Part shown: piece by piece, positions 1 to 64,000 of the stretch
Position numbering within the stretch: the first letter of the stretch is position 1
How the letters are laid out: each line of letters starts with the position of its first letter
From: Anaspis maculata
Taxonomy: Eukaryota > Arthropoda > Insecta > Coleoptera > Scraptiidae
Length of the DNA: 64,000 nucleotides
Assembly (NCBI GenBank): GCA_949128115.1
Contig: OX421962.1
Coordinates: 14,211,262 to 14,275,261, forward strand
Direction: 5' to 3'
The notes under the pieces: model-generated
Seen by the model: only the letters and a program-made list of their open reading frames with translations
What the model was told of the DNA's origin: nothing
The model's database searches: none
Translations under genes and position numbers: made by a program

Positions 1-150
1 AATTTCGTGAAGAGGGTCCTAGCTAAATGTTTTACCAAAATGACTTAGCTCAAAAGGTGTTCTTGGACAGGGCAGAAAAATAATTTTGCGCCAAAGAACT
101 GAGATTTTTCAAGTTTCACTGAGTAAGTTCAAAGTTTTTGAGTATAGGTA
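1..150. other. Leading segment, no gene seen
   Basis: AT-rich sequence up to the first palindrome. I see no coding signature or repeat structure of its own; the short open frame that crosses its edge runs into the palindrome arm. Confidence 0.5.
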
Positions 151-2060
151 TACAGGGTGTTTCAAAAAGTATGTGCCATACGTGAATGGCAGATGGAGGA
201 TGTCAAGGCGAGTTGAGGTCAAGAAGAGAAAATTTTTTTTGGCGATTGGTCTCGAAGATACAGGGTGCTTTGTTCTTTGGTCATAATTTACAATAAGCGA
301 TTTCTCTGGAGTGGTTTGATATGAACAAATGAAATTTACCTGTCACATTCCTCTGCTGGTACTTGATCAAATGCCATAGCAGGTAGAAAAAAAATCAGGT
401 CCGGACTTGAAAAAAAAAGTTTTTGAGTTTGCCTGTCAAAAAGTACATTTTTTGAGCGGATTTCCGAAAAAACACTACCATATCTGGAAAGCTCAGAAAA
501 AATGCTACAAGAGTGACTGTTCAATTTTTACGGCACACTTGAAATCATCCGGCAAAGAAATTGAAAAACAACTCATACCAGTGTTACTATTCAAAGTGAA
601 ATGTTTATTAGGCGCAATAATGGATACAATCCGGTACGATCACTGCAGATTCTTTAGTTCTATCATATCTTTCACTAAGATTCGACATGTTCCACAAGGG
701 AAGACATTTCAAAAAAAAATCTCGAGAAAACCAGAGCTCTTGCCAGAGTTGGACTGTTACAATTTCGTTCTTTTGTTTCATTTTAATCTATTTGGATATG
801 CAGAGTTCACGGATTTTTGTTTACAACCTAGAAAAAAATTGAAAAAAAAAAGTTTTTGAGTTTGCCTGTCAGAAAGTACATTTTTTGAGCGGATTTTGAA
901 AAGGAAACTACCATATCTGTGAAGTTTAGAAAACATTATACAAAAATGACTTCAATTTTCACGGCACACTTGAAATTCTCCGGCAAAAAAATTAGAAACA
1001 ATTTTTATCACTGCTACTATTCCGAGTGAAGATTTTTATCAAGTGTAACAATGGATACAATTCGGTACGATCAATGATTCAGGAGCTGATAAACTCTGAA
1101 ATAAACCGAAAAGTAAAAAAGACAAAACGTCTATTCGATAAATCAAACAATAATAAACGCTTAAATCAGGTTCTCGATGTGCCCTCCCCCAACTTCATTG
1201 CATTTTCTGTATTGCACCAACAAATGTCGTGTGGCTTTTCTGATTGTTTCTTCATCGGTTCAAGTCATTTTTGTAGAATGTTACCTAAACTTCACAGATA
1301 TGGTAGTTTCCTTTTCAAAATCCGCTCAAAAAATGTACTTTCTGACAGGCAAACTCGACACTTTTTTTTCAATTTTTTTCTAGGTTGTTAACAAAAATCC
1401 GTGAACTCTGCAAGATCAAATGAATTTGAATGAAACAAAAGAACGAAATTGTAACAGTCCAACTCTGGCGAGAACTCTGGTTTTCTCGAGTTTTTTGTTT
1501 CAAATATCTTCCCTTGTGAGACATGTCGAGTTTCAGTGAAAGATATGATAGAACTGAAGAATCTGCAGTGATCGTACCGGATTGTATCCATTATTGCGCC
1601 TAATAAAAATTTCACTCCGAATAGTAACACTGGTATGAGTTGTTTCTCAATTTCTTTGCCGGATGATTTCAAGTGTGCCGTGAAAATTGAACAGTCACTA
1701 TTGTAGCATTTTTTCTGAGCTTTCCAGATATGGTATTGTTCTTTCCGAAATCCGCTCTAAAAATGTACTTTTTGTCAGGCAAAATCAAAAACTTTTTTTT
1801 TCAAGTCCGGACCTGATTTTTTCTCTACCTGCTATGGCATTTGATCAAGTACCAGCAGAGGTATGTGACAGGTGAATTTCATTTGTTCATATCAAATCAC
1901 TCCAGAGATATCGCTTATTGTAAATTGTGACCAAAGAACAAAACACCCTGTATATTCGAGACCGATCGCCAAAAAAAAATTTCTCTTCTTGATCTCAACT
2001 CGCCTCGACATCCTCCATCTGCCATTCACGTATGGCACATACTTTTTGAAACACCCTGTA
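151..2060. mobile_element. Foldback palindrome FB1 with TACAGGGTG ends
   Basis: A 1.9-kb inverted repeat. It opens with TACAGGGTGTTTCAAAAAGT and closes with its reverse complement at 2041-2060. The arms, about 151-945 and 1270-2060, pair along nearly their full length with scattered mismatches and small gaps. The left arm also holds a direct duplication: the block starting near 417 (TTTTTGAGTTTGCCTGTCA) recurs near 855. No transposase is encoded; ORFs of 60-150 codons inside are by-products of the arms. It is best read as a non-autonomous foldback transposon. Arm divergence shows it is not an assembly echo. Confidence 0.85.
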
Positions 2061-2174
2061 TCTGCCGACATACAAGCAACTTGTTATTTCAAAATCTTGC
2101 TGTGTATTGCCGGTTCAGGTACTGTGGCTCGAAAGTTTGCCACATAAGTACTTAGGTACTTGTCACTTTAGCTC
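2061..2174. other. Spacer between two palindromes
   Basis: A short unique stretch separating FB1 from FB2. No feature is seen in it. Confidence 0.5.
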
Positions 2175-3971
2175 CAAAGGACCCCCGCACATTTTATGGG
2201 TAAAATGGTTCTCGGTCAAATTGGCTGAAATTTAGATATTTTGTAGCTTTTGGTCCACAAAGGAAATGCTGTGAAGCATAATCTATTTGTATGACCAGTT
2301 TGCCCCCTACAGGGGGCGAAAGGGTGGCTCAGTCGTGTTTTTGTGGAATCATCCAGGAGCAAGACAATACTTTTTCCGAAAATCGCCGAAACAGGTCGAT
2401 TTTCTATTTGAAGGGCCCAGCTTTCTGTCATAAATTCACTCATTTTAGGTCAACCCCCTAAGGGGGTCACTCACCCCCTTAAAACTTCATGAGCAACATA
2501 GGTCGAGTTGCATATCGTTGGAAAGGTTTTTCAACGCTCTTTGCAACAGTGCTGCGCTTTCTCAATTCAAGACAGTCGTTTTTGAAATAATGAATGTCAA
2601 ACTTACAGGTAGTCGATCATTCAAAAAAAAGTAACTGAACTCAGGTTAAACGATTTTATTTAGCTAGTGTGGGTTTCTTAACCTTGAACTACTGACATTT
2701 CAACTATCCTAACAACTTTACTTGGTCTATTACCCACATTTTTACACAGAAGAAAAAATTACTTTGGCGTTAGGATGTCAGGATCTTACCAGGTCCAAGG
2801 AGGGGTTTTAGCGGGTATCCTTTCGAAACTGCGAGTCTCACACTACCCTGGTACTATTCAGCCAGAGTGTGCATGAGTGCATTTCCCCTCCTCCCAAAAG
2901 GGGCCAAAAGGCCACCGTCGGTGATTCAAGATTCAGAGACTCCCACATTGACAAAATGAGAATTCTTCAACCTAAATTCGGTCAAAAACGACTATTTTGA
3001 ATTAAAAAAGCTGAGCTAAACTCAACATGAACTAAACGCTGTTTGCAACAGTGCTCAGCTTTTTTAAATCAAGATAGGTACCTAGTCGTCCTTAGTGAGA
3101 TAATGAATTTCTACGTTTCAGATAGTCGATCGATTACAGAAAAATTGACCGAATTCAGGTTGAAGAATTTTCATTTTGTCAATGTGGGAGTCTCTGATGA
3201 ACCTTGAATCACCGATGGCGGCCTTTTTTGGGAGAAGGGAAGATGCACTCACGCATACCCTGGCTGGGGTGGTACCCTGGTAATGGTTGAGTCCCACCCT
3301 GGTAGTGTGGGACTTACAGTTTCGAAAGAATACCCAGTAAAACCCCTCCAGCCTCGGACCTGGTGAGATCAACAACTTAACGCTAAAGTAATTTCTTATT
3401 CTGTGTATTAGACTGTGGATTACAGATCAAGTCAAATTGTTACGATAGGTTAAAATATCATTAGTTCATAGTTTAGGAACTCACACTAACTTAATAAAAT
3501 TTCTGAACCTGAATTCAGTTTTTTTTAAATGACTGACTGCCTGAAAGTTAGAAATCCATCATCTCAAGAACGATAGTCTTGAATTGAAAAAGCGTAGCAC
3601 TGTTGCAAAGAGCATCGAAAAACCTTTTCAACGATATGCAACTCGACCTATGTTGCTCATAATGATCTAAGGGGGTGAGTTACCCCTTTGGGGGTTGACC
3701 TAAAATGAGTGAATTCATGACAGAAAGCTGCATCCCTCGAATAGAAAATCAAACTGTTTCGGCGTTTCCCGGGAAACTATCGCTTTGTTCCTGAATGATG
3801 CGGCAAAAGCATGACTGAGTCACCCTTTAGCCCCCTCTAGGGGGCAAACTGGTCATACAAATAGATTATGCTTCACAGCATTGTCTTTGTGGACCAAAAC
3901 CTACAAAATATCTAAATTTCAGCCAATTTGACCGAGAACCATTTTACCCATAAAATGTGCGGGGTCCTTTG
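2175..3971. mobile_element. Foldback palindrome FB2
   Basis: A 1.8-kb inverted repeat bounded by CAAAGGACCCCCGCACATTT (2175 on) and its complement ending at 3971 (GCGGGGTCCTTTG). The arms, about 2175-2990 and 3130-3971, pair through several landmarks, including CCCCCTACAGGGGGC near 2303 with CCCCCTCTAGGGGGC near 3831. Within an arm, one module (CAACAGTGCTGCGCTTT near 2545, CAACAGTGCTCAGCTTT near 3046) is directly repeated, and a small hairpin lies at the centre. No coding potential is supported. It lies just 114 bp downstream of FB1 but shares no evident sequence with it. Confidence 0.85.
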
Positions 3972-4086
3972 TAAAATATCAAAAACAATATACCAATATC
4001 GTATCTGAACCGCAGTAGATGGCAAGTTTTCTCAAAACGTTTTCAAATTAATTCAAGTCTCAAGCAGTACCTACTCGTTAAGTTAT

Positions 4087-4328
4087 AACCCTGGGTTGCA
4101 CCAAAAAAATGATTTGCAATTAACGCTAATAGGAAATTAAATGGATTTCAATCTGGTCAATCCCAGAAGGTTGACCATGGGAAACGCATGAAATCTTCAG
4201 CTAATCAATCATTGGATCATTCTCTTTTGAGAAACCAGAGTTTCTATTATCCACCAACGAGTACTGACCAAAATAAATTTCACTAATCTCGTATTATATC
4301 AATTGAGCGTTGGTGCAACCCAGGGTAA
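4087..4328. mobile_element. MITE, about 240 bp
   Basis: The terminal inverted repeats AACCCTGGGTTGCACCAA (4087) and TTGGTGCAACCCAGGGT (4310-4326) enclose about 240 bp without coding capacity, the form of a miniature inverted-repeat element. A diverged relative with a similar CCTGGGTTCCAC start appears near 14605. The superfamily is not assigned because I cannot see a convincing target duplication. Confidence 0.75.
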
Positions 4329-4920
4329 CTTTAACTTGATTAAAAAATGGAAAATAGCAAGGCACTGTGAGGTATAACCTAACGTGAAGTATTTTTCCAG
4401 GTGCAGTGTGCAGTGAAAAATATATTTCTTACAACTACTGAAAGCGAATTTGAACACTTCAAGGAGCGGCTCCGCCACGCTTCTCATAGGTACAGAAGGG
4501 AGTCTGTGTAATGAATGAAGTTTGGTGCTGAGTAATGCTCGATTGCTCCCTACCGAAGACAGGGGAACTGGGTATATATATTTTAAATTAAGTCAGCGGT
4601 GGATAAAAATTCTGTTGCAATTATTTTATATCGATACCTTTTACACCAAGATATTATATTTGTATTCATTCCCACAGATGTTTCATAAAAGTTCTTCAAA
4701 TAAAAATTTTGTATCATACCATATTATGCCATAGCTACTTTAGAAAATTTTTAATAACTTCACTAATCATCAATAACGGATATCCATGGTGGATTTGTTA
4801 GTTCACAGAGACTCCATTGTCAATGTCGTTTCCATCAAACTGAGCTGCGTTATTGAGACCTTCATGAAACATTTTTGAATGACCATAACCCAATATCAAT
4901 ATTCTTCGGTTTGAGATAAA
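4329..4920. other. No gene seen
   Basis: About 590 bp of AT-rich sequence between small inverted-repeat elements. The 70-codon frame near 4522 has no recognisable content. Confidence 0.4.
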
Positions 4921-5044
4921 ACTATTCCATGTTCAGAATACCGAAAACGGAGTTATTGTCTCTGATTCATGTAAGCGTAGTTGTTTTACATGAATTAGGG
5001 ACATAATACACTCCTTTTCGAATAGGATTTTGAACATGGATAGT
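4921..5044. repeat. Short imperfect hairpin
   Basis: ACTATTCCATGTTC (4921) pairs with GAACATGGATAGT (5032-5044), and the stem continues inward to a short loop near 4975-4985 around TTACATGAA. It is a 124-bp imperfect stem, probably a small MITE. Confidence 0.7.
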
Positions 5045-5091
5045 CATAGGTACTCCCACAACAACTATCGGATCGAGATTCACTGGATATC

Positions 5092-5346
5092 TAATAGTGC
5101 GATTCTGTAAAAAGTAATTGTGCGATTCTCTAAAAAATTGCATTCCATAAAGGCTCTGGTACGTTGTTACTTAGGCAACAGCCAATGGCCAACATGGATT
5201 TTTACATAAGTGCTATTCTGTAAAAAATAACATCCCATAAACGCTCTGTAATGTAAAAAATCCTGTCGGCCATTGGCTGTTACCTAGTCAATAACAGCGT
5301 AACAAAGCCTTTATGGAATGTTATTTTCCAGAAAATCGCACCATTA
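5092..5346. mobile_element. MITE, about 255 bp
   Basis: TAATAGTGCGATTCT (5092) pairs with GAAAATCGCACCATTA (5331-5346). The arms pair internally, for example GCCAATGGCC with GGCCATTGGC and CATTCCATAAAGGCT with AGCCTTTATGGAATG. The left terminus contains a partial duplication (GTGCGATTCTGTAAA then GTGCGATTCTCTAAA). It has no coding capacity. Confidence 0.75.
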
Positions 5347-5526
5347 ATCAGGAAAACTATATGACTTTTAATCGGACGGCCTAAAAACCTCGTGCAGCGA
5401 ACATTTAAGAGATGTCCTAAAACCAACTTCCCTGTGAAATCTTAATTGAACTTCTGACAAACCTCCCAGTTCAACATTGCTGGGATGTACTAAACTGGAC
5501 ACAAAATGACTGACATAAGAGGTACC

Positions 5527-5771
5527 TGTAACATATTGCAGAGGTTTCTGGGCTTTTATTTAGATGCGACATCACTGGGACCAGTTCTTGCCCACTGGGT
5601 ACATACCGATTGTAATGTATCGGCATCTTATCTGTTTGGTTTTTAATGGTAAAAAAGTTGTACATACAAAAAAAAAGAATGAAACATTCTTAGTTCGAAC
5701 TTGTTACGATGAATACCTTCTCTCAGTATGTCCCAATGAAGTTGGATAGAATCAAGTATGAAGACATAACA
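5527..5771 (+). mobile_element. Putative 5' LTR of gypsy-1
   Basis: The segment starts with TGTAAC and ends with ATAACA, immediately before a primer-binding-site-like TTGGCGACGAAGATAAC at 5774-5790 and a gag start at 5810. The right edge is supported by the PBS position and the terminal CA. The left edge is a guess from the TG dinucleotide, because no 3' LTR survives for comparison. Confidence 0.45.
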
Positions 5772-5809
5772 GATTGGCGACGAAGATAACGGAAAATCAA
5801 GTGAGAACA

Positions 5810-5917
5810 ATGCCGCCCACGCGAACATCGCCCTACTATGGCCAGCAGCATGAATTCATTTCTGAAAATTGCGAATGGAAGATCTACAAGCGTCGCATGG
5901 ACAACTATTTTATAAGT
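5810..5917 (+). pseudogene. gypsy-1 gag, N-terminal fragment
   Basis: An ATG at 5810 opens a 36-codon frame ending in EWKIYKRRMDNYFIS, a typical gypsy Gag beginning (aromatic, W, YKRR, YF). It lies 20 bp downstream of the PBS-like TGGCGACGA. The frame stops being Gag exactly where the non-LTR element begins. The rest of Gag resumes at 9363 after a duplicated ACTATTTTATA(A)GT, so this piece and the downstream pieces are one interrupted gene. Gag would form the retrotransposon particle. The ORF beginning at 5869 is a hybrid of Gag and LINE sequence and not a gene in itself. Confidence 0.75.
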
Positions 5918-5918
5918 G

Positions 5919-6603
5919 TAAGTTTATGATGTCTGTCAAAAAGTCGATGTCACAATCTTCACAATCAAACTCTTGTATTTTTCCAAAAACGAGCAAAAAA
6001 CAAGAAGAAAAATCACATGACGAGCATAACTGTGACATACTAAGAGATGCACGCAAGAGCAAATATGGTCTGAGGACTCAACACAAGAAATACCAAGAAA
6101 AGAAGAGAGAAGTTTCCACATTCGAATCACTGTCCCCTTAGAAAATTAATGAAACCGAGATTTTTATTAAACAAACTGCAGTAACAGCTTCGTCTTCTAC
6201 AGGGATTACCCGAACAAGGAGCATTCTAGGGAGATATTTTCGCCCCAATTATAAATATGACAGCTCTGACAGCAGCGAGAGCTCGGACAACGAAAATCAC
6301 AAGATTAATTGCACTTCATCCACGACGTCCCCGAAGATAGCTACAAAAGAAACAATGTCTGCTATTTCTTCAACACGTGGAAAATTTCCTGAAGTTTCAA
6401 GTGGCCCATCATCACAACCTGTCACAGATTCTGAATTCCCTACACCGATCCCCGACCTTGATGTTACCAATGATCCTTTCTCATGTGGCTGCTGCGGCAA
6501 GCTTTTTAAATCTCATCGAGGTATGAAAATCCACATTGGAAAATCTGAGAAATGCTCCAAGAACCAGTCACTTGTTGATTCAAGAGAAAAGGTTCAAAAA
6601 TAG
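5919..6603 (+). pseudogene. Non-LTR element N-terminal region with C2H2 zinc finger
   Basis: One reading frame runs from the insertion boundary to 6603, interrupted only by a TAG at 6139-6141. It is Lys/Arg/Ser-rich, then carries an acidic Ser/Asp stretch (SSDSSESSDNE) and a C2H2 finger near 6482-6560 (CGCCGKLF, then H and C ligands in MKIHIGKSEKC). Zinc fingers at this position in RLE-type non-LTR elements bind target DNA or RNA. The last histidine position holds Cys, so it is read as a variant CCHC-type finger. A frameshift near 6600 passes the reading into the pre-RT frame. Confidence 0.65.
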
Positions 6604-7700
6604 ATCAGGCAAGACTCCATCGCAGTACAAACAACCAAAAGGCTGATGAGGTTACTGACACCGAAGATTTTGCAAGATACTTGTCTTCATTAGAGTCTAA
6701 CCTCCCTATTTTAAAGCGAATACCCAGAGGAGCCCGTCCAATTGCTGCTGAAAAACTAACTTCTGTTATAAGCGAATGTTTATCAAGAAATGATCAGAAG
6801 ACTTGGGAAAAAATCCTCACTTTTGCTTACGATAATCTTAGAGTACCTTAGTCGAAAGAGAAGACATCCCTAACTAGTCTTGTGGAACAAACTATTTCTT
6901 CAAATTCTCCTCCTTCTATTCTGAGAAGAAAGAAGAATCCAGTGACACTTTCTACTAAGGTGGTAGCAAAAGATTCCGACTTTGATATTAGAGGAGCTCT
7001 CAAACTATTACAGAGTAATAACTTCCTCGCAAACTCATCAGATGAAACCTATCGACTTCTTGGCGAGAAACACCCGCCACCTTCCCGTGAACTGTTGTTT
7101 CCTGAACCATCAAATGACTTGAACCGTCAACTTATTATTGATCCAAAAGTTGTTTTACAAAAAGTTTTCTTATTTGCTCCTGGTACGTCTTCGGGTATAG
7201 ATGGTCTTTCTGCTCAACACCTGAAGAATTTACTTTTCAAATCGGCAGGTCCTGCTGGGGAAGATTTGCTCAGTGAATTAACAAACTTGATAAATTTGAT
7301 AGTTTCTAGGAATGTGAATCAAGATATATGTCAGTTCTTTTTCGGTGCTTCTTTATGTGCCCTTACGAAAAAGAATGGGAATATAAGGCCCATTGCAATT
7401 GGTTGTACTCTTCGAAGACTCTCTTCAAAAATTTGTTGTCAACTTATAGCAGATGAATGTTCGGCCTACTTACAACCACACCAGCTTGGTTTTGGAACTA
7501 AACGCGGAAGTGAAACCATTATCCACGCCACAAGGACATTCATTGAAAATAATCGAAATTCAGAAAAAGTAATTTTGAAAATCGATTACAAGAATGCTTT
7601 CAATGCTGTCGAGAGGGACTCTTTATTACAAGAGATTCAGTCGAAATTTCCACTAATATACCCGTACATGTGACAAAGTTATGCACATCCATCTCTGCTA
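6604..7700 (+). pseudogene. Non-LTR element reverse transcriptase, N-terminal half
   Basis: The frame carries the pre-RT motif RIPRGARPIAAEKL (about 6715-6760) and then RT blocks: PGTSSGIDGLSAQHLK, LTKKNGNIRPIAIGCTLRRL, PHQLGFGTKRGSE and ILKIDYKNAFNAVERD, where D of KIDYKNAFN is the first catalytic aspartate. In-frame stops occur at 6849-6851 (TAG) and 7671-7673 (TGA). The reading that starts near 6882 uses GTG and is not a true start. The frame continues to about 7750, where QQGD marks the next RT block and a frameshift follows. The element copies its RNA into DNA at the target site; this copy cannot. Confidence 0.8.
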
Positions 7701-7734
7701 ATGTTCGGTGATAAATCTTTATTATCCCAAGTAG

Positions 7735-8694
7735 GTGTTCAACAAGGCGATAGGCGATCCCACTGGACCTTTAGCCTTCAGTGTTTCTCTTCATCCTATT
7801 GTAATGAAGATGTCTTCTGAATTAAACCTATTCTATCTTGATGACGGCACGCTCGGAGGGTCAGCGGATGTTATTCTTGAGGATGTGAAAACTTTGATTG
7901 AAGATTCAAAAAAAATTGGCTCAGAGGTGAATTTTTAGAAATGTGAACTTTTCTCCATATCTGGCCGCAGTGACACAGCAGTTGAAGAAAAATTTCAAAA
8001 TTTACTTTCCGGCATTCGTACCACTTCAGCAGAAAATTTGAATTTACTTGGAGCACCTCTCGTTCCTGAAGGATTTGCAAAAGGTTTCGCAGATCGCCTT
8101 ACATCTTTGAAGGTTTTAATGGATCGTCTAAATCCACTTCCTTCTCATGTAGCTCTTGTCATACTAAAAAACTGCATTTGGGTTCCGAAACTTCTATATA
8201 CGCTCCGAACGGTCCCAGGATTTGAAATTGCACCTGTTTTTAACGAGATAGACCTCCACCTGAAAACTGCTCTAGAAAGCTAACTTAACATTTCTCTCAA
8301 TTATAAACAATGGATCCAAGCAAGCTTGCCGATCAAGTTCGGAGGTATTGGAATAAGGAAAATATCTGATTTATCCCTTCCATCTTTCATCGCTTCCTGC
8401 TACGGCTGTAGAGATCTCGTCTCCACCATACACTCAGTACCAGTTGATGAGATAACTATTCGCCACTTACCAGAAGCTGAAAATTCGTGGAATGATAAAT
8501 TTGATGGAGTACGAGCATCAGTACCTTCAGTTCAAAAACTTTGGGACTCCATAGCCATCAACAAGATCGTAGACAGTGAGCTTGTTTTTGATAATGAGAT
8601 AGATTCCGCCAGAATTAGAGCTTTACAGGAGCATGAATCTGGTGCATGGTTACAATGCATTCCCTCTACTAATATCGTCTTCGTTTGGGATTAG
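7735..8694 (+). pseudogene. Non-LTR element reverse transcriptase, catalytic C-terminal half
   Basis: A single frame across 7735-8694 contains GDPTGPLAFS, the catalytic FYLDDGTLGG (about 7830-7860), then thumb and connection segments LNLLGAPLV and SLPIKFGGIGIRKIS. In-frame stops fall at about 7936-7938 (TAG) and 8281-8283 (TAA). The FYLDD box is intact, so the active-site residues survive even though the frame is broken. The order and spacing match the upstream RT half. A frameshift near 8660 leads into the zinc ribbon and endonuclease. Confidence 0.8.
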
Positions 8695-8860
8695 ATATAT
8701 GCCACCAGTTCAAATGTAGTTGTGGAGAAATTGTCAATACTAACGGCATCCATCCCTTGAGCTGCTCAAGAAGTGCTGGCCGCTTTTCACGTCATTCTCA
8801 TTTAAACGATATTTTGAAAAAAGAGCTGCGAGTACTGCCGAAATACCTTGCACTCTGGAA
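8670..8860 (+). pseudogene. Non-LTR element Cys-His motif preceding endonuclease
   Basis: The frame reads GLDICHQFKCSCGEIVNT then IHPLSCSRSAGRFSRHSHLN, giving C-x-C...H...C ligands that match the CCHC motif preceding the restriction-like endonuclease in RLE-type non-LTR elements. Conserved SAGR and HxxLND-like residues follow. The frame is then lost by a shift near 8855. Confidence 0.7.
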
Positions 8861-9296
8861 CCAGCTGGCTTATGCAGAGATGGCGGGAAACGCCCTGATG
8901 GTGTCACAATTGTCCCATGGTCGAAAGGACTTCGTTTAGTTTGGGATGTCACCTGCGCTGACACTCTGGCACCATCCCACATCCCAACCATTTCGAAAAA
9001 TCCTGAAGCTGCAGCAGAATATGCTTGTAAACGTAAACATTCGAAGTACAGCAAAATCAAAAGCAATTTCCATTTCAAAGTCTTTGCCGTGGAGACGATG
9101 GAGTCGTGGTGTCAGGAAGTCAAGGAATTCATTACCGACGTTGGATCTAAACTCATTTCAACATCTGGAGATCCCCGGACCAGATCCTTCCTAACTCAAA
9201 GAATCAGTCTTTGCATTCAAAAAGGGCGATGCAGCAAGTATTTTGGGAGCTTTGCCAAATTCTGATGTTTTGAACGAAATATTTTATTCAAGTTAA
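8856..9296 (+). pseudogene. Non-LTR element restriction-like endonuclease
   Basis: In the third frame I read GGKRPDGVTIVPW (about 8880-8918) then LRLVWDVTCADTLAPSH (about 8929-8979). The RPDG...WD arrangement is the PD-(D/E)XK core of the restriction-like endonuclease that nicks target DNA. A helical C-terminus follows (FAVETMESW, TRSFLTQRISLCIQKG). A single-base shift near 9222 moves the end from a TGA at 9263 to a TAA at 9294, the likely original stop. This coding stretch is easily missed because neither shifted frame has an ATG. Confidence 0.7.
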
Positions 9297-9362
9297 GATT
9301 TGTATCGTTATATTTTATTATTCTTATTACATGTATCAGGTAATATACAATATATACTTTAC

Positions 9363-9611
9363 ACTATTTTATAGTAAATGGTGTTCAGGATCAAGGTATC
9401 AAGCAAGCGTTGTTGTTAAATGCGCTAGACGAAGAAGCGTACAAGCTCATCTACGATTTATGTCTACCGATCGTTCCAGAATCGAAGACGTTCGATCAGT
9501 TGGTGAAACTGTTCGACACCCATTTCCAAACTGGTGAAACGACTTTCGCGGCAAGGTACAAATTTTATTCTGCTTTTTAAGAAAATGAAAGTGCCCAAGA
9601 CTGGTCAGCTA
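9363..9611 (+). pseudogene. gypsy-1 gag, middle fragment
   Basis: After the right copy of the LINE target duplication, Gag resumes in the frame QALLLNALDEEAYKLIYDL, the usual gypsy Gag helix-rich core, followed by FDQLVKLFDTHF. A TAA interrupts it at about 9578. The frame breaks at 9611, where foldback FB3 begins, and continues in phase after 10352. It shares no promoter or start of its own; it is the second of three pieces of one gag. Confidence 0.75.
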
Positions 9612-10352
9612 TACAGGTTGTCCACGGTTTGAGTGCTCTAACTGTACTGTTGTATTTTTTGGCCAAATACAAGAAAATTTTTCCAATGATTTTTCTTTCT
9701 TTCGGGCTTCAGTTTCCAAGTGACAGGGTGTCAAACAATTAGAAAATAAATTCTTTTTTTTACTATAACTTAGTAACTACTATTTCCACGAAAACCAAAC
9801 TTGGAACTATTGATAGACTATTAATCAGCTTTCGTTTAGGGTTTACCATTACTTTGTTGAAAAACCAGTCGCGTAGATATAAGGGGTAACCCACCAATTA
9901 ACCCCGGTTATCTGCACGCCACTAAGATAAAATCAATCTTTGATAACATTTCCTGATTCCTCGGACAATTCTAAGCAAAAAAAGTACTCTTTGCCCGAAG
10001 CTCTAGAGTCAACCATTTTAGAGAAAAACGGCATTTTATGCTGAAAAACATGAAAATCGATCATAACAATAAATTGACTGATGAGACTTTTGTGAGCTGC
10101 AGTATTATTGAAAGTATTAAAATAACTAAAAAGAAGACTTATCAGGAGTTATTGCCCTTGTCCAGTATTACTCACACTACTTACAAGATCATTTATTGAA
10201 AAATAGGTTAACAATTTTTTTCAAATTTTTTGACACCCTGTAACTTGGAAACTGAAGCCCGAAGAAAAAAAACTTTATAGGAAAAATTTTCTTGCATTTG
10301 GCCAAAGAATACAACCCTACAGTTAGAGCACTTGACCCGTGGACACCCTGTA
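9612..10352. mobile_element. Foldback FB3 inside gypsy-1 gag
   Basis: TACAGGTTGTCCACGG (9612) pairs with CCGTGGACACCCTGTA (to 10352; one mismatch). Arms of about 140 bp (9612-9750 and about 10200-10352) flank a 450-bp AT-rich core without a coding signature. Removing it restores the Gag reading phase across the junction, which fixes the boundaries to within a few bases around a TA. Its TACAG...CTGTA termini match FB1, FB5, FB7 and FB13. Confidence 0.85.
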
Positions 10353-11124
10353 GAGTCAGGAGCAAAGCGGCCGATTGTGGATTCGACGCTACCGTCATCG
10401 ATAATTATTCGATATGGTGTTACGGGATCGCTTTATTGCTGATTTCAACCGTGGACCTGTTCAAGACAGACTTTTTGGAGAAAAATCCTCCTGCACGTTA
10501 GCCGACGCTGTGGCTATAGCTTTCGCAAAATCAGCAGCCAGCCCAGCTACATTGGCTACAGTGGTTAAAATGGAGCCAGGTGTCCACCACGTAGTAGCGA
10601 AGAAGTTCCAAACAGAGCAGCAAAATCAACCACAAGCAAGTGACAAGCAAGGTACAAAATGTGAGTGTTGTGGACGAAGCAACCATCCTACGTCAAAATG
10701 TCGGTATCTGAATTATACCTGTAATACATGTCACGTTAAAGGTCATTTCTCTCTTATGTGTGCAAAAAAAGGTTCGAAAAGTTCCAATATTCTGAAAAAT
10801 CGAGCTCAGAATTTTATCGAAGGTGGAGAAGTTTTTTCAGTCAACAGTTGTGAGATTAGAAACCCATTACTTATCAAGGTGGAAATAGGTAAAAGAGAGC
10901 ATATTTTTCACTTAGATTCTGGTGCCTCTGTTTGTGTGATATCAAATCACTATTGGAAAAAACATTTTGCTAGTGATAAATTGTCTTCCAGTAACCGTTC
11001 ACTAAATGTTTATAATGATTCCAGAATGGTTAACCTGGGAACTTTGGATTGCAATGTAAAATTCAAAAACATGACAAAAAGGGTAACATTTTCTGTGATC
11101 GAAAACGGAGGTCCCCCGATATAA
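10353..11124 (+). pseudogene. gypsy-1 gag C-terminus and protease
   Basis: Gag resumes (RVRSKAADCGFDATVIDNY) and shifts frame near 10408 into the frame that continues to 11124. Two zinc knuckles, CECCGRSNHPTSKC and CNTCHVKGHFSLMC (about 10660-10755), bind packaged RNA. The retroviral-type aspartic protease follows, with HLDSGASVCVIS at about 10909-10945 (catalytic Asp in DSG). A TAA at 11122-11124 interrupts just before the conserved GRDF, so the nonsense change sits in the protease-RT linker. Confidence 0.85.
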
Positions 11125-12160
11125 GGACGAGATTTCATGTCAATGTTCAATGTTGGATTGAATGTTCAATATGCAGATTGCAGTAGTGACTTTCCAAGTT
11201 TGGTTCAGAATCATAAGTCAGTTTTTTCTAAAGGGTTGGGACATTTTAATAAAAATATAATTTCTTTGAAACTAAAAGACAGTCAAGCTACACCCAAATT
11301 TGTAAAAGCTCGACCATTACCCTATGGTTTAAGAGACAAAGTAGAATGTGAGTTGGACAATTTGGTCGAAAATGGTGTTTTGCAGCCAGTGAGTTATTCA
11401 GCCTGGGCAACTCCTATCGTGCTCGTCAACAGGTCAAGTCAGAATTTGCGGTGACTTCAAAGTTACAATCAACCCCTTGCTCGAGAGAGATCAATTCCCA
11501 TTACCTGAAATCGATGACCTTCTTACTAAATTACAGGGCGGAACGGTATTTTCGAAGATTGATTTATCCTAAGCATACGCACAAATTTCTCTCGATGAAA
11601 AGTCAAAAGAACTGGTAACTCATAAGGGTCTTTTCAGATACCAAAGACTCCCTTATGGAGTTTCGCCAGCTTGTGGCAAATTTCAAAAGATAATGTCGCC
11701 ATTGTTGCAAGGGATAGAAGGGTGAGTACATTTTTTGGACGATATTTCAATCAGTTGTAGAAATAAGCACGAGCATTGAGGAAGATTGGATAAAGTACTC
11801 AGTATTTTGGCAGATGCCGGACTCAAAGTGGCTTTGGACAAATGTGATTTCTTGAAAGATAAAGTTTCTTACTTAGGGTTCATGATTGATGAACATAGTT
11901 TGCATCCCATGCCAGATAAAATTTAAGCAATTAGGAATGCATCTGTACCAACAAACGTTCAGCAATTACAGTCAGTTCTCGGGATCATCAATTCTACAGT
12001 AAATTTGTGCTCAATATGTCTACAGTTCTCAGTCCCATGCATAAGCTACTGAAAAAAGATGTGAAATGGTTGTGGTCTAAAGAATGAATTGAAGCTTTCA
12101 ACCAAGTGAAAGAGTTGTTGATGTCTGCAAAAATTTTAGCCCATCACAACCCAAATTAAG
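11125..12160 (+). pseudogene. gypsy-1 reverse transcriptase
   Basis: The RT begins with RPLPYGLRDKVECELDNL and YSAWATPIVLV, then shifts frame near 11435 into a reading with ICGDFKVTINPLL, DQFPLPEIDDLL, VFSKIDLS (catalytic Asp), FRYQRLPYGVSPA and the active-site FLDDISI (about 11737). It is littered with stops and indels (for example TAA within the DLS-AYAQ block near 11570) and a further break near 12000. It copies element RNA in intact relatives. Confidence 0.8.
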
Positions 12161-12162
12161 AA

Positions 12163-12489
12163 TTGCGTTTAACATTTCAACGCAAAAACATTCCACAGAT
12201 AGAACGCGAGGAGCTCTCCATTATCTTTCGTCTTTGCAAATTCAACCAGTACCTTTATGGGCAGCAGTTCACCTTGGTCACTGATAATAAGCCTCTTGTT
12301 GCAATTTTCAACCCGAAAAAAGGTATTCCGGAATTTTCCGCGAACCGTTTGAGGCGATGGGCAGTAATTTTATCTAGTTACAGATATAAAATTGAATACA
12401 TTCCTTCTAAAAGAGGAATGCTGCGAATTTTTTGTCACGGCAACCGATCGAAAATGAAGAAGGTGAAGTTTGGGAAAACGTGGACATAA
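12163..12489 (+). pseudogene. gypsy-1 RNase H
   Basis: The frame contains QIEREELSIIFRLCKFNQYLYG (E of the RNase H helix) then FTLVTDNKPLVAIF (catalytic Asp in TDNKPL) and RLRRWAVILSSYRYKIEYI, a clear gypsy RNase H. This domain degrades RNA in the RNA:DNA hybrid. It lies directly downstream of the RT remnants in the expected order and is followed by the integrase after a frameshift near 12430. Confidence 0.8.
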
Positions 12490-12830
12490 ATTATGTTCAC
12501 TACTTTGCAAATTCGGAAATCACAGTCAATAATTTTGAAGAGATTCAAAAAAATACGGAAATTGACAAATGTTTGAGTGCTGTAATGAGTTTTGTAAGAA
12601 AGAGTTGGCCAAGTACAGCCAAAAAGAACGTCGATTTCAAGGAGTATTACAAAATTTGTAATCAGTTGTCAATCGAAAATAATGTTTTATTATGGAACCA
12701 CCGCATCATAATAATTCCCAAAACGTTGAGAGAGAAAATTCTCTCTCAATTACACATTTCACACTTCGGTATTGTTAAAATGAAAGCACTTGCAAGATGT
12801 CACTTTTTCTGACCTGGTATCAACCAAAAT
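12432..12830 (+). pseudogene. gypsy-1 integrase, N-terminal zinc-binding fragment
   Basis: After an acidic linker the frame reaches ILSQLHISHFGIVKMKALARCHFF, the start of the H-H-C-C zinc domain of gypsy integrase (both His present). A TGA follows in place of the Trp before PGI, and the sequence leaves integrase at about 12830, where TACAGAGTGTTTCAG begins palindrome FB4. The catalytic core, C-terminus and 3' LTR are absent from the window. Confidence 0.75.
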
Positions 12831-14180
12831 ACAGAGTGTTTCAGATTTGAATCGCGTCCTTTCAGGAAGTGATGGAAAACGTCAAAAGAAGTAGAAGAAG
12901 ACTTTCTAAAAAAAATATATAGTATATTGGAAATAGAATATCTGCTGGAATTAATTCAAACAAAAACGATTTTTATATCATGGCTAGCTTTCAGTTCCCT
13001 CTTCAACATATCAAAAGTCCTCAACTCTGGGACTGCTACAAATTAGTATACAGGGTGAAAGTTTATTATTTTTCCTTACTTCCTTTCTCTCTTGGAAAAC
13101 TGATGACTGAAAAATACGGTTTCAGGCTAGTTTGATAGGCCATAGTCTTCCAATAAACATATGAGAAATATACCACCCAGCCACTGCTGTGTAAGAAGTT
13201 ACAGGGTGAAAACTATTTTTCATCTTTAATTTTTTTTCTTGGTGGAACTGATCTAGATTGAAGCCGGTTTCAGTTCTTTTGCAAGCTTATAATCCCATAC
13301 TGAACATATGAGAAGGATACATCCCTGCAACTGCTGCTTTTCAATTTACAGGGTGAAAAGTCATTTTCACGTTTCAATTTTTTTCTTGGTTAAATTGGCT
13401 CACACAACAATTGCGACTGATTTTTCTGTAAACTTGAAGTTTCTAGTCAAACATATCAAAATAATACATTTCTGCTACAGCTACGGTTTTTTTTCTTATA
13501 AATTGGAATGTTTGGGTATATTCGGGTATATTGCATCAAATATTCCAAAAATCTTGGAACGCAGCCAAACATTTAAATTTGTAAATAAAAACGTGGCTGT
13601 AGCAAAAATGTATTATTTTGATATGTTTGACTAGGAGCCTCAAATTTACAGAAAAACCAGTCGCAATTGTTGTGTGAGCCGATTTCATCAAGAAAAAAAT
13701 TGAAACGTGAAAATGACTTTTCACCCTGTAAATTGAAAAACAGCAGATGCAGAGATGTGTCTTCTTTATTTGTTCAGTATGACATTATAAGCTTGCAAAA
13801 GAACTGGAACCGGCTTCAATCTAGATCAGTTCCACCAAGAAAAAAAATTGAAGATGAAAAATACTTTTCACCCCGTAACTTGATACGCAGCAGTTGCTGG
13901 TGGTATATATTTTTTGATGTTTATTGGAAGACTATGGCCTATCAAACTAGCCTAAAACCGTTATTTTCGGTCATCAGTTTTTCAAGAAAAAAATAAAGTA
14001 GAGAAAAATAATAAACTTCCACCCTGTATACTGATTTGTAGCAGTCCCAGAGTTGAGGACTTTTGATATGTTGAAGAAGGGACAGTAAGCTTGCATTGGT
14101 AAAAAAATCGTTTTTGTTTGAATTAATTCCAGCAAAGCACCTATTTTTTTCTATTTCCAATATTATAATATGTCAGAAAC
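12830..14180. mobile_element. Palindrome FB4 with internal ~150-bp tandem units
   Basis: A giant inverted repeat centred near 13545. The paired arms are clearest from about 12915 to 13540 and 13550 to 14172 (for example TATTGGAAATAGAATA with its complement near 14155). Each arm contains three tandem copies of a unit with ACAGGGTGAAAA plus a poly-T tract ending TTTTTTTCTTGG, at about 150-bp spacing. The left terminus TACAGAGTGTTTC abuts broken gypsy-1 integrase. The right terminus is not clean. Nothing is encoded. Confidence 0.8.
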
Positions 14181-14371
14181 GAATAATTACAGAGATATGG
14201 GCGTTCAAAGTTGAACCGTGAAAATCGATTTTTCGTCATAGGTTTAGAACTTCTCAACCGATTTTGTTCCAATTTGAATCAACGGTCACTGAGATAAGTC
14301 TGTATCAAACAATATTAACACGTTCCATCAAAAATTTCCAGGGGCGTGAATAGTTGGAGGTGCCCCCACTT
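14181..14371. other. No feature seen
   Basis: A short AT-rich spacer between palindromes FB4 and FB6. Confidence 0.4.
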
Positions 14372-15100
14372 TTTTCTCCCTATTTTTTTAACCCTCGGGT
14401 AATTTGGTAAATTGATCATATTTCAGAATTTAACGTTCAATTCTAAAGAAAAAGTTACTCCCGCAAAATTTTGATTAGAGGCTTCGTTCTCAAGATATTT
14501 AAAGTTGAAACATTGGAAAACATCTCGAAAACACCACTTTCAAACCCCTACGAATTAAAATCCAAGATAACTAATGATTCCTTTATTGAGATAGGTTTTT
14601 TAGCCCTGGGTTCCACAAAAAAGATAATTCGAGATCAGTTGATTCGCGATTTTTGTTTGTCAATTTGTAGCTCACTGATCAATGGAAATGCTGGTTTATC
14701 TGTCAATAATGTGAAGATGATGGGTCTAGTACAGATTTCAGGCATTTTTTGTGGTAATTCGCATGGCATTTAGTAGAAAAAAGTTCAGTTAATCTGCAAT
14801 CAGATTTGATCGCTGATCATCTTTTTTTGTGGAACTGACGGTAGGTGTTTCAAGTTGCTAAATCATGAGTTTTTGTGGGAAACGAGAAGTGTTCAGGAAA
14901 AATATTTTTTTGGCTCTTAATAGTGGATATTTTGATGCTTGTTTTGATGTGTTTTCCGGAGTTTCAAACGCAAAAATCTTGAGAACAAAGCCTCTAATCA
15001 AAATTTTGCAAGGGTAACTTTTTCTGTGAAATTGAACTAAGAATTCAAAAATGTGAACAACTTACAAAATTACCTCAAGGGGTGAAAAATAGGAGTCAAA
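14372..15100. mobile_element. Foldback FB6 with nested MITE
   Basis: TTTTAACCCTCGGGTAATTT (near 14388) pairs with AAATTACCTCAAGG (about 15070), and the stem continues inward via TTTTGATTAGAGGCTT (about 14468) and AAGCCTCTAATCAAAA (near 14990). A second inverted pair, CCCTGGGTTCCACAAAAAA and TTTTTTTGTGGAACTGAC, nests at about 14603-14845 and resembles the MITE at 4087. The 100-codon ORF spanning the interior is not supported as a gene. Confidence 0.7.
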
Positions 15101-15790
15101 AAGCGTATAGCTTTTGGCATATGGCCTTGTAGGGCGCGCCAAGGGCGTATGGCAAATGCTTCACTGAGAGGTCAGTCACAATGTCGTCAGCGTGAATGTC
15201 AAAAAACGACGGACCGAGATTAGAACCCTGTGGCACACCAGACAGCTGGACAGACTCCTCAGATTGGCAACCGTCGTGCTTGATAATTAAACGCCTATTG
15301 CACAAATATGATCTCAGAAGCTTAATCAAGGAAGAGGAAAGGCCAAAGGAGGATAGCTTGTGCAGCAGAATGTCATGGTTCAGCGTATCAAATGCCCTAG
15401 AGGAGTCGGTATGAAGAACGTCAACCTGACCACCAGAATCCACAACCTCACTGATAAACTAAGTCTTACACAAAAGATCGGTTGTGGTCGACCGACTCTC
15501 ATAAAACCGTGCTAACTCGGAGACATCGACCTGGAGGGATAGCTATAAATGAAAGAATTTAACACAGTTTCAAAAACCTTGCTAAAATTATTCAGGATGG
15601 AAATTAGTCTGTAGTTGGATATGTCACTCCTACTACCCTTCTTGTAAACAGGACAGATACGTGTTTACAATTTACGTCCGGAATTCAGACTTTTTCAGAA
15701 TGAGATTGAACAGGCTGGTTAGTATAGAGGTCCTGCAAAAACCGAACAACAGTCCCTAACAAGTGAAGCAGGTACAAGATCGGGCCCCAC
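15100..15790 (-). pseudogene. Jockey-like LINE reverse transcriptase, catalytic part
   Basis: The minus strand reads VDVLHTDSSRAFDTLNHDILLHKL, then SLIKLLRSYLCNRR and LSGVPQGSNLGPSFF, the canonical blocks of a jockey/CR1-type RT (first catalytic Asp in TDSSRAFD; the usual K of SKAFD is R). The YADD box is represented only by HADDIV, with Tyr replaced by His. Coding breaks off at about 15100, at the edge of FB6. A degenerate stretch to about 15790 joins it to the upstream piece. Confidence 0.8.
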
Positions 15791-15799
15791 CGTCATAGT

Positions 15800-16240
15800 G
15801 GCTTAGATTTTTCTCAAAGCAGCAAGAGCCTGACCCTTCTCCGCCTCGTCAAGCATAAGCAAATTATCCGGTCTCAGAGATTCACCCGTAGGTCGTCCAG
15901 GCGGTGGGTAAGCTGGACTAACATAAGCTGAAGAAAATTGTTTAGCAAACCTATCAGCGACGTCCTGAGGGTTGTACTCGACGCCCTCATAAGACATATT
16001 AGAGGGAATACCCCCGTGCTGCCTCTCTTAGTTGATGTACTTCCAGAAAGTCGACGGATCATGGGTGACGTCACTCTCAATACTGCTGATGTAATTCTTA
16101 TGGCTGATGTCGATTTCCCGCTCAAAAATCTTGCGTAATTCACCAGATCAACGTCCCTTCCACAAGTCACATATTTCCTCCAAACTCGGCCTTTTTGTTT
16201 GATGAAGGAGATTATCTTACCGGTGAACCAAGGTGGATAA
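15800..16240 (-). pseudogene. Jockey-like LINE pre-RT region
   Basis: The minus strand carries PPWFTGKIISFIKQKGRVWRK near 16230-16165 and, after frameshifts, SDVTHDPSTFWKYIN and MSYEGVEYNPQDVADRFAKQF, the typical linker between endonuclease and RT in jockey-like LINEs. Frames shift at least twice. It belongs to the same element as the RT downstream and the endonuclease upstream. Confidence 0.7.
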
Positions 16241-16775
16241 CAAGCAGTTGACTATTTTTTCTAGGAATGTGTCCAGTGAAACGAGAAAGGAGCTTGGAAT
16301 AGAAAATCTCCAAAGTGGTGTCGACATCATCCAGGCGACTCAGAAAACTTCAGTCCACCAAGGCAAGATCGGCATAAAGCGCTACATAATTACCCTTTCT
16401 AAAGTTGAAATCGCCTTCACTCGTGCCGACCGAACAAACCTTTCTCCTCTCAACAGCCCAAGAAAGCTGGACATCCAGGGCAGGACGGTGACCATCCTAA
16501 GGAAAAACCGCCTCTGCAGACTGAGAAACCTGCAAGCTCACACACCAAATCAAGCGTTCTGCCCAAGCCATTTTGCACGGTGTTGTACTGTTGGAGGTTG
16601 GAGAGTTAGCAAAGCTATCGGCTGCAATACGCTTCTAAAAGGAAGTCGATCGCGAGTATTCAGGGATGTTGAAGTCACCCATGGTGACTAAATTGTCAGC
16701 ATCCCAAAGAACGGGAAGAGACGCAAGACCCAAAGATGACTTGAGCTCCTGGTGTCTTGACCGGTAGGTGAGTCT
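16241..16775 (-). pseudogene. Jockey-like LINE endonuclease remnant
   Basis: Minus-strand reading near 16735-16650 gives LPVLWDADNLVTMGDFNIPE. GDFN is a hallmark of apurinic-type (APE) endonucleases of LINEs. Downstream fragments (GDFNFRKGNYVALYADL, DVDTTLEIFYSKLL) connect to the pre-RT region in shifted frames. The N-terminal half of the endonuclease and any ORF1 are not visible, so the copy is 5' truncated at about 16775. Confidence 0.65.
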
Positions 16776-16809
16776 TGATATTTGTCTTGGTCTTGTTCTT
16801 TTTTTTTGT

Positions 16810-17268
16810 GATCCAGAATATAATGGCCTACCGCTCCTCTCTAGCTCATCTTACATTATCGGAAGCTTAGCTGAAATCCCAAGGTTTTCCCATGCTGTTG
16901 ACATATTTTGTGCCTCACAAAGTTTTTATCGACGTCTGGATGCTTACTGCGAGAAGAATGTCCTCTCCTTTTCAAATGCGTTACAGTACCTGAAGTCATT
17001 TTATCAGATTCGTAGATGTCTAAGTCCCCTAAGAATTTTGCTTTTAAAGTGGATGAACCTGCTGAAGCTTGAGGACCTCCAACTTCGTGAGAAATACCGG
17101 GACAGGGTTTTGCAAATCACCCATAAATTTTTTAAGAAAGAAGCGGGAGATGATTTTTCCGTTGTGATGATGAGACTCAGAGACTGTGCCATTCCTTCTG
17201 GTTCAGTAAATGCAGCCTCTACTAACCCCCTCAATTTCATTAGCAGGCAACCTTTACCCATGGGATAA
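16810..17268 (+). CDS. Unrecognised ORF, about 150 aa
   Basis: An open frame to a TAA at 17266-17268, formally starting at 16768 but with its first residues inside LINE sequence. It is leucine-, serine- and arginine-rich with a mostly helical look (REKYRDRVLQITHKFFKKEAG). No signal peptide, metal-binding pattern or family I recognise is present. It is one of the few frames over 150 codons not explained by a transposon arm or polyprotein. It could be an exon of a decayed element, a captured fragment or chance. Confidence 0.25.
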   Translation, partial: DPEYNGLPLLSSSSYIIGSLAEIPRFSHAVDIFCASQSFYRRLDAYCEKNVLSFSNALQYLKSFYQIRRCLSPLRILLLKWMNLLKLEDLQLREKYRDRVLQITHKFFKKEAGDDFSVVMMRLRDCAIPSGSVNAASTNPLNFISRQPLPMG

Positions 17269-17844
17269 CTGAAGGCCTTATCCAGAGATAGAAATATGGG
17301 ACTTAAGAGAGAAAGTGATTTGTGATGCTTACCAGTTCATGGATTATTCCGCTCAATAGGAACTGAAGCTTACCTGAAAACGAAAGATACGAAATTAAAA
17401 TCAGTTTTCACACAGCTTGAAAGTTGTCAAAGAAACCGCTTTCACTCTACTCATACGAGTATAATATACAAATGCGATATGCATTCTCTATTTTTCAAAA
17501 GACTTCATGATAAAAGTCCACGGTATAAGGTATAACCCATAGACTTTTATACCTGACCTGATCTGACTTGACCTGTCCTGACCTGATTTACAATTCGACA
17601 AAACATCTAATTTCATGTAATTTTCTTCTCATGTTTACAATGAACTGGGAAAAATGAAGGTATTTTGCTTGTGGTGATCTGGTATAAAACTTCGTAAAAG
17701 TCTGCGATGCGATGACTTTCTGTCCATCCAGCTGACCATAAAACGGCTCCACCTTCAGCAGAATGACCAGAACTTCTCGCTCAACAGATTTCTACTTTTT
17801 ACTTGTTATGAGGATTATTGTCATTTCGATTACTTCTCATCTTC
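17269..17844. other. Intergenic; short TGACC/TGATC repeat
   Basis: No gene is seen. At about 17548-17586 there is a degenerate run of CCTGA/CTTGACC/CCTGATC pentamer-like repeats. The remainder is AT-rich and without structure I can support. Confidence 0.4.
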
Positions 17845-18360
17845 TTATGTTGTCATGAAACATCTTCGCACCGGGCGCTCAACATCCAGAGCTTCGCGGT
17901 CAATCGTGGAGTAGTTTTTTGCTCGAGGGTAAATCGACAAGTCTTTACCTTTGCTTTCTAAATGAGTGACTGTCGGCGGCCGAAATGATTTCAGTTTTTC
18001 CAGCAGGACATGGAATGTTTCAGTACAATACGAAGCAGATAGAACATTCCGCTGAGTTGCAAAATAGATAATTTTGCTCGGTAGTAGGTCAACGGATTCC
18101 TTCATCGAATTTCTACATATATGCGACTGACCACTTTCCGTTCCGTCAGATTTCAACGAAACATTTGCGCGCCACGCAGAACGGCCAAAGCTTCACGTTC
18201 ATTCGTAGAATTATCTCGCTCTATAGGGTTGATCCATGCATTTTTTCTTGGGAGTGAATCAAACGATTCCCACCTTGACTTATTGTACAACTTATTGCCT
18301 ATGCCTATGACAATGGTAAATTTCTGTTGCTTCCGGATGTAACGAAACATCTCTACGCCG
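17845..18360 (-). repeat. Degenerate RNase H-like modules, locus A
   Basis: The minus strand reads RDNSTNEREALAVLRGAQMF (about 18215-18155) and again KNYSTIDREALDVERPVRRC (about 17912-17855). Both resemble the gypsy RNase H helix (YST.EREALAV) but recur about 300 bp apart with a diverged intermediate unit between them. No RT or integrase flanks them. Similar modules occur at 28829-29020 and 36081-36660. This suggests a repeat family built from tandem RNase H fragments, not an ordinary retroelement. Confidence 0.5.
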
Positions 18361-20177
18361 AGCCTACTTCACGTCAAGCCATTATAACCAATTCGAAAAT
18401 TATTATTTAGGCACAATCTACAAATTGTTCGGGCGTAAAGCAAGTTCTTCAGTGGAAGGTCAAGAGGACGTGAGTTGCATTTGCTGCTGGATGCTGGATA
18501 ATCTACAAAAAAAAAATTGTTTTGAAACTGGAATTGAATCGAGTCAAGCATCAGGCACATTGCCTGCTGGGTATACTCTCTGATGTGTGTGGTAATCGTA
18601 CCAGGATATAGAGTAACGTAATAATTCATCAGGCGTACAGCGCAGGCATAGACGTACGTATACGCCGGGGCGCCCCCTGTGGGATTTTGTAAATCATTCA
18701 TTACAAATTAATTTGAATTTACACGAATCCTCCGGGCATTTCCCTACTGTGTATTTCAATATTGTAAGCATAGTGCTATGGCAAATAGGATTAAAATAAA
18801 CAAAGTGTGTTCAACGTGCGATGGGTGTATTATTTGAGGCGCGCACTATGTGTAATGCCCCGATTAATTAAGTCACCGCAGAAGTTCTATTTACCCAGCC
18901 ATTCCAGCCGAAACTATATACTCTCGCAGAGGACTGGAGTACCTAAGCGGAAAGGAGCGAGAGCAGAGGAGAACTCTCATCCGCATCTCTCGCTGTTTCT
19001 CCCCAGATTCGAATTAGGAGATTTGTGACACACAGGCCCGGGATGTTTGCGCCCCGGGTCAAATTTGATCCGGTCTGGTCTCCAATTTTAGTATCCATCC
19101 ATGGCGCACGATAACATTCAATTCGGAATATTATATGCGCCGCATCGCCGTTTTGATGGTGAACCTGAAAGGTATTGCAAAAACTTTCTGCGGGCATTTT
19201 CGCATCAATAACTCACGAGTTGGCGTTTAGGGCGCAATCAAGCTGAAAACAGTTTTAAGTGGTGGAGCAGTTGTCATCTCGAGTGGCTTTGCCTCAATAC
19301 TATAGGCGATTCACATTTTAAAAACGCCACCTGGTGTAGAGCTCGGTACTTTATCCTGCAGGGATTTTTTGAGAGGAGCACATACTTGGACGTCTAGTAG
19401 CCTAGGTAGGCACTAGTAGATACCTGCAATACCCACATCAATGACATGAAATTTGACAAATATGAATAATGTAAAAGGGGGTTTGCTGTTGTGTCCCGTA
19501 TTTGATCTTGTGGCTGGCGTATTTAGCAGGCTAGTAGTAGATCTAGTTCCAGAGGTGAGAGGCTGGAAGATTGCGCTACCAAATTGCAGTCGTGGTGGAA
19601 AAATTGGGACACCGGTGACATTACACCTTCCTCAGGCAGATGCAAGCATGGTATGCTGCTTTGCCAGTAGCTCTCGCCCCTGCCATTCCTGCCATTTCGT
19701 GCCTGCTGATTGATCTCCCAATCCCCAATGGATCACAAAGCGAGCCTAAACCTGGATCTTGACAGTGTGGGGATACAACAAACGTTTGCGTCCCAATTAC
19801 AATGGTAGCGAACTGTAAAATATAGATTGCGGATCTCCATGTAAGGTCTAAGCAGAAAATCTTGAGAAAAAGGAGACTGCAACGCAGCCAGACCAAGCGG
19901 TGACCTTTTCAGGCGTGCCAACAGTTGGTCTGTGCGGGGGACTCGGTCCACAGTCGTTGTTGCTGTTCCTTGGGTGAAAGCTAAATGCAGCTTTCAGATG
20001 ATGCAGAAAAAGGTCTGCGACGACTCTGGTCATCAATGTAAGGACCAATAAAGAGCCTGCTGGGTCCCAATGGTTCACAGAAATAAAAGTTTGCTTGTAG
20101 TGGACTGCACAAGACAGCAAAGTGACAGTTTTGACGTGTCTCCAATTTCAAAACGGTCAACGCCATATGATAGAACA
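18361..20177. other. Intergenic, no gene identified
   Basis: About 1.8 kb of mixed composition. Short open frames on both strands (for example minus-strand frames 19621-20120) have no recognisable content. I see no repeat pairing. TAAGTCACCGCAGAAGTTC at about 18867 resembles TTAGGTCACCGCAGAACTT near 27129, a possible shared dispersed sequence. Confidence 0.4.
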
Positions 20178-21139
20178 TATAATCAATTTCACGGCTATCT
20201 GCATTAGAGCAAGCAATGGAAAAATTATTTTTTGTTGGTAGGAATGAGTAGAAATCATAACCGTCGTCGCAGAAGGTTTGTGTAAATGTGGTAAGTGAAA
20301 AGGTTAGGTTTTGTGGCAGATGTCACCCGTCGCGCGGTGTGATGCACGTCAAGTCAAAATGTTCAGTTTATTTGGGGAAAACAGATAAACGCGTGTTTCT
20401 CGGAGTGTAAATTTGCTGGACACCGTCTTCACGGGTTGGGGGGCTCTTTGCTTGTGCTTTGGTAGTGGCGGCCAGTGAGTCAGTGCATAAAATGACGCCA
20501 AAGGAAGTCAGCGGCAGCACTAAAGGGAATTAGGACTGATAGTAGGAAGTACTACGTGCTCTACAACACTAAAACAGCATACAAGCCAGAAGAAGATGTA
20601 GAAGGGAATACATACATGAAATGGTCAATAATTTCATGTTGAGAAGATCTTCCAACACAGAGTGTACTCACGCGTCGTGTCTCGACTGCCTTGTCTTGTA
20701 CAGTGCAACTCCATAAATCAATGTCCATGGAAGCGAATTTTCTCAACCTCACTGGAGCCACTGGACAGGCATTTTCATTGAATTTTCTTCCCTTTAGTGC
20801 TGCCGCTGACTTCCTTTGGCGTCATTTTATACACTGGCTCACTGGCCGCCACTACCAGAGCACAAGCAAAGAGCCACCAACCCGTGGAGACGGTGTCCAG
20901 CAAATTTACACTCCGAGGAACACGCTTTTATCTGTTTTCCCCAATAAAACTAAACATTTTGACTTGACGTGCATCACACCGCGCGACGGGTGACATCTGC
21001 CACAATACCTAACCTTTTCACATACCACATTTACACAAACTATCTGCGACGACGGTTATGGATTCCTACTCATTCCTACCAACAAAAAATATTTTTTCCA
21101 TAGCTTGCTCTAATGCAGATAGCCGTGAAATTGATTATA
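20178..21139. mobile_element. Foldback FB8
   Basis: TATAATCAATTTCACGGCTA (20178) pairs with TAGCCGTGAAATTGATTATA (to 21139). The ~355-bp arms (20178-20530 and about 20786-21139) are roughly 95 percent similar by eye and enclose about 255 bp of unpaired spacer. The spacer includes a short hairpin (ATGAAATGGTCAATAATTTCAT). The high arm similarity implies a relatively recent origin. The ORF at 20691-20993 runs through the arm and is not a gene. Confidence 0.85.
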
Positions 21140-21732
21140 TCTTTGGCTACAAAGTGCCTACAGGGCCAAGGCATCATTCACATAGAAGACAATATACAGG
21201 GTGAGAAAGGAAGATGTGTCGAACAGGATAGTTTTCAATCGTCCGTTACTTTGTTGAAAAAAATTGTAGATTTTTGCCAATGCTATTTTTGGAAAGCCCG
21301 TATCAATATCTCGAAATACGTTTTTTATGTAAATTCTCTAGTCGACCACATTATTGACTCAAATTTGGCAGAAGCGTATAATCTTATCACAGAAACCGTC
21401 CCTTGATAAAACTTGTAGTCACTGACCCCTAGGGAGACTACTTCCGGTCAGTGACTGGTACCCCCTTAAGGTCGGGCCGAAATGGCACATGGTGAGTTGA
21501 TACAGCAAACATTTATTAAATCGCGGTGGCTCTGCAGTAACCATGTGTCACATCACACATTCACGTGCCCCCACACGTTATGTTCCAGGGGCTATTTCAC
21601 TCAAAGAGTAAGAAATTGCTAACTCGAGAACGAATCAACACAGGGCCAAAAAATTTCTTTCACATTGCATTGGATATAGCAGCGAACATTTTTAGCAAAA
21701 TAAAGACGTTTTTTAGACTCTTGATCAAGGGT
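21140..21732. other. Intergenic, single TACAGGGTG end
   Basis: No gene is supported. An orphan TACAGGGTGAGAAAGG at about 21196 matches the foldback terminus class but has no partner nearby. An ORF of 97 codons from 21113 overlaps the FB8 arm and is not convincing. Confidence 0.35.
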
Positions 21733-21829
21733 GACCGGAAAATTTTGACGTCTCCAGACAAAATATTGAAAAAAAAAACAGACAAAAAATTTTATTGAGA
21801 AAAATGAAACAAACAATTGATTATTACTT

Positions 21830-22075
21830 AATATCGCGTGGGCCCTCCAGTTGGCGGACAACTTCCTGGCATCGCCGTGGCATACTTGAGATTAAGTTAT
21901 TAATCTCCTCTTGGGGTATTTCTGTCATTGACACAGCAGGACTTCGCGAAGTTCAGCCACTCTTTCTGGACTGAGAAAACGTCGCATAAGGGCTCTCTTT
22001 AACATGTCTCAGACATGTTCAATGGGGTTGAGGTCGAATGATAGAGGAGGTACTTGCGTTTTCGAAGGGATGTCT
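21830..22075 (-). pseudogene. Tc1-like transposase, C-terminal catalytic end
   Basis: The minus strand reads SFDLNPIEHV, a stop, then DMLKRALMRRFLSPERVAELRE. DLNPIEHVWD is the signature that carries the third catalytic acidic residue of Tc1 transposases; here the Trp codon has become TGA. It ends WRAHAILSNN near 21825. The middle of the protein, with the first two catalytic aspartates, is deleted. Confidence 0.75.
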
Positions 22076-22079
22076 TCCA

Positions 22080-22304
22080 CAATTCTGTATAATCAAACGA
22101 TCTTGTCTAGGGGTTGTTTTTCTTCTTCGGCCTGAACCATCCCTCTTGTCAACGCTTCCCGTTGCCCAATGTTCTGCTAGAGGCCTTGACAACACACTTT
22201 AGCTTGTACCAAGTTCTTGGGCAATATCCGTCCGTCGCATACCAGCTACAGACATACTAATAGCTCTGTTGGCTTGATCGTTGCTCAGAAGTCTTCTTTC
22301 CATG
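22080..22304 (-). pseudogene. Tc1-like transposase, N-terminal DNA-binding part
   Basis: An ATG at 22304-22302 starts MERRLLSNDQANRAISMSVAG, followed by GMRRTDIAQELGTS, a helix-turn-helix as in Tc1 transposases, and then SVDKRDGSGRRRKTTPRQD, a GRPR-like basic linker. One TAG interrupts after ELGTS. The reading ends at about 22085 at the deletion joint. In an intact element this domain binds the terminal repeats. Confidence 0.7.
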
Positions 22305-22411
22305 ATAATATTTGAATTGAATGGATGTAGAAAGACGTAAAAACTTGTCCTGAGATAATCTTGTTGATATTAATTTTTTGTTGCTATAATTTTTGCGATG
22401 TGACAGGATTA

Positions 22412-22797
22412 TACAGCGTGTTCAACAATGATTGTCCTTGCCGCCTTTTCGAAATTTGGCCCGCATTAGACATGCGCCGCTTCATTGAAATCATTTTGCA
22501 ATACCGTAGTAACGAAATTGATAGACGTCACGTCACACTGACTGATATCAAATTTGAGGTTAACAGTGACAGCTCTGACTGCTGGTAAATAGTGAACAAG
22601 TAACCAGATGGAACAAAAATGGATCAGCCGTCAATCCCGTCACTATTAACCTCAGATTTTTCATCAATCAGTGTGACGTGACGTCTATCAATTTCATTAC
22701 TACTGTATTCTAAAATGATTTCATTGAAGCGGCGCATGTCTAATGCGGGCCAAATTTCGAAAAGGCGGCAAGGACAATGATTGTTGAACACGCTGTA
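22412..22797. mobile_element. Foldback FB5, 386 bp
   Basis: TACAGCGTGTTCAACAATGA (22412) pairs with TCATTGTTGAACACGCTGTA (to 22797) along ~150-bp arms. The spacer is about 80 bp. The TACAGCGTG terminus belongs to the TACAGNGTG class. It separates the Tc1 remnant from the 3' remnant of gypsy-2, both on the minus strand. Confidence 0.85.
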
Positions 22798-22799
22798 CT

Positions 22800-23250
22800 A
22801 AAAAGCCACTCTGCTTGAATGTATAGGCACTCTGCCGATTTGCTGCAGCGCCAAAAGTTGCGGTTTTTTTTGTACTTTCCCTGCAGGAAGTTATCTATTT
22901 CCATAACAACAATGTCATCTGAATAATCATAGCATCTGCAAATGTCAATTCCAACAATTCATAAACTTCAATTTTGACAATTTTCCTCACACATAATGTC
23001 CGCGACTGCCGCATGAGGGTGAAACGGGCGGGATATTCAAAATGTACAAAGCGCCTATACGGTAGAAAAATTTGTGAATGTGGCTTCTTGTCCCTTTCTT
23101 CAGACGTACCTTGTATCTTTCTTGAGCAGTAAGTTAAAGTTTTGTGGCTTTGATGCTAAATTTGGTATGAACTTCTGGTAAAAGTTTACCAAACCCAAAA
23201 AAGAACGTGACTGACCTACGTAACATCCGTTACATCTCTTGGTCTCTCAG
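22800..23250 (-). pseudogene. gypsy-2 RT/RNase H remnant
   Basis: Downstream of the RT, the minus-strand reading decays. KCKFNQKSITYLGHKID remains from the RT-RNase H connection near 23320-23270, and LQQIGRVPIHSSRVA at about 22855-22810 resembles the end of a gypsy RNase H. Several stops intervene. The element ends at FB5, so the integrase and 3' LTR are missing. Confidence 0.45.
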
Positions 23251-23998
23251 CTTCCCAGATTGCTTGTACCTTCTCCGATGTTGAATTCTATTCGCGTCAA
23301 TTTTGTGTCCCAGGTACGTAATAGATTTCTGGTTGAATTTGCATTTGTCCTTGTTAAAGTGTTGTCCAAATTATTGTGCCGCCACCAATAAATTTTCCAA
23401 CCTCCGGATAAGTTCCTCTTCTGTACTTCCCTGGATTGCAATGTCATCGAAGAACACGACGACTCCTTCCATTTCTTGTAATATCTGTTCAATAAATCTC
23501 TGCCATATGTTAGGCGCTGTTTTCACACCAAACATGAGCCGCTTTACCTTGTAAACGTCTTTATGGGTACTTATTGCCTGCATTTTTGCTGTATTCTCGT
23601 CGCATTGTATATGTAAGTAGGCCTGATGTACATCCAAGGTGCAGAACAATTTTCCGCCGTTCATTTTCAACAAGATGTCTTCAACTTTTGAGATCGGGTA
23701 ACGATCGTCTTTGATTTAGGGATTCATAGTCGTTTTGTAGTCGGCACATAGTCGAATTTTTCCATTTGGCTTTACAACTGGAACCACTGGTGTTCCCCAC
23801 ATACAGTGTTCGATTTTTCTTCAATGATTCCGGCTTCTTCCAACCGCGTAATTTCTTCTTCGGCCCTGGGTAGTAACGCGTAGGGTACTGGTCTTGGCCG
23901 GAAAAACACCGGTTGAACCTTTTCATCGACGAGCTGGTGTGTACATGCGTAGTTTGGTACGGTTCCCACTGTGGCCTGATATATATCGGTGTATTCAT
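23251..23998 (-). pseudogene. gypsy-2 reverse transcriptase
   Basis: The minus strand carries the RT entry RPRPVPYALLPRAEEEITRL (24350-23772 frame), then shifts near 23810 to a frame with [13 protein letters not shown], a TAG near 23717, and then GGKLFCTLDVHQAYLHIQ, MFGVKTAPNIWQRFIEQIL and VVVFFDDIAIQGST. The catalytic box is FFDD in place of YLDD, a non-standard first residue though the two aspartates are present. It is continuous with the protease upstream. Confidence 0.8.
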
Positions 23999-24350
23999 TC
24001 AACAGTTTTTCTAATTTCTCTGTGTACATTTCCCCCGTGCTTTGGAATTGATGTATTGATTCCCAATCAATTTTGATTCTCTTCAGCCATTCTCTTCCGA
24101 AAATCGGTTCCACGTTTAACGGTAGCACGTAGATCTTGCCCTGTATCAACTGCCCTCTATAGCTTATTTTCACTGAAGCTTTTCCTCTTGGGTAGATTTC
24201 TTCACCGGTATATGTTCGTAATTTGACATTGGCTGAACGCAGCCTTTTAGCCGGGTACATTCTCTGAAGTTGATTCAACGACATTGTAGAAAGTGCTGCG
24301 CCGGTATCCAATTCTATAGTACATTCTTTGTTGTCCAGTTTTACATTCAA
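23999..24350 (-). pseudogene. gypsy-2 protease
   Basis: The frame begins MNVKLDNKECTIELDTGAAL; ELDTGAA is the aspartic protease active site (DTG). PIFGREWLKRIKIDW marks its end, the usual junction to RT in gypsy elements. It lies between Gag (stop near 24498) and RT in the normal order, with a frame change from Gag near 24365. The protease would process the polyprotein. Confidence 0.8.
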
Positions 24351-24497
24351 TAGGAATTTTTTTGCATACTAAGATATGAAGTGAATCGTTAACATTCCAG
24401 CTTGGTCTCTTCCGTCATCCTCTTCATCCTCGTCATCTTCTGCCATCATCATTTTTTGGTCCTTGCTTGAATAATGCCTTCCTTTCAAACATACTCT

Positions 24498-25343
24498 TCA
24501 TAGATGTCTCTTTGTACCACACATGCCGCAAATTAAATTCTTCGCAGAACATTCGTCTGCCCTGTGATTTTCCCTGCCGCATCTGAAACATTTTCCCAAT
24601 AATTCTTTTATTGAACTTCCCTGGTTACCCTTCTCATCTCTGCCGTTCCAACTGCTAGCCTTTTTCACGTTACTTATTTTGTTGATTAAAGTAACTGGCT
24701 GCATTTGGTTCGAATCTCTTTTTAATGTTTCGATTGCTTTGGCTAAATGTATGATTTCCTCCAGGGTCACTGTCGCCTTTTGTTGTAGCAATCGTTCACG
24801 AATGTCGGTGTCCCTAATACCTCGTATAAACTGGGACCTCATGTGTGCATCATTGGTTGAACTGTTGGATTTTCCGCAAGTAAAATTGCAGTACATGGTC
24901 AGTTTTCTTAGTTCTGCAACATAATTGATTATGGTCTCACCTTCCTGTTGCATACGTAATGAAAATTTGTGTTTTTCGGCTATTTCGCTCGGCTCTGGTG
25001 ACAAATGGTCTTTCAGTAGTTTAACCAGTGTCTTGTGATGTTTTGTTTTTGGTAAGTCCGGAGCTGTAAGTTTTGTCAATGTTTGATAAATTTTGGGACT
25101 AAGACAGTTTATTAGGATTTGTACGCATATAGTGTCGTTTGTCGTATCGTTAACGTTTTTCAGTTCCAGATGATATTCCAGTCTATGTAAATAGCAATCG
25201 AATGTTCCATTTGACTCATTATAAGGTTGTAAATTCCCGTTTTCCCGGATTTCCCGGCTTCCAACTTGTCGTTCCATCAACGCCTTATTCATGGCTTGCA
25301 TTTCTTGTATTGCCTTCGTCAACTGTTTCATGTACCGTTCCAT
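24498..25343 (-). CDS. gypsy-2 Gag
   Basis: The ATG at 25343-25341 opens a 281-codon frame. It has a coiled N-terminus (MKQLTKAIQEMQAMNKALM), a capsid-like helical core (YLHRLEYHLELKNV, FIRGIRDTDIRERLL) and a zinc knuckle CFRCGRENHRADEC. A second knuckle starts CGMCGTKRHL, but a TGA falls before its last Cys (RVC follows in frame), so the annotated stop is a nonsense mutation within the knuckle. The start is about 140 bp inside a PBS-like sequence. Gag packages element RNA. This is the best preserved gypsy Gag in the window. Confidence 0.8.
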   Translation of the reverse strand: MERYMKQLTKAIQEMQAMNKALMERQVGSREIRENGNLQPYNESNGTFDCYLHRLEYHLELKNVNDTTNDTICVQILINCLSPKIYQTLTKLTAPDLPKTKHHKTLVKLLKDHLSPEPSEIAEKHKFSLRMQQEGETIINYVAELRKLTMYCNFTCGKSNSSTNDAHMRSQFIRGIRDTDIRERLLQQKATVTLEEIIHLAKAIETLKRDSNQMQPVTLINKISNVKKASSWNGRDEKGNQGSSIKELLGKCFRCGRENHRADECSAKNLICGMCGTKRHL

Positions 25344-25482
25344 TTTCCACAGTAACTTCTTCCTTCTTACTCCGTCATTTTAAATCCTTGGGCTTTGCGA
25401 GGTCGTCATCTGTAGTCGTGATTTTCAAGAGTAATCTGTTTATCCGTAATCGTTATCGTATTCTTGTTCGTTGCCAATCTTC

Positions 25483-25493
25483 GTCGCCAATTT
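25483..25493 (-). promoter_or_regulatory. gypsy-2 primer-binding-site-like sequence
   Basis: On the minus strand, TTGGCGACGAAGATTGG directly follows the putative LTR end. It shares TTGGCGACGAAGAT with the gypsy-1 site at 5774, which indicates both elements prime with the same tRNA. The tRNA itself is not identified. Confidence 0.6.
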
Positions 25494-25800
25494 GATATAT
25501 ATTTTCCAGAAGTTTTAAGAGCGAAATTAAATTCAAGGGTATAAAATCGATGTTCATTTTTCTTCTGATATTACAGCAAAAAGTTATCGTCACCCTATCT
25601 ATTATTTCATACAATACAAGAAATAATGGTATTTACATAAAACAGCAACACACTTAACAGCTGTTTCCATAACTCCCGTTAATGTAGGTACCTATACCTA
25701 ATTTAGGTTTTGGATGAACAGACTCGTCCGAAACGATTCTGTTTTTTCTGCTCAGCCCCGCCCACAGGTCCCTCTGGTGTGCTGTCAACTCTACACAGCT
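25494..25800 (-). mobile_element. Putative 5' LTR of gypsy-2 (outer edge uncertain)
   Basis: The inner edge is set by the PBS-like sequence and a minus-strand CA end. The outer edge cannot be fixed because the 3' LTR is missing; about 300 bp is a guess. No TATA box is convincing. Confidence 0.35.
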
Positions 25801-28800
25801 TCTTCATGCTCAAGTTGTTTCTGCATCAAAAGTCGGTGGCATGATGGTAGAACCGGAATTTACCACCCTTCGGGTGAACCTGACGAGAGCCATGTACACA
25901 GACAGCTTTTTCGTGTCCAGATTGTTTTCATATCAAAAGTCAGTAGTAGAGCGTGTATTGGTGTTTCGGCGTGTTGTCGATGAAACGTCCGTCTCCCGTC
26001 TTGACATTTTCATTCCAACTGAAACTCAGTTTTCGAGAGACACACTTGACCAAAAAATTGTTCCAACCTATTGAAATCGACCGGCTCTTCAGCCTATAAA
26101 GAGTAAACGTAAAACATCGTGAGCTTTGGTAATACACCCGAAAAGGGAGATGCCGTCGTCAAGTAACGGGAAGTGGAAAAAGTGTAGAAAATGACGGGAG
26201 ATGTCCAAAAGAAAAACACAAGAAAAACTGGGTATTTTCTGCTCCAGATCATAGAAAAGAGAAGATTCAAGTCTCTTCCGATGTTGGCGACTTCCCAAGT
26301 ATAGCTGCCGTGCCTTCAGAACGCTCGAAGATAAGTGATTCAGTTGTTTTGGTTTCCTGTCAGTTAGACATTATTAATTGTAACAATTAACGGGATAATC
26401 ACATTCAGGGGATAAAGGGAATACACGTAGCTTTTGGGTCACTGTTATTGGGAGCTTGAGAGAGACGGAAGAGTAGAACGATGTCGCCACAAGATTTCCA
26501 GATGAACTGGGACCAAGCTACCACGAGAGCCAGGGTCTGGCGAGACAACAAAGCGTTGACCTGTAGAACGGGTGACGTGGTTTTGAGAGCTACGAGGTAT
26601 GCCGTCATACTTGATGGGCATGGTTGTGGTATTCTTCTCAGTCGAGTTGAATCGCTTTAATGATTTCTTCATACTTTTGTTTACTATGATTCATATTACA
26701 CTGATCGACTGTCCTCTATATTCATGCCTGAGTCCTGTGAGATAAAGATATTTGGCACAACGGATATTTTTACTTGCTGTCGTGTTTTGTAAGAGAAGGG
26801 TATCTTGTGAAAGAAGATATCTTTCCTTACTTTGTTATCTGATGAAATAATATACGTCTTCAACTGTTAAGACCTGGTTTTTGATATTGTTGATTTATCT
26901 CGAGCCATGTTGTGGTATTTATTGTGATAAATAATTGATGATGATTTTATTGACCATGTTTATCATGTTTATTCTTGATCTTTTATTGTCCTGTTTTATT
27001 ATGGTACCATTAAAAGACATCCGTATATGCAACACTGTTCTCTTTTCTTCTTTCGGCAGCAGGGGCCTGTTCAAGAGAACCTGTGCTTAGCCAAACTCGT
27101 CTCTATTCCCCTTTAGATCCCTCGTCAATTTAGGTCACCGCAGAACTTACTAATACACGTTTGTCTCCCTCTTCTTTCCCTTCGCGCCAAGTGATGTATA
27201 GGCGATGCTCACACATTGGTTCTGCCGTTTAGTTTCCGCTATACAGGTTCCTCAACAATCTAGGTTACTGGAACTAATATGATCTGTTCTAGCGAGAGCG
27301 ATACTCTCTCCCGTCTTTCTCTTGTTCTCTCTGCATCAGTGGCTTACCCACTGCATTTCAAATAGTGGGAGGGTGGTGTAATTGAATTGATATTGCATGA
27401 TTGCATATGAGTCGATATATTTGTCTTTGGAATAAAATTGTTCTCTGTTGATTTTGAAGTCTCTGCGTTTCATTTCCAAGCCTTCACTTACCTGTACTAC
27501 CTTGGGTAACTACGAAACAACGAAAGTCCTAACAAACAATACTAGACAAACACGAACTTTGGCCAAACTAAGTCTTCAACTTTAAAGGGGATTCTTCTTC
27601 TTCTTTGGGGAATGTTTATTTTTATAAGAGGGGTGGGTTGGGAGATTACACTATTCATCATTCAAGCACGATATTTAGCCTGATTAATAAGATTTCAGAG
27701 CGCAATTTATAACAATGTTCCACTTATTACTCATAATAATTGTCAATTTGTCTGTCTAACAGACTGTCAAGCAGCTTGTCTTTTCACTACATCTTGAACG
27801 GCTTCAAGGCTTTGACTCTGCTAAGTTTATTACTGAAACGTGATTTGTACGTCCCAGACGTTTTCGTAAATCAAAATTATGTAACTCTGCAGGCTGTGAC
27901 GTGACTTTACTGAGTCGTAAGTACCCCACAATACGAATCCCGTAAACTAATTTAGTTATTTATCAATCACGTTGCTGCCGGAATAAAACGTTCATGACTT
28001 TATTAATTACAGGATCCTGTACGCATTCAATTCTCATTTTGATCAACGTCATCATCGTGCACCGACAGCAGGTCATTATTCGCCACGTCGTCACTGTCGT
28101 GACAATTTCGTTGCGCTTTATTGAAATATTCAGTTGCAAAATTTTCAATAACACCCCGGACCGTGCAACATGGCGTTTAATTAACGGACAAAACCATTAC
28201 TTTGACCTGTCACTCTAGTTGACGTATCATGCTAATGATACTGGATTAGTTTTTCGATATATTCTCCGCCACCCCCCACATACACACACATCATTTTCAT
28301 TATATACCGCGACCTTGACGCGGACGTAACAATTTGTGTGTCTCTCTCTCTTCGCTACGTCCGTCGAGCTGAATAATTGATCGATCGCTATGGCAGCTCA
28401 GAACGATGGTACAAGACTGCCCCCCGAAACTTAATTATTATTAAATAGATGTCTAGAAGTGTATCGCGTGAAAATTCCAATTATCGCCTCGCCGCCGCCG
28501 CGTACCCACTTTGGAAAACGGGGATTCGATAAATCAGGCATTTTATTCGTAGAATTATTGTCTGCTTAATTATTACCGAATAATTTGGTTCGTAACTCTG
28601 CGGGGAGGATCGTGATAAATTGCACGCCGACCTATACGCCGCGCGTGTAGTTTTAAAATAGAAACTGTTTACCTATTCGATTCTTTGGGGAGAGATTTCC
28701 AAATTAATCGAGTTTCAATTTATTACGTCGACATAGCGTATACAAAATTAAGTTTTAGTGTGACGTCACGTTCAGTCGCGTATAATATATTCGTAAAGGG
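25801..28800. other. Intergenic, no gene identified
   Basis: About 3 kb without a recognised gene. A short direct repeat (TGCATCAAAAGTCGGTGGC at about 25823, ATATCAAAAGTCAGTAGTA at about 25930) is visible. At about 27430 an AATAAAA precedes a GTCTCTGCGTTTCATTTCC stretch that could be an old LTR end, but this is unproven. From 28260 to 28790 the composition changes to CpG-bearing sequence with several TAATTA motifs, possibly host regulatory DNA. Confidence 0.35.
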
Positions 28801-28828
28801 TAAATCGATGAGCTTTCACCGCGACTTG

Positions 28829-29020
28829 CTATAGACGACTCAATGTCGATAGCTGTGATGACTGTCTGTCAAAACGAACCATCTCCGTACGAAGCAGAAT
28901 GCGTAAAGCTTCAAATTCAAACGTAGATAGTTTTGCTAAAAAACAGGTCAGCCCAACAGAGCCCATGCAGTCGAACACGTGATCGAGATGAGAGGACCAC
29001 CCGTCGCAGAACAAGCACAT
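28829..29020 (-). repeat. Degenerate RNase H-like module, locus B
   Basis: The minus strand reads FLAKLSTFEFEALRILLRTEMVRF, related to the AKLST / EREAL modules at loci A and C and to the RNase H helix of gypsy elements. It stands alone and runs antisense to gypsy-3, which starts about 20 bp downstream, so it is not part of that element. Confidence 0.4.
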
Positions 29021-29039
29021 CGCTTACTAAGTTACGTTA

Positions 29040-29684
29040 GTTTTCCAAGATATGTTGGCCAGCGGAACGAGCCGCCCATCGAAGGGCCAATGGACTTCGC
29101 CGCTCCATATGGTAAAAAAGTAGGACGGTCGTCGTCTGCATGCCATCACGCAGTCTGATTGCTACCCCCTTCCACATATCCTCGACATCGTCTCTGGTTC
29201 TCGCGATGAAACATTTTTTTCCACGATCGACATGGAAAAATCATATTGCCAGATCCCAGTGGCTGCTGAAGAAGTTGAGAAGACGCCCGTCATAACACCG
29301 TTCGGGCTCTTCAGATTTTCTTGCATGTCCTTCTGGCTTCGTAACGTCGCATGGACCTTCCAACGGCATATTAACAAGACGCTACGTGGTTTGGACTTTG
29401 CTGTCGTGTATTTGGAAGACATTCTGGTAGCTTCGTCGAAAGCTGGAGAACACCAGCAACATCTGAGAAAAGTTTTCGAGCGCTTGCGTTCGTCCAGTTC
29501 CATCATCAACTTCGCTGAATACCACTTTAGTCAGCACGATGTTGAATTCCTCGGCCACAAGACGAGCAAAGAGTATAGCCCATTCTTGAAAAGGTCGACG
29601 CAGCACTCAAGTCGACCTCGAGTAGCGATCAAAGCTTTCGAGGAGATCAAACAGCGACTAGCGACAGAGCTATGCTTGAATTGA
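29040..29684 (+). pseudogene. gypsy-3 reverse transcriptase
   Basis: The plus strand shows MLASGTSRPSKGQWTSPLHMVKK (about 29052-29118), then CYPLPHILDIVSGSRDETFFSTIDMEKSY, FGLFRFSCMSFWLRNVAWTF and the catalytic VVYLEDILVASS (YLEDI in place of YLDDI, so the first catalytic aspartate of the box is Glu). VEFLGHKTS follows. Gag and protease are missing upstream. The remaining frame from 29232 is open for 150 codons but begins within the domain. Confidence 0.8.
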
Positions 29685-29944
29685 TTCAATCAGATTATAA
29701 ACCAATCATTTTTGCCTTCAACCAACGGTTGAAGGAGGCATCGCTGCAACAGCAGCGTCATCTCGAGTTCATTGGACAGCTTTCTACAGATATCTGGCAC
29801 ATCTCGGGCTCCAATGACGTCGTCGCCGACGCCCTCTCGAGAACCGAGACGATCCTAGATTTCGACCAGACAGCACGCAAACAACAAATCGACGGAGAGC
29901 TCGAAAAGTTTTATTGGTTTGCGACAACACCGACGGCAGAATAG
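29672..29944 (+). pseudogene. gypsy-3 RNase H end and linker
   Basis: The frame reads ELIQSDYKPIIFAFNQRLKE, RHLEFIGQLSTDIWHISGSNDVVADALSRTE. HISG.N.VADALSR is the hallmark end of gypsy RNase H. The N-terminal half of the domain is deleted, joining RT directly to this end. A Lys/Glu-rich linker to the integrase follows. Confidence 0.8.
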
Positions 29945-30600
29945 GCTTATTCGTACCCGCCTCCATGCGGCATCAAGTCTCCACCATCGTTTCGTTTGGT
30001 ACAGTATGAACAAAGACATCACGCGCTCAGCCAAATCATGCGACATCGGTCAAAGGAACAAGGTGATGAAGCACAAGTCACGAAATGGGTTTGACGGTCT
30101 GATGAGCGATATTTTACCTGGAAATATAGCAAAAGCCTTCTGGAGAACGTAGATAGTTCGGTGTGGTTGCCTTTCTACCGTAACAACAGACCAAAGCCGT
30201 CAATTCGAGCCAGATCTGTTCGTCGAATTGGCAAAGCGAACAGAGGCCAAACACTGCCGGACGACAGCGTATCACCCACAAAGTAATGGGATGATTAAGC
30301 GGGTACACCGAACACACAAGCATAAGCTCAAGGGTTGCCAGACAACTTAAATCGATGCCTTTCATAAAGCATTGTTCGGCATGCGCACCACTTTCAAAGA
30401 AGACTTTGGATGCTTCTCTGCGGAGGTACTTTATGGCACCACCCACCATTCGCCTGCCAGGCGGTTTTTTCTTAATTAGGTAACGTCAACCACAAGCACG
30501 ATGAGTTTCTCGATTATCGCCCACATACCCGATTCAACCAATCAGAACAACCGATTGAGACCCACGTGACTCGGTTTAATCTATCGATTAATGCACACTA
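29945..30600 (+). pseudogene. gypsy-3 integrase core with lost catalytic Glu
   Basis: In shifting plus-strand frames the core reads STVTTDQSRQFEPDLF (second catalytic Asp in TTDQ), HCRTTAYHPQSNGMIKRVHRT and FGMRTTFKEDFGCFSAEVLYG. The residue that should be the catalytic Glu (GMIER) is Lys, so the strand-transfer centre is destroyed. PARRFF near 30455 is the usual post-core boundary. The reading fades by 30600. Confidence 0.75.
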
Positions 30601-31152
30601 GGAGGTGAATAATGCACACTAGGTAATAGCACCGGATTGAAATTTTTTGGACCCACAAATAATATGTAATTTAAACGACTGTATTTATACTTGTTTCGAT
30701 TGAAATTTTAGTACTGTCGCGTTTAAAGGGTCTTCCACTTCCTAAAATACAATTTTACAACATATTAGACTTCGTTTCAGCATTTTTTCCAGCAACGAGG
30801 CCCCTTCCTTGATACGCGACTGTGCACTTTCCTTTCATACGCTGTCAACAGCTGTTAGTGACATTGAGCTTTTAGCTCTACCAGTCTACCGCCCATGTGA
30901 AACTACTGTGTTGTGAACTACCACTCATGGCAAGATAATTATTATTTAGCCAAGCAGAATTGACTTGATCGAGTAGTGAGCTTCACAAGTGTATTAATTT
31001 ATCAGAAAAAAGAAAAAAAACATTCTCTTGAAATTGATTTTTTTTATTCAACAAGGCATGCTTTGAAATTGACAGTTCTATTATACAATGATACATTGGA
31101 CCTACCATTTCTACTAGTAGTCTATATGTGCGATAATCTGCTAAATTCAACT
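30601..31152. other. No gene seen
   Basis: About 550 bp of AT-rich sequence between gypsy-3 core and hairpin. TAATGCACACTAGG occurs twice in direct order at about 30590 and 30610. Confidence 0.4.
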
Positions 31153-31352
31153 CGTGCTTTGTGTTTTATTCGAGTTAAATGTTTTAAATTCCTCAAACAA
31201 ACTATCAATCACTCGAAAAGTAGATCTGATATTATTTTGGACAAAATCCCTCGACTTTGTCTCGGGATTTTAGTCAGATAATATCGGGTCTACTTTTCCC
31301 TCGTGATTGACAGTTGTTTTCGGGTTAAAACGATTTAATCGAAAAAACACTA
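31153..31352. repeat. 200-bp hairpin
   Basis: GTGTTTTATTCGAGTTAAA (near 31160) pairs with TTTAATCGAAAAAACAC (about 31334-31350). The stem runs inward through AGTAGATCTGATATTATT and GATAATATCGGGTCTACT to a short central stem AAAATCCCTCGA/CTCGGGATTTT with almost no loop. It is a compact MITE-like hairpin inserted between gypsy-3 pieces. Confidence 0.8.
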
Positions 31353-31399
31353 AGACTTGTTATATTATTATTGATAAACAACGTGTTGTGGCGCAGCAT

Positions 31400-31682
31400 C
31401 TGTAGCCGGCACCTCTCAGACGTCACGACAAAACCTGAGTTTTTGTCCATAAAGACCTGGGAAGTTGCGACCAGATGTTTGTACGGGTGGATAAAGTGCG
31501 TTCGTCAATACACCCACCTGACCCTCAAATTTTTGGAGCATACATCAAAATCCTTTTTACTTCAACTCAACGGTGAAGTTTTAACATGCGCCCAGGAGCA
31601 TCTGAAGCCAGCGTATGTACTGAGCGACGCAAACAAAACGCTGCTGCCTTCCCAAACTGCCACGAAAAACAACACACCTTAA
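31400..31682 (+). pseudogene. gypsy integrase C-terminal fragment
   Basis: The frame ends KSFLLQLNGEVLTCAQEHLKPAYVLSD. The pattern (F.L.LNG...RLKPAY.LSD) is the C-terminal end of a gypsy integrase, with His in place of the usual Arg. It probably belongs to gypsy-3, separated from the core by about 800 bp that includes the hairpin. No 3' LTR is recognisable after it. Confidence 0.55.
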
Positions 31683-31879
31683 ACCCTACCCAGACCGTGA
31701 GAGGACAGATAAAACCCGCGAACCAGGAACAAGAACCAGTTGGCCAAAGTAACGGTTTCGCCTTTGAATAAAACGACGGACAATGCGGTCCGTCACTGGG
31801 CAGGGGGCTGTATAGTAGCCAATAGTAGGTAGCGGTGAGTTTCTCAACAATAGAAGTTTAACGTGCATTAGCCAAGCAG

Positions 31880-32519
31880 AAAATCGAGGAAATGAAGAAG
31901 TCATACAGAAGCAAAAAAAGGAGCAAAGGATGTGAGCAGAACAAAGTAGGCTATACGAAAATTGGAAAAAAAAATGATGAAGCACACAGTGCGAATAAGA
32001 AGAAAAGTTGCTATAAACATGAGAAAAAAAGATCACAACCAGAGTATAGAGAACAAGAAAAAGAAAAAGCAGCCAAGTACACGATTGCTTAGAGTCGTAT
32101 AGAGAACGAGAAGAAGAGAAAACTCTCAAGTACGTGTGAAGAAAAGATCAAACCAGAGTAAAGAGGACAAAAAAAAAAAGAGATGCCGCAAACAAGAAGC
32201 TAAGAAGGTCACAACTCAAATATAGAGAACAAGAAAGAGAAGGATGAAAAAAGTAGATCAAAGAAAGCTATACGAGAATTGTGAGAAAATAATGTAGAAC
32301 ACAGTGAGAATGAGAAGAAAAGTTGCTGAGAACATAAGAAAAAAGACCACAACCAGAGTATAGGAAACAAGAAAAAGAAAAAGCAGCCGAGTATAGAGAA
32401 CAAAAGGAAGAAGAAACTGCCAAGTACGTGTGAGAAAAAGATCAAAACCAGAGTAATGAAGAGAACAAGAAAAAAATAAGATGCCAAAAACAAGAAGCTA
32501 AGAAGGTCACAGCTGAAAT
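31880..32519 (+). repeat. Lys/Arg/Glu-rich tandem array, period ~314 bp
   Basis: A-rich sequence translating in fragments to PEYREQEKEKAAKY and similar K/R/E strings. A block with AATAAGAAGAAAAGTTGCT near 31994 recurs as AATGAGAAGAAAAGTTGCT near 32308, followed in both copies by CACAACCAGAGTATAG, giving a ~314-bp tandem duplication. Frames are broken repeatedly. Arrays of YRE/ER-type repeats are known upstream of some insect helicase-type transposon proteins, but no helicase is seen here. Confidence 0.6.
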
Positions 32520-32825
32520 ATAATAATAATAATAATTTATTGAATTATCTACAGGAAATATCCTATTTACAAGATGATGAACAAAAAATAGTGAACAACA
32601 TAATTGTGTATAAAGCAATGAAACAATACAAAACTGGAAGACATCACAATTAAAAAAAAAACAAAGATCTATGGGCTACCGATACAGACAGTTAAAAATT
32701 TCTCGGATAGATGGTATAGTCGCGTTGAAAATGTCACATCCTTCCTCGATGTCGGAGTAGCTGCGTATCATCTTATAGAGAGGGGAGGACATCAGCACAT
32801 TCGTTCTCTTCGTTCGTTCTTCTAA
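32520..32825 (-). mobile_element. LINE 3' end inserted in the K/R/E array
   Basis: On the minus strand a frame reads PLYKMIRSYSDIEEGCDIFN then REIFNCLYR and a stop, a typical C-terminus of a CR1/jockey-like ORF2. An untranslated tail follows and ends in a (TAA)n-type microsatellite at 32521-32537. The element is 5' truncated to about 300 bp. The array resumes on the other side at about 32826. Confidence 0.7.
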
Positions 32826-32995
32826 ATATGGAGAAGAAGAAAGAGAAATAAAGCCGAATACATGGAATGAAAAAGATTAGAACCAGAGTTGAAGAAGTGG
32901 AGAAAAAAGCGCTCGAAACAAGAAATCAATAAGGCTACAACCAGAGTATAGAGATCAAGAGAAAGAAAAAGATGTACTATTCAAGAAGGCACTCA
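32826..32995 (+). repeat. Continuation of K/R/E-rich array
   Basis: CAACCAGAGTATAGAGATCAAGAG at about 32938 matches the array units before the LINE insertion (CAACCAGAGTATAGAGAAC at about 32037). This shows that the array once ran through and was later split. Confidence 0.6.
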
Positions 32996-35900
32996 GAAGT
33001 GACCCTCAATATTGTACCAATCGGCCTGAACTACGACACAGAGGGAATGGCCAGGAATCCCATCTGGTTTCAAACGACCGTAAAACTTTGGGGGCGGCGT
33101 GAGAAAGATGCAAAACGTAGATATTTTTGGAAATGAGGGAGGAAGCGTAAATTAACTTCGATGTTCCAAAGACGCGCCGCCAGCAGCCCGACCCGTTGGA
33201 TATCAAATTCCTGGACGCTCTGTTCGAACGACCAACAGAGGGGATGTGCTGTAAATGAAAATTTTATTCTAAATTATTAATTGATTGTCTGACCAAAATT
33301 CTAGTGATTTTTTATTACTGTGGTGAATCAAAGGTGAAATCAACACCGAACACGACATATAAGATTCGTAAATTAAAGGACGCCAGTGGGCCGATATCAA
33401 ATTTATAAGTAGTGAAAAAAAAACGAAAATTACACCAGGTAGCTGTAAAATTAGCTAATGAACATTGCGGGACTTCCAAGCAAGAATAAGTACAAAGTGG
33501 GCACTGAAAAGCTCAATAATTTAAATGTAAATTGATCAAGAAAAGTTCAAAGGATTCCAAACCAAAGCAACGCAGTGGAACATTTGCAGATGTTTCACAG
33601 GATGCGAGATTTACGTCAGGGGTAGGAGGAGAACGCACTTAAAGCCCAGGAAAAAAACTAACCAGGACTTGCCTTATAGCTTTGCTGGAGGACGGTTGTT
33701 AAAATTTGTCAAGTTTCTTCAATTGCAATTTAGCTGTTAAACAAATTCAAAGTAGATAATTATCAACTCTCGAGTCACCGTGAGTTGTTGACCAGTCAAT
33801 TACATAGTGAAACAAGCCACTGAATTGCGGTATCAGTAAATACCTGTGAGAGAGTGACTTCTGTGTTTACTGGTGATTAGTGCATGGTGATCAGCTCCGC
33901 GCTAATTGATCACCTGGATTAGCCGTTCCTGAAAATCCGCACAAGGGAATTTCAAAGGTTAGTTTACATAACAATTCCTCACAAAGAGACATGTTCTGTT
34001 TTTGAAATTAACGGGGTAAAGAGCGAACCAATTCGCAACTGGTTGGCGATAGTCCCAGTCAAATGTGATATTTGAATACTGTGAGTGTTCCATCAGAACA
34101 ACGAGAAAACTCACGAAAAGGTCAGCCGCTAGCCATGAAATCTGTAAAGCCTTGAGGTTCGTTCTCAAAATCAAAACTCACAAATTGAAGCCACCTTCAT
34201 TTGCAATTCCGAATCTGATTGCTGTCATTCATTAGCAGGAATTCTCACAAACTGAATGTCTTTCATAATCACTCAATAAACCGATGAATTATTCATTCGT
34301 CAGTAACGTGAAGCGTCGTGGGAAACCCGTTAACGTCCATTTTCCGTGCTTCTTCCGGGCCAAAGGCCGTATGGGTATTGCAAAAAAGCGACAGCTATAG
34401 GGTCACAGACTCTGGCACTGGGACGCAGAAAAATTATTCCCCTGGCAACGCGGGACGTCAACCCTTTTTTGATCTGGCACGGGTAGGCGAAGATAGGAAG
34501 GGGTTAGGGTTGCATAAGTGCATGAAAGTTTCGAAATGGGAAAGAGCCTCGGTCGAGATTGAGAAAATGTCAGAACTCAAAGGGAGCGAGACAACGAGAA
34601 CGATCCAACGTAATTAAAACCCAAGCACCATTATAAAAGCTTCCTCCAATTGTCTGTTTCAATTCCATGTACAGTAAGCTAGCTGTGTAACTTTTTCACC
34701 AAACCACAGCTGTAAAGGACTGTGTGAGCCGCCAGAGAACCAGGACTTAGTCCAGGCGATGATGTCATCATATCGAGTACGAGATCTGAACCATTCAAGT
34801 TTGATAAATCTGTAAACATCTATTGAAGTAACGACTTAACCATTTAAAATTATTCTTCATGAAATAAGGCGAACATGGAATTTCATGGTGGCAATTAATT
34901 CAATGTAGAAGAATCAAAATTCTGTGTTGTCTGTAACAAATTGTTCAAGTCCAAGATGGGACTAGTAATTACTGACAGGTTCAGAATGAAGCTTTGCTAA
35001 TTTCCCAAAGAAGTGAAGTTTGGAAGTTGCCAATTGAATGTACCTACAAAGAATTGGGCTTCAGAACATGAACCTCTGTGATTATGTTTAGCTGTAATAA
35101 ATTATGCAACATTGTGTAAACTCTGTGTAATGATGTCGTTGGGGAATGGGTAGAAAAAGGGTAGTTTACCTCATTTGGGAAGAGGTGAAAAGGGGGTAAC
35201 CTGATTGCGAAATTAGGGATTTCTTTTTCAGGTATCACTGGTGTAAAGTAGTTCGCGGAAATTTAACTGCAAGCTAGTTGATTGGTTTGTTTGGTTAGGT
35301 CCAATCAAGTAGCTAGGGTAGGATAGATTAGGATTAAGTAAACGAACCCATGGAAGAAGAAAGGGGTAAAACTCTTCACTTCCGGTTCGGAATTGAATTA
35401 GGAATTGAATTGACTAGAGGTAAGGAAGTCTCGCAATCTAGATTAGGAATTTAATTTTGTCGTCACTGATTTCTTTGTGGAATAAAAGTTGAGTGAATGT
35501 TGCATTGTTATTAATTTTGATTGTCTGTTCTTTCCACTTTCATAAAAGAACTTGTGGGTTTCTCAGTTGAGAGGTGATAAGGGCTCAGGGTCCTTTGGGA
35601 CTTGCTGAGACGAAAGAGTGAACGACGACGAGTAAGCAAAATTTGACGGTACGTATGGCACAATAAGTGAAGGGTTAATTTCCACAAGGTTTTTATCCAA
35701 TACTTGTAATGACGTACCATGGGGGGTGTATGCCAAGGGCAATCAGTACAATATAGAGAAATTGGGACAAAATAAAACAGCTGGTTCTGAACAACTGCAT
35801 AAGGACTATAAGGAAAGAGAGAAATCGAGCGCTTTCCAAAACAAGTCCGTAACTGGAAGTATGCAGAGCTTTAATAGTTCTTGAAGCGCGGAAAATGTAC

Positions 35901-36080
35901 GCCGCAACGTTGAAATTTTAAAAGAGTTGAAAAGAAAGTTTCGATTGGTCATCCGGGCCTGCTTTGGACCGTTCACTGGAAACTAACTGGGGAATTAAAC
36001 CGTTGAATATCTTGAATATGAAATAAAAACAAGATAAGAGCCGGTGACTTTAGAGGCGATAGCATGGTTTATTAGCATTT
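32996..36080. other. Intergenic, no gene identified
   Basis: About 3 kb without a recognised gene. A minus-strand frame at 33006-33206 (ARLWNIEVNLRFLPHF in an alternative frame) vaguely resembles a LINE C-terminus but is too weak to call. AATTGAATTAGGAATTGAATTGACT near 35393 is a small direct repeat. A 99-codon frame at 34318-34617 has no recognisable domain. AATAAACC at about 34275 and AATAAAAG at about 35482 could belong to old LTRs. Confidence 0.35.
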
Positions 36081-36660
36081 TCAACGATTGTCAACCATCA
36101 GTAAGCCCGAACCGCCAATCGGAGCTTTCTCTTCAACCCAGTTACAATCAAGCGCCATTACAGAAGATATCCTATTACTTCTAATGGCTACGCGACGAAT
36201 TGTGTTTGCCACAATGACCTTCCATCGTTTCAAGTTGTCATAAAACATCTCAACAAGCGTAACGGCGAATTTCGAGTACAATCGTAGATAGTTTCGCTTG
36301 GAAAGCAAAGGATTCCTACCTCAACTTGCCAGATCCTCACTTGCTGTTACCGGTTGTGGTAACTCCATGTCTTTCCAGCAGTCTACGAAGCGTCTCTGTG
36401 CCAAGCACGACAGCCAAAGCTTGGCACTCAGCTGCAGGAAAGTTCCACTTGTTGTCGATAGCTGCGATGACTTTTGTTCAGGTTGTCGCAAAGTATCTTT
36501 GACCTAGCTCAACCTTCGATCGTAGAATAGTTTTGCACTGAGAACAGACTTCTGTTCCTTCAGCAGGACAAGATACGTCTTTAGGATCAGCACAGCGGCT
36601 AGAGCTTCGCGTTGCATCGTATAGTACTTTCACTCAGTTGTCAGTCAACAGATGGATACT
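36081..36660 (-). repeat. Degenerate RNase H-like modules, locus C
   Basis: The minus strand reads KYYTMQREALAAVLILKTYL (about 36640-36575), then NFPAAECQALAVVLGTETLRRLL (about 36445-36380), then FQAKLSTIVLEIRRY (about 36300-36255). These are three diverged copies of the RNase H helix motif (Y.T/E.QALAVV) in direct order at ~170-bp spacing. No RT or integrase lies nearby. It is the clearest of the three loci of this type. Confidence 0.55.
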
Positions 36661-37850
36661 TTGAGCAAATCAAGTAAATGCATTTAGTTTTCATGCCAAA
36701 TCACCATTCTAGCGTTCTATCACCATCCCATTGCAAATGATTCGCACCTACCCACAGGTTTTTCGTAACTGCGTTATACCCGTGGGTCGTCCGAGTGCCG
36801 TCCCTCCGTAACGTCATTAGGGTGACGGCACGTCGGTAATTTAGAAAAGATTTTATTCATAATTCATACCGCACGGTATCTGGTTCAAAAGGTGCGTGAG
36901 CTGAATAAGCTAATCGCCTCTTCTATCCCCGTCCTCTCCTCCTCCGCCCGCGCACCCGCCGCCGCGATTGATGTCTTTCCGAGTTTTCTCTCAATCTCGA
37001 CGCGTCTCAATTTTTCTTCTTTGATTATCTACCTGCACGAAAAATTCGGTGCGAGTGGGATTAGCACCCGAAAGTAAAGCACCGACAAGAGAGCATCTCG
37101 GGATCGATGTGTATACGGAGCTTAATATACCGCCGCCCAGTGTTTTATTTAGGGAGCACACCGTCCCACGCAGCGTGGAGTAATCGAATTACTTCGCACT
37201 TATAACGAATTTCCAATAAGTTAAATTTAGCACACGCCACCGGGAACAAACACGACAAAAAGCCGCGGCTCGGGAACAAATCCCGAGAGGGTGAATGTCA
37301 AACCGCGACACAATGACTTGAGTGCGCGAACCTTGCGTTTCGTTGTGTGTGAGAAACATTCTTGTCGCTTGTTCTTTCCTGACTCTCAGTGGCACGCATT
37401 ATGGGAAAAGTTGCAACTCGAGAGCAAGAGCACTTCGGCACGTCGAAGCTGAAAGATTTAGGATCTCGCCGTATATGCTTTGGGGTTAGGCATAGTGATA
37501 ATAAATTAGTGTCTCGCGCTTCTAATTTATGGAAGCTCTTTCTCGAAATGAGTTTCCACGACAAACAGGTGAGCACAAGCTGGAAGCAGTTAGTAAGCAA
37601 CAGGAATAGTTCAGGTGGTGTGTTATGGGGGGCAAACGTGTTGCTTTCCACGCACTCCCACCCACGCCTCCTTCTACTCATCACGAGTGAACTTTTCCGT
37701 TTGATTACGATCGGGATTTTATGACCCTGCGGGGGAAAAATGTAGGTACCGGTAGTAAAAACTTCCTTGAGGAATCCTCTGCAGTTCGCTGCGAACTGGC
37801 GTGAAAGGCACGGAGGCAGAGTCGACCGTCGAGATTATAGCTTTACGATC
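36661..37850. other. CpG-richer intergenic segment
   Basis: Composition is less AT-rich, with CCGCCG runs near 36955. Open frames (for example 37389-37724 and its antisense) show no recognisable domains. It could be host sequence, but I cannot support an exon. Confidence 0.35.
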
Positions 37851-37852
37851 GC

Positions 37853-37975
37853 TGCAGATCTTGTACTATGATCATCGCAGATCTCCTTCCACTATCATTT
37901 CAGGTTTCCTTCTACAAACATTGCAGGTTTCCTTGTTCAACCATTGCAGGTCTCCAATGCAATCATTGCAGGTTG
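37853..37975. repeat. Minisatellite, ~23-bp unit, about 5 copies
   Basis: Units follow GCAGGTYTCCTTNNNNAANCATT: GCAGATCTCCTTCCACTATCATTT, then CAGGTTTCCTTCTACAAACATT, GCAGGTTTCCTTGTTCAACCATT, GCAGGTCTCCAATGCAATCATT. A single further unit (AATCATTGCAGGTCTCCT) lies at about 46043, so the unit is dispersed. Confidence 0.75.
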
Positions 37976-38116
37976 TGACGGCTCAAATTTGGACGAGCCC
38001 AGTTCGGCCCTGCCTGTGCAGAGTGCGCAGAGTGGTGAACTTTGAGTCATGGGAGTGGTAACTCTGTCATCTGGCACCGGCGTGACAGTAGCCAAAAAAT
38101 GTTCCACATTATAACG

Positions 38117-39628
38117 CACGGTTCGGCAATATGTGAAATAGCGAAAAAAATTGTCCACCAAATCTAACACCGCAGCTTGATTCTTTATTATTTTCTGATC
38201 CAGAAAAACCCAATTTCAAAATAATTCATCGGTGAATTTGTCCTGTGGACAATTTAATTGTTTTTTTTTTTAATTTTAGTGAGTTTTTCTCATGTTCATT
38301 CTTTGAGGCCCATGTGCAACTTGACGTTAAAATATAGTGGTTGGTGCCAAATTGTTCCTTAGACCATGATGAGCAAGAATCGCGATGGTGGACATCTGAG
38401 ACTCACGACTGCGCAGCCGGAGGGGGGAGAGGGCAGAGAGCGTGTTGAAGAAGAGATAACATTTTTTTAACTCATGAACCGAAAGAGGTGGAATTATCAA
38501 ATATGGCATACATGCTCACTATTTTACGCCAATGAAGTTGCAGCAAACAGTTTTCGAAAATATCGAAACGTTTCAGAAAAATCTCGATAAACTTATTCTT
38601 CTTCTGAGAATGTTATCAATAAAATCCAAATTTTTGACGAATTTGAAAGATAAAAAGGTACAACTTACCCAAGTTAGGTTAGTGCTCGGGTTAGTGGCTG
38701 TTTTGGCGAGAAAAATGGTCATTTTGGTGTCTCACGTGAATCTGCACAAGACTAGTGTCACATGATGGCTCATTATGAACCGGCAACGGACGGGTTTTAT
38801 CATCAAATGTATTAGTTTTTGAAGTCACCTACCAAAACTGTTGAATACAAGTTAAAAGGTTATCTGTTGGGAGTTACTTGAACTTAAGAGTGCTCATTTT
38901 CCACAAAAAAATCCATCAAAAACGAATTCCTGATAGACATAACAAAGCTCTTCGGGAAGACCAATGGCCAAGAATGACCGAAAAAGTCACGTAGGTAGGT
39001 GAATAATGGGGTCTTATTTCCTGAAATAGAAGACCAATGGATTTTCACCAATATGCATATATTTCCAACACTTCTAGCTGCCAAAAATATTATTGTGAAG
39101 TTTTTTTGTATGTTTTCAACAGTAAAATTTCCAAAAAAAAAAAAGTTTAATTGAGATCTCTCTGGAACGGTTCAGTATTTTTAAAAATGGTTTACTGCGT
39201 TATCAATGGCGTAAAATAGCGAGCTCGTATGCGATATTTCATAATTCCAACTCTTTTGGTTTATGTCTTAACATTTTTTATCTCTTCTTTAGCACGTTTC
39301 CTGCCCCCTCCCCTCCTTCGGCTGCCCAGTCGCGAATCTTAGATGTCCACCATCGTGATACTTGTTTGTCATGGTCCAAGGAACAATTTGGCACCAATCA
39401 CTATACTTTAACTGAACGTTGCAGATGGGCCTCAAAAAATGAACATAAGAAAACCTACTGGGATAAATGAAATTTGTAATTAACTGCCTACAGGACAAAT
39501 TCACCGATGAATTATGTTGACAATTTTGAAATTGGGTTTTTCTGGATCGGAAAATAATAAAGAATCAAGCTACGGTGTTAGATTTGGTGGACCATTTTTT
39601 TCGCTATTTCACATTTTGCCGAACCGTG
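38117..39628. mobile_element. Foldback FB9 with 4-bp target duplication
   Basis: CACGGTTCGGCAATATGTGA (38117) pairs with TCACATTTTGCCGAACCGTG (to 39628; one mismatch). Arms of at least 360 bp pair through TTGGTGCCAAATTGTTCC and GGAACAATTTGGCACCAA. AACG flanks both ends (38113-38116 and 39629-39632), a 4-bp target duplication. The core, about 38480-39270, is AT-rich and non-coding. The flanking DNA looks like one CpG-rich sequence split by the insertion. Confidence 0.85.
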
Positions 39629-40012
39629 AACGTCGAGCTAAATTCGGCCCACGCGGCCGCCTCTACTTGCAATCCAGGTGAGCGATTAGAGTTGGATTTT
39701 AGCGTGGGGCTGAAATCAGTTGTTTCAGGCCGCTCATGGGGGAGAAAATTGCGCTCTGTGCGAGCTGGGCTCTACAGTTTCCCTCCCGCACTGTCCGTCG
39801 ACAAGATGGCGGAGGCCAGCCAAGGCAGTTCAAGTACACCGGCAGCCCCCTTTTTTGCGTTTGAAAGCGCTCCAACACTGCGTGCGATGCTCGACCCGTT
39901 GCTGAGTATTCGATTCTGGCCGGACAGCCCTCAGCATCCGGTCAGCTTGTGTTTTGTATTTTTGTGCCTTCAGCATTTCACCGTGGGAATGCCTGCCACT
40001 GAAATTGATCAA
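39629..40012. other. CpG-rich stretch with strong-context ATG
   Basis: About 380 bp of CpG-rich sequence between two palindromes. At about 39805 the sequence AAGATGGCGGAGGCC resembles a good eukaryotic start context, and an open frame of about 70 codons follows to 40015. It has no domain I recognise and no visible splice continuation, so it stays unassigned. Confidence 0.3.
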
Positions 40013-42552
40013 TAGTCCAGTAAAATAAGGATTTAACTTGGAACTAATTAGGGGCAGGATGGAAAAAATATGGCGATGTAGAGAATGGAAAACTGAATGA
40101 AAAAAACCAAAGTTTTATTTCCAGTCATCCCGGGAACCATGGAAAAAAAAATGGAGAAGATGGAAAAACATGCGCCGCGATCTTTCTTTTGAAACGGTGA
40201 GAGAATGGTGAGAGATGTGTGAAAACTGTCAGAGACAAAGTTGTAGGGAATATAATAATCTACAAAAAAGTCCCTGGAAACATATGTCTAACTTCTTCAG
40301 TTTAGCCGTTTATCGCAGTCAAAGTTGCGCGCCGGTCTAGTGAAGTGGAAAAACTGTCCGCGTGACCTTCCTTCTTGGATGCTGTGAGAACGACAAGAGA
40401 TATCAAGAAATTGTGAGCGACAAAGTTGTAGAGAATTGAATGCTTCACTAGAAAATCTTCAAGGCCAATTATTATCACTCCTAGCTCAGCCGTGAACCAC
40501 GTTCAAAGTTGCGTGACAATCCTGTTGATAAAGTGGTTCTTCTGGAAAACTTACAAAAACCCTAGACTCAATAAAAAAACTTTGACAATGTAGAGGATGA
40601 GAAACTGGATCTGAAAAACCAAAGTTTCACTTCACACCGTTTCGGGAAACCTGAGAGAAAAAAAAAGAAAAACTTGAAAAATAGTGATTTGCACTCGCAG
40701 CTTCTTCATTGAATACTGAAATAAACGAGATCAATATGAAAAATCTGAACAAACTAGCTTGTAGAGGATTAAATGATCTATAGAAAATCCCGTGATGTCA
40801 TGTATGCATCTTTGTCGACTTAGCTGCGGAGCGCTATCAAAGTTGGGGTACATGACTCGTGACGCGTCGCATATGTGGTGGAACTGGCACGACGTTGCGA
40901 ACATTGTTTAATTGATTATAAAACATGATTAAATGATTTGAAAAAATTGCGTGCTTTGTTTAACGTCTGGGTAGCTACTTATTGTTAGAACTATCATTGT
41001 AGTCATCATCATCGTCTTCCGAAACGAGAATGCAGGAAGCGTGAGAACAGGTGGTTCCACGGCAGTGGTGGCAAAACTTTTTACACTTGAGGTCAGCTTT
41101 TCTGCATCCACAAAGCTTCTCGCAGTTTTTCAAGCATCTGCAGGAAATCAGCCGTAGCAGATTTTCGAGAGCTACGGTATCTTGGGTTCTAATAGGCATC
41201 AACAGAGAAATGTTTAATCTCCAACCCCATTGTTCAGGTGGACAGTTGTTGTTAAATGATCATTGTTCATCAGAAATCAGTTGAAAAACATCTCATTATC
41301 TAATGTGAATCACGTTTTTCAACTATTATACATATTGTGTTACAAAATACGAGTCCTTTCTCAGTTTTAAGCCTGAGTGTCACGATACTATTTTCGTACT
41401 ATTTCGATGCTATAAAATATATGATTAGAAACGACAATTTCAAAAATTCCCTAGCAACCTAGTCTTTCGTCCTAGATTTCTAGAATGAAAATATGACGAA
41501 AATAGTACAGTGACACTCACGACTTCAATTTTGCCAAACAAGAAACTTTATACATAACAAAGCGTTCATTCGCAGAGTTACATTTCCAACAATAGTTACC
41601 AGACGTTTAACAAAGCACGTAATTTTTTCAAATTATTCAATCATGTTTTATAATCAATTGAACAATGACCGCAACGTCGTGCCAGTTTGACCACATATGC
41701 GACGCGTCACTAGTCATGTACCTCAACTTTGATAGCGCTCCGCAGCTAAGTCGACAAAGATGCATACATGTCATCACGGCATTTTCTATAGATCATTTAA
41801 TCCTCTACAAGCTAGTTTGTTCAGATTTTGCATATTTATTACGTTTATTTCAGTATTAAATGAGAAAGCTGGAAGTGCAAATCGCTATTTTGCAACTTTT
41901 TCTTTTTTTTTCTTAGATTTTCCAAAATGGTGTGAAATGAAACTTTGGTTTTTTAGATTCAGTTTTCCATCCTCTACATTGTCATAGTTTTTTCATCGAG
42001 TCTAGGGTTTTTGTAAGTTTTCCAGAAGAACCACTTTATCAACAGGATTGTCACGCAACTTTGAACGTGGTTCACGGCTGAGCTAGAAGTGATAATAATT
42101 GGCCTTAAAGATTTTCTAGTGGAGCATTCAATTCTCTACAACTTTGTCGCTCACAATTTTTTAATATCTCTTGTCGTTCTCACAGCATCCAAGAAGGAAG
42201 GTCACGCGGACAGTTTTCCCACTTCACTAGACCGGCGCGCAACTTTGACTGCGATAAACGGCTAAACCAAAGAAGTTAAACATATGCCTCCAGGGACTTT
42301 TTTGTAGATTATTGAGTTCTCTACAACTTTGTCCCTGGCAGTTTTTACACATCTCTCACTGTTCCAAAAGAAAGATCGCGGTGCATGTTTTTCCATTTTC
42401 TCCATTTTTTTTCCATGGTTCCCGGGATGACTGTAAATAAAACTTTGGTTTTTCTTATTCAGTTTTCCATTCTCTACATCGCCATATTTTTTTCATCCTG
42501 CCCCTAATTTGTTCCAACTTTGGCCTAAAAATCGCCTCATTTTACTGGACTA
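40013..42552. mobile_element. Palindrome FB10 (TAGTCCAG ends)
   Basis: TAGTCCAGTAAAATAAGG (40013) pairs with CCTCATTTTACTGGACTA (to 42552; one mismatch). The arms, 40013 to about 40987 and about 41590-42552, pair almost throughout. The unpaired spacer of about 600 bp carries a minus-strand cysteine-rich ORF. Arms contain recurring CTCTACAACTTTGTC-type blocks, a sign of internal duplication. The TAGTCC(A/G)G end matches FB12 at 53343. Confidence 0.85.
40975..41202 (-). CDS. CXC-like cysteine-rich ORF in palindrome spacer
   Basis: A 75-codon minus-strand frame: LISCRCLKNCEKLCGCRKAD then LKCKKFCHHCRGTTC. The spacing C-x-C-x3-C-x3-C-x-C-x6-C-x3-C-x2-C resembles the CXC (tesmin/TSO1-like) zinc-binding motif, also seen at the C-terminus of some arthropod transposon-linked proteins. 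It ends in an acidic tail (SEDDDDDYNDSSNN) that runs into the arm. No clear start or upstream exon is visible, so it is probably a captured or residual exon and not a free gene. Confidence 0.5.
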   Translation of the reverse strand: MMPIRTQDTVALENLLRLISCRCLKNCEKLCGCRKADLKCKKFCHHCRGTTCSHASCILVSEDDDDDYNDSSNNK

Positions 42553-42601
42553 CAACGCCTATGTGGGAACAACTGATTTGAGGTAGTTGACCCCGCCGTC
42601 T
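42553..42601. other. Junction between FB10 and Transib-like element
   Basis: Forty-nine bases separate the two elements and end in the 5-mer CGTCT, the left target-site copy of the Transib-like element. Confidence 0.6.
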
Positions 42602-42640
42602 CACATAGGGGTAAATGGTCGAAAGGTCTGGACAAAAGTA
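42602..42640 (+). promoter_or_regulatory. RSS-like terminal signal, left end
   Basis: Heptamer CACATAG (42602-42608), 23-bp spacer (42609-42631), nonamer ACAAAAGTA (42632-42640). The vertebrate RSS consensus is CACAGTG / 23 / ACAAAAACC. CAC and ACAAAA match exactly. It would be the transposase binding and cleavage site. Confidence 0.75.
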
Positions 42641-42837
42641 TTTGGATCTAAAGGTCAGAGGTCACTCTTTTCTTTTTCGCATTTAAAAAGCTCGCTAAAG
42701 AAATATCACTGTTTGATATAAATTTGATACCACTTCCAATACTTACAGGTACCTACCTGAATAGAGATGGGATTTTTTTGAATTTCGATTTGTTTTCCTC
42801 CAATCAAGTGAATACTTGGGTAGGTATATTATTGAAA

Positions 42838-45193
42838 TTAAATTGAAGGCCGACCTTGTTCATCGGTATCTTCTTCGCTTTCATTGATGTCAAGAAAATT
42901 TGATGGAGCGGAATGAGGAAGTAACAAATCTGAAGTGTCTTTCAAGAAAGGCGCTGTTTTCTTCCGGGGCGTTGGTCTTGTACATGAGAGAAGTGGATCT
43001 GAACTGAGCATAAGTCTGTTAAGAACATCTTGATTGCAGTTCACCCTTGAAAATTTTCTTGCATAACTTGGCGATAAGATCGAAAGTGCTAATTTCTCGC
43101 TTCCGCTGCTTCCTCTGAAAGTTGGCCTATCGGCGAAAGTGCGTTTTCAGCTACAGCTGGTTCATGAATCAGAATTTTATGCATGGTAGGAGTCATTGGA
43201 TGCCAAGAATACAATTCAACATAAAGCTTGGCAGTATGCATTGTGTACACGGCGAATTGTAGGGTATCAATCTTGTGTCCACTTGATATGGTTTCTAAAA
43301 TCACTTTGAATCGATGAATGAGGCGCAAATCAATACCTGTTATTTCGGCCGATAATTCGCAATCAAGAAAAAATCTTCTGCTGGTGGCATTCAGGCATCA
43401 TTAGAGTTACTGAATCCGGCTTTGGGAACGTCCACAATGAGACCCATTTTGTTCCTGAATTCTTGTTTATATTAGCCTTCCTTTCTTTGACAATTGATTT
43501 ATCTATTTCTGATCCCAGCTGCTTTAATGGCTGGTTCATATGATAAGTGCAGCAAGCTCTCAAACAACTGAATTCTGGCATGCAAGATCGGTAAACCAAA
43601 ATCGTAAGTTTTTTGGTCAGCTTTAAATCTTTGTGATAGATCATTAAAATTTTCCGATGTGGATCCACACAGGTAACATTTCATTGTCGAACAAGTGCTG
43701 GTAGCAGAATTACACACTTTGCTATCCACCATTGTCAGTGCTATTTTGTGTTTTACAACGATCGTCTTTCCCCCATCAAGTTTAGTTTCATTCAAAGTGT
43801 CGATCTGCTGCTGAATATGTATAGTTTATTTCTTCTTTTGTTATGTCACTGGATTCCTTGATGAATCTTATCCTAATCGGTCGACAGAGCCTGGGAGATG
43901 AAGGAGTTGGATTCTGCCAGATTACTTTTGCGTTGTCTCCATCACCCCAAACCAACTGTAATGGTACCAAGGAACTTGGAAAAATATTTGCATCTGAATC
44001 TTCACTATTCTCAAACTTCTGCTTAAATTGTGTCTGTTGAGAACCATCACATCCCCATTCAGTTATTAAGATCATATTGTTACAGTCACTCTCACTTGAA
44101 GTTTGCACAACTTCTTCCAAATGCGCTAATAATCTTGATGCAGTATGGTCTGATAAAGCCTGTAATTTAGTTTCAGCACGAGTTTCTGTAACTTGAAATG
44201 ATTCAGGGATTGGATAACAGTCTTGTTTGGCTTTATGTAATGATGTGTAGCACGAATAGAGCTCTTTGCGGTAGCTTCTGATTATTTCATACTGCCTTCT
44301 TGTTAAACCAGCTTCCGTAAACATAGAAAGAGCCTGAAAAGGTGACAGCCGCTGATTTATATCCCTTTCTGGGCCCTTAAAGTGGGCTTTCTTATATGCT
44401 AGTTCGCCTTCTTTTGCTGCGTTCACATGAATCTTCGAAACGCTTTTGGGGTCGTCCAAGTCTGACTATTCCTACAGGTATTTGTGAAGTCCCTTGAAGC
44501 CAATGTTTGTTCTGTTTCCTAAATTTACCTTCAGTTCTGGCGGAAGCGTTCCATCTTCGTCTAAATTGCAATTTCAATTGCTTAATTTTTCCTTTCAACT
44601 CTTGTAGATGTTTGTCTGAGTACTTGTGAAGATTTAGCAAGACATTTTCTGAATAATTCAACTTCTCGTTGAACGGAAGAGCATTTTGCCGTTGCATGAG
44701 GTTGAATAGCTCCTTCCGTGATCTTACTTCAAAGCCTGATGGACCTGGTGAAGAATTGAGTATATTTAGTGACAAAGTTGAAATTTTCATTTAATTTGTA
44801 TTTTCTGATTCTAGAAGAAAAAAAATCAATAAAATCCAAAAGGGCAGATTGAAGCAAGATTTTTTTGCTACGATCTAGTACACAAATATCTGTTCTTCCC
44901 AATGATATGAAACATTTTACAAAACCCAGCAAAACTTGTAACTAAATCAACTTTGAAAAGTTGGAATTCGCGCAAAATTTTCCTAAAATTATTGATACAT
45001 GAAAATGGCGAAACTATCAACAGTAAAGACGTGAAAAGATTATCCAATACGTTAAACTGAAGTCCATACCTGGTTCTGATGGATTCATCATCAAAAACTT
45101 TCTACCTTGTCTCTGGAACGTGAAATCTTGTTCTAAAGTTTGGGTTTGCTTGATAGCTTTAGACAGCGAAACATTCTTCCTCAACAAGTGTCA
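42838..45193 (-). pseudogene. RAG1/Transib-like transposase gene, broken
   Basis: The minus strand holds a probable first exon (about 45193-45070) ending GAACCAG at a GTATGG donor. A 325-bp intron follows, with acceptor TTCTTCACCAG at 44745. The second exon then runs as PSGFEVRSRKELFNLM ... RLGRPQKRFEDSCERSKRR. Later parts include KIALTMVDSKVCNSATSTCS, KCYLCGSTSE (zinc ligands), LHARIQLFESLLHLSYE, TMHKILIHEPAV, GQLSEEAAEARN and ARKFSRVNCNQDVLNRL near the end (stop at 42838). The SEE...RN...R..ARK.S....DVL pattern lines up by eye with the C-terminal catalytic-Glu region of RAG1. I could not place the two catalytic aspartates. At least five frameshifts (near 44395, 43790, 43540, 43450, 43085) inactivate it. 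Confidence 0.65.
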
Positions 45194-45320
45194 ACTTCTG
45201 ATCAGAAATACGACAAGACGGTCACTGCGATCAAGTTTGAAACCACATCACAATTATCATTCACTATTCAACTTCGTTAAACAGAGAAATTTGCTCAGCT
45301 AGGGCAACTTTTGCAAAATT

Positions 45321-45359
45321 GACTTTTGTTCAGCTATTTGGCTTGAATACCCCTATGTG
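45321..45359 (-). promoter_or_regulatory. RSS-like terminal signal, right end
   Basis: Read from 45359 inward on the minus strand: heptamer CACATAG, 23-bp spacer, nonamer ACAAAAGTC. Spacer sequence differs from the left end except for its first five bases and a few near the nonamer, so heptamer, spacer length and nonamer are what is shared. Confidence 0.75.
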
Positions 45360-45364
45360 CGCCT

Positions 45365-47107
45365 GTTTATTGTTCCCTTTCTTCTTCTTCACATTTTGAT
45401 GAGGCCTAATAATCTGCCGGTATTTTGTGTTGTTTTAGGACGTCGGTCAGGAGAGCCCTTCCTGCCCTCCCCTTCACTTCAGTGTCCGCTGCACTGCATC
45501 GAGGCACCAAGTGCGACGCAAGCCCTCTTCAGCGGTGGCGCCAAGACGGCCTCAAGTGAGCTAGTCGGTTACAACATTCTGGGCCACCTGGATGTCGCAT
45601 CGCTACGGCAGGAGTGAGGACCCGGCCGCTGGCGATCCTGAAAGGATACGGAAGCCAGACTTGAGCCGATTATAACTAGAAAAGGACCTCGGTGACGTAC
45701 ACTTTGGTTTTATATTCCATTTCCGTATTTACGTAGTTTTAAGGGCCTTCTGCCGTCACTATTGTAGCTAGGTTGCTGGCCTAGTCTAAGCTTGTATCAT
45801 AGGCAGCTTGAGTATACCCTGATCTAGCTGAGACAGGTTTTGTTTGACTCCCTCTACCGTCCGCATCTACAGCGCTGCCCTCGAGAAAGAAGCGAACGAC
45901 GACACTGGCTTCATTTTGTAGGGTTCTTTGCCATGCCGGTGTTTGCCCTGAGTGTCGACATAGCCCTTTCTCAGCTGTGCTGATAGAAACTGCTCTTTTG
46001 GCCCTAGGCCGAAAAGGTAGACGGTAATAAGGTCTTCTATACAATCATTGCAGGTCTCCTCTACGTGCGGTCCTCAAATTACACGTTACCTAATTAGTTT
46101 TCGGAACTCTACAATCAGACCGTAACAAATAGACACAATTGTGGCCTCCGAACCATTTTAGTACTTCCCAAGGTCTATATTTGAACCTCATGAAAGCCTT
46201 GTGCGTTCAAATGTTTCGAGCAGCTTGCAGAACGAATCGAAGTCAAAATGAGAAGAGTCAACGTTGAAACTGAGCCTAGGAATATCAACGCCACGACGAC
46301 TGTATCGTAAAAACTCGTCGCGTCTCTGATTTCTCACCCTCAATTGCACAACACTAACGAGAACTTGCTTTATTCTTTGTATCCACAAAAAAACCTCCCG
46401 CGTTTCATGGGACTTCAGTTTCGAAAGAGAGCCGGCGTAGGTGTGCGGCATGCAGTAACCGCCCGACGCGAGGGCAAAGAGGTGAGGGAAAAGGTAGAGA
46501 TAGGCACCAAATTAAGCGTATACCCCGGCTCCTCGTCGTATAAATCACGGGAATATGCGATAACGAAGTAGGTATACCTGCCTAGTACGCAACTTATTTG
46601 CTGTAGGACCATCGTTTATTCTCGCACAGCCACAGCCGAGCCAGAGCTCAGAGTTTCGACCCGTCCCCTGTCCCCCAGTTTCCCCACATCCAGCAGATGG
46701 TGTGAAATCTTTGGCGCGCGCCCCTAGCGTGTGTATTTTCCGCTTTGGTGGTTATAGAACTTGGAATTAAGTCCCGTGGAGTTTGCAGGCGCGAGAAGTG
46801 CGCGTTCTGGTATAGTTGTGCAGGGGCGAGGGGAGGTAGTGTATAGGTCGAAATATGTTTGGAGAAGGAAGAGGAGGCAGGATATTGCGGTTTACGTGGC
46901 AGAAAAACGTTATTAAACAACTTTATATTGTCTCGCGCCGCAACTTTTCTCATATTGCCTTGTGCGCGTTCCGATAATGCCTCTGTGTACGTTTGTGCTC
47001 TATCGGCCTTCAACAGATACGATTCCTTTCCTGTTAAAAAATCAAGAAACGATCTGATGTATTGCCAACAGCTGAAGCCTAGCTCATAATTCAAGTACCT
47101 ACCCAGT
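45365..47107. other. Intergenic, CpG-bearing, no gene identified
   Basis: About 1.7 kb with intermediate composition. Frames such as 45357-45617 and 46648-47094 have no recognisable domain. One unit of the 37.85-kb minisatellite lies at about 46043. It could contain host promoter or UTR sequence, but I see nothing decisive. Confidence 0.35.
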
Positions 47108-47476
47108 TGTTGGGATTACGGTCACCAAGATCATCTTGTCATAATTCAATATTGAAGCCCTCGTTACTCCCAAAGCGATACTTTTTGCAAATAATGTGTT
47201 CAATCTTCAGTGAACAGGGTTTTCATAATCTCCAAATTCACACATGTAAATACTTTATTGTTTTGTTATGATATAAATAACGCGGCAAGGTTAAACGATT
47301 GCAACTAAGCAAGGACGCGCATAGTAAACTTATAGTAATAATAAAGTAGACGTTGCAGTTCTGCACACACCTCATGTAATCATCTACGTCATATTAACCA
47401 TTTTAACATCTGTATATAAACTCATAATTTGTAACAAATAAATCAGTATCGAATTAACATCGTTTCGTACTCAACA
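47108..47476 (+). mobile_element. BEL/Pao 5' LTR
   Basis: The 369-bp segment begins TGTTGGGA and ends CTCAACA (TGTT...AACA inverted). It has TATATAA at about 47413 and AATAAA at about 47438, in promoter then polyadenylation order. The BEL gag frame opens about 40 bp after its end. No 3' LTR is found before the palindrome at 53343, so the assignment rests on structure alone. Confidence 0.7.
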
Positions 47477-47512
47477 TGGCTATGGGAACTTACAACTCCC
47501 GTTAAAAATAGC

Positions 47513-47822
47513 CGCCCTTTGGTGCAGTAGAACCACAAGAAGCGAGCCACCAGTATCAATCATTCATCGAGGAAATCAACAAAGAGTGGAGAAAAATCGA
47601 TGACGCCCACACAGAGATTCGAGCCGATGGCACAGATGTACAACAGTACTACAGAGTGAAAGATGAGAACAGGGAACTCACCGACAAGCTGGAAGAGTTA
47701 ATATATGACTCAATAGAGGCGAAACAAAGGTCAAGAGTCCAGCTACCAAAAGCAAAGATTCCCACCTTCGAAGGCGGGTACGAACAATGGACCACTTTTC
47801 ATTCTATCTATTCAAAAAGATG
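47513..47822 (+). pseudogene. BEL/Pao gag, N-terminal part
   Basis: An open frame without an ATG runs from a TAG at about 47510 to a TGA at 47820. It encodes HQYQSFIEEINKEWRKIDDA, a coiled-coil-like stretch, and ends VQLPKAKIPTFEGGYEQWTT, the highly typical BEL Gag boundary LPK..IP.F.G.Y..W. A frameshift near 47800 passes the reading to the next frame. Confidence 0.8.
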
Positions 47823-48905
47823 ATCCATGAAAACACAGCATTAAGCCGTACCGAAAAAATGCAGTTTTTAAAAACCAACATCAAAGGAGAGCCTAGCAGA
47901 TTGATCCAGCATCTACTAATCACTGAAGCAAACTACGAAGACGCTTGGAGAATATTGAATGACCGATACAACAACACAAGATTGCTACTGTCAAAACTGC
48001 TAGACAAGCTGTTCGATATGCCAGTAATATACCAGGAGTCATCAGCCCAGTTGAGAAAACTCCATGATACAGCATCAGAATGCCTAAGTGCCATTGGAAA
48101 CTTAGACATCAAAACAACGGAATGGGGTCCAATCGTCACGAAGATGGTAACCAGAAAATGGGACCCAGAGACCAATCGAATCTACGAGCAGTCTCTAAAG
48201 AATCCAAACGAAGTACAAAAATTCAGTGAATTAATGGAATTTTTGAGAGCAAGATTCCAATCACTCGAAATGACAACAAAGGCTGCGGTACGAGAGAGCA
48301 TCGAAAGCCGATCAAGAAGAAATGGAACATCCAGATTTGCTACCAGAGCCCCCTGCAACATTTGCAACATAAACGGCCATAGCACACACCAATGCTACAC
48401 GCTGCAAAAGCTCAGTCCAAACGAAAAGAGAAAACTAATCCAAGAAAAACATTTGTGCATGATATGTCTAAACCACGATGAAAAAGCGAGATGCCTTAGT
48501 ACAAGAAGATGTGAAACCTGCAACCAGCCACATCACACAACACTGCATGTGGAAGAAACAAGAAACGCCAGATGGAGTAATTCTAACCCGAATCCCGAAA
48601 AGACATCAAATTATCCATCTCCAAGCGAAATGCACAACAACAACAACAATAAGCCGAGACCCGTGACCACAAGCCATGTGAATAAGCAAAACAATGTTTT
48701 GCTGGCAACAGCATTATTAAACGTGAATAAGGCGAGGTCAGGGACCAACGAACTAATACGAGTATTGATCGATCAAGGATCCCAGGCAGCCTTCATGACG
48801 GAAGAAGCAGTTCAACGTCTGGAGCTTACAAAGACAAAAATCCACACAGAAATTTGTGGAACACAACACCGAAAATTGCGAAGTCAAAAGTGGAAGTCCA
48901 ATTAA
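47787..48905 (+). pseudogene. BEL/Pao gag and protease
   Basis: The frame continues Gag (KKMIHENTALSRTEKMQFLK, GEPSRLIQHL), then three cysteine-histidine clusters (CNICNINGHSTHQC, CMICLNHDEKARC, CETCNQPHH) and the aspartic protease RVLIDQGSQAAFMTEEAV. DQGSQ in place of DSGSQ is a known BEL variant. The apparent ATG at 47787 is an artefact of the frameshift. A second frameshift near 48880 takes the reading into the RT frame. Codon use is A-rich on the sense strand, unlike the gypsy copies. Confidence 0.85.
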
Positions 48906-50074
48906 CGCCAAGATTTCCAAGCAAATACTACATTAACGTCGAAATGATAGTCCTGCCGAAGCTGACGCAAACACTGCCATCGAACGAGGTCAGGTGCGAA
49001 ACCAGCGAGTGGGACAACCACATGCTAGCAGACCCAACCTTCAATATACCGGGACCAGTGGATGCGATCCTAGGAGCCAAAGAATTTGCGGAGATCGCAA
49101 AAAACGGGCTGCGTAAATCTAAAAGTGGATTATTCGGCCAAAATACGGAGCTAGGTTGGATCCTGTCCGGAAACGTGAAAGATAACGAGATAGAAAAATT
49201 CCAAATCATCAACATGATAGCCCAAGTCGAAGAAGACGCACAACTAACCAAATTCTGGGAAATCGAAGAAGTCAACGCCACACGAGCCAACAACCACGAG
49301 GAGGAGCAGTGTGAAGAATTCTACAACCAAACAACCGAAAGAAATGGGGATGGTTCATATACCGTCAGAATCCCATTCAAAACAAAACATGACGACATGG
49401 GGAATTCAAGATCCAGAGCAGTTTCAAGACTATTGCAATTAGAAAAAAGATTAGCAAAAGATATGGATCTGAAAATTCAATACCACAAATTTATGGAAGA
49501 ATATCTACATCTCAAGCACATGGAGCCAACAAAAGATTATCAAGGAGGAGCATATTACATCCATCATCAAGCAGTCATCCGAGAAGCCAGTACAACGACG
49601 AAGCTGAGAGTCGTTTTTGATGCATCCTGTAAGACGTCCAAGGGAATAAGCCTAAACGATATAATGTACACCGGCCCAAGACTACAACAAGAACTATTCG
49701 ACATCCTACTACGATGGAGAATGTACGAGATCGCCTTCATCGCAGACATCGAAAAAATGTATCGTCAAATTAGAATACATAGAGACGATCAAAAATACCA
49801 ACGAATCTTATGGAGATTCGACGAAGGGACACCAATCCAAGAATACGAACTGACAACAGTTACATATGGAACAGCAGCAGCACCGTACCTAGCCGTTCGT
49901 ACACTGCAACAGCTAGCAAGAGATGAAGCCAAAACCTTTCCAAAAGCATCGAAAATTGCCCTACGAGATTTTTATATGGACGACCTAATGACGGGGGCCA
50001 ATTCGCTGGAAGAAGCCAGAGAAATTCAAGACGAATTAATGAAAATGATGCAGTCCGGCAACCTTACGTTGTGA
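48854..50074 (+). pseudogene. BEL/Pao protease end and reverse transcriptase
   Basis: A 406-codon frame: VDAILGAKEFAEI and SGLFGQNTELGWILSG (the protease-RT region of BEL), HHQAVIREASTTTKLRVVFDAS (RT entry), FIADIEKMYRQIRIH (first catalytic Asp), TYGTAAAPYLAVRTL and the active site FYMDDLMTGA. It stops at TGA 50072-50074 in the middle of a conserved LRKW-like block (L-stop-KWVSN). Because the downstream frame is the same, this is a point nonsense mutation, possibly CGA to TGA, and not a true end. Confidence 0.88.
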
Positions 50075-51090
50075 AAATGGGTCAGCAACAAAAATGAAAT
50101 GCTGGAGGAATTGCCAGAAATACTACGTGAGCTCATTGAGATCCCAGAGAACGAAACAAAAAAATCGTTAGGAGTTCTTTGGGCACCATACGACGACTCA
50201 TTCCGCATCAAGATAAACGTTACAGAAGAAAAGAAGCCGACAAAACGCCATATACTGTCAGAAGTTGCAAAAATCTTTGATCCAATAGGATGGCTAGCTC
50301 CAGTCATCATAAAAGCAAAGATCCTTATACAAAAACTATGGATCCAGAACCTCCAATGGGACGAGATCGTACCAGAAGAACTGCAAACAGAATGGTCATC
50401 CTTCCACAAACAATTGAAAGCAATGGAAGAAATAACCATACCAAGATGGATACAATACAACCCAAGCAGGGACCAAATTGAACTACATGGATTCTGTGAC
50501 GCATCAGAACAAGCGTACGGTGCAGTAATCTATACAAAATGCACGGATCTCGCAACAAAGAGAACAACAATCACCATACTAACTGCAAAATCGAGAGTAG
50601 CACCTACCAAAATTGAATCAACACTTCCGAGGTTGGAGCTATGCGCAGCAGTGCTACTAGCCAAGCTGATGAAGAGAGCAGCGGGAACACTCGAAATCCA
50701 AGAGCCAAAAACATTTGCATACTCAGATTCAATGATCACACTGGGATGGATAAAAGGAGATCCGAGCAGATGGAAAACATTTGTTGCAAACCGAGTATCC
50801 GAAGCAACCAAATGTATACCACCGCAGCAGTGGCACTACGTGGCGACAGAAGAAAATCCAGCTGACATCATATCAAGAGGCATCGAGCCAATGAAAATGA
50901 AGAACCACGAACTATGGTGGAAAGGTCCAGCCTGGTTGTCACAAGCCACCAAACGATCAGAAAATGAAGAAATAGAAGAACCAGAGGAAGAGAGGAAACG
51001 GCAAATACAATCGTTTCAAGCAAAGGTTGAAGAAACAGGAGAGAGCCTGTTAAATCGATTCTCTGGATACACAAAAATGCTAAGAACAAT
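50075..51090 (+). pseudogene. BEL/Pao RNase H and connection
   Basis: In the same frame as the RT: KRHILSEVAKIFDPIGWLAP (typical BEL connection), ELHGFCDASEQAYGAVIY (RNase H first Asp), STLPRLELCAAVLLAKL (catalytic Glu) and TFAYSDSMITLGWIKG (Asp), ending with NPADIISRGI and LWWKGPAWL. All expected RNase H acidic residues are visible. The coding phase is cut at 51090, where foldback FB11 is inserted, and resumes at 52000. Confidence 0.88.
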
Positions 51091-51999
51091 TCGCGATTTA
51101 AATTAATTTTTCCCGCCACAAAATGGCTGCGAAAGGCGGAATTCAACTGACAGCCCGAGGTGACATGAGATGTCACACTTACAACTTACAACCTCACTTT
51201 TATTGTATCAGTCATTCACCACTCAGTGTTTACTGTTTACTCCAGTTTACTCTCGACTTGGCTTCCTAGTGTGGTCCCAGTTAGTGATAGTGCGTCTGTT
51301 TGCTGTGTTCTAGTTTTGCGAGTGAATTTAAAGTGATTGTTGTGTTTAGTGGTATTACTGTATCCTGTATCCCATCGTCAGTCACAGAACGTGAACTAGG
51401 AAACTTTGATGGACAAGAGAAATGGAAAGAAGACTGGGCTCAACAAACTGTACCCGAATGACGTGGCCTTCACGCGCATACCAGGGTTCTCCAGAGGCCT
51501 TCGTGAAGGTGACACCTGAAGCTGCCGATTGCCTGTGGAATATGGACTTGGACTTACAACTTCTTGCCAAAATCAGTCCATTTACCTGTGGTACTTGTTC
51601 CATATAGAGCTATGTGGTTTGTATTTACTATTGCTTCACCTTCCACAAAGTTCCGGGAGCTTGGAGAGGCGGCACGCAAATAATTGTAAATCTCTCCCAA
51701 CGGCAAACGAGTATCTCTTATAACAGTCGTAATAAAAACAAATAACACAACAATCACTTCAAATTTACTCGCAAAACTAGAATACAGCAAACAGACGCAC
51801 TATCACTAACTGGGACCACACTAGGAAGCCAAGCCGAGAGTAAACTGGAGTAAACAGTAAACACTGAGTGATGGATGACTGATACAATAAAAGTGAGGTT
51901 GTGAGTTGTCAGTGTGACATCTCATGTCACCTCGGGCTGTCAGTTGAATTCCGCCTTTCGCAGCCATTTTGTGGCGGGAAAAATTAATTTAAATCGCGA
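51091..51999. mobile_element. Foldback FB11 inside BEL/Pao pol
   Basis: TCGCGATTTAAATTAATTTT (51091) pairs with AAAATTAATTTAAATCGCGA (to 51999). ~275-bp arms (51091-51365, 51725-51999) include TTTCCCGCCACAAAATGG and its complement. Both sides carry AT (51089-51090, 52000-52001). Removing the element plus one AT brings the flanking BEL pol frames into phase, so the boundaries are secure. The 360-bp spacer has an ORF-like stretch (GLNKLYPNDVAFTRIPGFSR) of unknown origin. Confidence 0.88.
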
Positions 52000-52001
52000 A
52001 T

Positions 52002-52530
52002 AGCATACTGCAATCGTTTTATCAACAACTGCAACAAGAAAAAACAAAAACAACATGGCTCTCTAACAGTAAAAGAGCTAGACAACTCATTGAAACAGAT
52101 AATCAAGATAACGCAATCACACAGCTTCAAGAAAGAAACAAAAGCGTTGATTAAGAAAAAAGGTATCGACAAAACCAACAAAATTGCCTGCCTCAACCCG
52201 TTCATGGACAATGAAGGGATTATGAGAGTAGGAGGAACATTGCAAAATTCAGCCCTCTCATATAATGAGAAGCATCCGATAATCCTGAAAAGAGATTGCC
52301 ACATTACAAGGCTTATAATAGAAAACGCACACACTGTCACACTACACGGAGGTGGTCGAACGACATTGGCCTACATTCGTCGGCAGTTTTGGATTATAAA
52401 CGGGAAGAAAGCCGTCAATGCGGTAATTAAAAAGTGCACTATATGCATAAGATATAACGCGGTAGCAGCACAACAGAGAATGGGAGAGTTACCAGCTCCA
52501 AGGGTCACACCGGCATCTCCATCACAGCAA
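52002..52530 (+). pseudogene. BEL/Pao integrase, N-terminal zinc domain
   Basis: After FB11 the frame reads IAYCNRFINNC, LTVKELDNSLKQIIK, CLNPFMDNEGIMRVGGTLQN, then AHTVTLHGGGRTTLAYIRRQFW and KKCTICIRYNA, the His-His-Cys-Cys zinc domain of BEL integrase, and GELPAPRVTPASP. It then runs into a deletion at about 52525. The start shown by the ORF at 52090 is internal. Confidence 0.82.
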
Positions 52531-53345
52531 GACGAGGAAGCTGCCAGCACATGTATAGTGATAACGGAACGACGTTCGTTGGAGCCAAAAACATCCTCGA
52601 CGAAGAAGTAAGAACCATCCTCCAAGATGAAAATCTAACAGACAAGATGACAACGATCGGCACACAATGGCACTTTATTCCTCCAGCAGCTCCCAATTTC
52701 GGCGGACTTTGGGAAGCAGGAGTAAAGTCGATGAAGTATCATCTCAAGCGAATCATCGGAGATACGACAATGACGTATGAAGAGCTTACAACTCTCATGC
52801 ACCAAATAGAAGCAGCATTAAACTCACGGCCACTAATACCGCTTACTGAAACAAGCGAAAACGAGGTATTAACGCCAGGTCATTTCTTGATCGGACGAGC
52901 ATTAGTGTCGCCACCGGACCCCATCGAAACACCAGTCAATAGAAACTTATCGGAAAGATGGAGATTATTACAAAAAATGGAGAAAGATTTCTGGAAGACA
53001 TGGAGTTCAGAGTACCTGTCGAAACTACAACAACGGTACAAGTGGAAGAACGAACAAGATAACGTGGAAGTTGGCGATATAGTCATCATAAAGGAAGAAT
53101 TTCACCCTAGCAAATGGCCACTTGCGACAATAGCAGAGACTCACCCAGGAAAGGACAACCTGGTTCGAGCGGTCACGCTGAAAAGAAACGGAGGAATTCA
53201 GCAAAAACGGGCAATTAACACAATAATCCTATTGCTCAAGAAAACAGATGACACCAAGATAACTACGCAGACAGTACTCGCCAATGCGGCAAAAGTAACG
53301 ATGAAAGCAAGTCCAGATCGAAAAACAACTCGAAAAAGCCATTAG
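52531..53345 (+). pseudogene. BEL/Pao integrase, C-terminal part with core deletion
   Basis: In a new frame: MYSDNGTTFVGAKN (second catalytic Asp), PPAAPNFGGLWEAGVKSMKYHL (catalytic Glu in WEAGVKS), ALNSRPLIPL, LTPGHFLIGRAL and the C-terminal VEVGDIVIIKEE. The segment between RVTPASP and the SDNGT box, which normally carries the first catalytic aspartate (GVDYAGP region), is missing, about 100 codons by comparison with the family. The TAG at 53343-53345 comes from palindrome FB12 and not from the element. Confidence 0.85.
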
Positions 53346-55531
53346 TCCGGATGCTAGTTGCATAAAATGGAATGAACCTTGCATTTTTTGATGAGAAGAT
53401 GCTACTTGGTGGAAATGTTCTTTGCTTCATACTCTTCCGATCCAGAAAGGTAGCCATCAGCGCCATCCATGCCGGTAGCGTATACAGGATGAAACAGAAA
53501 AAAAAAGTTGGAAAATTATATTTAGATAACCAATGCATGTGGAGATCTGTAATTTACCACATACATTAACTGTTTTATGCTCATGAAGTCACAGCAAACC
53601 ATTCTTGATTACCTTGAACCGTCTTTGAAATGTAGGGGGTAAACAGAAAAAAAAAAACAAAAACACTCTTTTTTTCCATAAATAAGTGATTCTCAGAGAT
53701 ATTGACACAATAATTGGTGTTCCTACAAAAAGTGATGTTAGAAATGATATGAGCTGGGTAGCCAATTCCTAAGCCAACTATTTTCAGAAATACGATTGTC
53801 AACTTTGCCCGATGCCCTGTGAGGCATCGTTGAAAAAGTGACTTGTTTTCATGATAATGGTAATATGTAATCATTGCATCGTAGAAACAACCTTCTCATC
53901 ATAATTTAGTGACCTCTTCGGCGGGAAAGAATTGCCATTCACGTATTTTCCGGCTCTTCGAAGCTTTAGTGCCCATGATGGCATTTACAACATCTGAAAT
54001 GGAAAAATATGTTACGCATTATGAACCTTGATGTACTTTGAGGTAGCCTACCAAGTTTTGCAATCATCAATTGAAAGGTTTGTCCTTAAAAGCTGTTTGA
54101 ACAAAATTTGTTCAATTTTTTTTATGGAAAATGCAAGATATTGGATCTTTGACCCTTATTTGATCCCTCGTTGAGGAAAGCCTGGAACCGAAAGTCTCCA
54201 AAATTTTTATGCTAATGGTTCACTAAGAACTGCTCTTCAATGTGTAGTTGTCAAAATCTGCATAGTTGTGTTCAGATTCCAGACAGAGAGCGACAAAGAA
54301 GTTCATGCAGTGAAAAAAGACAATACTTTCAATGCAACGGAGAAATTCCGGAAATGTCCCTTTTAGATAGGCTTCCCGCAATACACAGGTTCTGTAAGAC
54401 TCTCAAGCGTGGGTGAAAGGTTTGAAACATTACTAACTTAAGGCTCTAACAGTGTATCAAATTGCACATTCATGTTATAAAAAGCAAGGTCTCCAGACAG
54501 CTTTTAGTCTAGCTCTGGACTAGTTTTTTCTCGACTGTAATTTATGTCTTTTTTTACTGAATGAATTTCTTTGTCGCTCTCTGTCTGGAATCTGAACGCA
54601 ACTATGCAATTTTTAACAACTAAACATTGAAGAGCACTTCCCACTGAACCATCACCATGAAAAATTTGGAGACTTTCGGTTTCAGGCTATCCTCAGTGTT
54701 GGATGAAGTAAGAGTGAAAGACCCAATATTTTGTATTTTCCATAAAAAAAACGACACAAATTTTGTTCAAACAGCTTTTGAGAACAAACCTCTTAACTGA
54801 TGATGATGAAACTTGGTAGGCTACCTCAAGGTACATCAAGGTTCATAATGCGTAACATATTTCACCATTCCAGATGTTGCAAATGCCATCATGGGCACTA
54901 AAGCTTTAAAGAGCCAAAAAATACGTGAATGACAATTCTTTCCCGCTGAAGAGGTTACTTAATTATGATGAGGAGGTTGTTTTTGCGATGCAATGATTTC
55001 ATGTTACCATTATTATAATAACCAATCACTTTTTCAACGATGCCTTACAGGGCAGATTCAAGATGGTGCTCAAGAGGAAAAAACAAATTGACAATCGTAT
55101 TTATAGAAATAGTTGGCTTAGAAATTGACTACCCAGCTCATCTTATTTCTAACATTACTTTTCGTAGAAATACCAAGTATTGTGTCAATATCTCGAAGAA
55201 TTACTTATAAATGGAGAAAAGAGTGTTCTTGTTTTTTTTCTGGTTTCCCCCTACATTTCAATGACGGTTCAAGGTAATCGAGAACAGTTTGCTGTGACTT
55301 CATAAGCATAAAATAATTAATGTATGTGGTGAGTTACACATCTCCACATGTTTCGGTTAATAAAATATAATTTTTCTACTTTTTTTCTGTATCACCCTGT
55401 ATACGCCGCCGGCATGGATGGCGCTGATGGCTACCTTCCTGGATCGGAAGAGTACGATGCAAAGAACATTTCCACCAAGTGGCATCTTCTCATCAAAAAA
55501 TGCAAGGTACTTTCAACTAGCATCCGGACTA
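53343..55531. mobile_element. Palindrome FB12 (TAGTCCGG ends)
   Basis: TAGTCCGGATGCTAGTTG (53343) and CAACTAGCATCCGGACTA (to 55531) are perfect complements. Arms of about 985 bp pair through landmarks such as AAGTCTCCAAAATTTTT and GAAAAATTTGGAGACTTTC. The unpaired centre is about 210 bp (54335-54545). It separates BEL integrase on the left from a DIRS-like fragment on the right. Each arm contains a CATCATGGGCACTAAAGC-type block typical of foldbacks and no gene. Confidence 0.88.
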
Positions 55532-55539
55532 TTGACATT

Positions 55540-55760
55540 TTGTTGTGGTATCAAGACACTTTTTTCGTAACTAATTTTCAAACCAAGTTGTTCTAATAGA
55601 GACACTGTAGTTTTGATATTTTCGCAACACTCATTACTATCTTCCCCAAAGATTGTAGATTTGATTTGAGATTTCCATATGAGAGTGTCTGCCGAATATG
55701 GATCAACTATTGCAATTCCTATCACGTCAACTATTTTAACGCATGAATTACAGAAGTATT
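55540..55760 (-). pseudogene. DIRS-like reverse transcriptase fragment
   Basis: The minus strand reads TIFGEDSNECCENIKTTVSLL then EQLGLKISYEKSVLIPQQN. The pattern G(D/E)S..EC..N...T..LL..LG..I..EKS.L.P.Q follows the catalytic YxDD box in DIRS-type RTs. The YxDD itself and the rest of RT are missing: the fragment starts at the edge of FB12 and ends near 55760. It is opposite in strand to the recombinase next to it. Confidence 0.65.
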
Positions 55761-55879
55761 AGCCTTCATGCAAAATGAACTGGACACGAAGAGCCGGTCC
55801 TACAGCACTTTGAGCACATACAGGTCAGCCCTGAAGTTGATTCTCAAAGAAGAGGTCGGCAAAAATTAACACATTAACC

Positions 55880-56566
55880 GATTTCTGGGAGGTGTATCAA
55901 GATCCAATCCACCCCGCAGAAGATATGACAAAATGTGGGACCCGCAAATACTTGTTTCATATTTGGGAAAAATGCACTCACCCGACACTTTGGACTTGCC
56001 CAAGTTAACAGAGAAACTCGTCTCCCTCTTAGCACTATCAACTGCTCACCGCTTGCAGACTTTAGCAGCAATCAACCTCACCAACATGACGATCCATAAA
56101 GAAGGAATCAAAATTCTTATTTCGGACCGTACCAAAACGTCATTTTCGGTAAATGTTGAACCAGTGTTATTCATCCCAGCCTTCCGAGAGAAGCCGCAAC
56201 TGTGTGGGGCGACTCTAATATCGGATATATAAAGCGCACGCAAATATTAGACGACGGGAAAATTACTTGATTTTGACAACAAAGAAGTCCCATGGAAAAG
56301 CCTCAACAGCCTTTATCAGTAGATGGATCAAGAACACCATGACCAAGGCTGGAATCGACACCACCTACTTTTCGGCATATTCAAGCAGACATGCAGCCAC
56401 CTCGGCAGCTTTGAAGAAAGGGGTGCCAATCGAAGTTATTGAGAAGACGGCAGGGAGGACTCAGATATCCTTGATGTTCCAAAAAATTCACAATATTCCT
56501 AATAATAAAACGTTCCAAGAAGAGCGGGGCGAACCAGGCCTATCAGCCAAAACATTATTACTGTGA
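55880..56566 (+). pseudogene. DIRS-like tyrosine recombinase
   Basis: The plus strand reads MWDPQILVSYLGKMHSPDTL, LTEKLVSLLALSTAHRLQTL (catalytic Arg I in AHRLQT), GIKILISDRTKTSF, then after a frameshift near 56240 KSHGKASTAFISRWIKNTM, YFSAYSSRHAATSAALKKGV (Arg II; the HxxR His is Tyr) and EKTAGRTQISLMFQKIHNIP. The nucleophilic Tyr (usually FYNRP) is His and the box W of GW is Arg. The fold family is the recombinase used by DIRS-type retroelements. The active site is destroyed. Confidence 0.75.
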
Positions 56567-56740
56567 AATATTGTTTATTTGAGCCTTAATTTTGAATTGC
56601 TACATATTTCTTTGATTTAACATATTATACCACTTCATGAAACATAGAAATTGGAAGTGCTTCTTGCAAATTTGACCTGGTAACTGAAGTCAGTAATAAT
56701 TAATCGACAATTTGAACTACAACGCTGCTCTAAACATCTA

Positions 56741-57140
56741 CATTGTAATATTCTAGTGATTTGGAGGGCGAAAAGCCGAAACATAATTTAACGATTGAAG
56801 GAACTTACCTGAGTGAAGTTCGATCGTAATTATGTGAGGCATTTCGTCCGAACAAATCACTCCCTCCCGCCCAAGAATCACCCAGTAAGGCTGTCGTTTA
56901 AATCGCATCTTTCAAATAATGACAGCGCAAGAGCGCGCCTGACACGACATGAGCCGCATGGGTGAAGTAGGAGAGGGGGTATGATGAGACCGTGATTAAT
57001 TTCTTTAAAACTACGGTTAGTAGTACGGAAAGGCGGTACCTACTACATTGTAATATTCTAGTGATTTGTTCGGACGAAATGCCTCACATAATTACGATCG
57101 AACTTCACTTAGGTAAGTTTGTTTAATCGTTCAATTATTT
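56741..57140. mobile_element. Foldback MITE, about 350 bp
   Basis: TTAACGATTGAAGGAACTTAC (about 56790) pairs with GTAAGTTTGTTTAATCGTTCAA (about 57113-57134). The ~75-bp arms contain AATTATGTGAGGCATTTCGT and ACGAAATGCCTCACATAATT as perfect complements. ACATTGTAATATTCTAGTGA occurs both before the left arm (56741) and before the right arm (57044), a 300-bp direct repeat. The spacer is GC-richer. Confidence 0.8.
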
Positions 57141-57687
57141 TCCTCTCTTGCATGCCAACACTCGATGCGCGTTCAGTAGGTACAGCGTGATGTAACGCGA
57201 GAAAATGCGCCATTTTGGAATCAGTTTGTGTCAATAGAGCTAGCACATGGATAAGTCGAGTCGCCCAACATAACAATTCATTATCATTGCCCTCCACATT
57301 GCCTATAGGTATTGATAGGTAGTTACTGGAATAAATATCCCAAGTTTTGAGTGAAAAGAACCAACAAGTGGTTGCGCTTGTAGAGCTCTTTGGTAATACC
57401 GTGAATCAATACCTATTCGAGTAAAATGAAAAAAGTCAGCTTGTTTTGTCTCGGTCATGTATTGGGATGGAAACTTTTGTATTATAGGTGTTCGTATACC
57501 AAGAAAAGTTCCAAAACAAGAAACGGAAGAGATCAGGTGTGTTAGTTAACAAGCTGACTTACGTGCATTACAAAGCAACTAGGCACCTCAATATCATACA
57601 CTGTAATCTTTTAAGCTCCAGACACAGTCCAGACGATCTTAATCCCTAAATCTATTAACTGTGTCACACACACCTCGCGTATACTTA
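57141..57687. other. No gene seen
   Basis: About 550 bp of sequence between foldbacks with no recognised feature. Confidence 0.4.
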
Positions 57688-60600
57688 TACAGGGTGATTC
57701 TTAACCTATGGCCTTGTCAAGGGCAGATTACTTGACCTGCTACATAACAAACTTTGTGACAAACCCTAAAAAAGACTTTGCCGTATACGGCTTAGCTTTC
57801 CAAGATAGTGGGGACGGTACGCGACGAAAATCCCTTGGATACTGCACTTTTGAGTAGAGTTATGAAACTTGACACATAGTTTCTAGGGACCATGAGAAGA
57901 AATTTCGCCCGATGTTCCCAAAAAAAATTTCGACGGAATCCGTTATATAGGCCCCTTTTTCCAAAATGGCGTCCAAATTTTGAAAATTGGCGATTGGTCG
58001 TACAGTGGCGCGCAAAGTATCATTCCTAACATTTTGACCATAACGAGTTGATGTAAGCCACCCCTGACTCGATCCGTCTGATATTTTGGCCATTTGGGCC
58101 TTTTTTCCAAAATGGCGGCCAAACTTCGAAAGTTGGAATTTGGTCGTATAGTGGCCTGCAAGGTATCAATTCTGGATATTTCGACCATGACAAGTCGATT
58201 AAAGCCTACCCCGACTCTACCCAACCTAAATTTTGGCCTCAATACCCAATTATAGTGCTGATTTAGAATTTATTTTTTTTTATCTTGAGAAGAGTTGTGG
58301 AAAGCCCGAGGGAGAATCACTTCTTGGACTTTCTGTGTGTCCAACATGTGAGTGATCCGGGGAGCAGAATCACTACATTTTGTTGAAGGAATGAAAGGCT
58401 CCCCCCAGTGGCAAAACCTATTTCACGCAAGTATAAAACTGTGACAACCATAAAAATCGTCGAAAGTACATTATACCAACCGCAAGTTGTTTCAGAAAAT
58501 GTTTATCAGTGCAGAAAAAATTTGGCATGTTGATTAGGAATAAATTCTTGCAAGGTTTGATTTTCTGCATGAGAGAGCGTCCCACTGATGTAGAGCATCT
58601 AAGTCGACTGTGCGCTGATATGGGGTGCAATAATTTATTTGGAAATTTGCACGTTTGCACGAAGTATCAGTTCGTAACATTTTGAATAAGACGAGTTGAT
58701 TCAAGCCACCTCTGACTCGATTCGGCCATCGATATTTGGGCCATTGAGGCCTTCTTTCCAAAATGACAGCCAAACCTCAAATATCAGCAGATGGTCGTAT
58801 AGGGGCACACAAGGTATTCATTCCTGGACATTTAGACCATTGCGAGTCGATTAATACCCTTCTCGACTCGACTCAAGTTTTGGCCTCAATCCCCATTTCT
58901 AGTCCTGTCCTCCTGTCAGTGAAAATCTCGTGGCATCAAAACCGCAAGAAGTTTTGAAGTGCAAGTTGTTTGAATATGTACGGAAAGGGATCGAGATAAG
59001 CCGTTTTTGCAGATTTATACGTCGATAAGAGTTGTACTTGAAGAGATTTGAGCAGAATACAATCACAATGTACCTCTTATTGAATCATAGTACTGTTCAT
59101 AAAAATTTCTGCAAGTTTCTAGTGTGTCCAAAGCACAAAGATCTCTCCTATGGGTCTTAGTTTGTCCCATGTGACACATTTTCGGTAAAAAATGTAGGTG
59201 CAGTCTGGTACAGTGTTAGATTTTTTGCACTTATAGCCGTAAGTCCCTTATTATTAAAACCTGTTCCTGAATCGCAATCGGATTTTTTAGTATCTATGGT
59301 AGGAAGAATATTATACCTTCGAGAAAAGCATTACAGCTTTAGCGGCTTATGTACATAGTTCTTTCCCAACCTTGGTATATTATGTAAGAGACAAAACGAG
59401 TATAATGCAATATGTAGAAATTGGATCACCTATATAGGAATTAGAATTGGAAAGGGGTTCAGGATAGGTGAAAGTTCTGTTATTCACCAATGTAATAGAT
59501 AAAGGAAACAGTAAAGAAGAATGTAGGTGAGCGTCTCGCACAATCGCACAAAGGCAAACGTGCAAATTTTCATATAAGTTGCATCCCATATCGGCGCACA
59601 GTCGACTTAGATGCTCGACATCAGTGGGACGCTCTTTCAATGCAGAAAGTCAAACCCTGCAAGAATTTATTCCTAATCATCATGCAACATTCCTTCTACA
59701 CTGATGAAAAGTAACCGAAGTCTGAGGTCTAAGAGGCAGAGAGAAGTATAACCTCCAAACACCACTGAGAAACAGCAAATATAGGCTGTCTGATTTCAAC
59801 ATGATTCTAGTGGGCTACGATTCAGGCCGCGATCGGCCGATGGCGACCAGAAACGCAGCCCACTCGAATCATGTTGACCTTGTAAAGGATGTTGCAAACA
59901 GCCTTTACACGCGATAGAGCTCAGATTCCTCAATCACTGTTATTTCTGGTAACGTAATATGTAACCTGACATCTTTTAGCACAAATACAAATTCTGAATC
60001 AACTTGCAGTTGATATGTATGTACTTTCGACCTTTTTTATGGTTTTGACAGTTTTATATATGCGTGAAATAGGTTTTGCCAGTGGAGTGGGGAGCCTTTC
60101 ATTTCTTCGGAAAAATCTATAGTGATTCTGTTCTTCGGATTACTCACATGTTGGACACACAGAAAGTCCAAGAAGTGGTTTTTCACAACCCTTCTAAAAA
60201 TTGAAAAATAAATTTCAGTATCAGCACTATAATTGAGTATTGAGGCCAAAATTTAGGTTGGATGGAGTCGGGGTAGGCTTTAATCGACTTGTCATGGTCG
60301 AAATGTCCAGAATTGATACCTTGCAGGCCACTATACGACCAAATTCCAACTTTCAAAGTTTGGCTGCCATTTTGGAAAAAAGGCCCAAATGGCCTAAATA
60401 TCAGACGGATCGAGTCAAGGATGGCTTAAATCAACTCGTTATGGTTAAAATGTTAGGAATTGATACTTTGCGCGCCACTGTACGACCAATCGCTAATTTT
60501 CAAAATTTGGACGCCATTTTGGAAAAAGGGGCCTATATAACGGACTCCGTCGAAATTTTTTTTTGGAACATCGGACGAAATTTCTTCCTATGGCCCCAAG

Positions 60601-60895
60601 AAACTATGTGCCAAGTTTCATAACTCTACTCAAAAGTGCAGTATCCAAAAGCGTACCGACCCCACTATGTGTTGGGGTTGGAAGAGAAACTTAGTTTTTT
60701 GTCAATAAATACAAAATGAATAGAAATATGAATTTGTACCTTAAGGCACCTGGATACCCCGTGTTAATGAGTATTTTGAAGAAAAACATGATTTAGATAT
60801 ATATAAAAACATTTTGTGCAATATGATTTCTGGATAAGAATGACTCAAGGAATCTATTTTTGGCAGAAACTTCACAAGTTATGAATCACCCTGTA
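57688..60895. mobile_element. Giant palindrome FB13 (3.2 kb)
   Basis: TACAGGGTGATTCTTAACC (57688) pairs with ATGAATCACCCTGTA (to 60895). Paired blocks run from about 57830 to 58660 and 59555 to 60655, for example GAGTCGGGGTAGGCTTTAAT with ATTAAAGCCTACCCCGACTC. Within each arm a ~155-bp unit (CCAAAATGGC...TCGTA.AGTGGC..GCAA.GTAT) is tandemly repeated two or three times; a further copy sits at 58680-58880. These repeats yield look-alike ORFs on both strands. TACAGGGTG ends are shared with FB1. Confidence 0.88.
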
Positions 60896-63420
60896 GATAC
60901 CTCTTTCTATGCGCGCTTCCTTCCAGAATTTGTTTTCGTCCGATCTGAATCCTCCGCGCCGCGTCGCCGGAACACCAGAACCGTGTCGCCCGACTTTGAA
61001 GTATGACGGCACGTCCGCCATAAATCCTAATGAAATGTAAGAATAATGCCCAGTCGCAAGGTTTTAAACGAACCCGAGAAGTCATTCAAATCCGAAACTG
61101 TAATAAGCCGGATGATTTACATAAATGTCATCGCGCCGTTGGTTCGGTTGCCGAGAGAAGAGAGAACGAGCGAGCCGACTGGCGAAGTGCGGGGGCACAG
61201 AAAGAAGAAAATCTCGACGGTTCGTGTCTGTCGGAACAAAAATCCTTGTGCTTGCCGCCGCCGCGCCGCAGCCAGCCAGCCGCCGCACGGCCACGGAGCT
61301 CTTTCTCTCTGATCCACCCACACGCGGCGGCAGCGGGCACCCTCTCCCGCCTCATGTTGAATAATGCACGATCTCTCCCTCTTAGCCGCGTTATCTCTTT
61401 AGCCAAAGCCCTGTGTATTAACCCTCACTGCGAGCTTCGTCGTCGTAGCCGGGCGCGCCTTTTATAATTCCGTAAAAGAACGAGGACGCGAGACCTCCGC
61501 ACATACAGCACCAACAACCAGCCTCTCCTTTTTCTTCGGTGTCATCTCATCATACCGCGAAGTTGCGATGTGATGTGCCCATTAAAACCGGGCTAAGATG
61601 CGATTTCCGCACTTTGACAAATTGAAAAACACCCGAGCTTCGTGCGACCGCACGCGCCCCGCGTCGCACCAAAGCAGATTACCACGTCCTTGTCCTTGGA
61701 ATTTGCACGACGAGGCGAGCGGAAGGAAGGGTGTTGAAGAATCAAAGCTTGACGAAAAGAGCTTTGCACCTGCCAAATGCGACTGGTTCCTGACTCACGA
61801 CCCATCACGCAACAAGAAGCTTGACTATCAAAATGTTGTCGTGAACTTCATGTTCTAACTCGTGTCCAAAGAATACCTATGTTCAAGTAAACTTGAAGGA
61901 TTCGAATGATAAGCTCGAGCACCACTCCATGTGTGAAACAATATCTGTAACAGTCCGAGAAGAAACCAAGCTAAACCTTTCGAACATGTTAGATTCGACT
62001 AAAATCTGAGGCCGTCAAGAGTGGGGAACGTTACCGCCGAGGGCGATTCCTTCCTAGCAGTAGCAGTAGCAGCCAGCTCGACAGGAAGAGCGAGTGCTGC
62101 CTTGACGCTATTCGGAATTACGTTAGTTCTTAATTTGCTTACGTTAAAGTTCCATTAGTGACAAGTTGAATAAATCGGTTGATATCACCAATAGTTTATC
62201 ATTCCCAACGAATTAATTTAACACCGTGTTAGAGGAGCGAATCCAAGTCAGGCAAGTTAAACAAGGCCTCTGAGTCTCTAGACGAACAAGCTGCGGCCTC
62301 GGATTGTAGTGTAACACGCTACGCGTCCCTGAGCTTGGCCTCGACTGGAGAAAATGTAAACTACTAATGAGAACGAGTCGCATCCTTGGACTGAACACAA
62401 CCTTCAAGTCCAAAGTGTGGTATTCCCCCTTTGTTTTGTTTGTACGTTGGTACCTGAAGTAGGTACGGTCGTTGACGTTCGTAGGGTTTGCCGATGGGAG
62501 AGGGAGATGGCGCTGCGCTAGGCAAGCCGGGCGAGCAGCAGCCGCGGGCAGACAGAGAAGAGGGTCAGCTGTTGTGACGAGGACGTGAACGTTTCGGTGC
62601 ATCGAGAGTGCGTCGTTTTTACAATTTAAGGTCGGTCTTTCTTTGATTATTGTATCGTAATGTTGGCTTCCACCCACTCACCAAATCACGCATTTTGATA
62701 CCTATTTTGTCCGCGAAATTATCGTACATAACACGAAATGCTCTGTTCTCTTTGTTCTCAACGGGCTTGCATAACCCGCCGTTTTCCCCTTTGAAATCAA
62801 GGTGCTTCGCACTGCTTTGAGTTTTTGTAATTTATCTACTCCCAAATGATCTTAATATTGACAGCAAAAGCCGTAAATCTAGTGGGTGTGCTTTTTTGCG
62901 CACTCATGACGTGACCTCAAGGCCGCGCTATCGCGCGTACTTCGAGGTTTCATTAATTGTTTCTTTCCACAAGTTACGTCACAAACAGTAAGACGACAAA
63001 AAGAAACTCCACTACGCCAAAATCAGCCGCTAAGTAGAGAACAGTACTTTTTATGATTCATTCACATTTCATTGTTCATTGTCGGGTTATACTTGAAAGT
63101 AAAGGAAGGAAAGAGAGACTTGCCGCTTCTCCGTGTCCTGGGGGGGGGGTCCACCGCTCGTATAAATCTGCCTTGTTGAATCTACTAACCTTTCTTATTT
63201 GGGGGGGAAATAATGTAAAATGACGAAGAGAGGGCCACAGGTTGGCTCGAGTCGATTTTCTTGTATTTACTGTTATTTCTTGTATGTGATTACTGTTTAC
63301 TAACCATTGTTCTGTTTTGAATGTATGTATGTATCTGTGGGGTTTGTGATGGGTAACTGCTGGGGAATTTCAGGCGAATGCGTTATAGATACTTCTTCCT
63401 TCCAATTGCTTACAAAAGAG
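60896..63420. other. CpG-rich region, no gene identified
   Basis: The most CpG-rich part of the window (about 60920-61480, 62480-62600). Open frames of up to 154 codons on both strands overlap one another and have skewed Arg/Ala/Ser composition without domains, as expected from GC content. A CAG/TAG-like run (GCAGTAGCAGTAGCAGCCAG, about 62055) and two G-runs (about 63145-63153 and 63202-63208) occur. It may hold a host promoter or 5' UTR. Confidence 0.35.
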
Positions 63421-63439
63421 TATGACCAACTTCAACTTC

Positions 63440-63700
63440 TCTACTTATTCATCTATCACCTGTTTCTTGTTTATTTATCCACCTATTCATCTCGCATTGG
63501 TTTCTTGTTTATTTATCTACCTGTTTATCTCTTATTTGTTTCTTGTTTATTTACCTACACCTTTACTTATCGTTTGTTTCTTGTTCGTTTACCTACACCA
63601 TTCCTAATAATTTGTTTCTTGCTGATTTATTCACTTGTTTACTAATCATTTGTCTCTTGCTGATTTATGTACTTGTTTACCGATCGTTTTTTTTATTGTT
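63440..63700. repeat. Minisatellite, exact 38-bp period, six copies
   Basis: GTTTCTTG (or GTCTCTTG) begins units at 63462, 63500, 63538, 63576, 63614 and 63652, every 38 bases. Each unit reads roughly GTTTCTTGTTTATTTATC then TACCTGTTTATCTCTTATTT. The 112-codon hydrophobic frame over it (63307-63645) is a translation of the repeat and not a membrane protein gene. Confidence 0.9.
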
Positions 63701-64000
63701 TAACTTATCTATCAATTGACTTCTTCTCTTTTGTTTGTAAAGTGTAAAATTGATGGCTGAGCGTGAAGTTTTCTTTTGTTGTTATGTAAATAACTTGTAA
63801 ACGAAACAAACTTTCAAGGAGGTTCAAGCACCGATTCACGCTGACTTGATCAATGCATTACTGGAGTGACTTTTCTGTCATTTCATCATGACTCATTCAC
63901 ACTCGACTTTGTTCAGATCATTTGGGAAGGGATTTTTCAGCAGTCAACCAGGCTATACGCATGGGTTTCTTTGACGTGTTCTTCCCATGTGTGCCTGTCA
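63701..64000. other. No gene seen
   Basis: The trailing 300 bp after the minisatellite; no feature is supported. Confidence 0.4.

Follow-up and report, generated by a model that had tools for sequence, protein, structure and literature searches.

A complete, inactivated Transib element with RSS-like termini in Anaspis maculata, and its short internally deleted relatives

The element at positions 42602-45359 (2,758 bp) of the 64,000-nt stretch of Anaspis maculata DNA analysed here (the window) is a Transib DNA transposon, complete from end to end but dead, and its gene lies on the minus strand. We are nearly certain that it represents an autonomous cut-and-paste transposon of the Transib superfamily that landed long ago at a GC-rich target of 5 bp and has since been inactivated. 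Its anatomy, family, boundaries and lost coding frame are established by the data below, as is the target preference of its short relatives in the same genome. The antibody-gene cutting enzyme RAG1 descends from the Transib group, and the 23-spacer recombination signal of V(D)J recombination (23-RSS) has the consensus CACAGTG-23-ACAAAAACC.

Both termini of the element start with CAC and consist of the 12-bp inverted repeat CACATAGGGGTA, which is found without mismatch at these two places only in the window. As first observed, the two ends, beginning at 42602 on the plus strand and at 45359 on the minus strand, read CACATAG, 23 bp and ACAAAAGT, followed by A on the left and C on the right. The left end is made of the heptamer-like CACATAG (42602-42608, +), the spacer (42609-42631, +) and the nonamer-like ACAAAAGTA (42632-42640, +). 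The right end comprises the nonamer-like ACAAAAGTC (45321-45329, −), the spacer (45330-45352, −) and the heptamer-like CACATAG (45353-45359, −). Both nonamer-like blocks were assigned by comparison of the ends. As judged from the sequence and from the 5-bp duplications of the relatives, CGTCT on the left (42597-42601) and CGCCT on the right (45360-45364) are the two copies of the target site; they differ at one base, so that the duplication of the element itself is imperfect (4/5). A comparison of the left and right ends gave 12/12 identities at positions 1-12, 7/18 at 13-30, 8/8 at 31-38 and 7/21 at 40-60. Among 200,000 simulated unrelated pairs, an identical 8-bp run fell exactly at 31-38 at a frequency of about 3e-5, and anywhere in 13-60 at 6e-4. 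The element thus has bipartite RSS-like ends, that is a heptamer and an A-rich block about 23 bp inside. A 12/23 asymmetry is ruled out by the 23-bp spacer at both ends. The sequence CACATAGGCGTT at 42554-42565 (−) was rejected as a second end: it carries 2 mismatches, and such matches occur about as often as by chance (4 against 2.69 expected). The window gave no Rfam match at gathering thresholds.

Most of the element is occupied by the transposase, its single gene. The transposase pseudogene (42838-45175, −) was located by tblastn with the related proteins P0001, P0002 and P0004 and by the match to the HzTransib structure 6pqn. It is split into five reading-frame segments on the minus strand (44697-44401, 44351-43812, 43819-43397, 43385-43050 and 43068-42856), to which a probable short upstream exon can be added, and it carries frame shifts and in-frame stops and has lost about 40 codons. 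Although the reading frame is broken, all three DDE catalytic residues are kept: the codons of the first Asp (WGCDG, 44046-44048, −), the second Asp (TMVDSK, 43724-43726, −) and the Glu (SEEAAEARN, 43101-43103, −) align to D126, D225 and E436 of HzTransib. The probable 5' coding exon (45070-45175, −), ending ...NPSEP(G), is suggested by its reading frame and by the relative P0019, in which EPGPSG is uninterrupted. It would be followed by a probable 325-bp GT-AG intron (44745-45069, −; donor ACCAG/GTATG, acceptor CACCAG/GTCC), as deduced from the sequence. The alignment reveals a basic segment that contains GRP, GRPQKRFEDSCERSKRRRT (44401-44457, −), where a nonamer-binding domain has been proposed to lie; the proposal of such an equivalent in Transibs draws on conserved positions, GRP among them (PMC9435367). 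A profile test (hhalign), with a single zebrafish RAG1 fragment as target, did not support a RAG1-type nonamer-binding domain (probability 0.6%, E 0.097). In the structural alignment of this region four rows start at residues 87-100, yet the rmsd is 9.2-11.2 Å.

The transposase is homologous to the Transib/RAG1 core. The read-through protein matched HzTransib (PDB 6pqn) with E=1.3e-97, in agreement with the profile that the original prediction had called for. In total 395 proteins matched at E<=1e-3 and, among the 120 of these that were listed, all organism-named ones come from insects. The top protein among these listed matches is P0001 of Periplaneta americana, with 65% identity over 73% of the read-through, and a quick tree of 122 rows placed the Periplaneta americana protein as sister to that of the element (SH-aLRT 85). 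Since the nearest proteins, from Periplaneta, are only 65-67% identical and the nearest long coding match in the beetle's own genome reaches 63%, the family is indeed a diverged one. No relatives were confirmed in the viral contigs and genome contigs collections. The RAG1 profile of Pfam had zero matches over the separate ORFs of the element (7 + 4 more = 11) and gave only sub-threshold matches, in 2 of 4 intact relatives. One alternative is that the element is a transposon of the RAG-like (RAGL/ProtoRAG) type or a RAG1-like host gene that has been domesticated: RAGL/ProtoRAG and vertebrate RAG1 have the same fold, according to a structural alignment of the element's relatives, and like the element they have CAC ends and a 5-bp duplication (PMC7204232). 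This reading is nevertheless very improbable. RAGL carries RAG2L, whereas a RAG1L gene with a convergent RAG2L gene was not found in the 11 ORFs scanned, among which there was no RAG2-like Pfam match; sequence identity to RAGL/ProtoRAG and vertebrate RAG1 is 17-19% over the aligned core, and the protein is far closer to HzTransib.

The same genome (757.8 Mb, 50 contigs) was searched with the whole element, and 40 of 131 candidates were scored. These comprised the element itself, one 569-bp partial match at 95% identity and 38 short copies. The short copies are internally deleted and about 774 bp long; they match positions ~1-149 and 2155-2758 of the element (42602-42750 and 44756-45359 of the window). 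Both ends, counted as kept when at least 10 of the 12 terminal bases are present, are retained in 37/38, and this common boundary, one of the checks proposed at the outset, fixes the limits of the element. Perfect 5-bp target duplications, another such check, surround 30 of the 38 short copies. At their five positions these 30 duplications have C (29), G (27), any base, C (25) and G (29), and 20 of them are CGNCG, so that the GC-rich 5-bp CGNCG duplication of Transib is read here from the relatives. Another CAC-ended superfamily such as CACTA, or an unrelated gene that happens to lie between inverted repeats, could be invoked because the ends start with CAC and the perfect inverted repeat is just 12 bp long. 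We regard this as extremely remote, in view of the homology of the transposase to HzTransib, the CGNCG-like 5-bp duplications and the identical boundaries of 37 of the 38 relatives; a different superfamily is already ruled out by the transposase profile together with the duplication length. The assignment to Transib thus stands on an HzTransib-type transposase profile, 5-bp duplications and common boundaries.

The short copies look young. After omission of L075, whose left end was not found, the 37 short copies have a mean identity of 97.1% and lie at a median of 0.65% from their majority sequence; because the scored sample (the 38 short copies come from 40 scored of 131 candidates) favours element-like copies, the age suggested by these figures may be too young. 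An exact search of the same genome with the left 35-mer gave 40 occurrences (control, 0). The matching parts of the element are 86.6% identical to the short-copy majority, with 56/60 and 59/60 identities over the outermost 60 bp, and the short-family ends (L041 as example) are identical to those of the element at 38/39 positions on both sides. Ends of the element's type were thus functional recently, as the 774-bp relatives show, and were then used by a transposase that acts in trans. The 569-bp match (G000:C5:94932427-94932995) is 95% identical to positions 2192-2758 of the element, which is nearer to the element than the 774-bp family is. Within the probable intron its similarity breaks off, and no second end near it emerged when 4.6 kb were searched for exact CACATAGGGG.

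What moved the short family can be narrowed to two sources. Using a 180-aa segment of the transposase, we found that the best other long coding match in the same genome has 63% protein identity, and one 40-aa fragment has 70% (150 of 174 candidates scored). At the DNA level the best other match to the coding body is 79% identical over 349 bp, followed by pieces at 65-75% (18 of 18 candidates scored). The short family therefore looks orphaned, since the coding body of the element is matched only by fragments and by coding copies of at most 63% protein identity. One is the element's own family, with intact copies that are now lost or not present in the assembly; the other is a different family that acts in trans. 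We give an even chance to the first, namely that the short family was mobilised by the element's own family before its intact copies disappeared, or by copies that this assembly lacks. The near-identity of the ends, at 38/39 positions on each side, and the alignment of the short-family body to the two outer parts of the element are in its favour, while the lack of any other long coding match above 63% to the 180-aa segment and the poor DNA matches of the coding body, in spite of short copies that look young, speak against it. The second, to which we attach a probability just below even, is cross-mobilisation by a different Transib family that is intact and has a terminus that matches; the L010/L011 type is the most plausible one. 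This type has the same 12-bp terminus, the left end of L010 is identical to the right end of the short family at 35/39 positions, and the ORF of L010 is open (698 aa). L010 and L011 sit at different duplications and are moreover 99.6% identical over 2,945 bp, which indicates that the L010 type moved recently. The left end of the short family, in contrast, agrees with L010 at only 27-28/39 positions (9-10/18 in the spacer part). From these sequence matches we infer that L010 is the best candidate for a driver in trans.

A search of the same genome with P0001 returned 81 matches (74 of 374 candidates scored), and 30 coding loci (L009-L038) were fetched. Ends with a perfect duplication within 1.5-kb flanks were obtained for 19 of them, these duplications being perfect partly by selection because the end-pair score rewarded a matching duplication; the other 11 (L018-L021, L025, L031-L033, L036-L038) were left out of the end set. 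After removal of 8 sibling copies, the 19 loci represent 11 families, as judged by visual comparison of their ends, or 12 with the element. Several of these families moved recently, as full-length copies at different 5-bp duplications are 99.5-99.97% identical (L026/L027, 99.97%; L014-L016, 99.5-99.6%; L010/L011, 99.6%; L029/L030, 99.7%).

Over the 24 ends, mean information is 1.67 bits at positions 1-7, 0.69 at 8-12, 0.46 at 13-26, 0.56 at 27-30, 0.79 at 31-38 (1.3-1.5 at 33-35) and 0.25 at 39-60. CAC, position 7 and the A-block at 33-35 are the most conserved across the 12 families, the best-conserved inner 8-bp block starts at 29 and not at 31, and conservation drops strongly past ~38 bp (31-38 against 39-60, p=5e-20). 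Conservation of positions 1-7 and 31-39 above the spacer had been proposed as a check. Positions 1-7 and the A-block within 31-38 do exceed most of it, but the pooled left-right comparison over the 12 families (163/216 identities at 13-30 against 80/96 at 31-38) is not significant (Fisher p=0.14). Accordingly, the claim of a divergent spacer with a preserved nonamer is borne out for the element and for L034 but not for the pooled families; the contrast is significant for the element, L034 and L014 taken together (p=3e-5), a set chosen after seeing the data. With a spacer of 23, at least 5 of 9 nonamer positions match in 19/24 ends. This spacer gives the best or tied-best nonamer position in 12/24 ends, and another spacer scores higher in the remaining 12. 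In L010, L012 (left), L017 and L029 a higher-scoring A-rich block lies about 10-12 bp inside the heptamer. This second block reaches 8/9 at spacer 10 in the right end of L029 and only ties in the right end of L012; it may be due to chance in A-rich DNA.

The nonamer core ACAAAA, presented in the original prediction as unusually RSS-like, is rare but not unique, since it occupies positions 31-36 at both ends in 2/12 families (the element and L034). CACAGTG is found at both ends in 6/12 families, including L034. Matches to the consensus RSS over both ends amount to 27/32 for L034, 26/32 for L014 and 23/32 for the element, and the ends of L034 are thus closer to the consensus 23-RSS than those of the element. 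L034 (L034:359-3590; G000:C5, within 38068410-38072702) has the ends CACAGTG-23-ACAAAAGTA and CACAGTG-23-ACAAAAGTC and a CACGG duplication; its gene is open over 605 aa and continues in a separate segment. In the element, L034, L010 and L012 the bases just inside the nonamer (positions 37-42) seem to be end-specific: the gene-start end tends to AAAAGTC and the opposite end to AAAAGTATT or AAAATAT/AAAATTA. The same tendency holds between the element and L034, whose proteins are only about 47% identical. An RSS-like code, made of the CAC heptamer and the nonamer-like block 23 bp inside, might set end compatibility in place of the spacer, so that the orphaned short family would be moved across families by an intact transposase sharing just these motifs, and L034-type ends (CACAGTG-23-ACAAAAGT on both sides) would perhaps still be 23-signals to vertebrate RAG; we consider this proposal unlikely.

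RSS-like Transib ends are already published, and the element adds a further member. The novelty first claimed for it was overstated, as RSS-like heptamers and nonamers, spacers of ~20-23 bp, 5-bp duplications and CGNCG targets are all described in earlier papers (PMC8355894, PMC1852546, PMC6941560, PMC4735498, PMC5704228). Transib ends are RSS-like with spacers that are symmetric (20-22 bp) or asymmetric (12/23) (PMC8355894), some of their heptamers and nonamers are identical to those recognised by RAG (PMC6941560), CGNCG is a named Transib target (PMC4735498, PMC5704228), and Transib ends are a proposed source of the V(D)J signals (PMC4411706). A literature text search found no mention of CACAATG together with Transib. 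The Transib elements of Drosophila and Anopheles were reportedly described by Kapitonov and Jurka in 2005. They resemble the element in having ends that start with CAC, an RSS-like heptamer and an RSS-like nonamer, one gene and a 5-bp duplication (PMC8355894, PMC6941560), whereas the element has the heptamer CACATAG, the nonamer core ACAAAA and, unlike the published symmetric 20-22-bp or asymmetric 12/23 spacers (PMC8355894), 23 bp at both ends. HzTransib of Helicoverpa zea (PDB 6pqn, 6pqr, 6pqu, 6pqx, 6pqy, 6pr5) has a transposase homologous to that of the element over the whole core, including the aligned catalytic triad (PMC6941560), and likewise has inverted-repeat ends and a 5-bp duplication (PMC1852546). 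The copy in Anaspis is dead, unlike HzTransib, and HzTransib shares only 40-41% identity with the relative P0002. The Transib-like P0001 of Periplaneta americana, which shares 65% identity with the read-through, entered the comparison as a protein. Compared with the V(D)J 23-RSS, the element has the CAC and the 23-bp spacer, and its nonamer agrees at 6/9 (left) and 7/9 (right) positions, but its heptamer CACATAG agrees at 5/7 and there is no 12-spacer partner.

By homology to HzTransib and RAG, the single gene of the intact element would have encoded a RAG1-related DDE transposase. This enzyme is predicted to bind each end through the CAC heptamer and the nonamer-like A-block 23 bp inside. The two ends would be paired and nicked at CAC, hairpins would form on the flanking DNA, and the element would be excised and inserted with a stagger of 5 bp into another CGNCG-like site, leaving the 5-bp duplication. 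HzTransib does form hairpins in vitro (PMC6941560); for the present element, both the formation of hairpins and the part played by the A-block are inferred from HzTransib and RAG.

The window is rich in transposable elements. Pieces of a BEL/Pao-type retrotransposon (DUF1759, RVT_1, Peptidase_A17, DUF5641) with several open frames lie at 47709-53342 (+). Among the best 120 of 1813 matches in a protein search with Pao/BEL, identity was only 38-53%, and every match with an organism name came from an arthropod. Further retroelement pieces, at 6852-7670 (+), 10405-11121 (+), 23775-25379 (−) and 29124-29681 (+), match reverse transcriptase, aspartyl protease and zinc-knuckle domains, two of them below the Pfam cut-off.

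Together, these results describe a real element that is well accounted for and for the most part ordinary. What remains of use is a genome rich in Transib families, a young short family that is apparently orphaned, and L034, whose ends are nearer to the consensus 23-RSS than those of the element. Because the ends of 12 Transib families are defined here, and several of these families have near-identical copies, the end positions read by the transposase can be addressed both by comparison and by assay. The L034 and element types, with the ACAAAA core at exactly 23, would be well suited to a test of whether the end of a transposon is still recognised by vertebrate RAG.
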